Part shown: positions 1-64,000 of the stretch, piece by piece | How positions within the stretch are numbered: position 1 is the first letter of the stretch | Layout: every line of letters begins with the position of its first letter | Source: Arthrobacter sp. | GTDB lineage: Bacteria; Actinomycetota; Actinomycetes; Actinomycetales; Micrococcaceae | Assembly: GCA_026393275.1 (NCBI GenBank) | Contig: JAPLAM010000044.1 | Location: forward strand, 1 to 64,000 | Direction: 5' to 3' | Length of the DNA: 64,000 nucleotides | Notes under the pieces: generated by a model | Told to the model about the DNA's origin: nothing | The model's database searches: none | Seen by the model: the letters and a program-made list of their open reading frames with translations, nothing else | Program-made: the position numbers and the translations under genes

Positions 1-72
1 ACGCATACGAAGGCGGAAGCCGTGCTTCTTGGCTCGACGGCGGTTATTCGGCTGAAAAGTCCGCTTGCTCAC
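1..72 (-). CDS. rpmH: 50S ribosomal protein L34 (partial, 3' end outside window)
   Basis: This is the first 24 codons of bL34, a small basic protein of the 50S subunit. The visible residues begin [20 protein letters not shown], which is the invariant start of the L34 family. The GTG start at base 72 has a GGAG ribosome-binding site about nine bases upstream on the minus strand. It is divergent from dnaA, the usual bacterial arrangement at oriC. The remainder (about 20 codons, by family length) lies beyond base 1, so the gene is cut by the window and not broken. Confidence 0.97.
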
Positions 73-144
73 GTTAGTTACTCCAGTGGATCAAAGGTGC
101 GCCCACCCGATCAAAAAAGGGGAAGAACTGGCCGACGCTAAATT

Positions 145-174
145 TTTGTATGTGCCGCCCTCCTCGACTCGCAA
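145..174 (-). promoter_or_regulatory. candidate rpmH promoter
   Basis: On the minus strand TTGCGA (174-169) and TACAAA (150-145) are separated by 18 bases, a plausible sigma-70-type -35/-10 pair 70-100 bases upstream of the rpmH GTG. It was found by inspection only. Confidence 0.35.
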
Positions 175-292
175 GACGCAGGCGTCGGGAGAGATTCAAT
201 GAGGCAGAAAGCGTACACAAAGGACTTCACAACGTTAGGGGAAAAACGCCCCCATAGTCAAACCGGGAGCTGTTCCTCCGCCTGTCCCCAGC

Positions 293-463
293 TGTGGTTA
301 ACCCTGTCTCCTGCCTGTGGATGAAGTGCGTCACGCACCTCATTTTCGAACTACACCGGTGTGATTATCCACAGGGCTGATCCCAGCTATCTTCTAGGCT
401 TTTCATCCCCTAGAGTGTCCCAGTAGCCGATTATCCACGGACTGTGCACAACCCTGTGGATTA
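293..463. promoter_or_regulatory. DnaA-box group upstream of dnaA
   Basis: The 465-base rpmH-dnaA gap holds one perfect DnaA box, TTATCCACA at 365-373, and near-matches at 293-301 (TGTGGTTAA), 316-324 (TGTGGATGA), 431-439 (TTATCCACG), 443-451 (TGTGCACAA) and 455-463 (TGTGGATTA). They probably allow DnaA to autoregulate dnaA. Together with the boxes after dnaA they could form a bipartite origin. No gene is seen in this gap. Confidence 0.75.
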
Positions 464-537
464 AGCCGGGACCAGCAGCCTGGTTCGGGCTGGTGGCTGC
501 AGGAAATGCAGACAAGCAAGGTTTGAGGAACTGATTG

Positions 538-1959
538 ATGACGGTAGACGAAGCCAACCATGCGAATACCGTCGGAAGTTCCTGGCGGCGGGTTGTCAGC
601 CTTCTCGAGAATGACCACCGGGTCACACCCCGGCAGCGCGGCTTCGTGATCCTCGCCCAGGCCCAGGGCCTGATCGGCTCCACCTTGCTGGTGGCCGTAC
701 CCAATGAGCTCACCCGGGAGGTCCTCCAGACCCAGGTCAAGGAAGCCCTGGACGATGCCCTGCGAAATGTTTTTTCCGACGAAATCCGCTGCGCGATCGA
801 CGTCGACACCGAACTGGTGCCGCTGCACGTCGAACCGGAACCCGCCGCGGAACTGTCACTGGCCGCCGACCCCATGGTGGAGCTGCGGCCGCAGCCGATG
901 CTGCCGAGCACTTCCCACGAGTTCGGCCGCCTCAACCCGAAGTACGTGTTCGACACGTTCGTGATTGGTTCCTCCAACCGCTTTGCCCACGCGGCCGCCG
1001 TCGCCGTCGCCGAGGCACCCGCGAAGGCGTACAACCCGCTGTTCATCTATGGGGACTCCGGTTTGGGCAAAACCCACCTGCTCCACGCGATCGGCCACTA
1101 CGCCCGCAGGCTCTACAGCGGCATCCGGGTCCGCTATGTAAATTCCGAGGAATTCACCAACGACTTCATCAACTCGATCCGCGACGACGAGGGCACCAGC
1201 TTCAAGACCACCTACCGCAACGTCGACGTCCTGCTGATCGACGACATCCAGTTCCTGGCCGGCAAGGACCGGACGCTGGAGGAGTTCTTCCACACCTTCA
1301 ACGCCCTGCACAACAACAACAAGCAGGTCGTCATCACCTCCGACCAGCCGCCCAAGCTGCTCGCCGGCTTCGAGGACCGCATGAAGTCGCGCTTCGAGTG
1401 GGGCCTGCTGACCGATATCCAGCCGCCCGAATTGGAGACCCGGATTGCGATCCTCCGCAAGAAGGCCCTCAGCGAAGGCCTCTCCGCTCCCGACGACGCC
1501 CTGGAATACATCGCTTCCAAGATCTCGAGCAACATCCGCGAACTCGAAGGCGCCCTGATCCGGGTCACCGCTTTCGCGAGCCTGAATCGGCAACCGGTGG
1601 ATGTAGCGCTGGCCGAAATGGTGCTCAAGGACCTGATCACGGACGACGGCGCCCAGGAGATCACATCGGCGCAGATCCTCACCCAGACTGCCGACTACTT
1701 CAAGCTCAGCATGGAAGAGCTTTGCAGCAAGTCCCGCACCCGGACGCTGGTCACCGCCCGGCAGATCGCGATGTACCTGTGCCGCGAGCTGACCGACATG
1801 TCGCTCCCCAAGATCGGGCAGGAGCTCGGCGGGCGCGACCACACCACAGTGATCCACGCCGACCGGAAGATCCGCGAACTCATGGCAGAGCGTCGCGTGA
1901 TCTACAACCAGGTGACCGAACTGACCAACCGGATCAAGCAGCAGCAGCGCAATTCCTGA
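538..1959 (+). CDS. dnaA: chromosomal replication initiator protein DnaA
   Basis: DnaA binds 9-mer boxes at oriC as ATP-bound oligomers, opens the unwinding element and recruits the helicase. The 473-aa product has an N-terminal interaction domain, a variable linker, an AAA+ module with Walker A GDSGLGKT (residues 172-179) and Walker B LLIDDIQ (232-238), and a C-terminal HTH domain with the signature [15 protein letters not shown] starting near residue 431. ATG 538 is preferred because GAGG at 525-528 is nine bases away. A TTG directly before it (535) would add one residue. DnaA boxes lie on both sides of the gene, so it is probably autoregulated. Length and motifs are normal for Micrococcaceae. 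Confidence 0.98.
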
Positions 1960-2545
1960 GCGGCCGCACCGGGAACTCTTACCTTATTAACAGGGGCCTG
2001 TGGACAACCCTGTGGATACTTAAGGGGACAACCGCGGTTAATGGGCTTAAAACCCTTAAGGCGCCTGTGGATCGGCGAATCGGACAAAAATGTTGTCCCC
2101 ATCCACACCCTGTTTAAAACCTGCTCCACCCACAATCCATGAACAGGGCTTAACCCCGGAATCGCACGGCCAGACCGAGTTATCCACAGTTTCCACAGGG
2201 GTTATTAACACTACTAATCCCAAGAAAATGAAATTCCCTCAAATAACAGTTTCTGTTCCACCCTCCGCCGGCTGACTTTGGCAGCGCCGACCCACCGCCG
2301 GGGAGCCTGGACGAGAACCACAGCGGTGTAACCCGGGGATGGGAGAACGCCGTTCATGGGGCTAAGCTGTCTGCAGTGCGTCCATCCCGGACAACCTCTT
2401 GTGATTCGCACCCGAAACGGGGGCAGTGGGCAGGGCTCCGGGATGCCTGCCCTCACCCTTTGGTGGATCCGGCACGATCTGCGGAGACGCCGTGGTCCAG
2501 TGATTTTTTAGCGATGTCAGCAGCAATGAAAGGCGGCACCCCTCC
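1960..2545. other. oriC: oriC: dnaA-dnaN intergenic DnaA boxes with AT-rich segment
   Basis: This 586-base gap between dnaA and dnaN is the usual oriC position in Actinobacteria. DnaA boxes or near-boxes are at 1999-2007 (TGTGGACAA), 2011-2019 (TGTGGATAC), 2066-2074 (TGTGGATCG) and 2180-2188 (perfect TTATCCACA), with partial motifs near 2100-2107 and 2191-2197. The segment from about 2200 to 2255 is far more AT-rich than its surroundings and is the best candidate for the DNA unwinding element. No gene is seen. Assignment as oriC is from position and boxes; it was not tested. Confidence 0.85.
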
Positions 2546-3670
2546 GTGAAGTTCAGAGTCGAACGGGACGTCCTGGCCGAAGCCGTGACCTGGACCGCCC
2601 GGTCGTTGTCTCCGCGGCCGCCTGTTCCAGTCCTGTCCGGCCTGCTCCTCAAGGCCGAAGCCGGTACCGTCAGCTTGTCGAGCTTCGACTACGAGACCTC
2701 GGCCCGCCTCGAAATTCCTGCCGACATCACCACCGAGGGCACCATCCTGGTTTCCGGGCGCCTGCTGGCTGACATTTGCCGCAGCCTGCCCTCCGCGCCG
2801 GTCGAAATCGAAACCGATGGCAACAAAGTCACACTCAGTTGCCGTCGAAGCAGCTTCCATCTGGCCACCATGCCGGAGGCCGAGTACCCGCCGCTGCCTG
2901 CACTTCCCCCGATCAGCGGAACGGTTCCGGGTGACTCGTTCGCCCAGGCCGTTTCACAGGTGATCATCGCAGCCAGCAAGGACGACACGCTGCCGATCCT
3001 CACCGGTGTGCGGATGGAAATCGAAGACGACCTCATCACCTTGCTGGCCACCGACCGCTACCGCCTCGCCATGCGCGAAGTGCCCTGGAAGCCCGCAACA
3101 CCGGGCATTTCCACGAGCGCCCTGGTGAAGGCCAAGACCCTCAACGAAGTTGCCAAGACCCTCGGTGGCAGCGGCGACATCAACCTTGCCCTCGCCGACG
3201 ACGACAGCCGGCTGATTGGGTTTGAGAGCGGCGGGCGCACCACGACGTCGCTCCTGGTTGACGGGGACTACCCCAAGATCCGTTCGCTCTTCCCGGATTC
3301 CACCCCGATCCACGCCACCGTGCCGACCCAGGAACTGGTCGAAGCAGTCCGCCGCGTCTCGCTCGTGGCCGAACGCAACACCCCCGTGCGGCTCGCGTTC
3401 ACCCAGGGTCAGCTGCACCTCGACGCCGGAACCGGCGAGGATGCCCAGGCTTCCGAAGAACTCGAGGCCCAACTGACCGGTGAGGACATCACGGTTGCCT
3501 TCAACCCGCACTACCTCATCGAGGGCCTCAGCGTCATCGAGACCAAGTTCGTCAGGTTTTCCTTCACCACGGCCCCGAAGCCGGCGATGATCACCGCGCA
3601 GCAGGACGCCGACGGCGACGACCAGGATGACTACCGCTACCTGGTCATGCCGGTCCGCCTGCCCAACTAG
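2546..3670 (+). CDS. dnaN: DNA polymerase III subunit beta (sliding clamp)
   Basis: The beta clamp is a ring-shaped homodimer that tethers DNA polymerase III to the template and is a docking platform for repair proteins. The 374-aa product has the length and three-fold domain repeat of the family, beginning MKFRVERDVLAEAVTW and ending YRYLVMPVRLPN, the conserved C-terminal strand of bacterial clamps. The start is GTG 2546 with AAAGG upstream at 2529-2533. It follows oriC and precedes gnd and recF, the standard actinobacterial order. Nothing unusual is seen. Confidence 0.98.
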   Translation: MKFRVERDVLAEAVTWTARSLSPRPPVPVLSGLLLKAEAGTVSLSSFDYETSARLEIPADITTEGTILVSGRLLADICRSLPSAPVEIETDGNKVTLSCRRSSFHLATMPEAEYPPLPALPPISGTVPGDSFAQAVSQVIIAASKDDTLPILTGVRMEIEDDLITLLATDRYRLAMREVPWKPATPGISTSALVKAKTLNEVAKTLGGSGDINLALADDDSRLIGFESGGRTTTSLLVDGDYPKIRSLFPDSTPIHATVPTQELVEAVRRVSLVAERNTPVRLAFTQGQLHLDAGTGEDAQASEELEAQLTGEDITVAFNPHYLIEGLSVIETKFVRFSFTTAPKPAMITAQQDADGDDQDDYRYLVMPVRLPN

Positions 3671-3763
3671 TCCCCACCGCCACCCTCGCCTCGCAAGCTC
3701 GGCCAGGGAACCCTGGCGGCGTGGGCCCACCCCGAAATCCCAGCGCAGAAAAGAGTTCATACC

Positions 3764-4648
3764 GTGCACATCGGACTGATCGGTCTTGGCAAAATGGGTT
3801 TCAACATGCGCGAACGGCTGCGCAAGGCGGGAATTCAGGTCACGGGATTTGATCGCAACGCGGAGGTTACCGACGTCGCCAGTGTTGACGAATTGATCGC
3901 CACGGTTCCGGCGCCCCGGCTGATCTGGGTCATGGTCCCGTCCGGCGAGATCACCGGTGCCGTGATTACTGAACTCGGTAACAAGCTCGACGCCGGCGAC
4001 CTTGTGATCGACGGCGGCAACTCCCGCTTCACCGAGGACCAGAAACATGCGGCCGCACTGGCCGAAAAGGGCATCCGTTTCGCCGACTGCGGCGTTTCCG
4101 GTGGCGTCTGGGGCCTGCAGAACGGCTACGGCCTGATGGCCGGCGGCGACGCGGCCGACATCCAGCGGGCGCTCCCGGTCTTTGATGCACTCCGGCCGGA
4201 GGGTGAGCGAGCCGACAGTTTTGTGCACGTGGGCGGCGCGGGTGCGGGACACTACGCCAAGATGGTGCACAACGGCATTGAATACGGCCTGATGCAGGCC
4301 TACGCGGAGGGCTACGAACTCCTCGCGGCAAAGGACATCGTGAACGATCTGCCGGGCACTTTCCGTGCCTGGCAAAAGGGAACGGTCGTCCGATCCTGGC
4401 TGCTGGACCTCATGGTCAAGGCCCTCGACGAGGATCCCGGCCTGGAATCCATCGACGACTATGTCGAGGATTCCGGCGAGGGGCGCTGGACGGTCGAGGA
4501 AGCCATCGCCAACGCGGTGCCGGCCCCGGCCATCACCGCCGCGCTGTTCGCGCGGTTCTCTTCCCGCGAAGACAGTTCGCCGGCCATGAAGATGGTTTCC
4601 GCGCTGCGGCACCAATTCGGCGGCCACGCCACCCGGCCGGCCAAGTAG
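3764..4648 (+). CDS. gnd: 6-phosphogluconate dehydrogenase, decarboxylating (short form)
   Basis: This enzyme oxidatively decarboxylates 6-phosphogluconate to ribulose 5-phosphate in the pentose phosphate pathway. The 294-aa protein begins with a Rossmann motif (GLGKMGFNMRERLRKAG) and carries the family motifs DGGNSR, CGVSGGVWG and the catalytic-helix segment KMVHNGIEYGLMQ. It belongs to the short class of about 300 residues, which lacks the long C-terminal domain of the E. coli enzyme and is often NAD-preferring; cofactor preference here is inferred. It starts with GTG and lies 93 bp after dnaN and 22 bp before recF. A gnd gene between dnaN and recF is typical of Actinobacteria and probably gives replication-linked co-transcription. 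Confidence 0.95.
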   Translation: MHIGLIGLGKMGFNMRERLRKAGIQVTGFDRNAEVTDVASVDELIATVPAPRLIWVMVPSGEITGAVITELGNKLDAGDLVIDGGNSRFTEDQKHAAALAEKGIRFADCGVSGGVWGLQNGYGLMAGGDAADIQRALPVFDALRPEGERADSFVHVGGAGAGHYAKMVHNGIEYGLMQAYAEGYELLAAKDIVNDLPGTFRAWQKGTVVRSWLLDLMVKALDEDPGLESIDDYVEDSGEGRWTVEEAIANAVPAPAITAALFARFSSREDSSPAMKMVSALRHQFGGHATRPAK

Positions 4649-4670
4649 TCCCTGGAGTCCTGAAACCGGC

Positions 4671-5906
4671 GTGTACCTAGAACAACTTTCGCTGACAGAT
4701 TTCCGCAGTTACACCCAGGTGGATCTCGGCCTGGAACCGGGCGTCACCGTGGTCGTGGGATCCAACGGCATCGGCAAGACCAACCTGATGGAAGCCATCG
4801 GCTACCTCGCCACGCTGAGTTCGCACCGGGTCAGTTCCGATGCGCCGCTGCTGCGCTTCGGCACCGAGCGGGCGTTGATCCGGGCCAAGCTGGTCCGCGG
4901 TGTCCAGTCCACCGTGCTGGAGTTGGAAATCAACGGCAACCGTGCGAACCGTGCACGCATCAACCGCAGCAACCCGGTCCGGGCCAGGGACATCCTGGGG
5001 ATCTGCCAGACGGTGCTCTTTGCCCCCGAAGACCTCGCCTTGGTCAAAGGCGATCCGTCCAACCGGCGCCGCTTCCTGGATGAACTGCTGGTCAGCCTGG
5101 TACCCCGGCATGCCGCCACCCGCAGCGACTACGACCGGGTTCTCAAACAACGCAATGCGCTGCTGAAATCCGGCCGCGCCGGCAAATTCACTGCCGGCCA
5201 CGAGGCAACCCTCGACGTCTGGGACCAACACATGGCCCGGGCCGGAGCGGAACTCCTGCACGCACGGCTTGAGCTGGTGGAACGGCTGCTGCCGCATCTG
5301 CAGAACGCTTACGCCCAACTGACGGACGGGTCCAAGGCAGCCGGCGCGGTGTACCGCTCCAACCTACAGGACATGATCGACGACGACGGGGAAGCCGCCG
5401 TCGGCGGACCCGCATCCGCCGGTGCGTCCGCCGCCGGGGTGGCAGGCACGCAGGCAGATGGGCTCGAAAACCTGCGCCTGCTGAGCGTCGCCGAGCTGAC
5501 CGACCGCTACGTCCGGGCCTTCGCCGCGTCGCGCCGCAAGGAACTGGAACGCGGCGTCTCCCTGGTGGGTCCTCACCGGGACGAATTGGAACTGGTGCTC
5601 GGGCAGGTCCCGGCCAAGGGCTATGCCTCGCACGGGGAAACCTGGTCCATGTGCCTGTCCCTGCGCCTGGCCTCGTACTACGTGATGCTGGACGATGCGC
5701 GGACCGGTGGTTCCGCGCCGATCCTGATTCTGGACGATGTGTTTGCCGAGCTGGACGTCCAGCGGCGGCGTAAACTTGCCACAATAGTATCCGGCGCGGA
5801 ACAGGTCCTGGTGACAGCCGCTGTCGAGGACGATATCCCGGTGGAACTGACCGGACGGCGGGTGAAGGTCATTCCGGGAGGAATCGATGAGCCGGACACG
5901 CGATGA
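4671..5906 (+). CDS. recF: DNA replication and repair protein RecF
   Basis: RecF is an SMC/ABC-type ATPase that helps load RecA onto gapped DNA at stalled forks. The 411-aa product shows Walker A GSNGIGKT (residues 30-37), the motif SLVGPHRDELEL, the ABC signature region around LSLRLASYY and Walker B ILILDDVFAELD. It starts with GTG 4671. Its last codons overlap the next gene in ATGA, suggesting translational coupling with dciA. A Gly/Ala/Ser-rich acidic stretch at about residues 237-266 looks like an unstructured loop insertion compared with the compact family and may be lineage-specific. Confidence 0.97.
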   Translation: MYLEQLSLTDFRSYTQVDLGLEPGVTVVVGSNGIGKTNLMEAIGYLATLSSHRVSSDAPLLRFGTERALIRAKLVRGVQSTVLELEINGNRANRARINRSNPVRARDILGICQTVLFAPEDLALVKGDPSNRRRFLDELLVSLVPRHAATRSDYDRVLKQRNALLKSGRAGKFTAGHEATLDVWDQHMARAGAELLHARLELVERLLPHLQNAYAQLTDGSKAAGAVYRSNLQDMIDDDGEAAVGGPASAGASAAGVAGTQADGLENLRLLSVAELTDRYVRAFAASRRKELERGVSLVGPHRDELELVLGQVPAKGYASHGETWSMCLSLRLASYYVMLDDARTGGSAPILILDDVFAELDVQRRRKLATIVSGAEQVLVTAAVEDDIPVELTGRRVKVIPGGIDEPDTR

Positions 5907-6463
5907 ATAAGGACACCGACGGCGGTCTGCAACCGGGCCGCGACCCCGACGACATCGACGCGGCCCAGGCCGCACTGAACCGGATGCGTGATGCCGCGGC
6001 CGCTCGCGGCGAAATCCGCCGCAAGGCCCCGCCGCGTCCCGGTAGTGCCAGCCAAAAACCTGCCCGGGGCGCCCGGACCCGGGGTTTCAGCCAGTTCCAC
6101 GGCACCGGACGGGACCCGCTGGGGCTCGGCAAGGTGGTGGGACGGCTGGTGGCCGAACGCGGCTGGAGTTCACCCGTGGCCGTCGGATCCGTCATGGCGC
6201 AGTGGCCAGCCCTGGTGGGACCGGAAATTTCCGCTCACTGCACCCCGGAGAGTTTTACCGACACCACCCTGCACGTGCGCTGCGATTCGACGGCATGGGC
6301 CACCCAATTGCGCCTCCTGAGCCTGAGCCTGCTGGAAAAATTCCGGGTTGAACTGGGCGACGGCGTCGTGACCAGCATCCAGGTGCTCGGTCCTGCGGCG
6401 CCCAGCTGGCGCAAGGGCCTGCGGACCGTGAACGGCCGCGGCCCGCGCGACACCTACGGGTAG
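5903..6463 (+). CDS. dciA: DciA/DUF721 replicative helicase loader
   Basis: DciA (DUF721) is the ancestral bacterial protein that interacts with and helps load the replicative helicase DnaB in bacteria without DnaC/DnaI; that role is family knowledge. The 186-aa product has a basic, disordered N-terminus (about residues 1-60, rich in Arg, Ala and Pro) and the folded DUF721 domain after it, with a recognisable core around WPALVGPEISAHCTPESF and a Trp-Ala-Thr-Gln-Leu strand. It overlaps recF by four bases (ATGA), fitting an operon of replication genes. The C-terminus ends in a short basic tail. Confidence 0.88.
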   Translation: MNKDTDGGLQPGRDPDDIDAAQAALNRMRDAAAARGEIRRKAPPRPGSASQKPARGARTRGFSQFHGTGRDPLGLGKVVGRLVAERGWSSPVAVGSVMAQWPALVGPEISAHCTPESFTDTTLHVRCDSTAWATQLRLLSLSLLEKFRVELGDGVVTSIQVLGPAAPSWRKGLRTVNGRGPRDTYG

Positions 6464-6514
6464 CAGCGAAGTGTCCGCGACACCGGGTCTGAAGCACTTC
6501 TTCCAAAACCATTG

Positions 6515-6664
6515 AAAAAACCGCAAGCGCCGTGTAGGGCGCTCCGGGCCCCCGGATCCGTATAGGAACCCAACCGGAGCACCCCGGGGGCCTTGGAGGC
6601 GGAGCCAACGGCCTCCCAGCGGCACTTTGCCTGCCGTTTGGGGCTCCAAAATGCGGGTTTCCGT
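6515..6664 (-). ncRNA. candidate structured minus-strand RNA with terminator, upstream of gyrB
   Basis: Read on the minus strand, 6664 to 6515 contains successive stem-loops: arms 6632-6636/6620-6624 (CGGCA/TGCCG), 6611-6616/6595-6600 (GGAGGC/GCCTCC), 6574-6580/6541-6547 (GCTCCGG/CCGGAGC), and a final stem 6538-6543/6526-6531 (AGCGCC/GGCGCT) followed by TGCGG and a run of six T (6520-6515). The T-run follows a stem only on the minus strand. A TATACA lies at 6670-6665 as a possible -10, but no convincing -35 is seen. The third and last stems share bases 6541-6543, so they would compete. No known RNA family was recognised. The 409-base dciA-gyrB gap holds no protein gene. Confidence 0.35.
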
Positions 6665-6676
6665 TGTATAACACGG

Positions 6677-6682
6677 TAGAAT
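6677..6682 (+). promoter_or_regulatory. candidate -10 element for gyrB
   Basis: TAGAAT at 6677-6682 is a good -10 hexamer about 190 bases before gyrB. No clear -35 is visible. If used, the gyrB mRNA would have a long leader of roughly 180 bases. Confidence 0.25.
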
Positions 6683-6872
6683 CAAGATAGATAACTGGGC
6701 GCCGGTGAAACGTCGACTGAGTCTGTTTCCGACGCGATTTTTCTGTGCGGAGATCGGCTCTCGCGAGGGATGCTGCCGGCGCCATCAGTGACGTGCCTGT
6801 TGGCGGTAACCGTTCCTCTTCGGATACGGCGACGGCCGGCCTTCAACGAACGTAGAGGAGTCGAAAGCGCCT

Positions 6873-8975
6873 GTGGCCAACGACAATACAGATTTCCCGG
6901 CAGTGGATCCAACAGCAGTGGACCCAGCGGCAGCGGATGCTTTGGCGGATACCCCCGCGGAGGACGTGGCGCCCCGCGAATACGGTGCCAGTGACATCAC
7001 GGTGCTCGAGGGCCTGGAGGCTGTCCGCAAACGCCCGGGTATGTACATCGGCTCCACGGGCCCGCGCGGCCTGCACCACCTGGTCTACGAAGTCGTTGAC
7101 AACTCGGTTGACGAGGCGCTGGCCGGCTACTGCTCGCACATCGAGATCGTTCTCCAGGCCGACGGCGGCGTCAAGGTTGTCGACGATGGCCGCGGCATCC
7201 CGGTGGACATGCACCCCACCGAACACAAACCCACGGTGGAAGTGGTCATGACCATCCTGCACGCCGGCGGAAAGTTCGGCGGCGGCGGCTACGCGGTCTC
7301 CGGCGGCCTGCACGGCGTAGGCATTTCCGTGGTGAACGCACTCTCCAGCCGCGTCGACACCGAGGTACGCCGCCAGGGCCACGTCTGGCGGATGTCGTTT
7401 GCCGACGGCGGCAAGCCGCAGGGTGGCCTGGTCATGGGCGAGGAAACCGATGAGACCGGCACCACCCAGACGTTCTACCCGGATGCCACCATTTTTGAGT
7501 CGACGGTGTTCGACTTCGAGACCCTGCGGGCCCGGTTCCAGCAGATGGCGTTCCTGAACAAGGGCCTGCGCATCACGCTGACCGACGAGCGCCGCGCCGC
7601 GGCGGAACCTTCCGAGGACGCAGACCTGGACCTCGACGTCGTCGAGACCGAGGGCGAGGTCCCCGCGGACTTCCACACGGTGGTGTACCAGTACGACAAC
7701 GGCCTGCTGGACTACGTGAAGCACCTGAACTCGGGCAAGAAGGTCGAGGTTGTCCACGAGGACGTCATCGCCTTCGAGACCGAAGACAAGGAACGGCACA
7801 TCGCCCTCGAAATGGCGATGCAGTGGACCAACGCCTACTCCGAGAGTGTCCACACCTACGCCAACACCATCAACACCCACGAAGGCGGGACCCATGAAGA
7901 GGGGTTCCGCGCCGCGATGACCTCGCTCATCAACCGCTACGCGCGGGAGAAGAGCATCATCAAGGAAAAAGACGACAACCTCACCGGCGACGACATCCGC
8001 GAAGGCCTGACCGCCGTCATCTCGGTCAAGCTCGCGGAACCGCAGTTCGAGGGCCAGACCAAGACCAAGCTCGGTAACTCCGAGGTCAAGGGCTTTGTCC
8101 AGCGGGTGGTCACCGACGGTCTCGGCGACTGGCTGGAGCGCAACCCGGGCCCGGCCCGCGACGTGATCCGCAAGGCCATCTCCGCGGCCCAGGCCCGCAT
8201 GGCGGCCCGCAAGGCCCGCGACAACGCGCGCCGCAAGAGCCCGCTCGAATCCTTCGGCATGCCCGGCAAGCTGTCGGACTGCTCCTCCAAGGATCCGCAG
8301 AAGTGCGAGGTCTACATCGTGGAGGGCGACTCGGCCGGCGGTTCGGCCAAGCGCGGGCGCAACCCCGAAACCCAGGCCATCCTCCCGCTGCGCGGCAAGA
8401 TCCTGAACGTCGAACGCGCCCGGCTGGACAAGGCGCTGGGGAACGCCGAGGTGCAGTCAATGATCACGGCCTTCGGCACCGGCATCGGCGAGGACTTCGA
8501 CATGTCCAAACTCCGGTACCACAAGATCGTCCTGATGGCAGATGCCGACGTCGACGGCCAGCACATCACCACGCTGCTGATGACGCTGCTGTTCCGCTAC
8601 ATGCGGCCGCTGATCGAAAACGGCTACGTCTACCTCGCACAGCCGCCGTTGTATCGGATCAAATGGTCCAACGCACCGCACGACTACGTCTACAGCGACC
8701 GGGAGCGCGACGCGAAGCTGCTCTCGGGCCAGGCGGCCGGACGCCGTATCCCCAAGGACAACGGCATCCAGCGCTACAAGGGTCTCGGCGAAATGGACTA
8801 CACCGAACTGTGGGACACCACCATGGATCCGGACCACCGGACCCTGCTGCAGGTCACCATGGACGACGCCCTGGCCGCGGACCAGGTCTTCTCCACGCTG
8901 ATGGGTGAGGACGTTGAATCCCGCCGAAACTTCATTCAGCAGAACGCCAAGGACGTCCGGTTCCTCGATATTTAG
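6873..8975 (+). CDS. gyrB: DNA gyrase subunit B
   Basis: GyrB is the ATPase subunit of gyrase, which introduces negative supercoils ahead of the fork. The 700-aa protein contains the GHKL ATP-binding motifs ([17 protein letters not shown], with VVDNSVDEA and DDGRGIP), the TOPRIM motif [14 protein letters not shown] and the QK-rich C-terminal segment around [13 protein letters not shown]. It starts with GTG 6873, with GAGGAG at 6855-6860 a little far (12 bases) upstream. The first 40 residues are an acidic Ala/Asp/Pro-rich extension. It is followed 54 bp later by gyrA and is probably co-transcribed with it. Confidence 0.98.
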
Positions 8976-9029
8976 CGCGCGCCGCCTAATATTCTCGAAC
9001 CGGTATATACCTGAAACGGAAAATAGACT

Positions 9030-11734
<2,705 letters not shown>

Positions 11735-11738
<4 letters not shown>

Positions 11739-12334
11739 GTAATTCCGACCCTTATCCCAAGTCGACCAGCGGCCCCGGCAGCGCCCGGCAGCCGGCAGCC
11801 GCTCCCAGGGTAAACGCCCCGTCGCGGCCGCAGCAGCGCCCGGGCGTCGTCGGCTCCGGCCAGCGCCCCGCGGCGCCGGCCCAGCGCCCCACGGGGCCTG
11901 GGCAGCGTCCGGCGGCCCCCGGTCAGCGTCCGGCGCAGCCTGGCCTCGTCAAGCCTGCCCCGAAGGCCAAGGTCCGCCGTGCGCGCCTGCTGGTCAGCAA
12001 GGTGGAGCCTTGGTCCGTGCTCAAGATGGCCTTCCTGCTGTCGGTGGCGCTCGGCATTGTGACCGTCGTGGCCGCGATTGTGCTTTGGACAGTCCTGGAC
12101 CTGACCGGCATCTTTGACCAGGTCGACGGCCTGCTCGGCACCCTGGCGGGCACCGAAAGCGGTGGCTTCGAACTGAAAAAGGTGGCCTCCCTGGGCCAGG
12201 TCGCCTCCTTTGCGGTCATCATTGCGGTCATCAACGTGGTCCTGCTGACCGCCCTCTCGATGCTGTCGGCTGTTCTCTACAACATCGCAGCCACCCTCGT
12301 GGGCGGCATCGGCGTCACCCTCACGGACGATTAG
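11735..12334 (+). CDS. DUF3566 domain membrane protein
   Basis: This 199-aa protein has a Pro/Gln/Arg/Gly-rich disordered N-terminus (about residues 15-75) with repeated GQRPAAP-type units, followed by the DUF3566 domain with two hydrophobic segments: about 95-122 ([19 protein letters not shown]) and about 150-175. DUF3566 proteins sit directly after gyrA in many Actinobacteria and their role is unknown. The coupled GTGA overlap with gyrA suggests co-expression with gyrase. The membrane topology is inferred from hydrophobicity only. Confidence 0.9.
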
Positions 12335-12432
12335 GACCCGAACTTTTCCCCGGGAATCACCGTGGAAATGCCTCGATTTGAGATCGGGCCGGGATGTGCT
12401 GTAAAGTCATATCTCGGCCCGATGAGGCATCG

Positions 12433-12506
12433 GGGCGTATAGCTCAGGCGGTTAGAGCGCTTCGCTGATAACGAAGAGGTCCCAGGTTCAAGTCCTGGTA
12501 CGCCCA
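12433..12506 (+). tRNA. tRNA-Ile(GAT)
   Basis: The 74-nt cloverleaf has acceptor arms GGGCGTA/TACGCCC, discriminator A, D-arm AGCTCAGGCGGTTAGAGC, anticodon GAT at 12467-12469 in the loop CTGATAA, and T-arm CAGG-TTCAAGT-CCTG. The 3' CCA is not encoded. Its position after gyrA is conserved in Actinobacteria. Confidence 0.98.
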
Positions 12507-12565
12507 CGGAACCTGTACTGGTTCTTGTAATGGTTCACATGAAACTGGACCGGAACGGGGTGCAT

Positions 12566-12682
12566 GTGAAGAAGTTGCTGGTAGTAGCAGCCACGATCGC
12601 AGGCGTCCTGCTCTACAAGAAGGTGCAGGAATCCGAGGCCCGGAAGGCAGTCTGGAGCAAGTCGACCGACACGGTTGATTAG
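12566..12682 (+). CDS. DLW-39 family small protein
   Basis: This 38-aa peptide starts with GTG 12566 (MKKLLVVAATIAGVLLYKKV) and ends KAVWSKSTDTVD. It matches the actinobacterial DLW-39 family in length, position between tRNA-Ile and tRNA-Ala, N-terminal membrane-like segment and the C-terminal TDTVD. The name-giving Asp-Leu-Trp is Ala-Val-Trp here, so only the Trp is kept. In-frame upstream starts exist at 12530 (ATG), 12539 (ATG) and 12560 (GTG) and would give up to 50 residues. The short form fits the family length. The function is unknown. Confidence 0.8.
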   Translation: MKKLLVVAATIAGVLLYKKVQESEARKAVWSKSTDTVD

Positions 12683-12754
12683 CCCCAGTCCCCGCTAGGC
12701 GAGCTGGAAACGGCTCGCCGCTACGGGGGATATGATTGACGGGTTGCTTCTTAT

Positions 12755-12830
12755 GGGGGCATGGCGCAATTGGTAGCGCACCTGCTTTGCAAGCAGGGGG
12801 TTCGGGGTTCGAGTCCCCGTGCCTCCACCA
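12755..12830 (+). tRNA. tRNA-Ala(TGC)
   Basis: Acceptor arms GGGGGCA/TGCCTCC (one G-T pair), discriminator A at 12827 and an encoded CCA at 12828-12830 are present. The anticodon loop CTTTGCA gives anticodon TGC, and the T-arm is CGGGG-TTCGAGT-CCCCG. Unlike the tRNA-Ile gene just upstream, CCA is encoded. Confidence 0.98.
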
Positions 12831-12834
12831 TAAG

Positions 12835-12875
12835 AAAAGGTCCCGGTCAGCTGAAAATGCTGACCGGGACCTTTT
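12835..12875 (+). terminator. intrinsic terminator after tRNA-Ala
   Basis: A perfect 17-bp stem (12835-12851 with 12859-12875) encloses a seven-base loop. The 3' arm ends in TTTT and the 5' arm begins AAAA, so it could act in both directions. Confidence 0.9.
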
Positions 12876-12954
12876 GCGTTGCGCCCAGCCGGCTCCCGGG
12901 GCAGGAGGTCGGACCCAGGGCCGGACGCCCCCGCCGGCACACTACTGTTGACTC

Positions 12955-13869
12955 GTGAACTTCTTCCTCGCCGCGCTCGGTGTGCTGGGCGTCGCCTCGT
13001 CGGGCCCCCTAATCGCCGCCACCCTGGGTGCGACCTCAGTCAGTGCCCTCGCCATAGCCTTCTGGCGCAACGCCATTGGCGCGGTGGTCATGGCCGGTCC
13101 CGTGTTGGTCCGGGAACCGCGCCAGTTCGGCCGGGTCACGGCCAGCGAGTTCCGCTGGTCCCTCGCCGCCGCGGTCGCGCTGGCGCTGCACTTCGCCTGT
13201 TTCATCACCTCCCTGCAGCTGACCTCAGTGGCGGCCGCGACCGCCCTGGTCTGCCTGCAATCGGGCTGGATCGCCGTCTTCCAGCTCTTCCGCGGCGTCC
13301 GGCACGGCTGGCAGGTCCTCGCCGGACTCGGTCTCGCTTTCGGCGGGGTGGTGACCATTACGGGCTTTGACGTGGGAAGCTCACCGGAGGCCCTCACCGG
13401 CGATCTCCTGGCCGTCGCCGGGGGTGTGCTGGCGGGAATCTACACGCTGGCCGGCGGCAAGGCGCGGCAGACCATGGGCACGGGCGTCTACACCACTCTC
13501 TGCTACGGCATGTGCGCCGCCGTGGTCGCCGTGCTGGCCCTGGCTGCCGGACAGCCGCTGGCGGGTTTCGACGCTACCGGCTGGCTGGGCATCCTGGCCA
13601 TCACGGTGTGCGCGCAACTGGTAGGCCACACCGCGTTCAACCATTTGTTGGCCACGATGAGCCCACTGCTGGTTTCGATGATCATCCTGCTGGAAATTCC
13701 CGGTGCGGCGCTGCTGGCGGCCGCGTTCCTGGATGAGACCCTGCCGGCCGGAACGTACGCCGGGCTGGGAATGATCCTTGTGGGACTCGCCGTCGTCGTG
13801 ATGGGCCAGCGCCGAGCCCATATGGTGCGGCGCGATGCCGCACGGCTCGCAGAGCTGGGGACGGACTGA
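12955..13869 (+). CDS. EamA/DMT-superfamily transporter
   Basis: This 304-aa protein is almost entirely hydrophobic and has the two-repeat, ten-helix layout of EamA (RhaT-like) drug/metabolite transporters. It starts MNFFLAALGVLGVASSGP, has the conserved FWRNAIGAV in helix 2 and the second-repeat motifs GHTAFNHLLATMSPLLVS and EIPGAALLAAAFLDE. The substrate cannot be told from sequence; relatives export amino acids or metabolites. It starts with GTG 12955 and is monocistronic, converging on the glycosyltransferase gene with 15 bp between the stops. Confidence 0.9.
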   Translation: MNFFLAALGVLGVASSGPLIAATLGATSVSALAIAFWRNAIGAVVMAGPVLVREPRQFGRVTASEFRWSLAAAVALALHFACFITSLQLTSVAAATALVCLQSGWIAVFQLFRGVRHGWQVLAGLGLAFGGVVTITGFDVGSSPEALTGDLLAVAGGVLAGIYTLAGGKARQTMGTGVYTTLCYGMCAAVVAVLALAAGQPLAGFDATGWLGILAITVCAQLVGHTAFNHLLATMSPLLVSMIILLEIPGAALLAAAFLDETLPAGTYAGLGMILVGLAVVVMGQRRAHMVRRDAARLAELGTD

Positions 13870-13884
13870 CGACGGCGGCCGGGC

Positions 13885-14760
13885 CTACTGGCCGCCGCGG
13901 CGGGCCGGCTGGGCCGTGTTGACGGTGTGGATGGCCCGCAGCAGCTTGGCCGGGAAGTAGACCGAGAAGAACACCACCATGGGTGCCTTCAAGGCCATCT
14001 TCTTGACGTTGTGAGCCTTGTAGGTCCGGTCGAAGCGCGTGACGTAGTAACGGTAGTCGCGCGGTGAATCCTCGAGCCGGCGCGCCGACATGCCGGAGAC
14101 CATCTGCGGCCAGTACTGGATCCGGAGCTCGTGGTCGGCAAGATGCAAGGAGAGGTCAATATCCTCGTGCATCTCGTCTTTTTCATCAAGGCAGGTGTCC
14201 AGCCGGATCGTCTCCCAGGCGGAGCGGCGCAGCGCCATGTTGGAGCCGAACAGGAAGTGGTACTGGTGCTTGGCCAGCTTGAGCATGAACTGGCGCATCT
14301 TGTCGTCGGCCTTGAGGCCAAAGCGGCGCATGGGCATGTCGTAGTACACGACGGGCCCGGTAGCAGCGTGCACAGACGGGTCCGCGAAGGCTTCCTGGAC
14401 CTGCTCCACCCAGTCCGGTTCCAGCACCGAGTCGGCGTCAATCCTGCCCAGGACATCGCCGGTGGCGTGGTCAAGGCCGAAGTTCCGCGTGGGGATAAGG
14501 CCCTGGTCCTTGTCCTGGCTGAGCAGGATGATGGGGCTCTCCGGATATTCGAGCTGCATCTGCCGGACGATGTCCGCGCTGCGGTCCGTGGACATGTTGT
14601 CCACCACGATGATCTCGTGGGCCGGGACGGATTGGTAGACGGCGGCGATCAGGCACTGCCGAATGACGCTTTCCTCGTTGTACGCCGGGATCACGATGGA
14701 GACAGCCGGGGGCAGCACAGCATCATCTAACGCATCCACTAGGGATTTTTCGGGTGACAT
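13885..14760 (-). CDS. family 2 glycosyltransferase
   Basis: This 291-aa enzyme has a GT-A fold. The N-terminal VSIVIPAYNEESVIRQCL nucleotide-sugar motif, VVDNMSTDRS and the metal-binding GRIDADSVLEPDW (DxD) are all present. The C-terminal part (from about residue 240) has a short hydrophobic segment, APMVVFFSVYFPAKLL, that may contact the membrane. The donor and acceptor are unknown; envelope polysaccharide or lipid glycosylation is a reasonable inference. ATG 14760 is used here; a GTG directly before it adds one residue. It is not in an obvious operon. Confidence 0.88.
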   Translation of the reverse strand: MSPEKSLVDALDDAVLPPAVSIVIPAYNEESVIRQCLIAAVYQSVPAHEIIVVDNMSTDRSADIVRQMQLEYPESPIILLSQDKDQGLIPTRNFGLDHATGDVLGRIDADSVLEPDWVEQVQEAFADPSVHAATGPVVYYDMPMRRFGLKADDKMRQFMLKLAKHQYHFLFGSNMALRRSAWETIRLDTCLDEKDEMHEDIDLSLHLADHELRIQYWPQMVSGMSARRLEDSPRDYRYYVTRFDRTYKAHNVKKMALKAPMVVFFSVYFPAKLLRAIHTVNTAQPARRGGQ

Positions 14761-14829
14761 CACCCCAAACTTAGCATCTGCACCGTCGTTGGGGTCCGTT
14801 GACCGGCACCGCCGCGAAGCAATGTGAAA

Positions 14830-14866
14830 ATCAAAAAGAGGGACTCCGCCAACGGCGGAGTCCCTC
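14830..14866 (-). terminator. intrinsic terminator (minus strand)
   Basis: A 13-bp GC-rich stem (14838-14850 with 14854-14866, loop of three) is followed on the minus strand by TTTTTGATTTT. It would end transcripts from the repeat-protein gene at 14927-15859. Confidence 0.85.
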
Positions 14867-14926
14867 CCTTTGCTGAGGCCCGGGCCGGCGGCTCGTTTTC
14901 CGGCCGGTCGTCGGGCTACCTGGTCC

Positions 14927-15859
14927 TTACTTGACCTTGTCGTCGCCGTTCAGGGTCTCGGCGACGTCCGACTTCGCGGTCTCGGCATCGGATGCTGCCT
15001 TCGCCGGGGACTGCCCGGACTTGGCTGCGTCGGCAGCGTCCGCGGAGGCCTTGGCTGCCTTGTCGGCGGCCGCGACGGCGCCTGCCGCAGCATCGTCGGC
15101 GGTCTCCTTGGCGCTTTCCTTCACATCGGTGACTGTCGTGGCCGGAACGGGGGCGGGCGTCGTCGGAGTCACGGGGGCAGGGGTCTTCCACGGATCCTCG
15201 ATCGGCTTGGAGGCCTTCCAGGCGGCGACGCCGGCGGCTGCCGCCGCGGCAATGACGCCGAAGATCAGGAAACCGCGATTCTTGCGCTTCTGCGGCGTGG
15301 CGAGCTTCCCCGACACGGCACGGCTGGCCTCGGCCGCTGCGGCGTTGACCTGCTGGCTGGCAGACTGCACCTGCTCCTGGAAGTTGCGGATAACACCGGA
15401 GTCAACAAGCCGCTGCGCCACCGCATCCACGTGGGCCGGTGCGCCTTCGAGGGTGCGGTGTACGGCGTCGGACGCCAATCCGATCTGGTCGGAAAGCTTG
15501 GGCAGGTATTCGACGACGACGCGGTCCCGGGCGTTGGCGATCGCCGGGGCGGCCTTGTCCAGGGCTTCGTGCAGCCGAGGGGCGGCGCTGTCAACGGCAT
15601 CGTGGATCTTCGGGGCCAGCTGGGCCAGCCCGTCCTGAAGACGGGGGGTTACTGTGGCAACACCGCCGGCCAGGTTGTGGGCCGCCGACTTGAGGCCCTC
15701 CTGAATCTTGGGGGAAGCGGTGTCCAGGCCCTGCTGCAGACGCGGAACGGCCCAGTCGACCGCAGCTTCAACCCGCGGGGCTGCCCAGTCCTTGGCGTTC
15801 TCAACTGCGCTGCTGACTGACTGCTCCAGCTCACGAGCCATACGATCCGTTTTCTTCAC
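14927..15859 (-). CDS. membrane-anchored protein with eight 11-residue amphipathic repeats
   Basis: No function was recognised. Residues 26-113 of the 310-aa product are eight consecutive 11-residue units such as AVPRLQQGLDT, ASPKIQEGLKS, LAPKIHDAVDS and AAPRLHEALDK, with Pro at position 3 in seven of eight and hydrophobic residues at regular positions. This is the layout of surface-binding amphipathic helices in apolipoprotein-type proteins. More helix follows, then a basic stretch (QKRKNR) and one transmembrane segment at about 196-213, a Pro/Thr linker and an Ala/Lys/Asp-rich helical tail. The GTG start at 15859 has GGGAGG at 15870-15865. It is divergent from the cyclophilin gene. Confidence 0.85.
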   Translation of the reverse strand: MKKTDRMARELEQSVSSAVENAKDWAAPRVEAAVDWAVPRLQQGLDTASPKIQEGLKSAAHNLAGGVATVTPRLQDGLAQLAPKIHDAVDSAAPRLHEALDKAAPAIANARDRVVVEYLPKLSDQIGLASDAVHRTLEGAPAHVDAVAQRLVDSGVIRNFQEQVQSASQQVNAAAAEASRAVSGKLATPQKRKNRGFLIFGVIAAAAAAGVAAWKASKPIEDPWKTPAPVTPTTPAPVPATTVTDVKESAKETADDAAAGAVAAADKAAKASADAADAAKSGQSPAKAASDAETAKSDVAETLNGDDKVK

Positions 15860-16014
15860 AACTACCTCCCGATTAATGTGACGGTTCTGCAGTTAGCCTA
15901 CGGGTCAGGGACTCCACCGGCTATTCTTCGGCCGGATTTAGACCGGATTTCACCCAGCGCGGAACTGCCTGCGGGGCCCTGTGCACCGGCCCCCGCCGTG
16001 GAAGAATAGGCCCC

Positions 16015-16560
16015 ATGACTGCCATCGCAACCGCAAAAGCAACCATTCACACGAACCTCGGCGACATCGTCGTCAATCTCTTCGGCAACCACGCGCCCAA
16101 GACCGTCAAGAACTTCGTCGGTCTGGCCACCGGCGAGCAGGCCTGGACGCACCCGGAAAGTGGTGAGGACAAGACCGGCACGCCGCTCTACAACGGCACC
16201 ATCTTCCACCGCATCATCAAGGACTTCATGATTCAGGCCGGCGACCCGCTGGGCCGCGGCATCGGCGGACCGGGCTACAAGTTCGACGACGAAATCCACC
16301 CGGAACTCACCTTCAACGAGCCCTACAAGCTGGCTATGGCCAACGCCGGCATCCAGATGGGCCGCGGCACCAACGGCTCGCAGTTCTTCATCACCACCAT
16401 CCCCACCGGCTGGCTGCAGGGCAAGCACAGCATCTTCGGTGAGGTGGCGGATGAGGAGTCCAAGAAGGTCGTCGACGCCATCGAAGGCGTCCGTACCGGC
16501 ATGGGCGACCGCCCGGTCGAGGACGTCGTCATCAACAGCATTGACGTAGAACAGCTCTAG
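16015..16560 (+). CDS. peptidyl-prolyl cis-trans isomerase, cyclophilin type
   Basis: This cyclophilin catalyses cis-trans isomerisation of Xaa-Pro bonds and assists protein folding. The 181-aa protein has no signal peptide, so it is cytoplasmic. The catalytic core is visible: FHRIIKDFMIQAGDP (with the active-site Arg), NGSQFFITT and GWLQGKHSIFGEV with the cyclosporin-binding Trp. It starts with ATG 16015 and lies eight bases before the rhomboid gene, so the two are likely co-transcribed, an arrangement conserved in Actinobacteria. Confidence 0.96.
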   Translation: MTAIATAKATIHTNLGDIVVNLFGNHAPKTVKNFVGLATGEQAWTHPESGEDKTGTPLYNGTIFHRIIKDFMIQAGDPLGRGIGGPGYKFDDEIHPELTFNEPYKLAMANAGIQMGRGTNGSQFFITTIPTGWLQGKHSIFGEVADEESKKVVDAIEGVRTGMGDRPVEDVVINSIDVEQL

Positions 16561-16568
16561 CCCAGGCC

Positions 16569-17462
16569 ATGAGCTACGGAATTCCGGCGGCAGAGCCGTC
16601 CGCGCAGATCCCGGTATGCCCCCGGCACCCCGACCGGCCCGCCTACGTGCGGTGCCAGCGTTGCGGGCGCCCTGCGTGCCCCGATTGCCAGCGGGCGGCC
16701 GCCGTCGGATTCCAGTGCGTTGACTGTGTCAACGAAACCAAACGTACGACGCCGGCGGTGCGCTCGGCCTACGGCGGCGCCGTTGCGGCGGGGAAGCCCC
16801 TGGCCACCCTCGGGATCATCGCGGCGTGTGCCCTGGTGTACGTCCTGCAGTGGATAGTTCCGAATGACTGGGTCTACCAGAATTTCGCTTTCGCCACCGT
16901 CTACGCCACCCCCGATTATGGAGTCTTCGAACCCTGGCGCATGCTGACGTCGGCGTTCCTCCATTCGCAGGGCTTCATCCTCCACATCGTGCTGAACATG
17001 TACATGCTGTGGATCTTTGGCCAGGCGCTCGAGCCCCTCCTCGGACGGCTCCGCTTCCTGGCCGTGTATTTGCTGTCCGCCGTTGGCGGTTCCGTCGGCT
17101 ATCTCCTGCTGACGCCTAGCTACATTCCCGGCCAGCCGCTCAGCGGCGTGGTGGGCGCCTCCGGTGCTATCTTCGGTCTGTTCGGCGCCATGCTGGTGGT
17201 CCAGCGCCACCGGGGCGGCGACACAAAACAGTTGTGGGTACTGATCGCCATCAACGGCGTCATCGGCTTCGTGGTCCCGCAGATCGCCTGGCAGGCCCAC
17301 TTGGGCGGCCTCATCACCGGGGCGCTGTGCGCGGCCGTGATCGCCTACGCGCCCCGCGGCCGGCGCCAAGGTCTGCTGCAGGTCGCAGGTCTGGCCGTCG
17401 TGGTGTGCTTGTTGATCGCGGCAACCGCCCTGCGAGTCGCCGCCACAGCCCTGCCCGCCTAG
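16569..17462 (+). CDS. rhomboid-family intramembrane serine protease with N-terminal zinc motif
   Basis: Rhomboids cleave transmembrane proteins within the bilayer. The 297-aa protein begins with a Cys/His-rich motif (Cys17, His20, Cys29, Cys32, Cys37, Cys40, Cys50, Cys53) of B-box type that probably binds zinc. Then come six or seven hydrophobic segments. The catalytic dyad is Ser198 in GVVGASGAIFG and His244 in QAHLGGL; Asn143 in HIVLNMYM is the oxyanion-hole residue. All key residues are present, so it should be active. Substrates are unknown. It is followed by a gene-free region full of DnaA boxes. Confidence 0.93.
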   Translation: MSYGIPAAEPSAQIPVCPRHPDRPAYVRCQRCGRPACPDCQRAAAVGFQCVDCVNETKRTTPAVRSAYGGAVAAGKPLATLGIIAACALVYVLQWIVPNDWVYQNFAFATVYATPDYGVFEPWRMLTSAFLHSQGFILHIVLNMYMLWIFGQALEPLLGRLRFLAVYLLSAVGGSVGYLLLTPSYIPGQPLSGVVGASGAIFGLFGAMLVVQRHRGGDTKQLWVLIAINGVIGFVVPQIAWQAHLGGLITGALCAAVIAYAPRGRRQGLLQVAGLAVVVCLLIAATALRVAATALPA

Positions 17463-17471
17463 GCTCCAGCC

Positions 17472-17591
17472 GCGACCTTTCGGCGCCCCGCGCGTCCTTC
17501 CGGCCCACTCGCGGCCTTTCGGCACCCCGCGCGCTTCCCCGGGTCCCGCGCGCCCTCCGACCCCCTCGCGGCCTTCCGGCGCCCCGCCTCG
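17472..17591. repeat. three GC-rich direct repeat copies
   Basis: About 23-bp units at 17472-17494, 17511-17533 and 17568-17591 share the core GCGGCCTTTCGGCGCCCCGC with one to three differences. They are irregularly spaced, directly after the rhomboid stop. No coding potential or hairpin explains them. Confidence 0.6.
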
Positions 17592-17680
17592 CATCTCCGA
17601 CCCCGCGTCCTGCGTCCCGTGACTCGTCCAGCGTCCCCGTCCAGGGCGCGACTTTCCACGCGGGATGTCTCCGCTTGCAC

Positions 17681-18382
17681 TTATCCACAGGTGTTATCCA
17701 CACTGTTGGTAACTTACACGCCTGTAGTTCATCGGCGGAGGACGAATCTGACGGCCCCAGCTGGGAAATCCACGTAATTCGCCTGCCACCTCTCCACAGC
17801 TGTGGAAAAGCTCGCCAGGACTCCCTGTGGTTAAGTGGACAACCCCGGCCTGGCGTAGGGCCGGCAGCGGCGCGGCACGCGTGACGCCGCACCCTCAAGC
17901 ACCCGTGTTATCTGATTTCTAGCGGATATTCACAACGTTGTGCACAGTGTTAATATCTTGATCCGCTGAGTTTCATGGCGTGCATCCCGTTCCTACGGCA
18001 ATTTCAGGGACCTGGGGCGGTGGCCGACAGACGTTATCCCCAGCTGTGGATAAGTTGTGGGTAGCGGCCTGTTATTAAGTGGAAAAGTCTTGGCCGCCCG
18101 CCGCGGCGTAGGTCTGACGAGGGGGGCCAGTGCGGGATTCGCGCTGCAGGGATCCAAAACCGCCCGATTTCGTCACCCGCCGGCGTCTCCCGGAGTTATC
18201 CACAGCTAATCCACACTGTTAATAACTCACAGAGGTGTACTTACCTGGAGATTGCAGTGCCGTCGGCGCCGCAACGGGCGCCAACGCGCGGCAACAAGCG
18301 CTGATCAGGCCGCGCATCCGCATTCCGGAGCCATCCACAGCTTGTGGATAACTTTGGACACATTGTGCACAGTTGTGGATCC
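17681..18382. promoter_or_regulatory. DnaA-box cluster distant from oriC (candidate DnaA-titration locus)
   Basis: The 945-base gene-free gap between the rhomboid gene and tag has five perfect DnaA boxes: plus strand at 17681-17689, 17694-17702 and 18196-18204; minus strand at 18045-18053 and 18343-18351. Near-matches lie at 17801-17809, 17826-17834 (TGTGGTTAA), 18034-18042 (TTATCCCCA), 18207-18215 (TAATCCACA), 18331-18339 and 18374-18382, with TTGTGCACA at 17938-17946 and 18363-18371. Some form inverted pairs (17793-17806; 18034-18053; 18331-18351). This is more perfect boxes than in either gap flanking dnaA. DnaA-box clusters outside oriC that titrate DnaA are known in Streptomyces; the same role is inferred here. 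Confidence 0.8.
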
Positions 18383-18407
18383 TCGGCACGGCCGCCGGGT
18401 GGGGCTC

Positions 18408-19013
18408 CTAAACGGACCAGACGCCCGAAGTCCCCCGCCGGTGGCTGTCCAGGAGGTGGGTGTCGACCATCCCGATGGCCTCCATGAGGGCATACATGGT
18501 GGTGGGCCCGACGAAGGCGAAGCCGCGCTTCCGCAGCGCCTTGGACAGCGCGATCGATTCCGGTGAGCTAGTGGGGATCTGGTCCGGCGCGGTGGGCTCC
18601 GGGGTGACGTCCGGCCGGAAGGCCCAGACGAAGTCCACGAGTCCGCCGTCGTCCCTGAGGTCAAGCGTGGCTTGAGCGTTGGTGATCGCCGCCCGGATCT
18701 TGAGCCGATTGCGCACAATGCCGGCATCCTGCAGCAGGCGTTCGACGTCGTCCTCGGTGAAGGTCGCCACGGTTTCGGGGTGAAAGTCAGCGAATGCGGC
18801 GCGGAAGGCGGGCCGCTTGCGCAGGATCGTGGCCCACGACAGCCCCGCCTGGAAGGCCTCAAGGCTGATCCGTTCGTAGAGGCCCTGTTCGTCCCTTACC
18901 GGGAGGCCCCACTCATTGTCGTAGTAGGCGCGCAGCAGCGGGTCCACGGCCGCCCAGGCCGGCCGGGCCAGGCCGTCGTCGCCGATGATGCAGCCGCTTA
19001 CGTCCGGGGCCAT
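18408..19013 (-). CDS. tag: DNA-3-methyladenine glycosylase I
   Basis: Tag removes 3-methyladenine from alkylated DNA in base-excision repair. The 201-aa protein aligns over its length: YDNEWG near the N-terminus, then the catalytic segment YERISLEAFQAGLSWATILR, whose Glu and Trp match the E. coli catalytic and base-stacking residues, and GFAFVGPTTMYALMEAIGMV near the end. The zinc-snap residues of E. coli Tag are only partly kept: Cys8 is present, but the His of YHDNEWG is Tyr here and the C-terminal His/Cys pair is not evident. The frame is open about 300 bases further upstream, but ATG 19013 with AAAGGA before it gives the family length. Confidence 0.92.
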   Translation of the reverse strand: MAPDVSGCIIGDDGLARPAWAAVDPLLRAYYDNEWGLPVRDEQGLYERISLEAFQAGLSWATILRKRPAFRAAFADFHPETVATFTEDDVERLLQDAGIVRNRLKIRAAITNAQATLDLRDDGGLVDFVWAFRPDVTPEPTAPDQIPTSSPESIALSKALRKRGFAFVGPTTMYALMEAIGMVDTHLLDSHRRGTSGVWSV

Positions 19014-19083
19014 CTGGAATCCTTTGCTAATGAGTGGTCTGCAAGCATTATCGCCCGCTCCGCCGCCAAGCGGCGCTGTTAAC

Positions 19084-19119
19084 GCAGCAGGCCGGCACGC
19101 GGAGGTGCCGGCCTGCTGC
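19084..19119 (-). terminator. stem-loop downstream of crgA
   Basis: A perfect 15-bp stem, 19084-19098 with 19105-19119, lies between crgA and tag, 20 bases after the crgA stop. There is no long T-run, but the stem is strong. Confidence 0.6.
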
Positions 19120-19138
19120 AAAACGGGAAGGGGGTGGA

Positions 19139-19393
19139 TCAGGAGCGCCACCGCGTGGTCATCAGGAAGCCCACAATGGCGATGCCGAAGCCGGCGACGA
19201 TGTTCCACGAGGCCCAATCCTTGACCGGGAGGGTGCCTTCGCTGATGTAGAAGGTGATGATCCACAGCAAACCGATAATCATCAGGCCGAACATCACCGG
19301 TTTGAACCACACGGGGTTGGGCTTGTACGCCTGCGTCGCGGAGGTCTGCTGCGACACGGGGGCATTCCTCTTTCGCGGCTTCGACTCTGGCAC
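19139..19393 (-). CDS. crgA: cell division protein CrgA
   Basis: CrgA is a small actinobacterial septation protein that interacts with FtsZ and penicillin-binding proteins. The 84-aa product has a charged N-terminal tail and two transmembrane helices (about 33-52, KPVMFGLMIIGLLWIITFYI, and about 63-80), and the conserved WNIVAGFGI and C-terminal TTRW. It starts with GTG 19393, preceded by GGAGG five bases upstream. Location near oriC next to sortase and pabA is conserved. Confidence 0.95.
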   Translation of the reverse strand: MPESKPRKRNAPVSQQTSATQAYKPNPVWFKPVMFGLMIIGLLWIITFYISEGTLPVKDWASWNIVAGFGIAIVGFLMTTRWRS

Positions 19394-19567
19394 GGGTCCT
19401 CCTTGGCGGGCTGAATGCAGGGCGGCTGACGCGGCTTGATATCCTGCAAGAAGGAACAGCCGTCGGTCAACGCGCTCTTGGTCACGTTTAAAATCCTGAT
19501 CGCAGCCAATTCTAGCTGTAGTTCAGGCCACCCCGAGCCCGGCGCCAAGCCCAAAGGAGAGCCCTCG

Positions 19568-20377
19568 GTGTTGCAGGAGAAAGCGGAAGCCGCGGCGCCT
19601 GCCCGTGGCGCCGGCGGAGCCCAGCCGTCGGCCGTGTCCCGCACCCTGCAGATCGGCGGCGAACTCCTGCTCACCGCCGGGGTGGTCCTGCTGCTTTTTG
19701 TCGCGTGGCAGTTGTGGTGGACCAATCTCGACGCCGATGCCCGGCAACGCGACGTCGTCAAGGACTTCGCCCGGGGACTCAGCGGCCCGGCACACGCCGC
19801 CGCCTCCCGACCGGATGCCGGCGCCGGCCCCGGTACCCGCAACGCCGCCGTGTCCGTTCCCGCCGTGGCGGGCGAGCCGGAACCCGGCGCCACGATCGGC
19901 GTCGTCTATGTGCCCCGCTTCGGCGCGGAGTACACGCGGCCCATCGTGCAGGGCACCACGCCTGCGGTGCTGGACTCGCTGGGGCTGGGCCACTACGAAG
20001 GGACCGCGATGCCAGGAGCGGCCGGAAACTTCGCGGTGGCCGGACACCGGCAGACCCACGGCGCCGTGCTGGACAACATCGACACCCTGGCCCCCGGCGA
20101 CAGGATCTACGTGCAGACCCGCGACGGCTACTACGTCTACCGCTACCGCAACAGCGAGGTTGTCCTGCCCTCCGCCGCCGACGTGCTGCTGCCGGTTCCG
20201 CGCCAGCCCTCTGCCGTGCCCCGGGAAAGTTACCTCACCATGACCAGCTGCAACCCGCGCTTCGGATCGCAGGAGCGCATCATTGCCTATTCCCTGCTGG
20301 AGAGCTGGCGGCCGGCAGACGCCGGGCCCCCGGCCGAGATTGCCGCCCAGGTGGCGCGCACCGTGGGAGGTGGGTAG
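19568..20377 (+). CDS. srtE: class E sortase
   Basis: Class E sortases of high-GC Gram-positives attach secreted proteins with LAxTG-type signals to the cell wall. The 269-aa protein has one N-terminal transmembrane helix (about 27-50), a Pro/Ala-rich linker and the sortase domain from about 108. The catalytic residues are His160 (AGHRQT), Cys228 (TMTSC) and Arg237 (SQERII). The frame is open further upstream, but GTG 19568 follows AGGAG at 19555-19559 and places the signal-anchor normally. The next small gene starts three bases after the stop, so this is an operon ending in pabA. Confidence 0.93.
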   Translation: MLQEKAEAAAPARGAGGAQPSAVSRTLQIGGELLLTAGVVLLLFVAWQLWWTNLDADARQRDVVKDFARGLSGPAHAAASRPDAGAGPGTRNAAVSVPAVAGEPEPGATIGVVYVPRFGAEYTRPIVQGTTPAVLDSLGLGHYEGTAMPGAAGNFAVAGHRQTHGAVLDNIDTLAPGDRIYVQTRDGYYVYRYRNSEVVLPSAADVLLPVPRQPSAVPRESYLTMTSCNPRFGSQERIIAYSLLESWRPADAGPPAEIAAQVARTVGGG

Positions 20378-20380
20378 GCC

Positions 20381-20551
20381 GTGTACGGATGGATCTTCCG
20401 CCGCCTCCCCGGTCCGTTATGGTTGCGCCTTGCCACGGCGCTGGTCCTGCTGGCGGGCGCACTGGTATTGATGGTTCAGTTCTTATTCCCCTGGATGGCG
20501 CAATTCAGCCCGTTCACCGACTCGACGATTGGCACGGCAACGCACCCATGA
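20381..20551 (+). CDS. small membrane protein between srtE and pabA
   Basis: This 56-aa protein starts with GTG 20381, preceded by GGGAGG. It has a basic N-terminus (YGWIFRRLPGPLWLRL) and one hydrophobic segment (about residues 18-41, with ATALVLLAGALVLMVQFLF), and then a short polar C-terminus. Its stop overlaps the pabA start in ATGA, which supports it as a real, translated gene. A small membrane protein at this position recurs in related genera as far as known; its function is unknown. Confidence 0.75.
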   Translation: MYGWIFRRLPGPLWLRLATALVLLAGALVLMVQFLFPWMAQFSPFTDSTIGTATHP

Positions 20552-21189
20552 GCACAACCAAGATCCTGGTCGTAGACAACTACGACAGTTTTGTCTACAC
20601 GCTAGTCGGCTACCTCCAGGAGCTCGGCGCGGAAACCACCGTGGTCCGCAATGATGACGTGACCCTGGCCGAAGCGATTGAGATGGCAGAGGCGCGCGAC
20701 GGCGTCCTGATCTCGCCCGGACCCGGCGCACCGGCCGAAGCGGGTGTCTGCATCGAACTGATCAGGTGGTGCGGCAGCCACAACAAGCCGATGCTGGGCG
20801 TCTGCCTCGGGCACCAGGCGCTGGCGGAAGCCTACGGCGGGCGGGTTACCCATGCCCCTGAACTGATGCACGGCAAGACCTCGCTCGTCGAACACCACGG
20901 GACGAGCGTCTTCACGGGCCTCCCCTCACCGTTCACGGCGACGCGCTACCACTCGCTGGCCGCGGTCCGCGAAAGCATCCCGGAAATCCTGGAGATCACC
21001 GCGGAGACCGGGACCGGCGTCGTGATGGGACTGCAGCACCGCACGGCACCGCTGTGCGGCGTTCAGTTCCACCCCGAATCGGTGCTGACCGAGGGTGGCT
21101 ACCTGATGCTCGGCAACTGGCTCGAGTCCCTCGGCATGGCGGGCGCGGCGGCGCGGGCCGCAGCCTTGAGCCCGCTCATCCAGCACTGA
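20548..21189 (+). CDS. pabA: aminodeoxychorismate/anthranilate synthase glutaminase component
   Basis: This is a class-I glutamine amidotransferase (213 aa) that supplies ammonia to an aminodeoxychorismate or anthranilate synthase for folate or tryptophan synthesis. The catalytic triad is Cys86 in GVCLGHQAL, His175 and Glu177 in VQFHPES; the oxyanion motif SPGPGAP is at 56-62. A longer open frame upstream is the shadow of srtE. ATG 20548 overlaps the preceding stop by four bases. Its partner synthase is not in the window, so pabA versus trpG rests on the conserved actinobacterial location. Confidence 0.93.
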   Translation: MSTTKILVVDNYDSFVYTLVGYLQELGAETTVVRNDDVTLAEAIEMAEARDGVLISPGPGAPAEAGVCIELIRWCGSHNKPMLGVCLGHQALAEAYGGRVTHAPELMHGKTSLVEHHGTSVFTGLPSPFTATRYHSLAAVRESIPEILEITAETGTGVVMGLQHRTAPLCGVQFHPESVLTEGGYLMLGNWLESLGMAGAAARAAALSPLIQH

Positions 21190-21190
21190 C

Positions 21191-21205
21191 CCCGGCAACG
21201 CCGGG
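21191..21205. terminator. short stem-loop between convergent pabA and pknB
   Basis: CCCGGC (21191-21196) and GCCGGG (21200-21205) form a six-bp stem with a three-base loop just after the pabA stop. No T-run follows, so it is a weak candidate. Confidence 0.35.
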
Positions 21206-21265
21206 CGCGCGCGGGGTGCCGCGAAGCCGCCCGGCGGCCGCCACCCGCCGGCCGCCTGCCGTCTG

Positions 21266-23215
21266 CTAGTCGCGGGTCTTGGTCGGCGTCGGGGACGGCG
21301 ATGGTGAGGGGGTAGGCGAGGGCGACGGCGGGGGCGGCGGGGCCTTCGCCACGGTGACCGTGATCGTCTTGCCTTGTTCGACCGCGGCATCCGCGGGGTC
21401 GCTCTGGCCCGTCACCTTGCCCGGGTCCACCTGGGAGTTTTCGACTTCCGTGACGCTGGGGGTCAGCCCGACGTTCTTCAGTGCCGCCTCTGCCTCCGCC
21501 TGGGGCAGGCCGACTAGTTGCGGCACGGCCACCTTGCCTGTGGACACAATGATTTCCACCGAGCTGCCCACGGCGACGTTCTGGCCCGGCGCGGGGTTGG
21601 TGGTGATGACGATGCCGGCCGGCACCTTGGGGCTGTTGTTCAGGGTGGTCTTTGGCGCGCCGGTCAGGCCCGTTCGTCGGAGCACGTCCCTGGCATCCGC
21701 CTCGGTCCGGCCGGGCAGGTCGGCGGGAATCGTGATGACGCTGGGACCGTCCGAGATATTCAGGGTGATGTCCGAATTGCGTTCCAGAGCGGTGCCGGCC
21801 GACGGTACCGTGCCGACGGCGCTTCCCTTGGACACCGTCGCATGCTGGATGCGCTTCAACTGGGGCTTGAGCCCGGCGTTATAGAGCTTTTGCAGGGCCT
21901 CGGATTCGGTCAGTGATGCCACGGCGGGGACGTCCACCTTGGCCACGGGCGGGGGCTGCTGGTTGACCATGTTGTAGAGCCACATACCGCCGCCGGCGAG
22001 GACCAGCAGCGTGAAGATGACAAGCGTGGCAATCCAGGTCCGGCGACGGGATTTCTGCCGGCCGGTGGGTTCATGATCGGCCTGAAAGCTCAGCGGCAGG
22101 CTGCCGGTTTCTGCCGGCTCATGGCCGACGGACATCGCGGTGAGTGCCTCGGATTCGCTGTCATGCTCCGAGGGGACTCGGCCGGCCGGGGCGTCATCGA
22201 GGAACTTGGCGCCGGTCAGGGAGAAGGCCGCCGTCGGCGGCAGCTGCTCGGGGGCGGCAACCGTGTTGTGCGGGTCGGTGGGGGCTTCGCCGGGTGCCAG
22301 CACCGCCACGGCGATGCCGCTGCGCGCCGCGCGGAGCGCGCGCCGGAAGGCCGCGGCGTCCTGGAAACGGTCGGCGCGGTTCTTCTGCAGTGCCTTGGCC
22401 AGGACGCTGTCCAGTGCCTCGGAAACGTCAGGGTTGAGGCTACTGGCGGGCTCGGGGATCTCACGCACGTGCTGGTAGGCAACCGACACCGGGCTGTCGC
22501 CGATGAACGGGGGGCGTCCGGTCAGCATCTCGTAAAGCAGGCAGCCGGCCGAATAGAGGTCGCTGCGCGCGTCGACCGTTTCGCCGCGGGCCTGCTCGGG
22601 GGACAGGTACTGGGCCGTTCCCACCACGGCCTGCGTCTGGGTCATGGTCGCCGAAGAATCCGCCATGGCGCGGGCAATCCCGAAGTCCATCACCTTCACG
22701 CTGTTGGCATCCGGGCAGTACATCACGTTGGCCGGCTTGATGTCACGGTGCACGATGCCGGCCCTGTGACTGTAATCGAGGGCGGACAGCACGCCCAGGG
22801 CGAAGTCGATGGCCTTGTCGATCGTGACTTCCTTGGCCCTGATCAGATCCCGGATGGTCTTGCCCGAGACGTATTCCATCACGATGTACGGCACACGAAC
22901 GCTGTCGTCGTGGTCCCCGGGGACGGCATGGTCGCCAGTGTCATAGACGGCGACGATCGAGGGATGGTTAAGCGCTGCGACGGCCTGGGCTTCACGCTTG
23001 AACCTGGCCTGGAACTGCGGGTCCCGGGCCAGGTCCGGGCGGAGCAGCTTGATGGCCACCGTCCGCCCCAGCCGGGTGTCCAGTCCGCGGAAAACGTCCG
23101 CCATGCCGCCACGGCCGATCAGCTCACCCAGCTCATAACGCCCGCTGAGGACGCGCTGGTTGCTCACCGGGCTGTTGTCCTCCCGGTGCGAAGGAGTGCG
23201 GGGCGATGTGGACAT
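21266..23215 (-). CDS. pknB: Ser/Thr protein kinase with three PASTA domains
   Basis: PknB senses muropeptides/lipid II through external PASTA domains and phosphorylates cell-division and wall-synthesis proteins. The 649-aa protein has a Hanks-type kinase domain (GRGGMADVF, Lys56, HRDIKPAN with Asp158, DFG at 177-179), a juxtamembrane linker, a transmembrane helix at about 394-415 and three PASTA repeats between about 423 and 618, and then a Pro/Ser/Thr tail of PSPSP type. It is the last gene of the fhaA-to-pknB operon, six bases after the upstream kinase gene. Confidence 0.97.
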   Translation of the reverse strand: MSTSPRTPSHREDNSPVSNQRVLSGRYELGELIGRGGMADVFRGLDTRLGRTVAIKLLRPDLARDPQFQARFKREAQAVAALNHPSIVAVYDTGDHAVPGDHDDSVRVPYIVMEYVSGKTIRDLIRAKEVTIDKAIDFALGVLSALDYSHRAGIVHRDIKPANVMYCPDANSVKVMDFGIARAMADSSATMTQTQAVVGTAQYLSPEQARGETVDARSDLYSAGCLLYEMLTGRPPFIGDSPVSVAYQHVREIPEPASSLNPDVSEALDSVLAKALQKNRADRFQDAAAFRRALRAARSGIAVAVLAPGEAPTDPHNTVAAPEQLPPTAAFSLTGAKFLDDAPAGRVPSEHDSESEALTAMSVGHEPAETGSLPLSFQADHEPTGRQKSRRRTWIATLVIFTLLVLAGGGMWLYNMVNQQPPPVAKVDVPAVASLTESEALQKLYNAGLKPQLKRIQHATVSKGSAVGTVPSAGTALERNSDITLNISDGPSVITIPADLPGRTEADARDVLRRTGLTGAPKTTLNNSPKVPAGIVITTNPAPGQNVAVGSSVEIIVSTGKVAVPQLVGLPQAEAEAALKNVGLTPSVTEVENSQVDPGKVTGQSDPADAAVEQGKTITVTVAKAPPPPPSPSPTPSPSPSPTPTKTRD

Positions 23216-23221
23216 GGTTGC

Positions 23222-25036
23222 CTACCCGGTAGTGCTTGGGCTGGTGGTGGGCGTTGGGGTCAACGCCGGGGCGGCGGTGGCAAGGTGGTAGATCACCACG
23301 GAGCCGGCCGGTACCTGCTGGCCGGAGGCGGGCTCGGAGCTCACAAAAGTACCCGGCTGCTGGTTTTTCCTACCGTCGACCGGGTCACCCTTTTGCCAGC
23401 GCAGGCCGGCACCCTGGATGGCCTGCTGGACGGCGGTTTCACTTGCGCCCTGCTCCAGGGTAGGGACGGTACGCATGTCCGGTCCCTTGGAGTAGCTGAC
23501 AGTGATGACGTCGCCGCGCTGGACGGGACCGGACGGGTTAATATCCAGGACCGTGTTCGGCGCCGCAGGGTCGGCAACCGGGGCGCCTTTGACCTGCAGA
23601 CCCATGCCGATGAGTTCGGTCCGGACGTCATTGAACGCGCGGCCCTTGTAGGCGTCTGGAATCAGGTTGATGGCAGCCGGGGTGGACTGCGTGGGGGTGG
23701 GCGAACTGCTGGTGGGGCTGGCACTCGTGGTCGTGGGTGCCGCGCTCGTCGTGCTGGCTTTGGCGCTGGAGCTGCTGACCGCCGGGGACGACGGAAACAG
23801 AATCCCGGCCTGCGAGAGGACGACTCCCACGAGCGCAAACAGTACCAACAGGATCAGGGCGACCAGGGGCCAGGTCCACGGGCTGCGGCCCTTGCGCTGT
23901 GGTTCGTCCTCGGGCTCGTAGCCGTCGTAGTCCTCTTCCTCGTGGGTCCAGTTGCGCTCGGCGGCCAGCGCATCTGCGCGGTCCAGGGCGTTCCGGGCGC
24001 CGTGGCCGCTCGCCGCGGCTGCCCCCGCCGCCATTCCGGCCGCGGCACCTGCGCCCGCCGCGCCGAGTACCGGCAGGGCCGACGTCGACTTGTCCTCCGC
24101 CGCGCTGGCGCCGATGACGCTGGTCGATGCGGTGGGAACATCAACGGGCGCGGTGACCGGGCCGGTGGCTGCCTCGAAGAGCAGCATGCCGGGCACGGCC
24201 GCGTGGGCGGCCGCAATATCGCCGTTGCGGATGGCGTCGGCCGCCTCGGCCAGTTTGATCGCGTCGGCCGGACGGTTCTTGGGATCCTTGGCCAGCATCG
24301 ACATCAGGAGGGCGCGGACCGGCCGGGGCAGGGTGTCCGGCAAGGGCGGCGGGGCGTCGTTGACCTGGGCCAGGGCGATCGCGATCTGGGATTCACCCGA
24401 GAAGGGGCGGTGCCCGGTGAGGCACTCGTAACCGATCACGCCGAGCGAGTAGATGTCGGAGGCGCCGGTTGCGGTCTGGCCGGTCGCCTGTTCCGGGGCG
24501 AGGTACTGGGCGGTGCCCATCACCTGGCCAGTCTGGGTCAGCGGAACCTGGTCCGCCAGCCGGGCGATGCCGAAGTCGGTAACCTTGACGCGGCCCTCGG
24601 GGGTGATGAGCAGGTTGCCGGGCTTGATGTCGCGGTGCACCAGGCCCTGGGCGTGGGCTACGGACAAGGCCCGAGCCGTCTGCGAAATCATCGACAAGGT
24701 GCGGTCCGGTGAGAGCACCTGCTCGTGCTCGATGATGCTGCTCAGCGGCTGGCCGGGCACAAGCTCCATGACGAGGTAGGCGGATCCTTCCTCCTCGCCG
24801 TAATCAAAGACGTTGGCGATGCCCACATGGTTTAGCAGGGCGGTGTGCCGCGCCTCGGCTCGGAAGCGCTGCAGGAAGCCCGGATCACCGGTGTATTCCT
24901 CTTTGAGCACCTTGATGGCGACGATCCGGCCAAGGATCAGGTCCTTGGCTTTCCAGACTTCCCCCATGCCTCCGATTGCAATGCGTGTGGTCAGCTGGAA
25001 TCTGCCGCCGAGGGTGATTCCCGATGTAGGCCTCAC
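23222..25036 (-). CDS. pknA: Ser/Thr protein kinase with two PASTA domains (PknA position)
   Basis: The 604-aa protein has a kinase domain with Lys42, HRDIKPGN (Asp136) and DFGIARL (Asp154), an Ala-rich juxtamembrane region of over 100 residues, a transmembrane helix at about 387-411, a Ser/Thr-rich external linker and two PASTA domains (about 457-590). In mycobacteria the kinase at this operon position, PknA, has no PASTA domains, so this version should also bind wall fragments. The GTG start 25036 overlaps the pbpA stop in GTGA. Naming follows operon position. Confidence 0.93.
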
Positions 25037-26490
25037 TTATTCAACACCGCCTCAAAAATCTTCTTCGCGTTCGGACTGGTTAGCTGTGCGCCGGTGGTGA
25101 TGTTCACGCCTTGCATGACGATCGTGACAGCCACTTGCGGGTCATTGGCCGGGGCGAACCCGGTAAACCATGAGTTGTTCAGGCCATTGCCGAGCTCGGC
25201 CGTGCCGGTCTTTCCCGCGACCTGGACGCCCGGAACGCCGGCTGCGCGGGCGATGCCGTCACTGACCACACTGGTCATCCACTCGGTGATCTGCCGGGAG
25301 ATTTCCGGGGTGGTGGAGGTCCGGAGCGTCTCGGGCTTCGGTTCGTTGATGATCCGCAGATCAGGGGACCGCAGGGTCTTGATCAGGTTGGGTTTCATCT
25401 GGATGCCGCCGTTGGCTATGGCCGAGGTCATCTGGTTGATCTGCAGCGGCGTGGCCCGGACGTCGCGCTGGCCGATGGCCGACTGGGCCAGGCCGGCAGC
25501 GTCCAACGGATCACTCGGGAAGACGCTGTTGGCCGACTCAAGCTTGAGCTGGTCGCCGAAGTCCTGCCCGAAGCCGAACTTCGCGGCCTGGTCGCCGATT
25601 GCCTTCTGCCCCAGGTCGAGGGCGATGCTGGCGAACGGGGTGTTGCAGGACTGCTGCAGGGCGAAGGCGAACGTGGCGGTATCCCGGGTGTAGCAATTTC
25701 CACCGGCGTAGTTCGGCAGCTTGTACTGGATGCCCGGGAACGGTAGCTCGGCCGGGTTGGGCAGCACACTGTCTTTGTTGTACTTGCCGGAACCCAGGGC
25801 CGCCGCCGTGTCGACGATCTTGAAGACGGACCCCGGCGCCAGCAGCGCGCCGGTGGGGCCGCTGACGGACTGGTTCAGGTTGATGCCGGGGATCTTGTTC
25901 AGCGCGGTGATGTTGGCGGCTTCGGCGTCGGGATCCTGGGTGGCAACCAGATTGGGGTCATAGGAGGGCTTGGAAACCATCGCCAGGATCGCGCCGGTCT
26001 TCGGGTTGCTTACGACGATAGCTCCGCGCTGGCCCTCCGGAATGAGGTCGTAGGCGAGTTTCTGGATTTTCGGGTCCAGGGTCAGCTCCACGGACGCGCC
26101 CTTGGGCTGGTTGCCCAGGAACAGCTGGCCCACGCGGTCCAGGAACAGCTGGTCGGAGCTGCCGGCCAGCTGCTCGTTCATCGCCAGTTCCATGCCGGTC
26201 AGGCCGTAGTTCTTGGAGAAGTATCCGGTGACTCCTGCGTACAGCTCCGGCTGGGTGTAGCTGCGCTGGAACTGGCAGCTTTCACTGCCCGGCACGGATT
26301 GCGCCACGGGGGTGCCGCCGACGATGATGGCGCCGCGGTCATTGCAGTAGTTCTGTATGAGGGTGCGGGTGTTCCAGGTGTTGGCTTTGAGTTCGTCCGC
26401 GCCGACCACCTGGACGTAGCTGAGCGCGCCGAAGATCAGCGCGAACATGGCGATCGCAGCGATCCAGGAATTACGAATGGCCTGGTTCAC
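25033..26490 (-). CDS. pbpA: class B penicillin-binding protein
   Basis: This is a peptidoglycan transpeptidase that cross-links peptide stems in the wall. The 485-aa protein has one N-terminal signal-anchor (about 8-26) and the three active-site motifs: APGSVFK (nucleophile Ser221, Lys224), SCN (281-283) and KTG (427-429). It is coupled by overlaps on both sides (GTGA with rodA before, GTGA with pknA after). Its partner glycosyltransferase is the preceding SEDS gene. The start is GTG 26490. Confidence 0.97.
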
Positions 26491-27941
26491 AGGTGTTTCA
26501 CCGCCTCGGTGGGAGCGTCTGTACTGGCGCCGCTGCGGGCCGGCGTGGTGGCCGGCTTCGGCGGCAGGACAGGGGTCGTTTCCTGCGCGTCAGGGTCCTT
26601 GCCCGGCGGCAGCGGGGTGGTGTCTACGGGCCCGCGGGCGGTGTGCGAGATCATTAGCAGCAGGCCGACGATGATCCAGTTCGCGAGCAGGGAGGACCCG
26701 CCGGCGGCGAGGAACGGCGTCGTCAGTCCGGTCAGCGGGATCAGGCGCGTGACGCCGCCGATCACCACGAAGCATTGGAGCGCGACGGCGAAGGACAACC
26801 CGGTGGCGAGCAGCTTGCCGAACCCGTCGCGGGTGCCAAGCGCCGCCCGGAAGCCGCGGGTGAACAGCAACAGGTACATGAGCACGATCGCGAAGATGCC
26901 GATCAGCCCCAGCTCTTCGCCGAAGGAGGCGACGATCATGTCGCTGTTGGCGAAGGGGACGAGATTGGGGCGGCCCTGGCCCAGGCCAGTGCCGACGAGG
27001 CCGCCGTTGGCCATGCCGAAGAGTCCCTGGACGATTTGCCGGCTGCCGCCGAATTCCCGCCCGTAGACCTCGGCAGTGAAGGCGTTGATCCAGCCGTCGA
27101 TCCGGAGTGCCACGTGCGAGAAGACTTTGGCGGCAGCGAAGCCGCCGGCGGCCATCAGGACGACGCCGATGATCACCCAGCTGATGCGGCTGGTGGCGAC
27201 GTAGATCATTACGAGGAACAGGCCGAAGAACAGGATGGACGTTCCGAGGTCGCGCTGGAAGATGAGCACACCGATGCTCACCAGCCAGGCCGCGATCATG
27301 GGACCAAGGTCCTTGAACCGGGGGAACTGGACGGGCCCGATCTTGCGGCCGGCGAGCAGGATCAGGTCCCGGTTGGAGGAAAGGTAGCCGGCGAAGAAGA
27401 TGGCAAGCGTGACCTTCGCGAGCTCGCCGGGTTGGAAGGTCATGGACCCGAGTTTGATCCAGACGCTGGCACCCAGTACCTCGCCCGCCGAGATCCCGGG
27501 AACCAGCGGCAGGATCAGCAGCACGGCGCTGACCACGAGCGAAATGTAGGTGAAGCGGCGCAGGATCCGGTGGTCTTTCAGGAACCAGATCACGGCGATG
27601 GACACCGCCATGGCGACGAGCGTCCAGCGCAGCTGGTTGTTCCCGGTGTCCTCCCCGACGCGGTCCAGGCGGTGGATCATGGCCAGGCCGAGGCCGTTCA
27701 GGGCCACCACCAGGGGAAGTATTACCGGGTCGGCATATTTAGCGCGAATCCGCAGCACCACATGGAAGGCCAGCGCAGCGGCTGCCAAGAGTCCGGACTG
27801 GAACCAGAAATCGGTGTCAAAGGCCTTCTGCCGGTCGACGCCGACAAGCGCCTGGGCTCCGATGCCGACCGCGAGGGCCAGGATCAGAAGGACCAGCTCT
27901 GCATTGCGGCGCGACTTGGGCACGGGCTCTATCGCCGTCAT
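26487..27941 (-). CDS. rodA: SEDS peptidoglycan glycosyltransferase (FtsW/RodA/SpoVE family)
   Basis: SEDS proteins polymerise lipid II glycan chains together with a cognate class B PBP. The 484-aa protein has ten or more transmembrane segments and the family signatures IHRLDRVGEDTGNNQLRW, GELAKVTLAIF and RLIPLTGLTTPFLAAGGSS. Pairing with pbpA supports RodA. The C-terminal 50 residues are a Pro/Thr-rich cytoplasmic tail. The stop overlaps the pbpA start and its ATG overlaps the pstP stop, so the operon is tightly coupled. Confidence 0.95.
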   Translation of the reverse strand: MTAIEPVPKSRRNAELVLLILALAVGIGAQALVGVDRQKAFDTDFWFQSGLLAAAALAFHVVLRIRAKYADPVILPLVVALNGLGLAMIHRLDRVGEDTGNNQLRWTLVAMAVSIAVIWFLKDHRILRRFTYISLVVSAVLLILPLVPGISAGEVLGASVWIKLGSMTFQPGELAKVTLAIFFAGYLSSNRDLILLAGRKIGPVQFPRFKDLGPMIAAWLVSIGVLIFQRDLGTSILFFGLFLVMIYVATSRISWVIIGVVLMAAGGFAAAKVFSHVALRIDGWINAFTAEVYGREFGGSRQIVQGLFGMANGGLVGTGLGQGRPNLVPFANSDMIVASFGEELGLIGIFAIVLMYLLLFTRGFRAALGTRDGFGKLLATGLSFAVALQCFVVIGGVTRLIPLTGLTTPFLAAGGSSLLANWIIVGLLLMISHTARGPVDTTPLPPGKDPDAQETTPVLPPKPATTPARSGASTDAPTEAVKHL

Positions 27942-29665
27942 TTGCCCACCCCACAGCTAGTCGGCGACGGCGACGCGGAGGGCGCGGCGGTGGTCGGGGC
28001 GGGTGCGGCCGCGCTGGCGCTGGCGCTGGCGCTGCCGCTGGCGGTCGGCGAGGGCGACGGCGTCAGGCACTCGTCGGCGGGCGCCGTCGTGCCGGTCCGC
28101 TCCAGGTTCTTTACGATCCGCTGGGCGTCATACAGGTCCCGCGCGGGAACCGTCTGGCGCACCCGCTGCTGCGAGAACTCTGGCAGGTCAGACATGCGGA
28201 TATCGGTCACCGTTTCGAGGGTGGAAAGCGGAATGGGGCCCAGGCGCTGGGAGACCCCGTTGAAGATGGCAACGTGCTGGTCCTGTTCGCCGATGTAGTA
28301 CCGGGTCTGGGTCCAGGCGTAGCCCAGCCACAGTCCGATGCCGAGTAAGGCGACGATAGCCGCGGCGATGGAAACCGTCAGCCAGCGCCGTCGTTTGGCC
28401 GGAGGCTTGTACTCCTCGGCCTCTTCCCCGGCCGGGTCCGCCTTGTGTGTCAGCACCGTGGCGGCGCGGCGCGCCACCGTCCGGCCGGCGATGGACGGAA
28501 TCGAGCCGGATGCCGCGGCGGTGGCCGCCGCGCCCACGAGCTCGTGGGGGCGGGTGGAGAGTTCCTCACGCAGGACTTCGGCGGACAGGTGCTCGCCGAG
28601 ATGCGGATCGGTGGACAGCTGGGGCTCCTGCGGCTGGGGTTCCTTGGCCGCATCCGGGGCGCCAGCCGGGGACTTATCGGATTTTTCGGTGCGGGCGTCC
28701 GCGGCGCCCTCGCCGGACTCGCTGGCATACGTGCTGCCGGAGTCTTCGGTGCTGCCGCCCTGCGGGGTGGCCGGGGTGTCCGGGTCTGCCACGGCTGCGG
28801 GGGCGGGGACTGTCGCGGAGACAGTCGCCGGTGCCGGTGCTTGTGCTGATACCGGGACGACCTCGACGGCGGCGGTGCTTACGTCGTCGGGCGCCTGTTC
28901 CGCAATGTCGACCATTACGACGGTCACGTTGTCCGGTGCGCCGGCCTCGAGGGTGAGATCAACGAGCGTCTCGGCGCACTCGCGAAGGTCTTTCGTCTCC
29001 CGGACGGAGCGTTCCACGACGTGCCCGGCGACGTAGTTCAGGCCATCGGAGCAGAGCAGCCAGCGTTCCCCGGGTTCGACGTCGAGGACGTCCAGGTCGA
29101 GTTCGGGGCTGGCGTCGACGTCGCCGAGGACGCGCATCAGGACGTTCTTGTGCGGATGCGTCTCGGCTTCTTCGGGGCGCAGCCGGCCCTCGTCGATGAG
29201 CCGCTGGACGAAGGTGTGGTCCACGCTGACTTGTTCGAACTTGCCGTTGCGGAGCCGGTAGGCGCGCGAATCACCAATATGCGCGAAGTGGAGTTTGCCC
29301 CCGGCCAGCAGCAGGGCGGTGACGGTGGTCCCCATCCCGGCCAGTTTCGGATTAATGTGGACCAGCTCGGAGAGCAGCGAATTGGCGGTCTGGATTTCGT
29401 CGGCCAGGACGGTGTCCGCTTCGCCGCCTTCGTAGTCATCGCGGTCCAGATGAAGCATGTCCAGCACGGTGGCGGCCGAGGCCACGTCACCGCCGGCGTG
29501 CCCGCCCATGCCGTCCGCTACCACGGCGAGGTGGCGGCCCACGTAGGCCGAGTCGTCATTCTTGGACCGCACGCGGCCGACGTCGGACCGCGCGGCATAA
29601 CGCATGATGAGCGGCCGCTTCGGGGCAGTTCCTGCCTGGTCTGCGGGGGTTTCGGGGGCAGCCAT
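27938..29665 (-). CDS. pstP: PP2C-type Ser/Thr protein phosphatase
   Basis: PstP removes phosphates placed by PknA/PknB and balances signalling. The 575-aa protein has an N-terminal PPM domain with the metal-binding motifs RSKNDDSAY, VVADGMGGHAGGD (Asp51), GDSRAYRL, CSDGLN and GAPDNVTVV (about 20-255). A long Ala/Pro/Ser-rich linker follows, then a transmembrane helix around residues 430-455 (RRRWLTVSIAAAIVALLGIG) and an extracytoplasmic region ending in Ala/Ser/Pro. It overlaps rodA in ATGA and is two bases after fhaB. The linker is longer than in mycobacteria. Confidence 0.96.
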   Translation of the reverse strand: MAAPETPADQAGTAPKRPLIMRYAARSDVGRVRSKNDDSAYVGRHLAVVADGMGGHAGGDVASAATVLDMLHLDRDDYEGGEADTVLADEIQTANSLLSELVHINPKLAGMGTTVTALLLAGGKLHFAHIGDSRAYRLRNGKFEQVSVDHTFVQRLIDEGRLRPEEAETHPHKNVLMRVLGDVDASPELDLDVLDVEPGERWLLCSDGLNYVAGHVVERSVRETKDLRECAETLVDLTLEAGAPDNVTVVMVDIAEQAPDDVSTAAVEVVPVSAQAPAPATVSATVPAPAAVADPDTPATPQGGSTEDSGSTYASESGEGAADARTEKSDKSPAGAPDAAKEPQPQEPQLSTDPHLGEHLSAEVLREELSTRPHELVGAAATAAASGSIPSIAGRTVARRAATVLTHKADPAGEEAEEYKPPAKRRRWLTVSIAAAIVALLGIGLWLGYAWTQTRYYIGEQDQHVAIFNGVSQRLGPIPLSTLETVTDIRMSDLPEFSQQRVRQTVPARDLYDAQRIVKNLERTGTTAPADECLTPSPSPTASGSASASASAAAPAPTTAAPSASPSPTSCGVGK

Positions 29666-29667
29666 GG

Positions 29668-30150
29668 CTACGGCCTCAATTCAATGACCGTCTTGCCGAT
29701 TCGCACGGGGACTCCCAGCTCCACCGGCAGGGCCCGGGTCAGCTGCTGATCTGCCAGGTAGGTGCCGTTGGTGGAACCGAGGTCTTCGATGAACCAGCGG
29801 CTGCCCTGCGGGAACAGGCGTGCATGCCGGCCGGAGGCGTAGTCGTCCTCCAGAACCAGGGTGGCTTCCTGTGCCCGGCCCAGCAGGATGGGGCTCGCGG
29901 CCAGCGGAAGCGTGGTGCCCTTAAGTGGCCCCTCGGTGACGACGAGTTCGCGGGCCTGCTGCTTCACCGGGGCCGGGGCGGGCTCGGCCAGCCCAGGGTT
30001 CCTGCGAACCTGGCGCGCGGTGGGGGCACCTGCGGCGGCCTTGCGGCCGATCATGAGGTCGCGGCGCATGGCCGAGACAATGCTGAAGATGAGCACCCAG
30101 AGCAGGATCAGGAATCCGAAGCGCAGGGCGGTGATGGTCAGTTCACTCAC
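29668..30150 (-). CDS. fhaB: FHA-domain membrane protein FhaB
   Basis: FHA domains bind phosphothreonine and so read the output of the operon's kinases. This 160-aa protein has an N-terminal transmembrane helix (about 5-27, ALRFGFLILLWVLIFSIVSA) and a C-terminal FHA domain with the signature LLGRAQEATLVLEDDYASGRH and GSTNGTYL (Arg, Ser, His and Asn all present). It corresponds to mycobacterial FhaB/FipA. The GTG start 30150 overlaps the fhaA stop. Confidence 0.94.
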   Translation of the reverse strand: MSELTITALRFGFLILLWVLIFSIVSAMRRDLMIGRKAAAGAPTARQVRRNPGLAEPAPAPVKQQARELVVTEGPLKGTTLPLAASPILLGRAQEATLVLEDDYASGRHARLFPQGSRWFIEDLGSTNGTYLADQQLTRALPVELGVPVRIGKTVIELRP

Positions 30151-30890
30151 GGGCGGCCGCCGGGGTTGGCGGGCAGAAGGCGGAAGATAATTTTGGTCCG
30201 TCCCATCGTGATCGTGGAGCCGTCGGTGAGTTCCGTACTGCCCACAACTTTGTGGCCGTTCACGTAGCTGCCGTTCGTTGAGCCCAGATCTATGGCCTGT
30301 GCGGTGCCTTGGCCGGTTTGGATTTCCAGGTGACGGCGGGACACCCCCGTGTCGTCGATCAGGATGTCCGCTTCGGAGGAGCGGCCCAGGACAACCGAGG
30401 GAGCATTAAGCGAATAGCGCTGGCCGTCAATGTCCAGGACGGGCTGCAGCCGGCCGGGCTGCCGGGTAGGGGCTGCCGGCATCGCTCCCCGGGCTCCGGG
30501 TTGCGCCGGGGCGCCACCGGCCTTTTCGGTCCGGGACTTGATTTCAAAATCGCCCGCACGGCGGTCTTCGTCGCGGCGGAAGCTGATGCGCACCGGGCCT
30601 TGGAGGGTGTACCCCTGACTGCGGACGTGGTTGATAACGACGTCGCACAGCTCCTCCGCGAGTGGTGTGCCCCATTCCTGGGCCCGCTGGAAATCATCGC
30701 CGCTAAGCAGGACATCGAAGACGTTGGGAGCCAGGGTGCGTCCCGCGGCGACGGTGAGGGCCTTGTTGTCCACCTCCCGGCGGAGGTGGCTGGCAATCTC
30801 GACCGGCTCAACCTGGGCGCGGGAACCGGTGGAGAAGACTCCGCGGACGGCCTTTTCGATGCCGCGCTCGACTTTGTCCAGCAAGCCCAT
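30147..30890 (-). CDS. fhaA: DUF3662/FHA-domain protein FhaA
   Basis: The 247-aa cytoplasmic protein has an N-terminal DUF3662 domain (about 1-115, starting MGLLDKVERGIEKAVRGVF), a Pro/Ala linker and a C-terminal FHA domain with LGRSSEADILIDDTGVSRRH and GSTNGSYVNG. In mycobacteria FhaA binds phosphorylated MviN and restrains wall synthesis; the same role is inferred. It is the first gene of the seven-gene minus-strand operon, with GGAGAAGG just before its ATG. Confidence 0.95.
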   Translation of the reverse strand: MGLLDKVERGIEKAVRGVFSTGSRAQVEPVEIASHLRREVDNKALTVAAGRTLAPNVFDVLLSGDDFQRAQEWGTPLAEELCDVVINHVRSQGYTLQGPVRISFRRDEDRRAGDFEIKSRTEKAGGAPAQPGARGAMPAAPTRQPGRLQPVLDIDGQRYSLNAPSVVLGRSSEADILIDDTGVSRRHLEIQTGQGTAQAIDLGSTNGSYVNGHKVVGSTELTDGSTITMGRTKIIFRLLPANPGGRP

Positions 30891-31322
30891 GGTCCTTCTC
30901 CTTTCCTGACGGCTGCGGGGCAGCGTTTGTTCGGGAACTCGGTTTCCAGCATTTGCGGGAGTCCGCCATATTCGGGCACTCCTAGATCAGATACTACTGG
31001 GCAAGGCTGGGAATGGCCTTAATGAGGCCCGCCGCCCTGGCCGGGAAAAATGTCCCCGGGCTGCTCTGACCTGCGTGGATGTCCCGCGGACGCTGCCGTC
31101 GGAACGGGAGCAGCCGGCGGCCGCCGCGGCTGCCACCTGTGGGCGCAGGGGAGGCGGCGTGGGACGTCGCGGAGCGCCGCATATGGCGCCTGGCGGTGGG
31201 CTCTCTGGGGCCCTCGAGTCCTCGATTGGTGTTTTCCCGCAGTTGTCCGTTATGCTTGATCTCGCTGCTTTTACGAGGTTGGCGGGCCGGGAATCGGGCC
31301 CCAGCCAGGTGAAAGAAGTTGC
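30891..31322. other. gene-free region between fhaA and tRNA-Leu
   Basis: This 432-base stretch separates divergent units and should hold both promoters. TATGCT at 31251-31256 is a possible -10 for tRNA-Leu, with TTGGTG 19 bases before it (a long spacer). No clear fhaA promoter, repeat or gene is seen. Confidence 0.5.
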
Positions 31323-31405
31323 GCGCGAGTGGCGGAACGGCAGACGCGCTGGCTTCAGGTGCCAGTGTCCGAAAGGGCGTGGGGGTTCAAATCCCCCCTC
31401 GCGCA
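31323..31405 (+). tRNA. tRNA-Leu(CAG)
   Basis: The 83-nt class-II tRNA has acceptor GCGCGAG/CTCGCGC with discriminator A, anticodon stem CTGGC/GCCAG around the loop TTCAGGT (anticodon CAG), a long variable arm and T-arm GGGGG-TTCAAAT-CCCCC. CCA is not encoded. Confidence 0.97.
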
Positions 31406-31412
31406 CGCATCA

Positions 31413-31451
31413 GAACCCCGGGAAATCGTTGATTTCCCGGGGTTCTTTTTT
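31413..31451 (+). terminator. intrinsic terminator after tRNA-Leu
   Basis: A perfect 15-bp stem (31413-31427 with 31431-31445, loop GTT) is followed by six T. It is a textbook terminator for the tRNA transcript. Confidence 0.95.
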
Positions 31452-31565
31452 GTGTCCCGGAGGGTCGCCGCGTTGGCGCCCGCCCGCGCTCTGTACTCTG
31501 AGGTCCGGCGGCGTGCCTACGCCTGAGCCACTGCGGGCGAGTCTGCCCCTGGACCTGGAGGAACC

Positions 31566-33230
31566 TTGAAGACAGACCGCCCCATCGAGGCAGCACGGGA
31601 CAGCCGGCGCCGGAGCACCAAACTCGCTGCCCTCGCCGCCGCTGCCCTTGCCGGCGTCGTGGCGATTTCCGGCTGGGCCGGACCGTCCGCGTCCGGGGCT
31701 TTCGCCGCCGAGCGCGTCGCGGATGCCACACCGGCAGCGACCGGCTGGCTGCACACCGACGGCGGCACGATCCGCGACTCGAACAACGCCCCGTACACGA
31801 TCAAGGCCACGTCCTGGTTCGGACTCGAGACCCCGGACTGCGTCCCGCATGGCTTGTGGGGAACCCTGACGATCGACGAGGCCCTGGCCAGCATCAAGTC
31901 GATGGGCTTCAACACCGTCCGCCTGCCGTTCTCCAACGAGTGCCTGGCCGCGACGTCCATCAAGGGCAATGTGAACTACTGGGCCAACCGCGCCTACAAC
32001 CTCCAGGGCAAGACGCCGCTGGATGTCATGGACACGGTGATCGCGCGGGCCAAGGCCAACGGCCTCCAGGTCATCCTGGACCGGCACCGCCCGTCGTCGG
32101 CGGCACAGTCACCGCTCTGGTACACCACGGCAGTCCCGGAATCGAAGTGGATCTCCGACTGGAAGATGCTCGCCGACCGGTACAAAAACGACCCGACCGT
32201 GATCGGCGCCGACCTGCACAACGAACCGGCCGGGGCCGCGACCTGGGGCGGCAAGGCGACGACCGACTGGCAGGCTGCGTCCACCCGCGGCGGCAACGCC
32301 GTCCTGGCTTCCAACCCGAACCTGCTGATCATCATTGAGGGGATCGAGAACCAGGCCACCGCCGGCGGCACCTGGTGGGGCGGCGGACTCGCCGACGTCG
32401 GCGCGAACCCGGTGGTCCTGGCCACCCCCAACCGGGTGGTCTACTCCCCGCACGACTACCCGGCGTCCCTCTTCGCGCAGAAGTGGTTCAGCGATCCGGC
32501 GTACCCGGCCAACCTGCCGGCCGTCTGGGACCGGAACTGGGGCTACCTCCAGAAGCAGGGGATCGCCCCGGTCCTGCTCGGTGAATTCGGCTCCGCCCTG
32601 GCCACCGACTCGGACAAGGCCTGGATGAAGTCGATCGTCGAATACCTGCGGACGAACGGCATGTCCTACGCCTACTGGTCCTTCAATCCGAACTCGGGCA
32701 TCACCGGCGGCCTCGTCCAGGCGGACTGGCGGACACCGGAGCAGGCCAAGCTCGACGCCCTCGCCCCGATCCTGACCGCCGCCCCGGTTGTCAACGTCCC
32801 CGTCCCGACGGCGACCGCCACCCCGACGCCGTCCCCTACGGTCACGCCCACTGCCAGCCCGACGCCGACGCCGTCGCCGAGCCCGTCGCCCAGCCAGAGC
32901 CCGACACCGACGGCCACTCCCACCCCCGCCGGCGACCCGGCCATCAGCGCACTCTGGCGGCTCACCAGCTCCTGGAACGGCGGCTACGTTGCCAACATTG
33001 ATGTCACCGCACTGCGGGCGGTGCCGTCCTGGTCCGTCACGTGGAGCGACCCGAATGTCACCTCGATCGCCAACTCCTGGGGCGTCAAGTGCACGGCAGT
33101 TCCGAAGACCTCGGTCACCTGCACCGGATCGGACTGGACCACCAAGCTCGCAGCCGGGCAGAAGGCCACCGTCGGCCTGCAGGTCAACTCGCTGAAGGCG
33201 CCCGCGAGCCCGGTGCTGGCCACCAGGTAG
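31566..33230 (+). CDS. secreted GH5 glycoside hydrolase (cellulase-like) with CBM2
   Basis: This is an endo-acting beta-glucan hydrolase of family 5, probably secreted to attack plant cell-wall glucan. The 554-aa precursor has a basic N-terminus and signal peptide (about 1-48, cleavage near AFAAE), a GH5 barrel (about 55-410) with acid/base Glu220 in DLHNEP and nucleophile Glu339 in LLGEFGSA, a long Pro/Thr/Ser linker (about 416-455) and a C-terminal CBM2-type cellulose-binding module (about 458-554) with aromatic residues such as Trp in SSWNGGY. The start is TTG 31566 with GGAGGAACC upstream. It is a single-gene unit ended by a stem-loop. Confidence 0.93.
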   Translation: MKTDRPIEAARDSRRRSTKLAALAAAALAGVVAISGWAGPSASGAFAAERVADATPAATGWLHTDGGTIRDSNNAPYTIKATSWFGLETPDCVPHGLWGTLTIDEALASIKSMGFNTVRLPFSNECLAATSIKGNVNYWANRAYNLQGKTPLDVMDTVIARAKANGLQVILDRHRPSSAAQSPLWYTTAVPESKWISDWKMLADRYKNDPTVIGADLHNEPAGAATWGGKATTDWQAASTRGGNAVLASNPNLLIIIEGIENQATAGGTWWGGGLADVGANPVVLATPNRVVYSPHDYPASLFAQKWFSDPAYPANLPAVWDRNWGYLQKQGIAPVLLGEFGSALATDSDKAWMKSIVEYLRTNGMSYAYWSFNPNSGITGGLVQADWRTPEQAKLDALAPILTAAPVVNVPVPTATATPTPSPTVTPTASPTPTPSPSPSPSQSPTPTATPTPAGDPAISALWRLTSSWNGGYVANIDVTALRAVPSWSVTWSDPNVTSIANSWGVKCTAVPKTSVTCTGSDWTTKLAAGQKATVGLQVNSLKAPASPVLATR

Positions 33231-33253
33231 CGCCCGGGTGGGTCACTAATCGA

Positions 33254-33284
33254 ACGGCGGGCCCGGTAAACCCGGGCCCGCCGT
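33254..33284. terminator. bidirectional stem-loop between GH5 and DoxX genes
   Basis: A 13-bp GC-rich stem, 33254-33266 with 33272-33284, encloses a five-base loop between two convergent genes. Confidence 0.75.
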
Positions 33285-33304
33285 CGAGCATCAGCCGGAG
33301 TGGT

Positions 33305-33868
33305 TCAGCTTTGGTCCCCCGCGGCGCCGGTAACCGCCGCATCCGCGTCCTCGGCCAAGGCCTTACGCCGGCGAAAAAGCTGGGCCGCCATCACCGCCGG
33401 GATCGCGGCGAACGAGACTGCCCGCATCCAGGGCCGGTCCAGGACATGGCCGGTGAGCGCATCCAGGGAGTAGAGTCCCGGACCGCCAATGGTGAACGAT
33501 GCTGCCGCGAGGCCCAGCACGGCGGGGTACTCAAAACCGCCCTCTGTGGCGAAGAAGCCGTTGTGGGCGTGGACGCCGGCTGCGACGCCCATGGTGGTCG
33601 CGGCAACCGCGCCCGCGGCCGGGGTTGCCAGCCCGAGGGCGAGCGCGAGGCCAGCCCCTGCTTCGCCGGCGCCGGCGAGCACGGCGCTGGGCGTGGCGGG
33701 CCGGAAGCCCATGGCGTGCATGCCCTTGCTGGTGCCTTCGATGCCTCCTCCGCCGAACCATCCGAAGAGTTTTTGGGATCCGTGGGCGATGAGCACGCCG
33801 CCGAGGGCAACCCGGAAGAGGGTTTGTGCGGCGGCAGCAGCCTCCGCGCTGGTCTTTGCGTGGCTCAT
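33305..33868 (-). CDS. DoxX family membrane protein
   Basis: The 187-aa protein has four hydrophobic segments and the family start ALGGVLIAHGSQKLFGWFGG, which identifies DoxX (thiosulfate:quinone oxidoreductase-related membrane proteins). Small bacterial members have been linked to oxidative-stress resistance; their reaction is unclear. A cytoplasmic basic tail ends the protein. No operon partner is seen: it converges on the GH5 gene and lies 62 bp after the MFS gene. Confidence 0.9.
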   Translation of the reverse strand: MSHAKTSAEAAAAAQTLFRVALGGVLIAHGSQKLFGWFGGGGIEGTSKGMHAMGFRPATPSAVLAGAGEAGAGLALALGLATPAAGAVAATTMGVAAGVHAHNGFFATEGGFEYPAVLGLAAASFTIGGPGLYSLDALTGHVLDRPWMRAVSFAAIPAVMAAQLFRRRKALAEDADAAVTGAAGDQS

Positions 33869-33930
33869 GAGAGTCCTCCTGGGGTTGGCTGTGCCGCGGC
33901 GCTGGCTGGCGCTCTCGGTCCACCACGATT

Positions 33931-35346
33931 CTACGTCGGTGACACGACCGGATCACGGGGGAGTTGGTGTCCCTTTGCCGCTGCGAGGTCAGGGTCCAGG
34001 CGGACCTCCGGGCCCGCGTCCGCGGCCCCGGACCCTGCTGCAGGGTCCCGTGGCTCCGTGGCTTTCTTTTCCTTGACGAAGTACACCAACCCCGCGGCCA
34101 CCGTGGACGCGGCGGCCAGGGCGAAGAGCCCCGGCACCACGCTGCCGGTCTGTTCCTTGATGATGCCGAATCCGAACGGAGCCACAAAGCCGCCCAGGTT
34201 GCCGAGCGAATTAATGACGGCAATGGCCGGCGCGAGAACCAGCGGGTGGAGCCCGGACTGGGGGATGGTCCAGAACAAGGGGGAGGCGCTTTTGAAGCCC
34301 ATGGCCGCGACCGCCAGGAAGACCAGGGCCAGCACCGGCGAGGTGACGGCGGCCGCCAAGGTCCCCGCCGCGGCGACGAGGAGCGCCACGACCAGCAAGG
34401 GCCGCTTGGACGCGGCCTTGTCCTGCCACTTGGCGGCGAAGTACATGGCGATCACGGCGCAGACCCACGGAATGGCCGAGAGGAAGCCGACGCTCAGATC
34501 CGTGGTGCCGGGGATCCGCTTGATGATCGAAGGAAGCCAGAACGTGTTGGCGTAGATGGACAACTGGACTGAAAAGTAGATGCCGCACAACAGGATAATC
34601 TGCGGGTTCAGCAGCATCTTCCACCGGTTGGTCTGGGCGCCGGCGGCTGGCCAGTGCCGGGCGTCGTCGTCGGCTATGGCAGATATCAGGGCAGTCTTCT
34701 CCTTGCCCGTCAGCCATTTGGCGTCCTGGATCTTCGCGTCGAGCAGGAAGAACGCCCCGATTCCCACCGCGACCGAGAGCAGGCCTTCGACACCGAAGAG
34801 CCACTGCCAGCCGCGAAGCCCGAGTGCATCGTTGAGGCTGAGCAGCATCCCGGCGAGGGGTCCGGAGAGGGCGGCGGCTACCGAGGAACCGGCGATGAAG
34901 ATGGCTGTAGCCTTGCCGCGCTGGCCTGTGGGGACCCAACGGGCAAAGTAGAAGATGACGGCGGGGAAGAACCCGGCTTCCGCTGCGCCGAGCAGGAACC
35001 GCAGCACGTAGAACATGAGGTCGTCCCGGACGAACGCCATGAGGAAGGAGACGGCCCCCCAGCTGATCATGATGCGCGTCAGCCACACCCTGGCACCGAA
35101 CTTCTCCATCATCACGTTGCTGGGAAGTTCAAAGATGGCATAGGCGACGAAGAACAGCCCGGCGCCAAAGCCATAGGCGGCAGCGCCGATGCCGACGTCC
35201 GCTTCGAGGTGCTCGTGGGCGTAGCCGATGTTGGACCGGTTCAGCTGGTTGCAGATGAGCATCACCAGCATGACGGGAAGCACCCGGCGGAAAAACTTCT
35301 TCGTGGCCGAAGCCTGGTCCGTGACGGCGGTGTCGACAGACTGCAT
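33931..35346 (-). CDS. MFS transporter, anion:cation symporter family (aldarate importer candidate)
   Basis: The 471-aa protein has 12 predicted membrane helices and the anion:cation symporter features NQLNRSNIGYAHEHL in helix 1 and a large middle loop; relatives such as GudP/GarP import D-glucarate and galactarate. ATG 35346 is chosen because the protein then begins with the standard short cytoplasmic tail; the open frame reaches further upstream. It is 49 bp after the GntR regulator gene and probably in its operon, so galactarate or glucarate uptake is the likely job. The charged C-terminus is longer than in E. coli. Confidence 0.88.
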   Translation of the reverse strand: MQSVDTAVTDQASATKKFFRRVLPVMLVMLICNQLNRSNIGYAHEHLEADVGIGAAAYGFGAGLFFVAYAIFELPSNVMMEKFGARVWLTRIMISWGAVSFLMAFVRDDLMFYVLRFLLGAAEAGFFPAVIFYFARWVPTGQRGKATAIFIAGSSVAAALSGPLAGMLLSLNDALGLRGWQWLFGVEGLLSVAVGIGAFFLLDAKIQDAKWLTGKEKTALISAIADDDARHWPAAGAQTNRWKMLLNPQIILLCGIYFSVQLSIYANTFWLPSIIKRIPGTTDLSVGFLSAIPWVCAVIAMYFAAKWQDKAASKRPLLVVALLVAAAGTLAAAVTSPVLALVFLAVAAMGFKSASPLFWTIPQSGLHPLVLAPAIAVINSLGNLGGFVAPFGFGIIKEQTGSVVPGLFALAAASTVAAGLVYFVKEKKATEPRDPAAGSGAADAGPEVRLDPDLAAAKGHQLPRDPVVSPT

Positions 35347-35395
35347 GGGGGAGCGTCCTCTTAGTTGGCGGATAATCGCGCAGTGCGCGGCCAGC

Positions 35396-36088
35396 CTACC
35401 GTGCGGCGCGGAGCCGCCGTCGTGAGTTCGCGAGATGGTTACGCATGGCCGCCGACGCCGACGCCGCGTCGCCGTCCGCAATTGCCGCGTAGATCGACTC
35501 GTGCTCCTGCACGACCTGCTCGAAGTTCTCGCGCGCGTAGTGCTCGACGCCGGTCATCAGCCGGGTCCGGGGCATCGCGATCATGGTCTGGCCCAGGGAG
35601 GCCAGGCAGTCGGCGTAGAACGGGTTTCCGGAGGCGGCGGCGATGGCCCGGTGGAATTCGTAGTCGAACTTCATCGCGTGCGCCGGGTGTGGCCCGCTGC
35701 CCGTGAAGTCCTCCAGTGCCCTGTGCAGAGTCCTCAGCTGGCGCTCCGAACGGTTGCGTGCGGCGAGGGCTGCCGCCTCGGTTTCGACGCCGATGCGGAA
35801 GTCGAGCAGGTGCAGCCGGTCTTCCGTGCTGGCCACCGGCCGGCCGCCCGGACCGGCCGCCGGGCTGCCCGGGGGCGGGGTCAGCGCGAAGCTGCCCCGC
35901 CCGCGTTCGGTTTCCACGAGTCCCTCGGCCTGCAACCGGGTGAGCGCAGCCCGGACCACCGTGCGGCTTACACCGAACTCGCTGATCAGGGTGTTCTCGC
36001 TCGGCAGCTTGCCGCCGGGCTGGATGTCGCCGTCGACGATCCGCGTGCGTAGATCGGCGGCGAGGTCCGCGGTCAGGTTCCGGCTCAT
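35396..36088 (-). CDS. GntR-family regulator, FadR/FCD subgroup (aldarate operon)
   Basis: The 230-aa protein has an N-terminal winged helix (LPSENTLISEFGVSRTVVRAALTRL) and an all-helical FCD ligand domain with the metal-binding Asp/His pattern. FCD-type regulators typically respond to organic acids. It sits ten bases downstream of the dehydratase gene it most likely controls, and a fitting operator is present at 37282-37296 in the promoter of that gene. ATG 36088 is used; an upstream in-frame extension would run into the dehydratase gene. Confidence 0.9.
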   Translation of the reverse strand: MSRNLTADLAADLRTRIVDGDIQPGGKLPSENTLISEFGVSRTVVRAALTRLQAEGLVETERGRGSFALTPPPGSPAAGPGGRPVASTEDRLHLLDFRIGVETEAAALAARNRSERQLRTLHRALEDFTGSGPHPAHAMKFDYEFHRAIAAASGNPFYADCLASLGQTMIAMPRTRLMTGVEHYARENFEQVVQEHESIYAAIADGDAASASAAMRNHLANSRRRLRAAR

Positions 36089-36098
36089 GGCTCCAAGA

Positions 36099-37226
36099 TT
36101 ACTTGCCGAATTCCACGGACTCGGTGGTCCAGGCCCGTGCCTGATCGCTAAGCGACACACCGAGACCAGGCCGATCCGGCACGATCATGCGGCCGTTCTT
36201 GGTTTCAAGCCGTTCGTTGAAGAGGGGATCCAGCCAGTCGAAGTGCTCCACCCAAGGTTCGCGCGGGTAGGCGGCGGCAAGGTGGAGGTGGATTTCCATG
36301 GCGAAGTGCGGGGCCAGCCCGAGTCCGCGCTCGTCCGCCAGGGCGGCGAGGCGGAGGAATTGGGTGATGCCGCCGACGCGCGGTGCGTCCGGCTGGATGA
36401 TGTCGCAACCGTTGGCATTGATCAGTCCCTTGTGCTCGGCGACGGAGGCGAGCATTTCGCCCGTGGCGATGGGCGTGTCAAGGACCTGCGCCAGGTGTGC
36501 GTGGCCTTCGAAGTCGTAGGCGTCCAGGGGCTCCTCGATCCAGATGAGGTTGAATTCCTCCAGCTGGCGGCCCATCCGCAGGGCCGTGGCGCGGTCCCAC
36601 TGCTGGTTCGCGTCCACCATCAGGGGAACGTCCCAGCCGATGTGCTCGCGGATTCCCGCCACACGGCGGAGGTCTTCGGCAGAGTCGGGCAGACCGACCT
36701 TGATCTTGATACCGCCGATCCCTTCGTCCACTGACTGGCTGGCGCGGGCCTTGACCTCTTCGAGGGAGGCGTTGAGGAAGCCGCCGGAGGTGTTGTAGGT
36801 CTGGACAGAGTCACGGTAGGAGCCCAGCAGCTTCGCCAGGGGCAGGCCCGCGCGCTTGGCCTTGAGGTCATACAAGGCAATGTCAATGGCGGCCAGGGCC
36901 TGGGTCGCCACCCCCGATCGCCCCACCGAGGCGCCGGCCCAGAGCAGCTTGGTGTAGAGCCTGCCGATGTCGTTCGGGTCCTCGCCAATGATGCCTGCGG
37001 CGACTTCCCTGGCATGGGCGTACTGGGCCGGGCCGCCGGCTCGTTTGGAGTAGCTGAAGCCGATTCCGCTGTGCCCTTGTTCGGTGGTGATCTCGGCGAA
37101 GAGGAACACGACCTCGGTCATGGGCTTCTGCCGCCCTGTGAAGACCTTGGCGTCGCTGATCGGAACGGCGAGTGGAAGCCTGGCGGTGGACAGCTTTACG
37201 TGGCGGATGAGATCGACGGTACTCAT
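36099..37226 (-). CDS. L-talarate/galactarate dehydratase (enolase superfamily)
   Basis: This enzyme dehydrates galactarate or L-talarate to 5-dehydro-4-deoxyglucarate. The 375-aa protein has the mandelate-racemase-type layout: catalytic Lys174/Lys176 in GGIKIKVG, metal ligands Asp205, Glu231 and Glu257 (VDANQQWD, WIEEPLD, ATGEML) and His307 in LAPHFAMEIHLHLAAAYP. The segments QPDAPRVGGI and PWVEHFDWLDPLFNERLE are characteristic of the TalrD/GalrD group. It is upstream of its GntR regulator and should feed KdgD, encoded about 4 kb away. Confidence 0.88.
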   Translation of the reverse strand: MSTVDLIRHVKLSTARLPLAVPISDAKVFTGRQKPMTEVVFLFAEITTEQGHSGIGFSYSKRAGGPAQYAHAREVAAGIIGEDPNDIGRLYTKLLWAGASVGRSGVATQALAAIDIALYDLKAKRAGLPLAKLLGSYRDSVQTYNTSGGFLNASLEEVKARASQSVDEGIGGIKIKVGLPDSAEDLRRVAGIREHIGWDVPLMVDANQQWDRATALRMGRQLEEFNLIWIEEPLDAYDFEGHAHLAQVLDTPIATGEMLASVAEHKGLINANGCDIIQPDAPRVGGITQFLRLAALADERGLGLAPHFAMEIHLHLAAAYPREPWVEHFDWLDPLFNERLETKNGRMIVPDRPGLGVSLSDQARAWTTESVEFGK

Positions 37227-37281
37227 GGGTCTCCTTCGGAAGAGGGGCGCGGCGCCCGCGCACTTAGGATATAAGTAACTA

Positions 37282-37296
37282 ACTTGTATTACAAGT
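37282..37296. promoter_or_regulatory. candidate GntR (FadR-type) operator
   Basis: The perfect palindrome ACTTGTATTACAAGT contains TTGT-ATT-ACAA, matching the TNGTnnnACNA operator pattern of FCD-type GntR regulators. It lies in the 75-bp gap upstream of the talarate/galactarate dehydratase gene. Confidence 0.7.
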
Positions 37297-37301
37297 ATTT
37301 T

Positions 37302-38222
37302 TCAGCCCACAAGCCAGGCAACCGCCAGCAACGCGCCGACGCTCAGGATGGTGGTGCAGAGGATGACGTCCCGGGCCACCGTCACCCCACGCCCATACGG
37401 GGAAGCGAAGAGGAACACATTCTGGGCGGTGGGCAGCGCCGCCATGATCACACTGGCCAGCAGGTGCTGGCCGTCCAGGTCAAACACGAAGCGGCCCAGC
37501 ACCCACACGATCACCGGCATCCCGGCGCTCTTCAGGAAGGAAGCCACCAGCGTCTCCGTGCGGCCGTTCCCCTTTTGCAGCGGCGCCCTGCCGGCCAGCG
37601 ACAGCCCGAAGGCGAGCAGGACCATGGGCACGGCGCCGGCAGCGAGCATGTCGACGGGTTTCTGGAGCAGCTCCGGTGTGCGCCAGCCGGTCAGCGCGAC
37701 GACGGCGCCAAGTCCGGAGGCGATGATCATCGGATTGGCGAACGGCTGGAGCAGGAGCTTCTGCCACGAAATCTTCGAGCCCGAGGCCAGCCCCAGGACG
37801 GTGAGGTAAAAGGGGGCCAGGACCAGGATCTGGACCAGCAGCACCGGAGCAACGTGCTGGGCCGTGCCGACGGCGTAGAGGGAGACGGGAATCCCGATGT
37901 TGTTGGCGTTGGCATACCTGCTGGCCATCGCGCCCACGGCAGTTTCAGCGACCGGGCGGCGAAAAAACAGGAAACTCGCGAGCCAATAAAGGAGGCCCAC
38001 GATCGCCGCCGAGAGCAGCGCGAGCGGGGCGTCCGTTCCGAGGGCTGCCCGGATATCACTGCCGGCCACCACGGTGAACAGGAGCGCCGGGTTGGTGATG
38101 TAGAAGGCGGTGCGGGTCAGGGCGCCCTGCACATCCGGACCCAGGACCCGCAGCCGCGCAGCCAGGTACCCCACGGCAATGACGGCGGAGACGATCAGTA
38201 TTCCGGAGACCACGCCGCCCAA
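37302..38222 (-). CDS. AEC (auxin efflux carrier) family transporter
   Basis: The 306-aa protein has about ten hydrophobic segments, two five-helix halves and the family start ILIVSAVIAVGYLAARL with TRTAFYITNPALLF. Bacterial AEC members carry malate, malonate or related dicarboxylates, which suits its place in an aldarate island. The likely start is TTG 38222, with GAAGGGC just upstream; a GTG follows a few codons later. Four direct repeats lie upstream. Whether it imports aldarates or exports a product is not known. Confidence 0.85.
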   Translation of the reverse strand: MGGVVSGILIVSAVIAVGYLAARLRVLGPDVQGALTRTAFYITNPALLFTVVAGSDIRAALGTDAPLALLSAAIVGLLYWLASFLFFRRPVAETAVGAMASRYANANNIGIPVSLYAVGTAQHVAPVLLVQILVLAPFYLTVLGLASGSKISWQKLLLQPFANPMIIASGLGAVVALTGWRTPELLQKPVDMLAAGAVPMVLLAFGLSLAGRAPLQKGNGRTETLVASFLKSAGMPVIVWVLGRFVFDLDGQHLLASVIMAALPTAQNVFLFASPYGRGVTVARDVILCTTILSVGALLAVAWLVG

Positions 38223-38250
38223 AATGCGCCCTTCAATTTATTTGACCAAC

Positions 38251-38333
38251 GTCCTCACCGGACTGTTTTGGATGTCCTCACCGGACTGTCCTTACGTCCT
38301 CACCGGACTGTTTTGGACGTCCTCACCGGACTA
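38251..38333. repeat. four direct repeats at 22-23 bp spacing upstream of the AEC gene
   Basis: GTCCTCACCGGACTGT recurs at 38251, 38274, 38296 and 38319 (the last with A after the CT), spaced 23, 22 and 23 bp. Each unit holds the short dyad GTCC-TCACC-GGAC. Copy four overlaps the last codons of gudD, so it is also coding. The set is 30-110 bases before the AEC start codon. Confidence 0.9.
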
Positions 38334-39651
38334 GGCAGGGGCGCTTGGGGTCAAAGGACCAACCGTCGATGTAATACTGCATGCCGATGCTGTCATCCCG
38401 GGCGTCGAGCCCGTGCTCCTGATACAGCGCGTGTGCGTTGTCGAGGGCGTCCCGGTCCAGTTCGATGCCGAGACCCGGGGCGTCCGGAACCTCGATTGCG
38501 CCGTCTTTGATCTGCAACGGATTCTTGGTCAGGCCCTGCCCGTCCTGCCAGATCCAGTGCGTGTCCAGCGCCGTGATCTCGCCCGGGGCGGCAGCTCCGG
38601 TGTGCGTGAACATGGCCAGCGAGATGTCGAAGTGGTTGTTGGAATGCGAGCCCCAGGTGAGCCCGAATTCATGACACATTTGCGCCACCCGGACCGAGCC
38701 GTGCATTGTCCAGAAGTGCGGATCCGCCAGCGGAATGTCAACGGCATTGCTGCGGATGGCGTGGGACATCTCCCGCCAGTCCGTCGCAATCATGTTCGTC
38801 GCCGTCCTCAACCCGGTGGCACGGCGGAATTCCGCCATGACTTCACGCCCGGAGAACCGCCCTTCGGCGCCGCACGGATCCTCCGCGTAGGCCACCACAC
38901 CCTGCATCCGCTTCCCCAGACGGACCGCTTCCTCCAGCAGCCAGCCGCCGTTCGGATCGAGGGTGACCCGGGCCTCGGGGAACCGCCGGGCGAGGGCAGT
39001 GACCACGTCCACTTCGTCGTCGCCGGACAGCACGCCGCCCTTGAGCTTGAAGTCGCTGAAGCCGTAGCGTTCCTGCGCGGCCTCGGCCAGCGCCACCACC
39101 GCCTCGGGCGTCATCGCCTCCTGGCGGCGCAGCAGTTCCCACCGGTCCGACGGCGCGTCCTCCACCAGGTATGGCAGGTCCGTCCGGTTCGGGTCACCGA
39201 TGAAGAAGAGGTAGCCGAGCATAGGGACCGAGGCGCGTTGCTGCCCGTCGCCAAGGAGCTCCGCGACGGGCACGCCGAGGAACTGGCCGTGGAGGTCCAA
39301 CAGCGCCGATTCGACCGCGGTGACCGCATGGACAGCGGTCCGCAGGTCAAAGGTCTGCAGCCCGCGGCCGCCGGCGTCACGGTCGGCGAACTCCGCAGCG
39401 ATTTCGCGCAGCAGGGACCGGTAGCGTGCCACCGGCTTGCCGGCGAGCTGCGTTCCGGCTTCCTCGATGGTGGTGCGGATCTTCTCTCCGCCCGGAACCT
39501 CGCCGAGGCCGGTGCGGCCGTCCGAGTCGGTCACGATGACGACATTGCGGGTGAAGAACGGGCCGTGCGCGCCGCTGAGGTTCATCAGCATGCTGTCATG
39601 CCCGGCCACGGGAACGACTTCCACCCGGGCAACCGTAGGCCGGGCGCTCAT
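38323..39651 (-). CDS. gudD: glucarate dehydratase
   Basis: GudD converts D-glucarate (and L-idarate) to 5-dehydro-4-deoxyglucarate. The 442-aa enolase-superfamily protein has [12 protein letters not shown] near the start, catalytic Lys202/Lys204 in DFKLKGG, metal ligands in LDPNGGW (Asp232) and AEDPCG (Glu257), TNMIATDW with Asn286 and catalytic His336 in GSHSNNHFD. The length and all motifs match the family. It overlaps the upstream aldehyde dehydrogenase gene in ATGA and is the last gene of the kdgD operon. Confidence 0.95.
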
Positions 39652-41267
39652 GCGGTGACCTCTGCCGTCTCGGTGGCGTCGGAGGATTCCACGGAGCCGT
39701 CGATCCGGCGATTCAACCGCCAGGGGTTGGTGTCCTGCAGGGGCGCTGGCAGCAACTCGGGCGGGAGGTTCTGGTAAGCGACGGGACGCAGGAAACGGTT
39801 GATGGCCAGGGTGCCCACGGAGGTGGTCCTGGCGTCCGACGTGGCGGGGAACGGGCCGCCGTGAACCATGGCGTGGCCCACCTCGACGCCGGTGGGCCAG
39901 CCGTTGACGATGATCCGGCCCACCTTCTGCTCGAGTGCCGGAACCAGGCGTGCCGCCGTCGGATAGTCCTCCTCCGCCAACTGCAGGGACGCGGTGAGCT
40001 GTCCCTCCATCCGTTGTGTTGCCTCAATCAGTTCGTCCGCGGTGGAGTACCGGATCACGAGGCTGGCCGCACCGAAAATCTCCGCGTGCAGCACGTGGTT
40101 GTCGATGAAGTCACCGATGCCCGTGCCGAAGATGGTGGGCGCAGGCGCGTTCTCGGTGGCGCCGGGTGTCCCCTTTCCGAGGACGCTGACGTTCCCTGCG
40201 GCCGCCAAGGCGTCGGCCCCGGAGGTCCAGGAGGCGGCGATGCCTTCGGTCAGCATGGTCTGGCCGGCACAGGCGGAAACTGCCCGGCCGACGGCGGCGG
40301 CCAGTTTGTCGCCGGCCTCGCCGGCGGGCGCAAACAGCAGACCCGGCGACGTGCAGAGCTGGCCCGAACTGCCGGTGACGGCGGCGACGTACCGCTGGGC
40401 CAGCACATCAATTTGTTCGGCGGAGCCGTTCAGGGCGCCGGGGAAGACGAAGACCGGATTGAGGGACGACATCTCCGCGTAAACGGGGATGGGCTCGGGC
40501 CGGGCAGCGGCGGTGCGCATCAGGGCGATACCGGCGGACTGCGAGCCGGTGAACCCCACGGCCTTGATGGCCGGATCCGCGACGAGGGCCTGGCCGATGC
40601 TGCTGCCGGGGCCGTAGACGAGCGAGAAGACGCCGGGGTGGAGCCCGAAGTCCTTGACTGCCTTCACGATGGCCTGGCCGACGAGTTCGCCGGTGCCGGG
40701 GTGCGCGTTGTGCGCCTTGAAGACCACGGGGCAGCCGGCGGCGAGGGCCGAGGCGGTGTCTCCGCCCGCCGTCGAGAAGGCCAGCGGGAAGTTGCTCGCT
40801 CCGAAGACGGCCACCGGGCCGAGGGGGATCTGGCGCTGCCGGATGTCGACGCGGGGCATGGGCATCCGCTCCGGCAACGCCGGGTCGATCCGGACGCCAC
40901 GGAAATCTCCTTGCCGGACGACGCCGGCAAACAGACGGAGCTGGCCGGTGGTGCGGCTCCGCTCGCCCTGCAGCCGGGCCGCCGGCAGTCCGCTCTCTTG
41001 TCCGGCGCGGATGATCAGTTCCTCGCCGAGGGCCTCGATGTTGTCCGCGATTGCCTCCAGGAAGCCGGCGTGGGTCCCGGGATCCAGCGTGCTGAAGGAG
41101 GCGTAAGCCGCGGCTGCGGCTGCGGTGGCCGCCTTAAGCTGGCCTTCGGTAACCAGCGTGTAGGCGGGTTCAAGTCGTTCGTTGGTGGCGGGGTTGAAGC
41201 CGTGGGCGGTCTTGCCGTTGCCGACGACCGGCTGCCCGGCGATCAGGGAATGTCCAGTGAGGGTCAT
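39648..41267 (-). CDS. 2,5-dioxovalerate (alpha-ketoglutarate semialdehyde) dehydrogenase
   Basis: This NAD(P)-dependent aldehyde dehydrogenase oxidises 2,5-dioxopentanoate to 2-oxoglutarate, the last step of aldarate breakdown. The 539-aa protein shows the catalytic Cys in [10 protein letters not shown], the general-base Glu in [12 protein letters not shown], the cofactor motif [10 protein letters not shown] and the [10 protein letters not shown] segment typical of the KGSADH group. It is nine bases after kdgD and overlaps gudD, so the three enzymes are one transcription unit. Confidence 0.93.
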
Positions 41268-41276
41268 GTGGGTCTC

Positions 41277-42206
41277 CTACGAAACGGCGGCGATGAGTGC
41301 TTTGAGGTCGGCAAGGTCCTGCGGGGCCAGGTTCTGCAGCGGCGGACGGACGCCGCCGGCGGAGCGGCCGATGGCGTCGAGGCCGCCCTTCACGATCGAG
41401 ACCGAATAGCCCTTCACCCGGTCCCGGATGTCGAGGTACGGGATCACGAACTCGTTGAGCTTCTTGTTGACGGCGACCCGGTCGTTGTTGCGGACGTCCT
41501 GGTAAAAATCGAGGGCGAACTGCGGAACGAAGTTGTACATGGCGCTGGAGTAGGTGCTCATGCCCAGCTGCAGCAGGGGGAGCGCGAAGGTCTCCGCGGT
41601 GGGAAGTCCGCCCAGGTAGAACAGGCGGTCGCCGAGCTTGGCGTAGACCCGGGCGTCGTGTTCCAGATCGCCCACACCGTCCTTGAATCCGATCAGGTTC
41701 TCGTGGCGGTCCGCCAGGGTTGCGACGGTGGTGTCCTTGTAGATGGCGTTGGCGCGGTTGTAGATGATGACGCCGAGCGAGGTGGACCGGCAGACGGCGC
41801 TCACGTGTTCGGTCAGGCCGGCCTGGTCCGCTTCGGTCAGGTAGGGCGGCAGCAGCAGGATGCCCTCGGCGCCGGCCGCTTCGGCGGCCTGGGCATTTTC
41901 GATCGCCTGCGCGGTGGACCCGCCGGCCGAGGCCAGGACCGGGACAACGGTGCCGATTTCGTCGACGGCGGCGCGGACCACCCGGGCGGATTCTGCGGGA
42001 GTGAGGGAGAATCCCTCGCCCGTGCCGCCTGCTGCGAAGAGCCCCGCGACCGGGAAACTGGCCTGCCAGGCAAGATGCTTGCGGTAGTTTTCCTCGTCAA
42101 ACTGGAGCTGCCCGTCAAACGACGTCACCGGAAAGGAGAGCAATCCATTCTTGAGCGCGTCGGAAAGTTCCTGGGGTGAGTAGTTAGCCACGGTGTGGTC
42201 CTCCAT
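41277..42206 (-). CDS. kdgD: 5-dehydro-4-deoxyglucarate dehydratase
   Basis: KdgD decarboxylates and dehydrates 5-dehydro-4-deoxyglucarate to 2,5-dioxopentanoate. It belongs to the DapA/N-acetylneuraminate lyase superfamily: the 309-aa barrel has the Schiff-base Lys in IGFKDGVGD, Tyr in VIIYNRAN and [16 protein letters not shown] near the start. ATG 42206 is used; a GTG five codons on is an alternative. It is the first gene of the kdgD-KGSADH-gudD operon, whose promoter at 42248-42276 resembles the one of tctC. Confidence 0.95.
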
Positions 42207-42247
42207 GTCGGCGCCGCTTCGGGGCGGCAGATGATGTCCTTTCCCCT

Positions 42248-42302
42248 AGCGTAGGGAGCCGCGTGATGCCTGTCTAAGTGCATTTTTGAATGAATTGATA
42301 CC
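42248..42302 (-). promoter_or_regulatory. kdgD promoter with putative LysR operator
   Basis: On the minus strand GGTATCAAT (42302-42294) is followed by -35 TAGACA (42276-42271), a 17-base spacer and -10 TACGCT (42253-42248). The whole block aligns with the tctC promoter at 43244-43299. Confidence 0.75.
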
Positions 42303-42347
42303 TTTGCTGCATTATTTCAGCCGGCGGGGGACCGCCGGGGAGCACGT

Positions 42348-43232
42348 TCAGTCTTCGCGGAACTCCAGGGAAGCCAGGATGCGCGAGAGCGCCGGGTTGG
42401 TGATGTTGCGGTTCCAGATCGCGTGCAGCTCAACCGGGTCATCCACGCTGCTGGCGAGCGGCAGGAACCGGACGCCCTGGACGCCCAGCAGGGTCGCGGA
42501 GTGCGGCACGAATGCCACCCCGCGCTTGGCGGCAACCAGGGAAACCATTGTAAGGATCTGGCTGACCGTATGGACCACGTTGGTATGCCGGATCGGGATC
42601 ATCCGGATGACGAGGTCGTAAAAGTACCTCGCGTCGGTGGGTGAGTGCATGATCAAGGGCAAGCCCGCAAGGTCGGCCTCGGTGATTGCCCTGCCCAGCC
42701 CGGCCAGCTCGTGGCCGTCCGGGACGGCCACCACCATGGCTTCGCGGTACAGCAGATGCGAATCGAAGACCTCGGTGTCAAAGGGCGGCCGCGCCAGCCC
42801 GAGGTCCAGTTCGCCGGTTTGCAGCCCCATGATCTGCTCACCCGTCACGAGCTCGTGCAGGTCGATGTCGACGTCGGGCAGGGACGTGGCGATTTCCTCC
42901 AGCAGTGGGCCAAGGATGCTGAAACCGCTGGCCGCCGTGAAACCGATCCGGAGCAGCCCGGACCGGCCGGAGGCGATCCGGCGGGCCGTGACCGGCGCGC
43001 GGTCGGCGAGGGCCATGAGGCGGCGGGCCTCATCCAGGAAGGCCCGCCCCGCGGCGGTCAGCTGGACCTTCCTGTTGTCCCGCTCCAGCAGCTCGGCCCC
43101 CACCGACTTTTCCAATTTCTGGATCTGCCGGCTCAGCGGGGGCTGTGTCATGTTCAAGCGCTGCGCAGCGCGTCCGAAATGCAGCTCTTCAGCCACGGCG
43201 ATGAAACCTGTCAGCTGATCGAAAGTAAACAT
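42348..43232 (-). CDS. LysR-family transcriptional regulator (aldarate island)
   Basis: The 294-aa protein has the N-terminal HTH (FDQLTGFIAVAEELHFGRAA, then LNMTQPPLSRQIQKLE) and a complete effector domain (about 90-294). It is located between the kdgD operon and the divergent tripartite transporter genes, whose promoters share a sequence block. It probably activates both in response to an aldarate or breakdown product. One copy of the shared block starts 11 bases upstream of its own start codon, so it should also repress itself. The ligand is inferred from context. Confidence 0.92.
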   Translation of the reverse strand: MFTFDQLTGFIAVAEELHFGRAAQRLNMTQPPLSRQIQKLEKSVGAELLERDNRKVQLTAAGRAFLDEARRLMALADRAPVTARRIASGRSGLLRIGFTAASGFSILGPLLEEIATSLPDVDIDLHELVTGEQIMGLQTGELDLGLARPPFDTEVFDSHLLYREAMVVAVPDGHELAGLGRAITEADLAGLPLIMHSPTDARYFYDLVIRMIPIRHTNVVHTVSQILTMVSLVAAKRGVAFVPHSATLLGVQGVRFLPLASSVDDPVELHAIWNRNITNPALSRILASLEFRED

Positions 43233-43243
43233 AAGTCCGTCCG

Positions 43244-43299
43244 GGTATCAATCGATGCATATTTGGGCTTAGACATGCATCATAGCCGCTCCCTACACT
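43244..43299 (+). promoter_or_regulatory. tctC promoter with putative LysR operator
   Basis: GGTATCAAT (43244-43252), -35 TAGACA (43270-43275), an 18-base spacer and -10 TACACT (43294-43299) are 79 bases before the tctC ATG. It matches the kdgD promoter over the conserved segments GGTATCAAT, CTTAGACA, GCATCA, GCTCCCTAC. Confidence 0.75.
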
Positions 43300-43377
43300 C
43301 GACCTAGCTAGCCGGGGGTGACCCGGTTCACACCTAGTTCCAGGGCTGACGCCCTGCAGTGCCAACGAGGAGTTCCA

Positions 43378-44379
43378 ATGACGCACTTCCCCCTACGCCG
43401 CACTATGTTCACAGCGGCATCAGCCATCACGCTTTTCGCCCTGACAGCCTGCGGCAACGTCGCCGGCGGCGCCACGAATTCGGCCAAGTTCCCTAACGGT
43501 CCGGTGAACCTGGCCGTGGGCCAGGCGCCCGGCGGAAGCACCGACCTGATTGCGCGGGCCATCTCCGAGGGCGCCTCCAAGAGCCTCGGCACGCCCATGC
43601 CGGTCGTGAACAAGCCGGGAGCCAACGGAGCACTGGCCACCAAGGAAGTGGCGGCCAAGGCGGCGGACGGCCAGAACCTGGTCCTGATCAACGCGTCCCT
43701 CATCACCATCACTCCGCTGGCGGTCGCGGCAGCCGAAGCGGTGAACATTGACGACTTTGATATTGTGGCCGGCCTCTCCCAGGACGACTACGTCCTGGTA
43801 GCCAGCCCCGCCTCGGGATTCAAGACCATCAAGGACGTCGTCGGCGCCGGTCGCAGCGTCACCTTCGGCACGGCAGGGGTGGGCACGGGCAGCCAGTTGG
43901 CGCAGGCAGTGCTCTTCAAGCAGGCACAGGTGAAGGGCACGGACGTTCCCTTCGACAGTGGCAAGCCCGCCCTGACGGCAGTCCTCGGCAACCAGGTTGA
44001 AATGGCCACGGTCCAGCTCGGCGAGGCCATGTCCCAGATCCAGGCCGGAAAAGTCGTCCCCCTGCTGGTCTTTTCCGAGGAGCGGAACTCGTTCCTCCCG
44101 GACACCCCCACCGCCAAGGAATCCGGCTATGACGTTCCCGTGGCACAGTACCGCGCCATCGCCGCACCCAAGGGAACCCCCCAGGACGTGAAGGACAAGC
44201 TGCTTGCGGCCGTCCAGGACACCTTCAAGTCGGACGCGTACAAGGACTTCAACAAGAAGAACCTGCTGACCCCGAAGGAAATCTCCGGCGCGGAAGTAGT
44301 GACGCAGTGGAAGGACTACGCCGCCAAGTACAAGGCGCTTATTGAGAAGTACGACATCAGCCTCAGCGGCAAGAAGTGA
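43378..44379 (+). CDS. tctC: tripartite tricarboxylate transporter, substrate-binding lipoprotein
   Basis: TctC-family proteins capture carboxylates outside the membrane and hand them to TctAB. The 333-aa precursor has a short basic N-terminus and a lipobox, LTAC, with Cys25 as the lipidation site. The mature part shows the family core VGQAPGGSTDLIARAI, VNKPGANGALATKEV and GTAGVGTGSQLAQAV. ATG 43378 follows GAGGAG; the open frame extends 20 codons upstream but without a ribosome site. Location opposite the LysR regulator and kdgD suggests glucarate or a related acid as substrate. Confidence 0.93.
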   Translation: MTHFPLRRTMFTAASAITLFALTACGNVAGGATNSAKFPNGPVNLAVGQAPGGSTDLIARAISEGASKSLGTPMPVVNKPGANGALATKEVAAKAADGQNLVLINASLITITPLAVAAAEAVNIDDFDIVAGLSQDDYVLVASPASGFKTIKDVVGAGRSVTFGTAGVGTGSQLAQAVLFKQAQVKGTDVPFDSGKPALTAVLGNQVEMATVQLGEAMSQIQAGKVVPLLVFSEERNSFLPDTPTAKESGYDVPVAQYRAIAAPKGTPQDVKDKLLAAVQDTFKSDAYKDFNKKNLLTPKEISGAEVVTQWKDYAAKYKALIEKYDISLSGKK

Positions 44380-44972
44380 CTCCATTGAAAGAATCCAATT
44401 CAGTAACCGCCGGAGGGGACACCCTAAGCGATGTAACCTCCGGCGGAAACGCCCCCGGTCCGGTTCCGGACGACAGCCTGGAGGACCTCACTGCGGAGCA
44501 GCTGGCCGCGCAATGGGAGGATGAAAAGCCCCCTGCCGCGGGTGCCCTGGCGAATGCGGCCTCCTCCCTGGTGGTACTCGGCGTCGGCGTCGGCGCCGTT
44601 GTCCTCTCCCTCGCCATGGGGCTGGGCACACCGGCCGCACCGGAACCCGGCCTGTGGCCGTTCATTATCAGCTGCGTCATGGTCCTGCTGGGCCTTTTCC
44701 AGTTGGTCATGGGCCGGCACAACCGGGATGCCGAAAAGTTCACCCGCATGTCCGCGGCGCCGGTAACGGGCTTGGTGACACTGGCCGCCATGGTTGCCGT
44801 GATGCCGCTCATCGGCTTTGAACTCCCGTCCCTGGTGCTCTGCATCATCTGGATGAAGTTCCTGGGCGGCGAAACCTGGCGCTCCACGCTGCTCATCAGC
44901 GCCATCGTCGTCGCCGCCTTCTACGGCATCTTTGTCGCGGCGCTCGGCACCTCCATTCCCCATCTCTTCTAG
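44376..44972 (+). CDS. tctB: tripartite tricarboxylate transporter, small membrane subunit
   Basis: The 198-aa TctB-family subunit has a soluble acidic N-terminus of about 60 residues and four hydrophobic helices after it (about 62-84, 90-112, 127-150, 160-190). Its role is to stabilise the large permease subunit. The GTG start 44376 overlaps the tctC stop by four bases, and tctA starts nine bases after its stop. The N-terminal extension is longer than in the classical Salmonella TctB. Confidence 0.9.
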   Translation: MTPLKESNSVTAGGDTLSDVTSGGNAPGPVPDDSLEDLTAEQLAAQWEDEKPPAAGALANAASSLVVLGVGVGAVVLSLAMGLGTPAAPEPGLWPFIISCVMVLLGLFQLVMGRHNRDAEKFTRMSAAPVTGLVTLAAMVAVMPLIGFELPSLVLCIIWMKFLGGETWRSTLLISAIVVAAFYGIFVAALGTSIPHLF

Positions 44973-44981
44973 GAGAACCCA

Positions 44982-46514
44982 GTGGATTTTCTAAATCCCG
45001 TACTCAACGGATTTGTGGTGGTCCTGGAGCCGACCAACCTCCTGTACTGCCTGATCGGCGTCGTCATCGGCATGCTGATCGGTGTGCTGCCCGGACTGGG
45101 CCCCGCGGCCACCATCGCGATCCTGCTTCCCCTCACCTACAACGTCGAGCCGGTCACGGCCATCATCATGCTGGCCGGCATCTTCTACGGCGCCCAATAC
45201 GGCGGCACCATTACCTCGGTCCTGTTGCGCCTGCCCGGCGAAGCGTCCTCCGTGGTCACCGTCTTCGACGGCTACCAGATGGCCAAGCAGGGCAAAGCCG
45301 GCACCGCCCTCGGCCTGGCCGCCATCGGCTCGTTCATCGGCGGCACGGCCTCGATCATCGGACTGACCTTCCTCGCCCCCGTGGTGGCGAGTTTCGCCCT
45401 GGACTTCGGACCGGCCGAATATTCGGCGCTGGCGCTGCTGGGCATCCTGCTCGTCGCCACCATCAGCAACGGTGCTAAGACCAAGGCGCTGATTGCCGCG
45501 GCGGTGGGCCTGCTGCTGGCCACTGTCGGCCGTGACGTTTTCACCGGCGAAAGCCGCTTCACCTTCGGCAGCCTGAACCTGGCCGACGGCATCGACTTCG
45601 TGCCGATCGCCATGGGCCTGTTCGGCCTCGGCGAAATCCTGTACAACCTCGAGGAGCGCCACCGCGCCGCCAAGGCCCCCTCGAAGGTCACCAACGTGTG
45701 GCCTTCCAAAGCGGACCTGAAACAGGCGTCCGGCGCCATCACCCGGGGTTCCGTGTTGGGCTTCTTGCTGGGCATCCTCCCGGGCGGCGGTGCAACCATC
45801 GCGTCCATGGCCTCTTACGCCATGGAGAAGAAGCGGGCCAAGCAGCCGGAACGCTTCGGCAAGGGCGCTCCGGAAGGCGTTGCCGGACCGGAAACGGCCA
45901 ACAACGCGGCTGCTACCTCGTCCTTCATCCCGCTGCTCACCCTCGGGATCCCCGCCAACGCGACCATGGCACTGATGTTCGGTGCGCTGCTGATCCAGGG
46001 CGTCACCCCCGGCCCGCAGTTGGTGGAACAGCATCCGGACCTGTTCTGGGGTGTGGTGAACTCCATGTATATCGGCAACATCCTGCTGCTGATCATGAGC
46101 CTGCCGCTGGTGGGGCTCTTCGTGAAGATCCTGCGCGTCCGGGCCGCAATCCTGGCGCCCGTCACGGCATTGATCACCCTGCTGGGCGCTTACACGATCA
46201 ACAACAGCATGTTCGATGTGACGCTGGTGGTGGTGTTCGGCATCGTCGGCTACCTGATGAAGAAATTCGGCTTTGAGCCCGGACCGCTGGTATTGGCCTT
46301 CGTCCTCGGGTCGCTGCTGGAGAGCTCGCTGCGCCGGTCCCTGCTGGTGTTCGGCGGCGATCCGCTGGGCTTCTTCAGCCGCCCGATTTCGGCCGCACTG
46401 CTGATTGCGTTCGTCCTGGTCGCGGTGCTCCCCGGCATCCGGCCGCTGCTGGCCAAGCGCAAGACCGCCGCCACCGGCGTCGACGACACCACGAAAATCA
46501 AGGAGACAGTATGA
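44982..46514 (+). CDS. tctA: tripartite tricarboxylate transporter, large permease subunit
   Basis: TctA is the permease proper, driven by the ion gradient. The 510-aa protein has about 12 membrane helices and the conserved GVLPGLGPAATIAILLPLT (residues about 35-53), YGGTITSVLLRLPGE and, in the second half, LLGILPGGGATIASMASYA and PLLTLGIPANATMALMFGA repeats. The GTG start 44982 is followed by a normal length. The stop overlaps the next gene (UspA) in ATGA. Confidence 0.95.
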   Translation: MDFLNPVLNGFVVVLEPTNLLYCLIGVVIGMLIGVLPGLGPAATIAILLPLTYNVEPVTAIIMLAGIFYGAQYGGTITSVLLRLPGEASSVVTVFDGYQMAKQGKAGTALGLAAIGSFIGGTASIIGLTFLAPVVASFALDFGPAEYSALALLGILLVATISNGAKTKALIAAAVGLLLATVGRDVFTGESRFTFGSLNLADGIDFVPIAMGLFGLGEILYNLEERHRAAKAPSKVTNVWPSKADLKQASGAITRGSVLGFLLGILPGGGATIASMASYAMEKKRAKQPERFGKGAPEGVAGPETANNAAATSSFIPLLTLGIPANATMALMFGALLIQGVTPGPQLVEQHPDLFWGVVNSMYIGNILLLIMSLPLVGLFVKILRVRAAILAPVTALITLLGAYTINNSMFDVTLVVVFGIVGYLMKKFGFEPGPLVLAFVLGSLLESSLRRSLLVFGGDPLGFFSRPISAALLIAFVLVAVLPGIRPLLAKRKTAATGVDDTTKIKETV

Positions 46515-46915
46515 GCATCATGGTCGGTTTTGTCCCCACGCCCGCCGGCGAGGCCGCGCTGACCGCCGGGATCGCCGAGGCGACGCTCCGGAAGCAGGAC
46601 CTCTTCATCGTCAACTCGGCACGCGAAGGCGCCCTGGTGGACAAGTCGGTCGCGACTTCGGAGGTCCTGGAGCAGGCTAGCCGCCGCGCCACGGAGGCCG
46701 GCGTCAAGGCAACGGTGATCCAGCCGCCCTACCTTCACGATCTCGCCGACGAATTTCTTGAGGTCGCCCGCGACCTCAATGCGTCGCTGATTGTCATCGG
46801 CCTGCGGCACCGTTCCCAGGTGGGCAAGTTCATCCTGGGCAGCCACGCCCAGCGCATCCTGATGCAGGCTGACCGCCCGGTTCTCGCCGTCAAGGCAGCC
46901 GGGGCGCACTTCTAA
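46511..46915 (+). CDS. universal stress protein UspA, coupled to the TctA gene
   Basis: The 134-aa single Usp domain carries the ATP-binding motif GLRHRSQVGKFILGSHAQ (G-2x-G-9x-G-S pattern close to the ATP-binding class). It starts inside the tctA stop (ATGA), so it is made with the transporter. In Halomonas the UspA protein TeaD, encoded with a TRAP transporter, lowers uptake by that transporter; a similar regulatory role for this protein on TctCBA is inferred. Confidence 0.9.
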   Translation: MSIMVGFVPTPAGEAALTAGIAEATLRKQDLFIVNSAREGALVDKSVATSEVLEQASRRATEAGVKATVIQPPYLHDLADEFLEVARDLNASLIVIGLRHRSQVGKFILGSHAQRILMQADRPVLAVKAAGAHF

Positions 46916-46991
46916 CGCTCTATGGCCCAAATCGAGGGGTGGGAGGCGGCCTTGCCAGGTTGCTTCCCGCCCCTCCTTTGCGTCTCCGGCC

Positions 46992-47708
46992 TTACGCCTC
47001 CGACCTGGCCTCGCGGCCCTGCGCCCGCAGCGCCCCGAACCCTGCAATGAGCGCCTCGAGGCCGAGGCTGAAGGCCACATCCGCCTGGTGTGCGTAGCCT
47101 TCCTCGCCAAGACTGTCGACGGCGGCGGAGAAGTTCGGCGTCGACGCCGCCATGCTGCCGGAAGCAAAGATGTCCGCCGGGGCGTTCACGTCGTAGGCGG
47201 AGCCGAAGACAAAGGACTCGAGGGCCACAATGGCTGCAACGATGCATTGCTGCGGGAAGCCCGCCCGGCGCAGCCCTGTGCTGACGGCCTCGTACATGGC
47301 AAGGGTCTTCGGCGCATCCGCCACCGGGAGCACGGCAATGACAGGGATCAGCGGAGTGTGCCGCGCGAAGACGGCGCGGTAGCTCCAGGCCCAGTCCCGC
47401 ACGGCCTGGTCCCAGGGCTCGGTCCCGAAGGCGGACACGTCCACCAACGAGGTCAGGTGGTCCTGGATGAGGACCAGCACCTCCCGCTTGGAGGATACGT
47501 GGTTGTACAGGGCCGACGGCGCCACATTCAGGGCACGGGCCAAGGCTGCCATGGTGAACGCGTCGTAGCCGCTCTTACGCACCAGCTGCAGGGCGGCGGC
47601 GGTGATGCCGTCCTGGTCGAGGACGGCCGAGGGGGGCCGGCCGGCACGCCGGCGCGGCTTGGCGTCGGGGCGGTGCGGATCCGCGGTGGCGCTGGTGGCT
47701 GCCGGCAT
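46992..47708 (-). CDS. TetR-family transcriptional regulator (amine-oxidase module)
   Basis: The 238-aa protein has a basic N-terminal arm (DAKPRRRAGRPP), an HTH (FTMAALARALNVAPSALYNHV) and a helical ligand domain. It is divergent from the amine oxidase gene, and a perfect 19-bp palindrome lies before that gene. Repression of the oxidase-Usp-permease genes, relieved by an amine or aldehyde, is the likely role. ATG 47708 is chosen because the arm begins there; the frame is open for 33 codons more. Confidence 0.9.
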   Translation of the reverse strand: MPAATSATADPHRPDAKPRRRAGRPPSAVLDQDGITAAALQLVRKSGYDAFTMAALARALNVAPSALYNHVSSKREVLVLIQDHLTSLVDVSAFGTEPWDQAVRDWAWSYRAVFARHTPLIPVIAVLPVADAPKTLAMYEAVSTGLRRAGFPQQCIVAAIVALESFVFGSAYDVNAPADIFASGSMAASTPNFSAAVDSLGEEGYAHQADVAFSLGLEALIAGFGALRAQGREARSEA

Positions 47709-47795
47709 TCCGGGCCTTTCTACTGGGCTGTCCCAAGGATTATTCCACCGCGAGCAAGTTTTCCTGCGGGTCTTCCCTCCATTCAACGTTACCGC

Positions 47796-47826
47796 TATAG
47801 TCGTCACAAATGAATGGCATTCATTT
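47796..47826 (+). promoter_or_regulatory. promoter -10 and TetR operator upstream of the amine oxidase gene
   Basis: TATAGT at 47796-47801 is a likely -10. AAATGAATGGCATTCATTT at 47808-47826 is a perfect 19-bp palindrome (nine-base arms, central G) placed over the expected start of transcription. Its overlap with the start site would block the polymerase when TetR is bound. Confidence 0.8.
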
Positions 47827-47865
47827 AGTGGTCCGCATCACTGTGGCGGCCACGGAAAGGACATC

Positions 47866-49320
47866 ATGCTGGAACTTGACCGCGACGTCGTCATCGTCGG
47901 AGCCGGGCCCGCGGGCCTCACCGCAGCCCGGGAGCTGCGGAAAGCGGGCCTGAGCGTGGCCGTGCTGGAGGCGCGGGACCGCGTGGGCGGCCGGACCTGG
48001 ACGGACACCGTCGACGGCGCCCTGCTCGAGATCGGCGGCCAGTGGGTCTCGCCGGACCAGACGGCGCTGCTCGAACTCCTCGATGAGCTCGGCCTGCAGA
48101 CCTACAGCCGCTACCGCGAGGGACAGTCCGTCTACATCGGCGCCGACGGCAGGCGGACCCTTTACTCCGGCGAGTCCTTCCCGGTCAGTGACGCCACCGC
48201 CGCCGAAATGGACAAGCTGACGGCGCTGCTGGACTCGCTCGCGGCGGAAATCGGCGCCACCGAGCCGTGGGCACACCCGAAAGCCCGCGAACTGGACACG
48301 ATCTCCTTCCATCACTGGCTGCGTGCAAACTCCGCCGACGAGGAAGCCTGCAACAATATCGGCCTGTTCATCGCCGGCGGCATGCTGACCAAGCCCGCGC
48401 ACGCGTTCTCCGCGCTGCAGGCCGTCCTGATGGCGGCGTCGGCCGGTTCCTTCAGCCACCTCACCGATGAGGACTTCATCTTGGACAAGCGCGTCGTCGG
48501 GGGCATGCAGCAGGTCTCGCTGCTGCAGGCGGCGGAACTGGGGGACGACGTCGTCCTCTCCAGCCCGGTGCGCACGATCAACTGGGAAGGCGGCGCCAGC
48601 GGCGAAACCACCGCCGGTGACAACACCGCCGGTGACAACAGCGTCGGTGAAAACAGGGCCAGTAACATCGCCGGGCAGCGGGTGACGGTGGTGTCGGACC
48701 GTGCCACCGTGAACGCCCGTTTCGTGATCATGGCCGTGCCCCCGAACCTCTATTCCCGGGTCTCCTTCAACCCGCCGCTGCCGCGCCGCCAGCACCAGAT
48801 GCACCAGCATCAGTCGCTCGGCCTGGTCATCAAGGTGCACGCCGTCTACAGCACGCCGTTCTGGCGCGAAGACGGTCTGTCCGGAACCTGCTTCGGCGCT
48901 GACGCCCTGGTCCAGGAGGTCTACGACAACACCAACCACGCGGACCCCCGCGGCACCCTCGTGGGCTTCGTCTCGGACGAAAAGGCCGACGCCATGTTCG
49001 AGCTCAGCGCCGGGGAGCGCCGCCGGGCCATCCTGGCTTCCATCGCCGATTTCCTGGGCGAGAAGGCCCTCGAACCGGAGGTCTACTACGAGTCCGACTG
49101 GGGCTCCGAGGAATGGACCCGCGGCGCCTACGCCGCCAGCTACGACCTCGGCGGCCTGCACCGCTACGGCAAGGACCAGCTCGCCCCCGTGGGGCCGATC
49201 CACTGGGCGTCCTCCGACCTCGCATCAGAGGGCTACCAGCATGTGGACGGCGCCGTACGAATGGGGCGCCGGACAGCGGCCCGGATCGTCGCGGCCGCCG
49301 ACCGCACCCCGGCTGCCTAG
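47866..49320 (+). CDS. flavin-dependent amine oxidase (putrescine-oxidase-like)
   Basis: Flavin monoamine oxidases oxidise amines to aldehydes, releasing ammonia and hydrogen peroxide. The 484-aa protein begins with the FAD-binding motif VIVGAGPAGLTAARELRKAG and GGRTWTD, and ends with HWASSDLASEGYQHVDGAVRMG, the typical C-terminal FAD contact. The size and companion amine permease suggest putrescine or a related polyamine. A run of three in-frame 15-bp repeats (48610-48654, encoding TAGDN-type units) forms a variable loop. ATG 47866 follows GGAAAGGA. Confidence 0.9.
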   Translation: MLELDRDVVIVGAGPAGLTAARELRKAGLSVAVLEARDRVGGRTWTDTVDGALLEIGGQWVSPDQTALLELLDELGLQTYSRYREGQSVYIGADGRRTLYSGESFPVSDATAAEMDKLTALLDSLAAEIGATEPWAHPKARELDTISFHHWLRANSADEEACNNIGLFIAGGMLTKPAHAFSALQAVLMAASAGSFSHLTDEDFILDKRVVGGMQQVSLLQAAELGDDVVLSSPVRTINWEGGASGETTAGDNTAGDNSVGENRASNIAGQRVTVVSDRATVNARFVIMAVPPNLYSRVSFNPPLPRRQHQMHQHQSLGLVIKVHAVYSTPFWREDGLSGTCFGADALVQEVYDNTNHADPRGTLVGFVSDEKADAMFELSAGERRRAILASIADFLGEKALEPEVYYESDWGSEEWTRGAYAASYDLGGLHRYGKDQLAPVGPIHWASSDLASEGYQHVDGAVRMGRRTAARIVAAADRTPAA

Positions 49321-49370
49321 TACTGCTTCCCCTGACCAGCAATCCCTAACCAACCAGAGAGGTCGGCCAG

Positions 49371-50297
49371 ATGCGTTACGTAGTGGGGTATACCGCCAAT
49401 GCGAGGGGCCGTGATGCCCTCAACCTGGCCGTCTCGCTGGCCCGTGGCCGGGGAGCGGCCCTGGACTTGGTGATGGCCATCCCGGACGCCGGGGTGTTCA
49501 ACGCGGCCCATGCACCCGCGGCCGGCTATGACAGCTATCTCCACCGGCAGGCGTCGGAGTGGCTCGATGAAGCGCTGGCGCTGGTGCCGGCGGATGTCCC
49601 GGCCAAAGCCCACATCCGCAGCGGTGAATCCGACGCGCAGACCCTGATCGATGCCTGCGATGAGTTTCAGGCGGACATGCTTATCATCGGTGCCACCAGC
49701 AGCGGGCTGTTCAAGCGCTTCACGGTGGGCTCCGTGGCCGGCGCCCTGCTGCACGCGGCCACGGTCCCGGTGGCGCTGGCCCCGCACGGCTACCACCGCC
49801 GCGAGGCCTTGACCCGGCTCAGCTGCGGCCTCGGCGACCGCCCGGGCGCGGAAGAGCTGCTCCAGGTCGCCGTCTCAATGGCCAAGCACCGGGAAGTGCC
49901 GATGCGGGTGGTCTCGCTGCTGACCCTCGACGGCGGCGACTCGGAAGCGGCGGCCGACGCCGCCCGCGACTACGCCGCGCAGCGGGTCGCGGCGGCCCTG
50001 CCGGGCGACCCGTCGGGGGACCGGGCCGCCGCCCAGTTGGCCGACAAGATTGAAGTCGTCGTCGCGCACGGGGGCAGCGTCGAGGAGGCGGTGGACCGGC
50101 TGGACTGGGAAGACGGCGAGGTCCTGCTGATCGGATCGAGCCGCCTCGCCCGGAGCAGCTCCATCTTCCTGGGCAGCACGGCAAACCGCATCCTGCGGGC
50201 CCTGCCGGTGCCGATGATCGTGGTCCCCAGCGACTACGAGTTCAAACAGGCCAACCATTCAACGTCGAATGAACCCTCCCGAGAGGCACAAGCATGA
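49371..50297 (+). CDS. tandem-domain universal stress protein
   Basis: The 308-aa protein has two Usp domains (about 1-140 and 150-295). The first has GATSSGLFKRFTVGSVAGAL and the second has GSSRLARSSSIFLGSTANRIL, both matching the ATP-binding signature. It lies 50 bp after the amine oxidase gene, and its stop overlaps the permease start in ATGA, so it is translated with the permease. A regulatory role on uptake is inferred, as for the smaller UspA protein after tctA. Confidence 0.92.
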   Translation: MRYVVGYTANARGRDALNLAVSLARGRGAALDLVMAIPDAGVFNAAHAPAAGYDSYLHRQASEWLDEALALVPADVPAKAHIRSGESDAQTLIDACDEFQADMLIIGATSSGLFKRFTVGSVAGALLHAATVPVALAPHGYHRREALTRLSCGLGDRPGAEELLQVAVSMAKHREVPMRVVSLLTLDGGDSEAAADAARDYAAQRVAAALPGDPSGDRAAAQLADKIEVVVAHGGSVEEAVDRLDWEDGEVLLIGSSRLARSSSIFLGSTANRILRALPVPMIVVPSDYEFKQANHSTSNEPSREAQA

Positions 50298-51814
50298 GCA
50301 CCGAACAAGCGACCTCCACGGCCCACACCGAGCAGCACGGCTTGAGCGAGAAGGGACTGAAAGCCGGGTCGGTGGGGCTGATCGGCGCCGTCGTCATCGG
50401 CGTTTCCTGCATCGCCCCGGCCTACACCCTGACGGCCGCCCTGGGCCCGACGGTTTCCCAGGTCGGCGTCCATCTGCCGGCGATCTTCCTGGTGGGCTTC
50501 ATTCCCATGCTGCTGGTGGCGTTCGGGTACCGCGAGCTGAACAATGCCATGCCCGACGCCGGCACCTCCTTCACCTGGGCGTCGCGGGCGTTCGGCCCGT
50601 GGATCGGCTGGATGGGCGGCTGGGGGCTGGTAGCGGCGACCATCATCGTGCTGTCCAACCTGGCGGCCGTCGCCGTCGACTTCTTCTACCTCATGCTGGC
50701 CCAGGTGTTCGGCAATCCGGAGCTGGCGGACCTATCCAGCAACCTGCCGCTGAATATCGCCACGACGCTGGTTTTCATCGCCCTGGCGTGCTGGGTTTCC
50801 TACCGCGGGATGGAGACCACCAAGACCGTCCAGTACGTCCTGGTCGCCTTCCAGTTGCTGGTCCTGGGCTGGTTCGCGGTCGCCGCGTTCAGCCACGTCG
50901 CGAACGGCACCGCGTTTGACGCCACCGCCATCGCCCCGGACTGGTTCAACCCGTTCGCGGTGGAGTCCTTCTCCGCGTTCGCTGCCGGCGTCTCGCTGTC
51001 TATCTTCATCTACTGGGGCTGGGACGTCACCCTGACCATGAATGAGGAAACCAAGAACCCGGAGAAAACCCCGGGCCGCGCGGCGACCGTGACCGTGCTG
51101 GTGATCGTGGTCATCTACATGACCGTCGCGCTGGCCACCCTGGCCTTCGCCGGCGTCGGCACGGAAGGCCTCGGCGCCGGGAATCCGGAAAACCAGGGCA
51201 GCATCTTCGCGGTCCTCGCCGGGCCGGTGATGGGCCCGTTCGCGATCCTCATGTCGCTGGCCATCCTGAGCAGCTCGGCGGCATCGCTGCAGTCCACCTT
51301 CGTGTCCCCGGCGCGGACCCTCCTGTCCATGGGCCACTACAAGGCGCTGCCGCACAAGTTCGGCAAGATCAGCCCCAGCTACAAGTCCCCGAGCTACGCC
51401 ACCCTTGCCTCGGCAGCGGCCGCCGCCGTCTTCTACGTCGTGACCCGCACCTTGTCCGAAAATGCCCTGTGGGACACCATCACGGCGCTCGGCATGATGA
51501 TCTGCTTCTACTACGGCATCACCGCCTTGGCCTGCGTCTGGTTCTTCCGCGCCCAGGCCTTCAGCGGGGCGCACTCCTTCTTCTTCAAGTTCCTCGCACC
51601 GCTGCTGGGCGGCGTGATCCTGCTGGTGATGTTCGTCAAGACCGCCTACGACTCGATGGACCCGGCGTACGGCTCCGGGTCATCCGTCGGCGGCCTGGGC
51701 CTCGTGTTCATCCTGGGGATGGGCGTGATCCTGCTGGGCGTGGTGGTCATGCTCGTCATGGCGAAACTTCGTCCGGAATTCTTCAAAGGCCAGGTCCTGA
51801 CCCGCGGAAACTGA
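50294..51814 (+). CDS. APC-superfamily amino acid/polyamine permease
   Basis: The 506-aa protein has 12 predicted helices and the APC features GVSCIAPAYTLTAALG in helix 1, VAFGYRELNNAMPDAGTSFT and WGWDVTLTMNEETKNPEKTP. Its gene follows an amine oxidase gene, so it probably imports the oxidase substrate, an amine or amino acid. It overlaps the Usp gene by four bases. The 52-55 kDa size is normal for the family. Confidence 0.92.
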   Translation: MSTEQATSTAHTEQHGLSEKGLKAGSVGLIGAVVIGVSCIAPAYTLTAALGPTVSQVGVHLPAIFLVGFIPMLLVAFGYRELNNAMPDAGTSFTWASRAFGPWIGWMGGWGLVAATIIVLSNLAAVAVDFFYLMLAQVFGNPELADLSSNLPLNIATTLVFIALACWVSYRGMETTKTVQYVLVAFQLLVLGWFAVAAFSHVANGTAFDATAIAPDWFNPFAVESFSAFAAGVSLSIFIYWGWDVTLTMNEETKNPEKTPGRAATVTVLVIVVIYMTVALATLAFAGVGTEGLGAGNPENQGSIFAVLAGPVMGPFAILMSLAILSSSAASLQSTFVSPARTLLSMGHYKALPHKFGKISPSYKSPSYATLASAAAAAVFYVVTRTLSENALWDTITALGMMICFYYGITALACVWFFRAQAFSGAHSFFFKFLAPLLGGVILLVMFVKTAYDSMDPAYGSGSSVGGLGLVFILGMGVILLGVVVMLVMAKLRPEFFKGQVLTRGN

Positions 51815-51875
51815 GTCCCGCCGGCCCGCCGTCGAAGGTCCTCCGGCCGCCAGATCCTGGAACGTGCTTGAAAAG

Positions 51876-51887
51876 TAAGCACGCTTA
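51876..51887. promoter_or_regulatory. unassigned palindrome upstream of the PPOX gene
   Basis: TAAGCACGCTTA is a 12-bp near-perfect inverted repeat 55 bases before the PPOX start codon, inside AAAAGTAAGCACGCTTATCA. It could be an operator or stress-promoter element. The binding protein is unknown. Confidence 0.4.
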
Positions 51888-51942
51888 TCAATAGGCTGGC
51901 GGCAGGAGGACCTTCCTCCGCTGGACCAAGGACGAGGTGAGC

Positions 51943-52425
51943 ATGTCGGACGCACAGGACATCAGCAAGGTGACGGGGATCATTAATGGTTCCCGGATCG
52001 GGATGGTCACCACCATCAACGGGGACGGCGCCCTCGTCAGCCGGCCGTTGGCCGTTCAGGATGTGGAGGACGACGGCGACATGTGGTTCTTCACCTCGGC
52101 GGACACGTCCCAGGTGGCCCACGTCGCGGCGAATCCCGCGGTCAATGTCTCGTTCGGCAAGGGCACCGAGTGGGTGTCGGTGGCCGGCCAGGCAGAGGTG
52201 GTCACGGACCGGCAGCAAATCCGCGACCGCTGGAACCAGGCGGTCGAGGCGTGGTTCCCGGACGGCCCGGAGACCCCGCAGGCCGTCCTGCTGCACGTGA
52301 ATTCCGATTCGGCCGAGTACTGGACCAGCCCGGGCGGAACGGCCGCGACGGTGCTGCAGTGGGTGAAGTCGAAGGTCACGCACAGCCGGATGAGCGTCGG
52401 CGAAAGCGGCACGGTCGAACTCTAG
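51943..52425 (+). CDS. pyridoxamine 5'-phosphate oxidase-fold (general stress 26-like) protein
   Basis: The 160-aa protein has the split-barrel flavin-binding fold: SRIGMVTTINGDGALVSRPLAVQ, MWFFTSADTSQVAHVAANPAVNVSF and EYWTSPGGTAATVLQWVKSK. Relatives bind FMN, FAD or F420, and the substrate cannot be told. ATG 51943 is preferred over GTG 51937 because GAGGTGA lies five bases before it. An unassigned palindrome is upstream. It is a single gene, converging on the next one. Confidence 0.88.
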   Translation: MSDAQDISKVTGIINGSRIGMVTTINGDGALVSRPLAVQDVEDDGDMWFFTSADTSQVAHVAANPAVNVSFGKGTEWVSVAGQAEVVTDRQQIRDRWNQAVEAWFPDGPETPQAVLLHVNSDSAEYWTSPGGTAATVLQWVKSKVTHSRMSVGESGTVEL

Positions 52426-52452
52426 GCCCGACTTGCCGCCCGGTGGCTGATC

Positions 52453-53091
52453 TCAGTCGATGACCTTCAATGCCGTGCCCCAGTTAAAGGACGCATAAGC
52501 CGGGTTCAGTTGCAGCCCGATCAGGAGCAGTTGCATCCCCTCCAGCTCGCGGGCATGGCGCAACGCCCCGACCTCGAGGGGCCGGAGTCCCGCCGCGGCG
52601 ACGAACGAGGCCACCTCGTTCCGGGCCGCCTCTGAGTCGGAGGCGATGAAGACGTCCAGCGGCAGGCCATTCGCGGCGCCCTCAGCCAGGGGTCCCGCGA
52701 ACGTGGTGTTGAATGCTTTCACCACCCGGGCGCCGGGAAGCAGCCGGGCCACCTCCTCCGCCGCGGAACTCCCCGGTTCAACCAGCAGCGAGTCGCCGGT
52801 CTCCATGTTGACCGGGTTGCTGATCTCGATCACCGTCTTGCCACTGAGGGTGTCGCCATAGTGCGTGGCGACCTCCTTGGCCGGTTCGAAGTAGAGGGCC
52901 AGGACCACAATGTCGCCCTCGGGCACGTCGCCCAGGCTGCCGGACGCTGTGGCGGGACCCAGTTCCGCCGCGAGTTTGGCGGCGTTGGCCGGCGTCCGGT
53001 CCAGGATCTGGATGGTCCGGCCCGCGGCTACCGCCCGCAGGCCGATTGCCCGGGCCATGCTGCCGCTGCCGATAATCGTGATGTCAGTCAT
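52453..53091 (-). CDS. NADPH-dependent F420 reductase-like / NAD-binding protein
   Basis: The 212-aa protein has a Rossmann motif (IIGSGSMARAIGLRAVAAG) and the family segments EISNPVNMETG and VVKAFNTTFAGPL, found in F420:NADP oxidoreductases and related reductases. Whether it uses F420 is not shown; many actinobacterial relatives act on other substrates. It overlaps the upstream membrane-protein gene by four bases (ATGA), so the two form a small operon. Confidence 0.85.
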   Translation of the reverse strand: MTDITIIGSGSMARAIGLRAVAAGRTIQILDRTPANAAKLAAELGPATASGSLGDVPEGDIVVLALYFEPAKEVATHYGDTLSGKTVIEISNPVNMETGDSLLVEPGSSAAEEVARLLPGARVVKAFNTTFAGPLAEGAANGLPLDVFIASDSEAARNEVASFVAAAGLRPLEVGALRHARELEGMQLLLIGLQLNPAYASFNWGTALKVID

Positions 53092-53723
53092 CGTGCTCCT
53101 CCGGTGGAAAGGTTCAGCTCAGTGGAATTGTGCAACGCGCCCGCGGCGCGTTCTGCTTCCGCCAGGGTGCGTTCCAGCCGCTCGACGGCGGAGCTGTAGC
53201 CGGAGCCGGCCCGGGCGTCCCGGTCCCCACCGCCCCGGACGTGGTCGGCCGCCTTCATGGCCTTGAGGAATGCTGCGGTTTCCGGACGGGTCGGATCGCT
53301 CATGGCAGGGAAGTCGATGCACAAGGCGGGATCGAGTTCATAGCGTTGCCACCGGGCGAGGACCGCGCGGTGGCGGAGGGCGGCGGCCGCGTCGACGGCG
53401 GCGGCCGCCCGGGCGGCCCGCCCGGATTCCTGCCTGCGGAGCAGCCCCGGCGTCCAGCGGTAGGCGGCGGCCGCCGTCGTCACCGCAACGGCGGTGAGGA
53501 TCAGCCCGGCCCACGGGGAGACCAGCGACGGCAGAAGGACCGCGGGGCCGACGACGGCGAGTCCGGCGAAACCGTCCCAGAACACGGCGTCCGGCCACCC
53601 GCCGTCGGCCGCCTGGTGCTTGCGAACCAGGAAGACGGAGCAGGCCACCGCGGCCGCGATCAGGAGGGCCAGAGCCACGAACTGCCCGGCACCGAGCGGA
53701 CTGGCCCCTGCGAGTGACGGCAT
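53088..53723 (-). CDS. conserved membrane protein of unknown function
   Basis: No family was recognised. The 211-aa protein has two or three hydrophobic segments in its first 85 residues (FVALALLIAAAVACSVFLV, then GFAGLAVVGPAVLLPSLV and AGLILTAVAVTTAAAAY) and a basic, helical cytoplasmic domain with Ala-rich and Arg-rich stretches (RWQRYELDPALCIDFPAM). It is translationally coupled to the F420-reductase-like gene. A similar domain of a PSS-type motif at DPTRPETAAFLKAM may be conserved but is not named. Confidence 0.75.
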   Translation of the reverse strand: MPSLAGASPLGAGQFVALALLIAAAVACSVFLVRKHQAADGGWPDAVFWDGFAGLAVVGPAVLLPSLVSPWAGLILTAVAVTTAAAAYRWTPGLLRRQESGRAARAAAAVDAAAALRHRAVLARWQRYELDPALCIDFPAMSDPTRPETAAFLKAMKAADHVRGGGDRDARAGSGYSSAVERLERTLAEAERAAGALHNSTELNLSTGGAR

Positions 53724-53846
53724 TGCGCACCTCCTGCGGAAACCGTCCGGGCGGACGATGTTCCGCTGATTCCATTGGAGTCCCTCGGCGGCGGGCCGTC
53801 AATGGCCGGTTACCGTCCGGGCCCGTCCCGGCGTAGCCTAGGGCCC

Positions 53847-54224
53847 ATGCGATTGAAAATGTGCAGTATCCACGTCAAGGACCCGGCGGCCGCCCACGAG
53901 TTCTACACCGGAATCTTGGGCTTCGACACGCTCATGGCGTTGCCCGAACACAACCTCTACATCGTCAAGGACCCGGGCGGCGGCGGCTCGGCCGGGCTGC
54001 TGCTGGAACCCAGCGACAACCCGATCGGCGCCAACTACATGAACGCCTGCCACGACGCCGGGCTGGCCGCGATCGTGTTCGGCGTGCCGGACGTCAGGGC
54101 CGAATATGACCGGCTTACTGCCAAGGGGGTCATGTTCCAGGGCGAACCGTCCGAGGGGCCCGGCGGCATCTCCGCGGTGCTCGATGACGGCTGCGGGAAC
54201 TTCGTCCAGCTGCACCAGGACTAA
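53847..54224 (+). CDS. VOC (glyoxalase/bleomycin-resistance) superfamily protein
   Basis: The 125-aa protein is a single VOC module: CSIHVKDPAAAHEFYTGILG at the start, then KDPGGGGSAGLLLEPS and a second half ending DDGCGNFVQLHQD. The first His (HVKD) and final residues are typical metal ligands, though the set is not complete. Activity may be lyase, dioxygenase or binding; the neighbours give no clue. ATG 53847 is used because earlier starts lack the fold's first strand. Confidence 0.87.
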   Translation: MRLKMCSIHVKDPAAAHEFYTGILGFDTLMALPEHNLYIVKDPGGGGSAGLLLEPSDNPIGANYMNACHDAGLAAIVFGVPDVRAEYDRLTAKGVMFQGEPSEGPGGISAVLDDGCGNFVQLHQD

Positions 54225-54247
54225 GCGGCCGGGCTAAGCGCCGGGGC

Positions 54248-54652
54248 CTACTCCGCCTTGGCGCGGGCCTTCTTGGCGTCCTTTTTCGCGGCGTCGTCCT
54301 TGACCCGCTGGGCTTCGGCGCGGACGGCGGCGTGGGTGGCGCGCTCGGCCACCAGCCAGGCCGGGGGAGCCTGCAGCAGGGCGGTGATTTCCGCCGACGT
54401 CAGCGCTTCCTCGACGCCGCCACGGGCCAGGCCGGCGATGGAGACGTTGAGCTTCTGGGCTACGACGGGACGCGGGTGCGGGCCGGTGCGGCGCAGCTCG
54501 GCCAGCCACTCCGGCGGGTTGGCCTGGAGCTCGGCGAAATCAGCGCGGGTGATAACCGAATCCTGGAACTCCTGGGGTGTTGCGGGCAGGTAGATGCCAA
54601 GCTTCTTGGCAACGGTGGCCGGCTTCATGGACTGGGAGTTCGCAGAGGTCAT
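54248..54652 (-). CDS. DUF5997 family protein
   Basis: The 134-aa protein matches DUF5997, a small actinobacterial family of unknown function (NATVAKKLGIYLPATPQEFQ-type N-terminus, here KPATVAKKLGIYLPATPQEF; then EWLAELRRTGPHPRPVVAQKL). The central part has predicted helices with a helix-turn-helix-like layout (VVAQKLNVSIAGLARGGVEE), and the C-terminus is Lys/Ala-rich. It is divergent from an orphan LysR-like effector-domain gene; five 11-bp-phased repeats lie between. DNA binding by DUF5997 is only a hypothesis. Confidence 0.85.
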   Translation of the reverse strand: MTSANSQSMKPATVAKKLGIYLPATPQEFQDSVITRADFAELQANPPEWLAELRRTGPHPRPVVAQKLNVSIAGLARGGVEEALTSAEITALLQAPPAWLVAERATHAAVRAEAQRVKDDAAKKDAKKARAKAE

Positions 54653-54684
54653 GCTTCAAGGGTATCCGGCGGTCGGCCCGCAGG

Positions 54685-54737
54685 GCACCAAAACCGCACC
54701 AAAACAGCACCAGTGCAGCACCAAAACGGCACCAACC
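54685..54737. repeat. five iteron-like repeats at exact 11-bp period
   Basis: GCACCAAAAC-like units start at 54685, 54696, 54707, 54718 and 54729 (the third is GCACCAGTGC, the fifth GCACCAACC). They sit in the 133-bp gap between divergent DUF5997 and LysR-like genes. Confidence 0.9.
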
Positions 54738-54785
54738 GGCCGCCAGACCGACGCCGCCCGGCGGGACTGACGGTACTGTGAACCT

Positions 54786-55523
54786 GTGTCCGCAGAAGAA
54801 GAAACAGCCCAGCCCTCCGGCGATTCGGTACCCGCGCCGCGGGAGCTGCGGTTCGCGTACGTTCCGGGCGTGACGCCCGGCAAGTGGATCCGCCGCTGGG
54901 AAGAGCGGATGCCCGATGTGCCCTTGCACGCCTTCATGTCCGACGACCGCGCCCAGCTGGCGGTCCTGCGCGACGGTTCCGCGGACCTCAGCTTCGTCCG
55001 GCTGCCGGTGGAGCGCGATGGCCTGAACGTCATCCCGCTCTACGAGGAACAGCCGGTGGTGGTGGCGCCGAAGGGCCACGAAATCTCCGTTTTCGAGGAG
55101 GTGGCGCTGGCCGATCTGGCCGCCGAAACCTTCCTGGATGTCGCCGGCCTTGGCGGACCCGAACCGGCGCTGCAGGTGGTTGCCAGCGGCGCCGGCCTGG
55201 TGATCCTGCCGATGTCCGTGGCCCGGCATTTCAACGTCAAGGACACAGTGGCGCGGAAGCTCACCGGCGCGCCCGCGACCGGGATCGCCCTGGCCTGGCC
55301 GAGCGATTCCACCGACGAAGTGATCGAGGAGTTCATCGGGATCGTCCGCGGCCGCACCGCCGCGAGTTCCCGGCAGCCCTCGGCGCAGCAGGAGAAGCCC
55401 AAACGCGAGCCGAAACCGGACCGCCGCGGCCCGGCGGTCAAGAAGCCCAAGGTGGCGCAGCGCTACGCGCCCAATCCGGACAAGGGCCGCGGCAAGGGCT
55501 CCCGGAAAAAGGGCAAGCGCTAG
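54786..55523 (+). CDS. LysR-type substrate-binding domain protein lacking an HTH
   Basis: The 245-aa protein aligns with the effector domain of LysR regulators (RELRFAYVPGVTPGKWIRRW, SADLSFVRLP, VVVAPKGHEI, SGAGLVILPMSVARHF) but has no N-terminal winged helix: the first 20 residues are Ser/Glu/Pro-rich. It ends with a 50-residue basic tail (KPKREPKPDRRGP and GRGKGSRKKGKR). GTG 54786 is the start. It may be an effector-sensing partner to the DUF5997 gene opposite. An unfused domain like this is unusual for transcription factors; truncated HTH loss is another reading. Confidence 0.85.
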   Translation: MSAEEETAQPSGDSVPAPRELRFAYVPGVTPGKWIRRWEERMPDVPLHAFMSDDRAQLAVLRDGSADLSFVRLPVERDGLNVIPLYEEQPVVVAPKGHEISVFEEVALADLAAETFLDVAGLGGPEPALQVVASGAGLVILPMSVARHFNVKDTVARKLTGAPATGIALAWPSDSTDEVIEEFIGIVRGRTAASSRQPSAQQEKPKREPKPDRRGPAVKKPKVAQRYAPNPDKGRGKGSRKKGKR

Positions 55524-55599
55524 CCGTTTCCCCAACTAGCTAGCAGTTGTTGCCGTTTCGAGCGCCCATAAAGACGCGCATAAAGGCAACACATGCCAG

Positions 55600-55941
55600 C
55601 TACTTTGCGCAGGCTTCGCGGAGGGCGCTGACGGAATTTGCCGGCACCTGATCGCCGGAATCTGCGATCTGCTTGAGCGGAGTGGTGATCTCCGCCGGCA
55701 GGCCCGCGGCCTGCGCGCCGGATACGAGGCTGCCCAGGGCTTGCTTGTCCGAGGCACTGACCAGGCCGTCCGCCACGAGGGAACACGCCTGCTTCTTGAG
55801 TTCGCTGCCGGCTGCCGTGGCGACCTGCGAGGCGCCGTCGTTGACGGCCTTCTCGGCTGCCTGCTGCACCTGACCGCAACCGGAAAGCGAAATCATCAGG
55901 ACTGCGGCGGACAGGGAGGCGGCGGCGAGGCGTCGTTTCAT
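55600..55941 (-). CDS. putative lipoprotein
   Basis: The 113-aa protein has an N-terminal signal sequence with the lipobox LSGC (Cys22) and a mature helical part with two Cys (KKQACSLV, REACAK) that could form a disulphide. No known family was recognised. It is a monocistronic gene, probably bound to the outer face of the membrane. The ATG start is at 55941. Confidence 0.82.
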   Translation of the reverse strand: MKRRLAAASLSAAVLMISLSGCGQVQQAAEKAVNDGASQVATAAGSELKKQACSLVADGLVSASDKQALGSLVSGAQAAGLPAEITTPLKQIADSGDQVPANSVSALREACAK

Positions 55942-56031
55942 GCTTTCAGCCTAACAACCAGTGCCGGCCCGGCCGTTCTGTCCTTGTTGGTCCGCGTCCG
56001 GCGACGTGAGATTTGAAAGAAATCCATTTTC

Positions 56032-56068
56032 CTGACAAGCTGTCGGAAAGATGCCGACAAGATGTCAG
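56032..56068. promoter_or_regulatory. two tandem palindromes upstream of the ABC exporter
   Basis: CTGACAAGCTGTCGG (56032-56046) and CCGACAAGATGTCAG (56054-56068) are each palindromes of pattern CYGACA-NNN-TGTCRG, 22 bp apart; together they also form a nested inverted repeat. They lie 37 bases before the permease gene and probably bind the TetR protein encoded at 58074. Confidence 0.75.
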
Positions 56069-56104
56069 CAACTTCATTCTCTCACCTCTAACCTAGGACC
56101 ACCA

Positions 56105-57247
56105 ATGTTCCTCGCACTCCGCGAATTGATCTTCGCGCGTGGCCGTTTCAGCCTGATGGGCGGTGTCATCGCACTCATCGCCGTCCTCATGGTGATGCTT
56201 TCCGGTCTTTCCTCCGGCCTCGTCAACGACGGCGTGTCAGGCCTCAAGTCCATGCCCGTGACCGCTTTCGCCTTCGACCAGGGCACCAAGACGGACAATG
56301 CCTTCTCCCGCTCCGTGATCGATGACCAGCAGCTCATCGCCTGGCGCGGCGTCGAGGGCGTGGCCGCAGCCGAGAAGATGGGCGTTGGCATGGCCAATGC
56401 CACCACCGAATCCGGCAAACAGGTTGACCTCACGCTTTTCGGCGTAGAGCCCGGATCCTTCCTGGAACCGTCCCGCTCCGCGGGCACCGGACTGGGCTCC
56501 AGTGACGGCATTGTGGTGTCCTCGACCGCGAAGGCTGAGGGCATCGAGCTCGGCACCGTCGTGACGCTGGACCGGATCGGCACGAAGCTCAAAGTAGTTG
56601 GCTTCACCGACGGCCAGGCCACCTTCGGACACGTCGACGTGGCCTACCTGCCGTTGAAGACCTGGCAGTTGATAACTTCAGGCCAGGCCGCGGCCGGAAC
56701 TCCCACCGCCGCGCAGCTGTCCGCAGTGGACTTCCATACCGCCAGCGTCGTCGCCGTCCAGGCGAAGTCAGGGGCCAAGCTGGACCTTGCCGCCGGCGAC
56801 ACGGCCGCCGGAACGTCCAGCAAATCCCTGTCGGCCGCCTTCAACGCATCTCCCGGCTATGAGGCAGAGACCATGACCCTGAGCATGATCCAGGTTTTCC
56901 TCTACGCGATCTGCGCCCTCGTGGTCGGCGCGTTCTTCACCGTGTGGACGATCCAGCGGAAGCACGAGATCTCGGTGCTCCGGGCCATCGGAGCCTCAAC
57001 CGGTTACCTGCTGCGGGATGGGCTGGCCCAGGCCGCAATCCTGTTGGTGGGATTCACCGCACTGGGCGTGGCAGCCGGCCTGGGGCTGGGCGCCGCCATG
57101 CCGGAGGCCATGCCCTTCGCTCTTGAGGCCGCTCCGATCGCCACCGCCACGGGTCTCACCATTGGTTTGGGCCTGATCGGTGCCGCCGTGGCCGTGGTTC
57201 GCATTTCCCGAATCGACCCGCTCAATGCCCTTGGAGGACAGCGATGA
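56105..57247 (+). CDS. ABC transporter permease (FtsX/MacB-like)
   Basis: The 380-aa protein has an N-terminal helix (ALRELIFARGRFSLMGGVIALIAVLMV), a large extracytoplasmic domain of about 230 residues and three C-terminal helices (VFLYAICALVVGAFFTVWTI, LVGFTALGVAAGLGL and ATGLTIGLGLIGAAVAVVRI). This is the FtsX fold of lipoprotein/peptide exporters. ATG 56105 is used, because the upstream frame runs through the operator. It overlaps the ATPase gene in ATGA. The substrate is unknown; a drug, lipid or peptide is likely. Confidence 0.9.
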   Translation: MFLALRELIFARGRFSLMGGVIALIAVLMVMLSGLSSGLVNDGVSGLKSMPVTAFAFDQGTKTDNAFSRSVIDDQQLIAWRGVEGVAAAEKMGVGMANATTESGKQVDLTLFGVEPGSFLEPSRSAGTGLGSSDGIVVSSTAKAEGIELGTVVTLDRIGTKLKVVGFTDGQATFGHVDVAYLPLKTWQLITSGQAAAGTPTAAQLSAVDFHTASVVAVQAKSGAKLDLAAGDTAAGTSSKSLSAAFNASPGYEAETMTLSMIQVFLYAICALVVGAFFTVWTIQRKHEISVLRAIGASTGYLLRDGLAQAAILLVGFTALGVAAGLGLGAAMPEAMPFALEAAPIATATGLTIGLGLIGAAVAVVRISRIDPLNALGGQR

Positions 57248-57972
57248 CCAACCCCACGTTCCAGGCAGCCAGCGCAAGCCTGGCCGCTCTCCCAGCGACC
57301 GGCCTGTCCATCCGCCACGCGGTGATGGAACTTGGCGACGGCGACACCCGGGTGACCGCCCTTGATGACGTCAGCCTCGATGTTGCTTCGGGCGAGTTCC
57401 TGGCCATTGTCGGGCCGTCCGGTTCCGGCAAGTCCTCGCTGCTGGCCGTCGCCGGCGCCCTGGCCTCCCCGGATTCCGGAACGGTCACGGTCAACGGCCA
57501 GGATCTTTCCCAACTGAGCCAGGGCAAACGCGCCGCGTTCCGGCTGTCCAACATCGGCTTCGTCTTCCAGTCCGGCAACCTCATCCCGGCCCTGACGACG
57601 GCGGACCAGCTCCGGCTGGTGAACCGGCTCGCGGGCGGTCCGAAGACCTTCGACCCGGTCGCCCTGCTGGAATCGGTCGGCATGGCCCACCGTGCCGCCA
57701 ACCGCCCCGGCCAGCTCTCCGGCGGCGAACGCCAACGCGTCGGCATCGCGCGGGCACTCGTCACCGGAGCGAAACTCCTGCTTGTCGACGAACCGACCGC
57801 GTCCCTGGACCGGGCCCGCAGCCGCGAAGTCGTGGAACACCTCGCACGGCAGAGCCACGAGCACGGCGTCGCAACCGTCATGGTCACCCACGACCACGAC
57901 GTCCTGGGCTACTGCGACCGCGTCCTGGAAATGGTGGACGGCCGCTTGGGCGCCCCCGCCCCGGTTCGCTAA
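57244..57972 (+). CDS. ABC transporter ATP-binding protein (MacB/LolD-like)
   Basis: The 242-aa ATPase has Walker A GPSGSGKS, Q-loop FVFQSGNLIP, the ABC signature LSGGERQR, Walker B LLLVDEPT and H-loop VTHDHD. It powers the permease encoded directly before it. The N-terminal 20 residues form a Pro/Ala-rich extension. The TetR gene 101 bp downstream on the same strand likely regulates this pair. Confidence 0.93.
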   Translation: MTNPTFQAASASLAALPATGLSIRHAVMELGDGDTRVTALDDVSLDVASGEFLAIVGPSGSGKSSLLAVAGALASPDSGTVTVNGQDLSQLSQGKRAAFRLSNIGFVFQSGNLIPALTTADQLRLVNRLAGGPKTFDPVALLESVGMAHRAANRPGQLSGGERQRVGIARALVTGAKLLLVDEPTASLDRARSREVVEHLARQSHEHGVATVMVTHDHDVLGYCDRVLEMVDGRLGAPAPVR

Positions 57973-58073
57973 TACGCCCGACTCCGGGCACGACGACGGC
58001 GGCCTGCTTAGCGGGCCGCCGTCGCGCGCCGTACTCTTGATGCGTAAGTCAGCCAGCGTCTAAGGATCCCGTA

Positions 58074-58658
58074 ATGCCCAGAATCAGTGCAGCCACCGTT
58101 GCGGAACACCGTGCCGCAAAGGAACGCGCGCTACTGGACGCTGCCCACGAGCTGTTGCAGGAGACCTCCGAAGCGCCGACCATGGCTGAGGTGGCCGAGC
58201 GGGCCGGACTCTCGAGGCCCAGCGTCTACCAATACTTCGACTCCCGTCAGGACCTCCTCCAGGCTCTGGTCCGCGACATATTCCCGCGCTGGACCGAGCG
58301 CGTCACCGGTGCCATGGCCGATGCCCCCACCAAAGCCGACCGCATCCTGGCCTACGCGACAGCCAATGTGGACCTTGTCGCCGAAGGAGCCCATGCGGTC
58401 GGGGCAGCATTGGCAGCGCTGGCCCCGGGCGAGGAACTCGACGAGCAAGCCACCCGGATGCACCGCCAGCTTCAGGAACCTCTCATCGAGACGCTCACGG
58501 AGCTAGGAGTCGCGGACCCCGAGTCGCTGGCAGAGATGATCAACTCCGTCGTACACGCCGGCACCCGCATGCTCGAATCCGGGCAAACTCTGGAACAAGT
58601 CCACTCCCACCTCAGGACGCTGCTCGGGCCCTTCGTGACAGAACACCAAAGGGCCTAA
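58074..58658 (+). CDS. TetR-family regulator (ABC exporter)
   Basis: The 194-aa protein has the HTH TMAEVAERAGLSRPSVYQYF and a helical ligand domain. It follows the ABC exporter genes, whose promoter holds two CYGACA-NNN-TGTCRG palindromes; this protein is the most likely binder. ATG 58074 follows GGATCC-rich but weak ribosome signals. The ligand is unknown. Confidence 0.88.
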   Translation: MPRISAATVAEHRAAKERALLDAAHELLQETSEAPTMAEVAERAGLSRPSVYQYFDSRQDLLQALVRDIFPRWTERVTGAMADAPTKADRILAYATANVDLVAEGAHAVGAALAALAPGEELDEQATRMHRQLQEPLIETLTELGVADPESLAEMINSVVHAGTRMLESGQTLEQVHSHLRTLLGPFVTEHQRA

Positions 58659-58675
58659 GCCACGCGGCCGACCGC

Positions 58676-59362
58676 TCATCCGCCGTGGACGGCCCGTTGC
58701 TCTTGTTCCGAGCGGTCCAGGTAGGCCAGCAGGAGGTCCGCGGCGCGGCCCGGATCGCCGGCTTCCAGCGCAGCGCAGATTTGCTCGTTGTCGGACAGGT
58801 AGCCGCGGTAGAAGTGCGCGTCCACGGTGGCCTGGTGGAAGAACAGCCGCATCTCGGCCAGGACCTGGGCCATGATCGTGTCGAGCCGGCGGCTGCCGGC
58901 CAGGGCCACGATCGCGCGGTGGAAGTGCTGGTTCGCGGTCCCCAGGGCTTCATCGTCGTCGTCGGCCGCCGCCGCTTTGCCCTCCTCAACAGCGGCGCGG
59001 ACCGCGGCCACCCCTTCCGGGCTGCCCCCGCCGCGGAGGGCGGCGGCCTCGATGGCGCGCCGCACCGTGTACACATCGTGGATGTCGCCGGCGCCCAGGC
59101 TGGCCACGAAGACCCCGCGGTTGGGGTGCCGGACCACCAGTCGCTCAGCCGCGAGTTCGGCGAAGGCCTCGCGGACGGTGTTGCGCGAGACGCCCAGGTC
59201 CGCAGCAATGGTCGATTCGGTCAGCCGGGTTCCCGGCAGCAGCACGCCGTCGGCCAGTTGAAGGCGGAGTTCGGCCGCGACCCGGTCCGCCACCGACGGG
59301 ACGGCGATCCGCAGCCGCGCCGCGGCCGCCAGCACACGGGGGTCGGCGTCGGAAGTCATCAT
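58676..59362 (-). CDS. GntR-family regulator, FadR/FCD subgroup (5-oxoprolinase genes)
   Basis: The 228-aa protein has an N-terminal winged helix (GTRLTESTIAADLGVSRNTVREAF) and an FCD-type helical ligand domain with His residues in ANQHFHRAIV and NEQIC near the metal site. It is divergent from pxpA, and an operator-like palindrome sits between. It probably represses or activates pxpA-pxpBC in response to 5-oxoproline or a related acid; the ligand is inferred. Confidence 0.9.
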   Translation of the reverse strand: MMTSDADPRVLAAAARLRIAVPSVADRVAAELRLQLADGVLLPGTRLTESTIAADLGVSRNTVREAFAELAAERLVVRHPNRGVFVASLGAGDIHDVYTVRRAIEAAALRGGGSPEGVAAVRAAVEEGKAAAADDDDEALGTANQHFHRAIVALAGSRRLDTIMAQVLAEMRLFFHQATVDAHFYRGYLSDNEQICAALEAGDPGRAADLLLAYLDRSEQEQRAVHGG

Positions 59363-59402
59363 GCCGCGAATCTACACGATCGTTCCGCGAAAGTATCGTC
59401 GG

Positions 59403-59415
59403 ATTGTTGAACAAT
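59403..59415. promoter_or_regulatory. candidate GntR operator between gntR and pxpA
   Basis: The perfect 13-bp palindrome ATTGTTGAACAAT contains TTGT-TGA-ACAA, the FadR-type operator pattern. It is 40 bases before the GntR start and 54 bases before pxpA. Confidence 0.75.
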
Positions 59416-59469
59416 ACCCGGGGATGGTGCATCCTGACAGAGAGCCAAGAAATTGAGACGGGATGAGAC

Positions 59470-60243
59470 ATGGCAGTCAGCAGGCTGGGCAGCATCGACC
59501 TCAACAGCGACGTCGGAGAATCGTACGGACGCTGGAACCTCGGTGACGACAGTGCGATGTTCCGCTCCGTTTCGAGCGCCAACGTGGCCTGCGGGTTCCA
59601 CGCCGGAGACCCCAGCGTCATCCGGAAAACCTGCCGCGAGGCTGTCGCCGCCGGCGTCATGATCGGCGCCCACGTCGGGTACCGGGATCTGGCGGGCTTC
59701 GGCCGCCGATTCCTCGACGTCGAGCCGAACGACCTGGCCAACGACGTCGTCTACCAGATCGGGGCGCTGCAGGCCCTGGCCGCGGCAGAGGGCGGCAGGG
59801 TGGCCTACGTCAAGCCGCACGGCGGCTTGTACAACGCGATCGTGGCGCACACAGCGCAGGCGAAGGCCGTCGTCGAGGCCGTGAAGTCCGTGGACCCGGA
59901 CCTGCCCATCCTGGGCCTGCCGGGCTCGGAAGTGCTCCGTCTGGCCGAGGCGGCCGGGCTGCGGGTGGTCACCGAAGCCTTCGCGGACCGCGCCTACAAC
60001 CCGGACGGCACGCTGGTTTCCCGCGCCCTCCCCGGCGCGGTGCTGCACGACCTCGTCGACATCACCGAGCATGCCCTCCGGATAGCGGCCGACTCCGCCG
60101 TCCGCACCATCGACGGCTCCATCCTGAAAATCCGGGCGGACAGCATCTGTGTGCACGGCGATTCCCCGGGAGCCGTCGCCATGGCAGCCGCCGTCCGCGA
60201 GGCGCTCACCGCCGCCGGCATCAGCACGGCACCGTTCATCTAG
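59470..60243 (+). CDS. pxpA: 5-oxoprolinase subunit PxpA
   Basis: PxpA, with PxpB and PxpC, hydrolyses 5-oxoproline to glutamate with ATP. The 257-aa LamB/YcsF-family protein shows [40 protein letters not shown] and [11 protein letters not shown], and [11 protein letters not shown] near the end; all are family signatures. Start ATG 59470. It is followed five bases later by the fused pxpB-pxpC gene. Confidence 0.95.
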
Positions 60244-60247
60244 CACC

Positions 60248-61966
60248 ATGCGTATTCCGCAGCGGGCCGCGCCGGCGAAGGGCAGGGGTGAGGTGCCGGT
60301 GAGCCCGGTGAGTTCTGTGCGGGCCGTTGGCACCCGTGCGGTGCTCGCGGAGCTGGCCGGCACCCACGATGTTCTGGCGCTGCAGGCCCTGCTCCGGGAG
60401 CGGCCGCTGCCCGGCCAGCTGGATGTCCTGGCCGCGGCCGAAACCGTCTTGGTCAGGGCCGATTCGCCTGCCTCGGCCCGCCGGATTGCCGCGGAGCTGC
60501 TGCGGCTCGACCTAGCCGCCGCCGTGCAGCCCGACGGCGGCCTGGTGGTCATCGACACCGTGTACGACGGCGAAGACCTCGCCGAAGTGGGCGAGCTGAC
60601 CGGCCTGGGCACGGATGGCGTGATCACTGCCCACGCCGGCCAGCTGTGGACGGTGGCCTTCACCGGCTTCGCCCCCGGCTTCGGCTACCTGATCGGTGAG
60701 AATGACGCCCTCACCGTGCCCCGCCGCGAGTCCCCGCGCACCGCCGTGCCTGCAGGATCGGTGGCGCTAGCCGGTAAGCACTCGGCCGTCTACCCGCGCC
60801 GCTCGCCCGGGGGCTGGCAACTGATCGGCCACACCGGTGCCCGGATGTGGGACCTGGACCGCGAGCAGCCCGCCCTCGCAGCCTTGGGCCGGCGGATCCA
60901 GTTCCGGCCGGTCCGTGCGACCGTGGCGCTGGCGCCTGAACAGCGCGCCCCGACTCCTGCGCCGGAGGTGGCGTCCGGGCTGCGGGTCGTCTCGCCCGGC
61001 CTGCAGAGTTTGGTCCAGGACCTGGGACGCCACGGCCACTTCGGCCTCGGTGTCTCCGTCGCCGGGGCACTGGACCGCGCCTCGCTGCGCCGCGCCAACC
61101 GCCTCGTCGGGAACGCGCCGTCGGCCGCGGCGATCGAGACCGTCGCCGGCGGACTCACCGTCCAGGCCGTCGGGGACCAGGTCCTGGCCGTTGCCGGTGC
61201 GCCGTCGGAATTGACGGTCAGCTCCCCGGCCGGACCTGAGGCTGAGCCCCTCCGTCGGACCGTTGCGGTGTCCGCCCCCTTTGCCCTGTTCGACGGCGAA
61301 ACGCTGGGCATCGGCGCGCCGCGGAGCGGTTTCCGCAGCTACCTCGCCGTCCGGGGCGGCGTGGATGCCGCCCCGGTGCTGGGCAGCCGGTCCACCGACA
61401 CGATGTCCGGGATCGGCCCGGCACCCTTGGCCGCCGGGCAGCTGCTGGCCTCCGGGCACGACGTCGAGTCCGGAGTCGTCGGGAGCCCCGAACTGCAGCC
61501 CGATTTTCCGGATTCCGGGGTAACGGTCCTCGACGTCGTCCGGGGCCCGCGCGCGGACTGGTTCGACGAGGCGGCGCTGGATTCCCTTACCGCGCAGCAG
61601 TGGCAGGTGAAGCCGCAATCCAACCGGGTGGGCATGCGGCTGGACGGAACACCGCTGCGGCGCGCCCGGCAGGGGGAACTTCCCAGCGAGGGGACCGTGG
61701 CGGGCGCCCTGCAGGTGCCGCCCGAGGGCCTGCCCGTGCTTTTCCTGGCCGACCACCCCATCACCGGCGGCTACCCCGTGATCGCCGTCGTCGTCGATTC
61801 GCAACTGGACCTCGCCGCGCAGGTCCCGATCGGCGGTGCCATCCGCTTCCGCTGGGCGGAGTCGAGTGCCAGCCGCGATGATGCCGGGCCGAAGGACGCC
61901 GCGCGCGAGGATGCTGGACGCGAGGATGCCGGACGCGAGGATTCCGGGCCGGGCCACGGGACATGA
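60248..61966 (+). CDS. pxpBC: fused 5-oxoprolinase subunits PxpB-PxpC
   Basis: The 572-aa protein joins PxpB (about residues 20-225, with WTVAFTGFAPGFGYLIG, SVALAGKHSAVYPRRSPGGW) and PxpC (about 245-545, with LQSLVQDLGRHGHFGLGVSVAG, FRSYLAVRGG, NRVGMRLDG and SEGTVAGALQVPP). In E. coli they are separate proteins. ATG 60248 is used; the frame is open upstream inside pxpA. A low-complexity C-terminal tail (ASRDDAGPKDAAREDAGRED, then similar) follows the last domain and is made by three 15-bp DNA repeats at 61904-61948. The tail has no family counterpart. Confidence 0.93.
   Translation: MRIPQRAAPAKGRGEVPVSPVSSVRAVGTRAVLAELAGTHDVLALQALLRERPLPGQLDVLAAAETVLVRADSPASARRIAAELLRLDLAAAVQPDGGLVVIDTVYDGEDLAEVGELTGLGTDGVITAHAGQLWTVAFTGFAPGFGYLIGENDALTVPRRESPRTAVPAGSVALAGKHSAVYPRRSPGGWQLIGHTGARMWDLDREQPALAALGRRIQFRPVRATVALAPEQRAPTPAPEVASGLRVVSPGLQSLVQDLGRHGHFGLGVSVAGALDRASLRRANRLVGNAPSAAAIETVAGGLTVQAVGDQVLAVAGAPSELTVSSPAGPEAEPLRRTVAVSAPFALFDGETLGIGAPRSGFRSYLAVRGGVDAAPVLGSRSTDTMSGIGPAPLAAGQLLASGHDVESGVVGSPELQPDFPDSGVTVLDVVRGPRADWFDEAALDSLTAQQWQVKPQSNRVGMRLDGTPLRRARQGELPSEGTVAGALQVPPEGLPVLFLADHPITGGYPVIAVVVDSQLDLAAQVPIGGAIRFRWAESSASRDDAGPKDAAREDAGREDAGREDSGPGHGT
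61904..61948 (+). repeat. three in-frame 15-bp tandem repeats in the pxpBC tail
   Basis: CGCGAGGATGCTGGA-like units (61904-61918, 61919-61933, 61934-61948) encode REDAG/REDSG. The unit length of 15 bp keeps the reading frame, so copy-number changes would alter only tail length. Confidence 0.85.
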
Positions 61967-62085
61967 CCACTCCTCCGGTCGGCGGGTGGACATAATGCCA
62001 CTATGTCCATCCCAGGGGCTCGCGACTGGACATGCTCTCCGTGCAAGCCACCTGGCCGGAGGACATGTCCAGTCCTGACGCGGAA
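61957..62085. repeat. 129-bp palindrome-rich repeat, copy 1
   Basis: Contains GGACATA (61988-61994) and TATGTCC (62002-62008) as an inverted pair, the palindrome GGACATGTCC (62061-62070) and GGACATGCTCTCC (62028-62040) that is inverted at 62087-62099. It aligns with copy 2 along its whole length with scattered changes. Confidence 0.85.
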
Positions 62086-62225
62086 GGGAGAGCATGTCCT
62101 ATGGCCAGGGCACGAAACTGCGGTGCCACGCCCAGCCGCGCACCAATCCGCGCGCCGCGACGGGGACGAAGAGGCCTGTAGCGACGACACCCGCGACGGC
62201 CCCGTCCGGATCGTGCGGCCGGGCC

Positions 62226-62354
62226 CGGGACATGACCAATCCTCGGGGTGGTGGGTGGACATAATGCCACTATGTCCATCCCAGGGGCCCGGGACTGGAC
62301 CTGCTCTCCTGCAAGAGCCCCCCGGCCGCGGGACATGTCCAGTCCTGCCCGGAA
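62226..62354. repeat. 129-bp palindrome-rich repeat, copy 2
   Basis: Same length as copy 1, 269 bp further along, with the GGACATA/TATGTCC pair at 62257-62277 and GGACATGTCC at 62331-62340. No coding frame or transposase is linked. The region 61967-62436 holds no gene. Confidence 0.85.
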
Positions 62355-62379
62355 CCAAACCTTCGCTCGGATTAAACGG

Positions 62380-62413
62380 CAGGGTCCGCCCGGTTGGCAC
62401 CGGACGGACCCTG
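62380..62413. terminator. stem-loop downstream of the HhH-like gene
   Basis: Arms CAGGGTCCG (62380-62388) and CGGACCCTG (62405-62413), extended by partly paired bases inside, form a strong stem 24 bases after the gene at 62437 (minus strand). No long T-run is present. Confidence 0.6.
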
Positions 62414-62436
62414 GCGGTCGCTTCGACGCCGTTCAG

Positions 62437-62658
62437 CTAGCCAACGTGGCCGGCGAGTGCAACAAGGACGCCGGCGGTGGCGAAGTACTTGTTGCTGCCC
62501 AGATCACGGATCGTCTTGATGCCCATGTTGGCGAGGAGTTCATCGTGCTTCTCCGTGAGGCCGGCCAAGGCGGACGGAGGCGCGTTGAGGACTTCCTCCA
62601 GGCTCTTGTTTTCGTAGTCCTTGTCGAGTTTCTTGCCCAGCTCAATTGAAATAGCCAT
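62437..62658 (-). CDS. small helix-hairpin-helix-like protein of unknown function
   Basis: The 73-aa protein (start MAISIELGKKLDKDYENKSL) has a predicted HhH-like core, LTEKHDELLANMGIKTIRDL, and a short hydrophobic C-terminus (FATAGVLVALAGH). Small proteins of this type occur in many bacteria; their function is not known. ATG 62658 follows AAAGGATG. A longer frame with nine extra codons is possible. It is a single gene with a stem-loop after it. Confidence 0.7.
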   Translation of the reverse strand: MAISIELGKKLDKDYENKSLEEVLNAPPSALAGLTEKHDELLANMGIKTIRDLGSNKYFATAGVLVALAGHVG

Positions 62659-62972
62659 GATCATCCTTTGCTCGAAACGGAACAACAGTCTTCACCTGCG
62701 GCGCGAGGACCAGCCACGGCCGCGGGCCCGGGGTCCCGGATCAGTCCCGTCGCCCTTGGTGGCTACGTTAGCGCAGCGCCCCTCGACTTGGCGCGGAATC
62801 GGCCGCATCTTTTTTGAGCTTTCTGCCGATCCGTCCTGGAGGTGGGACTACGGCCGTGGCAGCCGCCGACATCCGCGTCCGCCGCCGACGTCCGCGTCCA
62901 CCACCGCCGTCGGCTGCGTTCCCCGCACCCCTGCGGCCGCATTCCCAGCCGTGTACCCTGCCTCGCGTTGCC
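62659..62972. other. gene-free region before the siderophore ATPase gene end
   Basis: This 314-base stretch shows two imperfect copies of GCCGACRTCCGCGTCC in the segment 62860-62900 and no gene. It should hold the promoter of the HhH-like gene. Confidence 0.45.
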
Positions 62973-63731
62973 CTAGGCGAAATAGACGCCGATCCGGTTC
63001 CCGTCGATTTCCTCGATCCGGATGTCGATCTCGTAGATGTCCCGCAGTACCTCCGGCCGCATGATGTCCGCCGGTGTCCCCTGGTAGAGCAGCCGGCCGC
63101 CCTTCATGGCCAGCACGGTGTCCGAATAGCAGGAGGCGAAGTTGATGTCGTGGACCACCAGGACCACTGTCTTGCCCAGCTCGTCCGCGAGCCGGCGCAG
63201 GAGTCGCATCATCTCCACCGAGTGCTTCATGTCCAGGTTGTTCAGCGGTTCGTCCAGCAAGAGGTAGTCGGTGTCCTGCGCGAGCACCATGGCGATGAAG
63301 GCACGCTGGCGCTGGCCGCCGGAGAGTTCGTCCACGAACTTGTCCGCCATCGGGGTGAGGTCCAGCCGCGCGATCGCTTCGTCCACTTTGATCTTGTCCT
63401 CCACCGTGGGGCGGCCTCCGGAGTGCGGAAACCTGCCGAACGCCACCAGGTCCCGGACGCGCAGCCGCATCGTCAGGTGGTTTTCCTGCCGAAGGATGGC
63501 CATTGTCTTGGCGAGCTCGCGGCTGGGCGTCCGTGCGACGTCCAGCCCGGCTACCGCAACCGACCCGGAACCGAGCGGCTGTAACCGGCTGATCAGCGAG
63601 AGCAGCGTGGACTTTCCCGCGCCGTTGGGCCCGATGATGGACGTGATGCCGCCGCGCGGAATGACGCAGCTGACCTCATCCAAAACGGCGTGGGCACCGT
63701 AGCTCTTCGACACTTGGCGGATCTCGATCAC
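62973..63731 (-). CDS. iron-siderophore ABC transporter ATP-binding protein
   Basis: The 252-aa ATPase has Walker A GPNGAGKSTL, Q-loop RQENHLT, signature LSGGQRQR, Walker B LLLDEPLNNLD and H-loop VHDINFASCY, the last typical of FepC/YclP siderophore importers. It starts with GTG 63731. It follows a FecCD-type permease gene by 13 bases on the same strand, so the two are in one operon; the substrate-binding and any second permease gene lie outside the window. Confidence 0.92.
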   Translation of the reverse strand: MIEIRQVSKSYGAHAVLDEVSCVIPRGGITSIIGPNGAGKSTLLSLISRLQPLGSGSVAVAGLDVARTPSRELAKTMAILRQENHLTMRLRVRDLVAFGRFPHSGGRPTVEDKIKVDEAIARLDLTPMADKFVDELSGGQRQRAFIAMVLAQDTDYLLLDEPLNNLDMKHSVEMMRLLRRLADELGKTVVLVVHDINFASCYSDTVLAMKGGRLLYQGTPADIMRPEVLRDIYEIDIRIEEIDGNRIGVYFA

Positions 63732-63744
63732 TGGGCGGACTCCA

Positions 63745-64000
63745 TCACTTCAGCGCGCCTTTCAGCAGCAGGAACAGGAACAGGATGCCGCCGGTGAACT
63801 CGATGATGACACTCAGCGCCGTGTCGAAGCCGAAAACGCGCTCCAACACGAGCTGCCCGCCCACCAGCGCCACGATGCCCAGCAGCGAAACCATCGGCAG
63901 GAGCCAGGCGTGGCTGAAGCCGCGGCAGAACTGGTAGCCCAGGCTGACCACGAGGAGCCCGAAGAAGGTGACCGGGCCGACCAGCGCGGTGGAGACGACC
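63745..64000 (-). CDS. FecCD-type siderophore permease (partial, 5' end outside window)
   Basis: Only the C-terminal about 85 residues lie inside the window (the frame is open to base 64000). The visible part reads VVSTALVGPVTFFGLLVVSL, LGYQF and SHAWLLPMVSLLGIVALV, and GILFLFLLLKGALK, the typical last helices of FecCD permeases. The gene is cut by the window edge; it is not broken. Confidence 0.88.
   Translation of the reverse strand, partial: VVSTALVGPVTFFGLLVVSLGYQFCRGFSHAWLLPMVSLLGIVALVGGQLVLERVFGFDTALSVIIEFTGGILFLFLLLKGALK

What the first reader, a model, noticed from the sequence alone, without database searches (positions are those of the whole stretch)
17681..18382. A 0.7-kb DnaA-box cluster with no gene, about 15 kb from oriC
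Seen: five perfect TTATCCACA boxes (both strands), several near-boxes, inverted pairs, and no gene in 945 bases. Each gap flanking dnaA has only one perfect box. Known: clusters of DnaA boxes outside oriC titrate DnaA in Streptomyces (and datA does so in E. coli). Inference: this may be a Micrococcaceae DnaA reservoir (datA/DARS-like) that limits initiation, or an accessory origin. The neighbours (tag, crgA) link DNA repair and division.
Basis: partly seen in the sequence, partly recalled or inferred. Interest (0 to 1): 0.8.

Follow-up and report, generated by a model that had tools for sequence, protein, structure and literature searches.

The report
Ancient DnaA control site near origin
A gene-free stretch near the replication origin carries a tightly ordered array of docking sites for the replication-starter protein DnaA, and a compact version of it sits at the same place in many other actinobacteria, including mycobacteria, where this spot is already known to bind DnaA but has no known job.

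Summary
In detail: five perfect DnaA boxes lie in the 945-bp gap between a rhomboid gene and tag, of 26 in the genome. It is neither a loose cluster nor a Micrococcaceae speciality. The gap holds six modules; spacing inside module pairs is nearly fixed across the genus while linkers vary. Modules M1 and M5 are copies of a ~55-bp unit: three DnaA boxes (two tandem, one inverted, outer boxes 23 bp apart) plus a palindrome, TNACA-N4-TGTNA. A model of it matches 207 of 246 class genomes. In 84 of 91 genomes where both places were listed, the best match lies within 2 kb 3' of crgA. None of 32 non-actinobacterial control loci match. In mycobacteria this gap (Rv0010c-Rv0011c) is one of five published top DnaA-binding regions, role unknown (PMC7738170). 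Best reading: a DnaA control site outside oriC, with DARS-like core geometry and an unidentified partner protein, amplified into an array here. That DnaA binds is about 0.9 likely; reactivation rather than titration about 0.5. An accessory origin or promoter/terminator role is unlikely. Nothing was measured in this organism.

The parts
16569..17462 (+). rhomboid-family gene, left neighbour, reads towards the gap
   Evidence: Pfam PF01694, E 3.9e-30
17463..18407 (.). gene-free gap holding the six-module DnaA-box array
17680..17731 (+). M1: full composite unit; boxes 17681+, 17694+, inverted weak box 17704-17712, palindrome arms about 17713-17729
   Evidence: R1 41.4 bits (a training row of R1)
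17790..17842 (.). M2: convergent pair 17790+/17801- plus 17826- and 17834-
   Evidence: spacing to M1 nearly fixed
17926..17958 (+). M3: boxes 17926+, 17938+, inverted TGTTAATAT at 17948
18034..18086 (.). M4: boxes 18034+, 18045-, 18056- (mirrored three-box core) and 18078-
   Evidence: spacing to M3 93-97 bp
18193..18245 (+). M5: second full composite unit; boxes 18196+, 18207+, inverted 18217-18225, palindrome arms about 18226-18242
   Evidence: R1 34.5 bits (a training row of R1)
18331..18382 (.). M6: boxes 18331+, 18343-, 18363+, 18374-
18408..19013 (-). tag-type methyladenine glycosylase, right neighbour, convergent
   Evidence: Pfam PF03352, E 1e-66
19139..19393 (-). crgA, the class-wide landmark beside the unit
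   Evidence: Pfam PF06781, E 2.4e-31
347..382 (-). partial unit (inverted box + palindrome) upstream of dnaA
   Evidence: R1 21.5 bits, E 9.5e-6; partial hits at the same place in 5 of 5 genus genomes
1960..2545 (.). dnaA-dnaN gap, the probable oriC, with boxes 2180+/2189+ followed by GGGG and TTATTAACACTACTAATC
   Evidence: BUS definition from PMC8287927 passages

Best explanation
The gap is a DnaA control locus outside oriC, homologous in place and core sequence to the DnaA-binding Rv0010c-Rv0011c gap of mycobacteria. Shown from sequence: a ~55-bp unit of three DnaA boxes (-> at 0, -> at 12/13, <- at 23 bp) followed by a two-armed partner site (TNACA-N4-TGTNA) recurs 3' of crgA across the class; in this genus it is part of a six-module array built of rigidly spaced pairs. 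Inferred: DnaA binds each unit with one head-to-tail and one head-to-head contact, a partner protein gates assembly, and paired modules act together on a fixed face of the helix. Inferred and less certain (about 0.5): the complex changes DnaA's nucleotide state, most likely DARS-like reactivation, rather than only soaking DnaA up. Lying about 15 kb from oriC, it is copied soon after initiation, so its dose follows the cell cycle.
For: Place: R1 matches 207 of 246 class genomes; of 91 genomes for which a best hit and crgA were both listed, 84 hits lie within 2 kb 3' of crgA (81 within 300 bp), 80 of these 84 in one orientation; without the 25 genomes that trained R1, 59 of 66 (and subtraction). 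Boxes YYVTCCACA lie within 200 bp 3' of crgA in 49 of 60 genomes, against 1 of 60 on the 5' side; reversed motif 1 and 0 of 60. Named loci: 36 of 48 actinobacterial records match at E<=0.05 (31 at <=1e-4), 0 of 32 other records. Geometry: third box at +23 bp in 23 of 26 rows; two rows carry the exact mirror image. E. coli three-box groups at the DARS places read -> 14 <- 12 <-, the same topology mirrored. Order: M1-M2b 130-133 bp in 26 of 28 loci, the other two about one helical turn longer; M3-M4 93-97 bp in 27 of 27; linkers M1-M3 245-528 and M4-M5 152-790 bp. Literature: DnaA binds this gap; site mutants have longer cells and phenocopy dnaA variants; neither flanking gene changes expression in dnaA mutants (PMC7738170).
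Against: No binding or phenotype is known in Arthrobacter-like bacteria. The E. coli convergent pair is 14 bp apart, here 9-12, and R1 does not recognise E. coli DARS or datA stretches (best 11.4 bits). 39 of 246 class genomes have no match, among them many of families f24 (Streptomyces-like), f22 and f23, which keep only scattered boxes or weak partial matches. In 7 of 91 genomes the best hit is not beside crgA. Box 3 is degenerate in the own modules (2 mismatches). The ACA-N4-TGT core of the palindrome is invariant in A1 partly because rows were chosen for it; before that choice 24 of 40 loci had it near a box. The partner protein is unknown. dnaA mutants in the paper did not change initiation rate.
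Confidence: 0.55

Rival explanations
1. DnaA sink: the array titrates DnaA, or promotes hydrolysis of its ATP as datA does, and so holds back re-initiation.
For: Five perfect boxes out of 26 in the genome, close to oriC and so copied early; clusters near oriC repress initiation in B. subtilis and S. coelicolor (stated in PMC4585315 and PMC5742627 passages).
Against: A passive sink needs neither near-fixed spacing of module pairs nor a fixed 23-bp core; datA's essential boxes share one direction, here one of three is inverted; a single unit in most relatives is a small sink; published site mutants resemble dnaA variants likened to hypomorphs.
Confidence: 0.3
2. Transcription control or bidirectional terminator for the flanking genes.
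For: Modules M2, M4 and M6 contain inverted box pairs that could form hairpins; in mycobacteria the gap lies upstream of Rv0010c, and HigA2 binds there and affects Rv0010c (PMC11205783 passages).
Against: Rhomboid and tag/crgA converge here, so the gap is downstream of both, as in the class loci where both were found; tandem ->-> units form no hairpin; the third base of the two palindrome arms shows no covariation (11 matches, 11.1 expected); dnaA mutants leave both flanking genes unchanged in M. tuberculosis.
Confidence: 0.08
3. Accessory or second replication origin, or a distant arm of a split oriC.
For: Shares words with the dnaA-dnaN gap such as GTTATTAAC; low-stability 40-mers in the cluster rank 1-22 of 15,992 windows, near those of the dnaA-dnaN gap (0-3) in five genomes.
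Against: The tandem-box + GC-rich + trio module is complete only in the dnaA-dnaN gap; in the class unit GGGGAT follows box 2; GC skew showed no switch at either place and decides nothing.
Confidence: 0.05

Closest known systems
Mycobacterial DnaA-binding gap Rv0010c-Rv0011c (PMC7738170; abstract, passages, sections 7 and 9 seen)
   Same: 3' of crgA; the same unit stands there in Mycobacterium pinniadriaticum (L303) and in unnamed f9 genomes. Three of its companion regions, oriC, upstream of dnaA and upstream of dnaB, also carry boxes in the own genome.
   Different: Two full units within six modules here; no binding data; the paper finds no counterpart of this site in other bacteria. Its fifth region (Rv3843c-RVnc0040) was not looked for here.
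E. coli DARS1/DARS2 core
   Same: Three boxes, one opposite, a head-to-head pair, a 12-bp tandem (PMC5742627 passages; E. coli sequence; gene addresses recalled).
   Different: Convergent pair 14 bp apart against 9-12; no sequence homology; no IHF/Fis evidence; nucleotide exchange untested.
E. coli datA
   Same: DnaA-box cluster outside oriC with a partner-protein site.
   Different: Essential boxes in one direction; no sequence homology.
Streptomyces coelicolor DnaA-box clusters D78, H69, H24 (names and result recalled; paper not held)
   Same: Several box clusters in a short segment around oriC; six named Streptomyces-type loci keep 2-4 boxes between rhomboid and crgA (L280, L281, L284, L285, L289, L292).
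   Different: These lack the intact unit (0 of 6 at E<=1e-4); whether any of the three clusters lies in this gap could not be checked.

Membership tests
Orthologue of the mycobacterial Rv0010c-Rv0011c DnaA site | Lies in the gap 3' of crgA | tested here: met
   (here with tag in between)
Orthologue of the mycobacterial Rv0010c-Rv0011c DnaA site | Carries the three-box + palindrome unit | tested here: met
   (L303, 56.4 bits); M1 and M5 are themselves training rows, but 77 of 77 other Micrococcaceae-group genomes match
Orthologue of the mycobacterial Rv0010c-Rv0011c DnaA site | DnaA binds it | not testable with these tools
   published only for mycobacteria
DARS | Three-box core with one box opposite and a head-to-head pair | tested here: met
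DARS | Box spacing as in DARS1 and DARS2 | tested here: not met
   11-13 and 9-12 bp against 12 and 14 bp
DARS | Releases ADP from DnaA | not testable with these tools
   biochemical
datA | Essential boxes all in one direction | tested here: not met
datA | IHF site and DnaA-ATP hydrolysis | not tested
   no IHF scan was made; hydrolysis is biochemical
Streptomyces/Bacillus initiation-repressing clusters | Box cluster near oriC | tested here: met
Streptomyces/Bacillus initiation-repressing clusters | Loss raises origin number | not testable with these tools
   in vivo
oriC with basal unwinding system | Tandem boxes followed by at least three DnaA-trios | tested here: inconclusive
   own M1 and M5 read CTG-TTG-GTA and CTG-TTA-ATA after box 2, the class unit reads GGGGAT; read by eye, no scoring program run

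The most novel reading that the evidence does not exclude
Actinobacteria carry an ancient dedicated DnaA-regulating element, probably older than the class since copies also stand beside crgA in genomes of other classes, that works as a DARS-like exchange platform and is gated by a cell-cycle regulator bound to the palindrome. The same palindrome lies upstream of dnaA, upstream of whiB-family genes and, with DnaA boxes, upstream of nrdR-nrdJ, so one regulator (MtrA is the best-known candidate) would tie DnaA state, dNTP supply and division together. The array here is an amplified form with helix-phased module pairs.
Probability: 0.3. Interest if true: 0.9.

Novelty: new variant of a known kind. 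Interest (0 to 1): 0.73.

Why it matters
In M. tuberculosis this gap is hit repeatedly by mutation in clinical strains and site mutants show intermediate isoniazid resistance, yet what the site does is open (PMC7738170). Showing that it is one copy of a unit conserved across the class, with a defined core geometry and a partner site, turns a one-species oddity into a general question: how do actinobacteria, which lie far from the E. coli datA/DARS paradigm, regulate DnaA? Harmless soil relatives with an amplified array are good places to test it.

Tried and rejected
GC skew around dnaA in five complete genus genomes, plain and at fourfold sites by gene strand: no switch at dnaA or at the cluster, so no verdict on origin place. 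Rfam: no match. Terminator/hairpin reading: rejected for the tandem units and because the palindrome arms do not covary. HigA2 as the general partner: it binds this gap in M. tuberculosis, but I know of no class-wide HigA2; not tested. MtrA as partner: the half-site with a free third base resembles its TNAC half-site, and dnaA, oriC and whiB genes are MtrA targets (passages), but MtrA uses direct repeats and this site is inverted; left open. Homology to E. coli DARS or datA: rejected at sequence level. Full S. coelicolor comparison: paper not held. Control flaw: one of 40 control stretches gave a hit, L131, where the control stretch overlapped the element itself.

No paper describing a class-wide composite unit at crgA turned up in the searches (open-licence library only; listings, plus passages of 12 papers and two sections of one of them).

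Full report
1. What is there. The window holds dnaA (535-1959; Pfam), dnaN and on to ppiA, rhomboid, a 945-bp gap, tag and crgA. Five perfect DnaA boxes lie in the gap. Counting sites with at most one mismatch, 9 of the window's 20 are in the gap; shuffles of the whole window average 3.19 and never exceed 10. Genome-wide there are 26 perfect boxes, 5 of them here; two other contigs each hold a pair about 300-370 bp apart, and two more lie beside dnaA.

2. Anatomy in the genus. Aligning 18 genus gaps shows six islands of conserved sequence separated by diverged linkers. M1, M3 and M5 read box, box, inverted box (->-><-); M2, M4 and M6 begin with a convergent pair (-><-). Measured in 31 genus loci with M1 (passing anchors only, up to 4 mismatches), M1 to M2b is 130-133 bp in 26 of 28 and 141-142 bp in the other two; M3 to M4 is 93-97 bp in 27 of 27; M4 to M4b is 37 bp in 25 of 26. 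By contrast M1 to M3 ranges over 245-528 and M4 to M5 over 152-790 bp. The anchors were sought in bounded windows (for example 60-220 bp for M2b), but the values pile up on one figure inside them. Fixed spacing with a diverged spacer is what a protein complex on one face of the helix would leave.

3. The class-wide unit. Anchoring on CrgA (239 of 246 class genomes have it), I read 40 gaps from spread families. 24 of 40 have a box followed within 20-75 bp by ACA-N4-TGT. The 24 were aligned with own M1 and M5 as A1; A1 rows were selected for that palindrome core, so its invariance is partly built in, whereas the TCCACA of box 1 and the 23-bp outer distance are not required by the palindrome filter in the same way (a box form and a distance of 32-37 bp to the palindrome were required). 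In 23 of 26 rows the third box starts 23 bp from the first; the middle box is at 12/13 (->) in 21 rows and at 11 in 3, and in two rows (L125, L131) at 10 (<-), the exact mirror of 13.

4. Unbiased place test. Model R1 (57 positions, sequence only) run on whole genomes matches 207 of 246 (185 of 221 good ones) at E<=0.01. The list of places is capped; for 91 genomes both a listed best hit and a listed crgA place exist. There 84 best hits lie within 2 kb on the 3' side of crgA, 81 within 300 bp, median 60 bp, 80 in the orientation opposite to crgA; 7 are elsewhere (6 at a distance on the same contig, all of family f31, one on another contig). Leaving out the 25 training genomes gives 59 of 66. 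59 genomes with a listed crgA had no listed hit; many are f24, f22 or f23. A cruder control: boxes within 200 bp 3' of crgA in 49 of 60 distinct genomes, 5' in 1 of 60; reversed motif in 1 and 0 of 60 (the 70-locus version with ten genomes counted twice is).

5. Named organisms. One scan with a PpiA alignment gave 80 named loci. R1 matches 36 of 48 actinobacterial records at E<=0.05 (31 at E<=1e-4), among them Arthrobacter, Pseudarthrobacter, Microbacterium, Cryobacterium, Leucobacter, Nocardioides, Corynebacterium, Dietzia, Rhodococcus, Williamsia, Mycobacterium, Amycolatopsis and Actinomyces, and 0 of 32 other records. The 12 actinobacterial misses are L280, L284, L288-L290, L292, L295, L300, L304, L305, L309 and L316; only L280, L284, L289, L292 and L300 of these have a detectable crgA in the stretch. 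In other classes of the phylum 47 genomes match at E<=1e-3, of about 109 examined (43 unlisted misses were not checked for class), mostly weaker or partial; 4 of the 6 such loci held have crgA beside the match (L260, L261, L263, L266).

6. Link to experiment. PMC7738170 (abstract, passages, sections 7 and 9 seen) mapped DnaA of M. tuberculosis in vitro and of M. [quoted passage not shown] Rv0011c is crgA (recalled). The paper found repeated clinical mutations and IS6110 insertions (at GAATC) in the gap, longer cells and isoniazid effects like those of dnaA variants, no expression change of either flanking gene in dnaA mutants, and left the role open. The GAATC word sits between box 3 and the palindrome in the Mycobacterium locus L303. 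In the own genome I find boxes at the crgA gap, upstream of dnaA, in the dnaA-dnaN gap and upstream of dnaB (L179; DnaB by Pfam), so four of the five kinds of region recur.

7. Mechanism. PMC5742627 (passages) says that DARS1 and DARS2 share a core of three boxes with equal spacing, box I opposite to II and III, with head-to-head contact as the hallmark, while datA's essential boxes point one way. In E. coli sequence the three-box groups at the DARS addresses (recalled) both read -> 14 <- 12 <-. The actinobacterial core is the mirrored topology, with 11-13 bp tandem and 9-12 bp convergent spacing. R1 finds no homology there, so this is likeness of design, not membership. With the paper's comparison of dnaA variants to hypomorphs, a site whose loss resembles weak DnaA is easier to read as an activator than as a sink. 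This step is inference.

8. The partner. The palindrome arms are TNACA with a free third base, and the third bases of the two arms agree 11 times in 26 against 11.1 expected, so a protein dimer, not an RNA hairpin. TTACACNNGTGTAA occurs in 40 of 197 class genomes (the reversed control pattern in six). Of 30 loci held, eight lie beside crgA; others lie upstream of WhiB-family genes (Pfam-checked in L201, own genome, and L217) or of nrdR-nrdJ with DnaA boxes (NrdR Pfam-checked in L205; readable in L203 and L215). In the window the same arms stand upstream of dnaA (347-382). MtrA is a candidate only: its targets include oriC, dnaA and whiB genes (passages of PMC5487470, PMC5650626, PMC6265350 and PMC13189361), but its sites are direct repeats. 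HigA2 of M. tuberculosis binds the palindrome of this gap (PMC11205783 passages).

9. Verdict. A real, conserved, ordered DnaA locus; orthologous to a published mycobacterial binding site; a new, amplified and class-wide variant of the known kind 'DnaA-regulating box cluster outside oriC'. What it does to DnaA is the open and testable question.

Noticed in passing
L178 (own genome C111:20000-32000), 3355-8444: The gap between trxA and parB holds 8 parS-like sites (5 of the 9 in L178 perfect) with DnaA boxes at 5864, 5898 and 6232 among them; box clusters at about -8 kb recur in 4 of 5 complete genus genomes.
   Followed up: partly
L179 (own genome C43:10000-24000), 8215-8523: DnaA-box cluster upstream of dnaB; a cluster with matching spacing lies about 46-52 kb from dnaA in G044 and G139.
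   Followed up: partly
L201 (own genome C39:84813): The palindrome TTACACACGTGTAA lies just upstream of a WhiB-family gene, close to a TTGACT hexamer, without DnaA boxes.
   Followed up: partly
L203, L205, L215 about position 1500: The palindrome with DnaA boxes upstream of nrdR-nrdJ, beside a sequence that looks like an NrdR box (motif recalled).
   Followed up: partly
window 347-382: Inverted DnaA box plus palindrome upstream of dnaA; the same partial hit in 5 of 5 genus genomes.
   Followed up: partly
window 16569-17459: The rhomboid protein carries an N-terminal match to a B-box zinc finger (Pfam PF00643).
   Followed up: no
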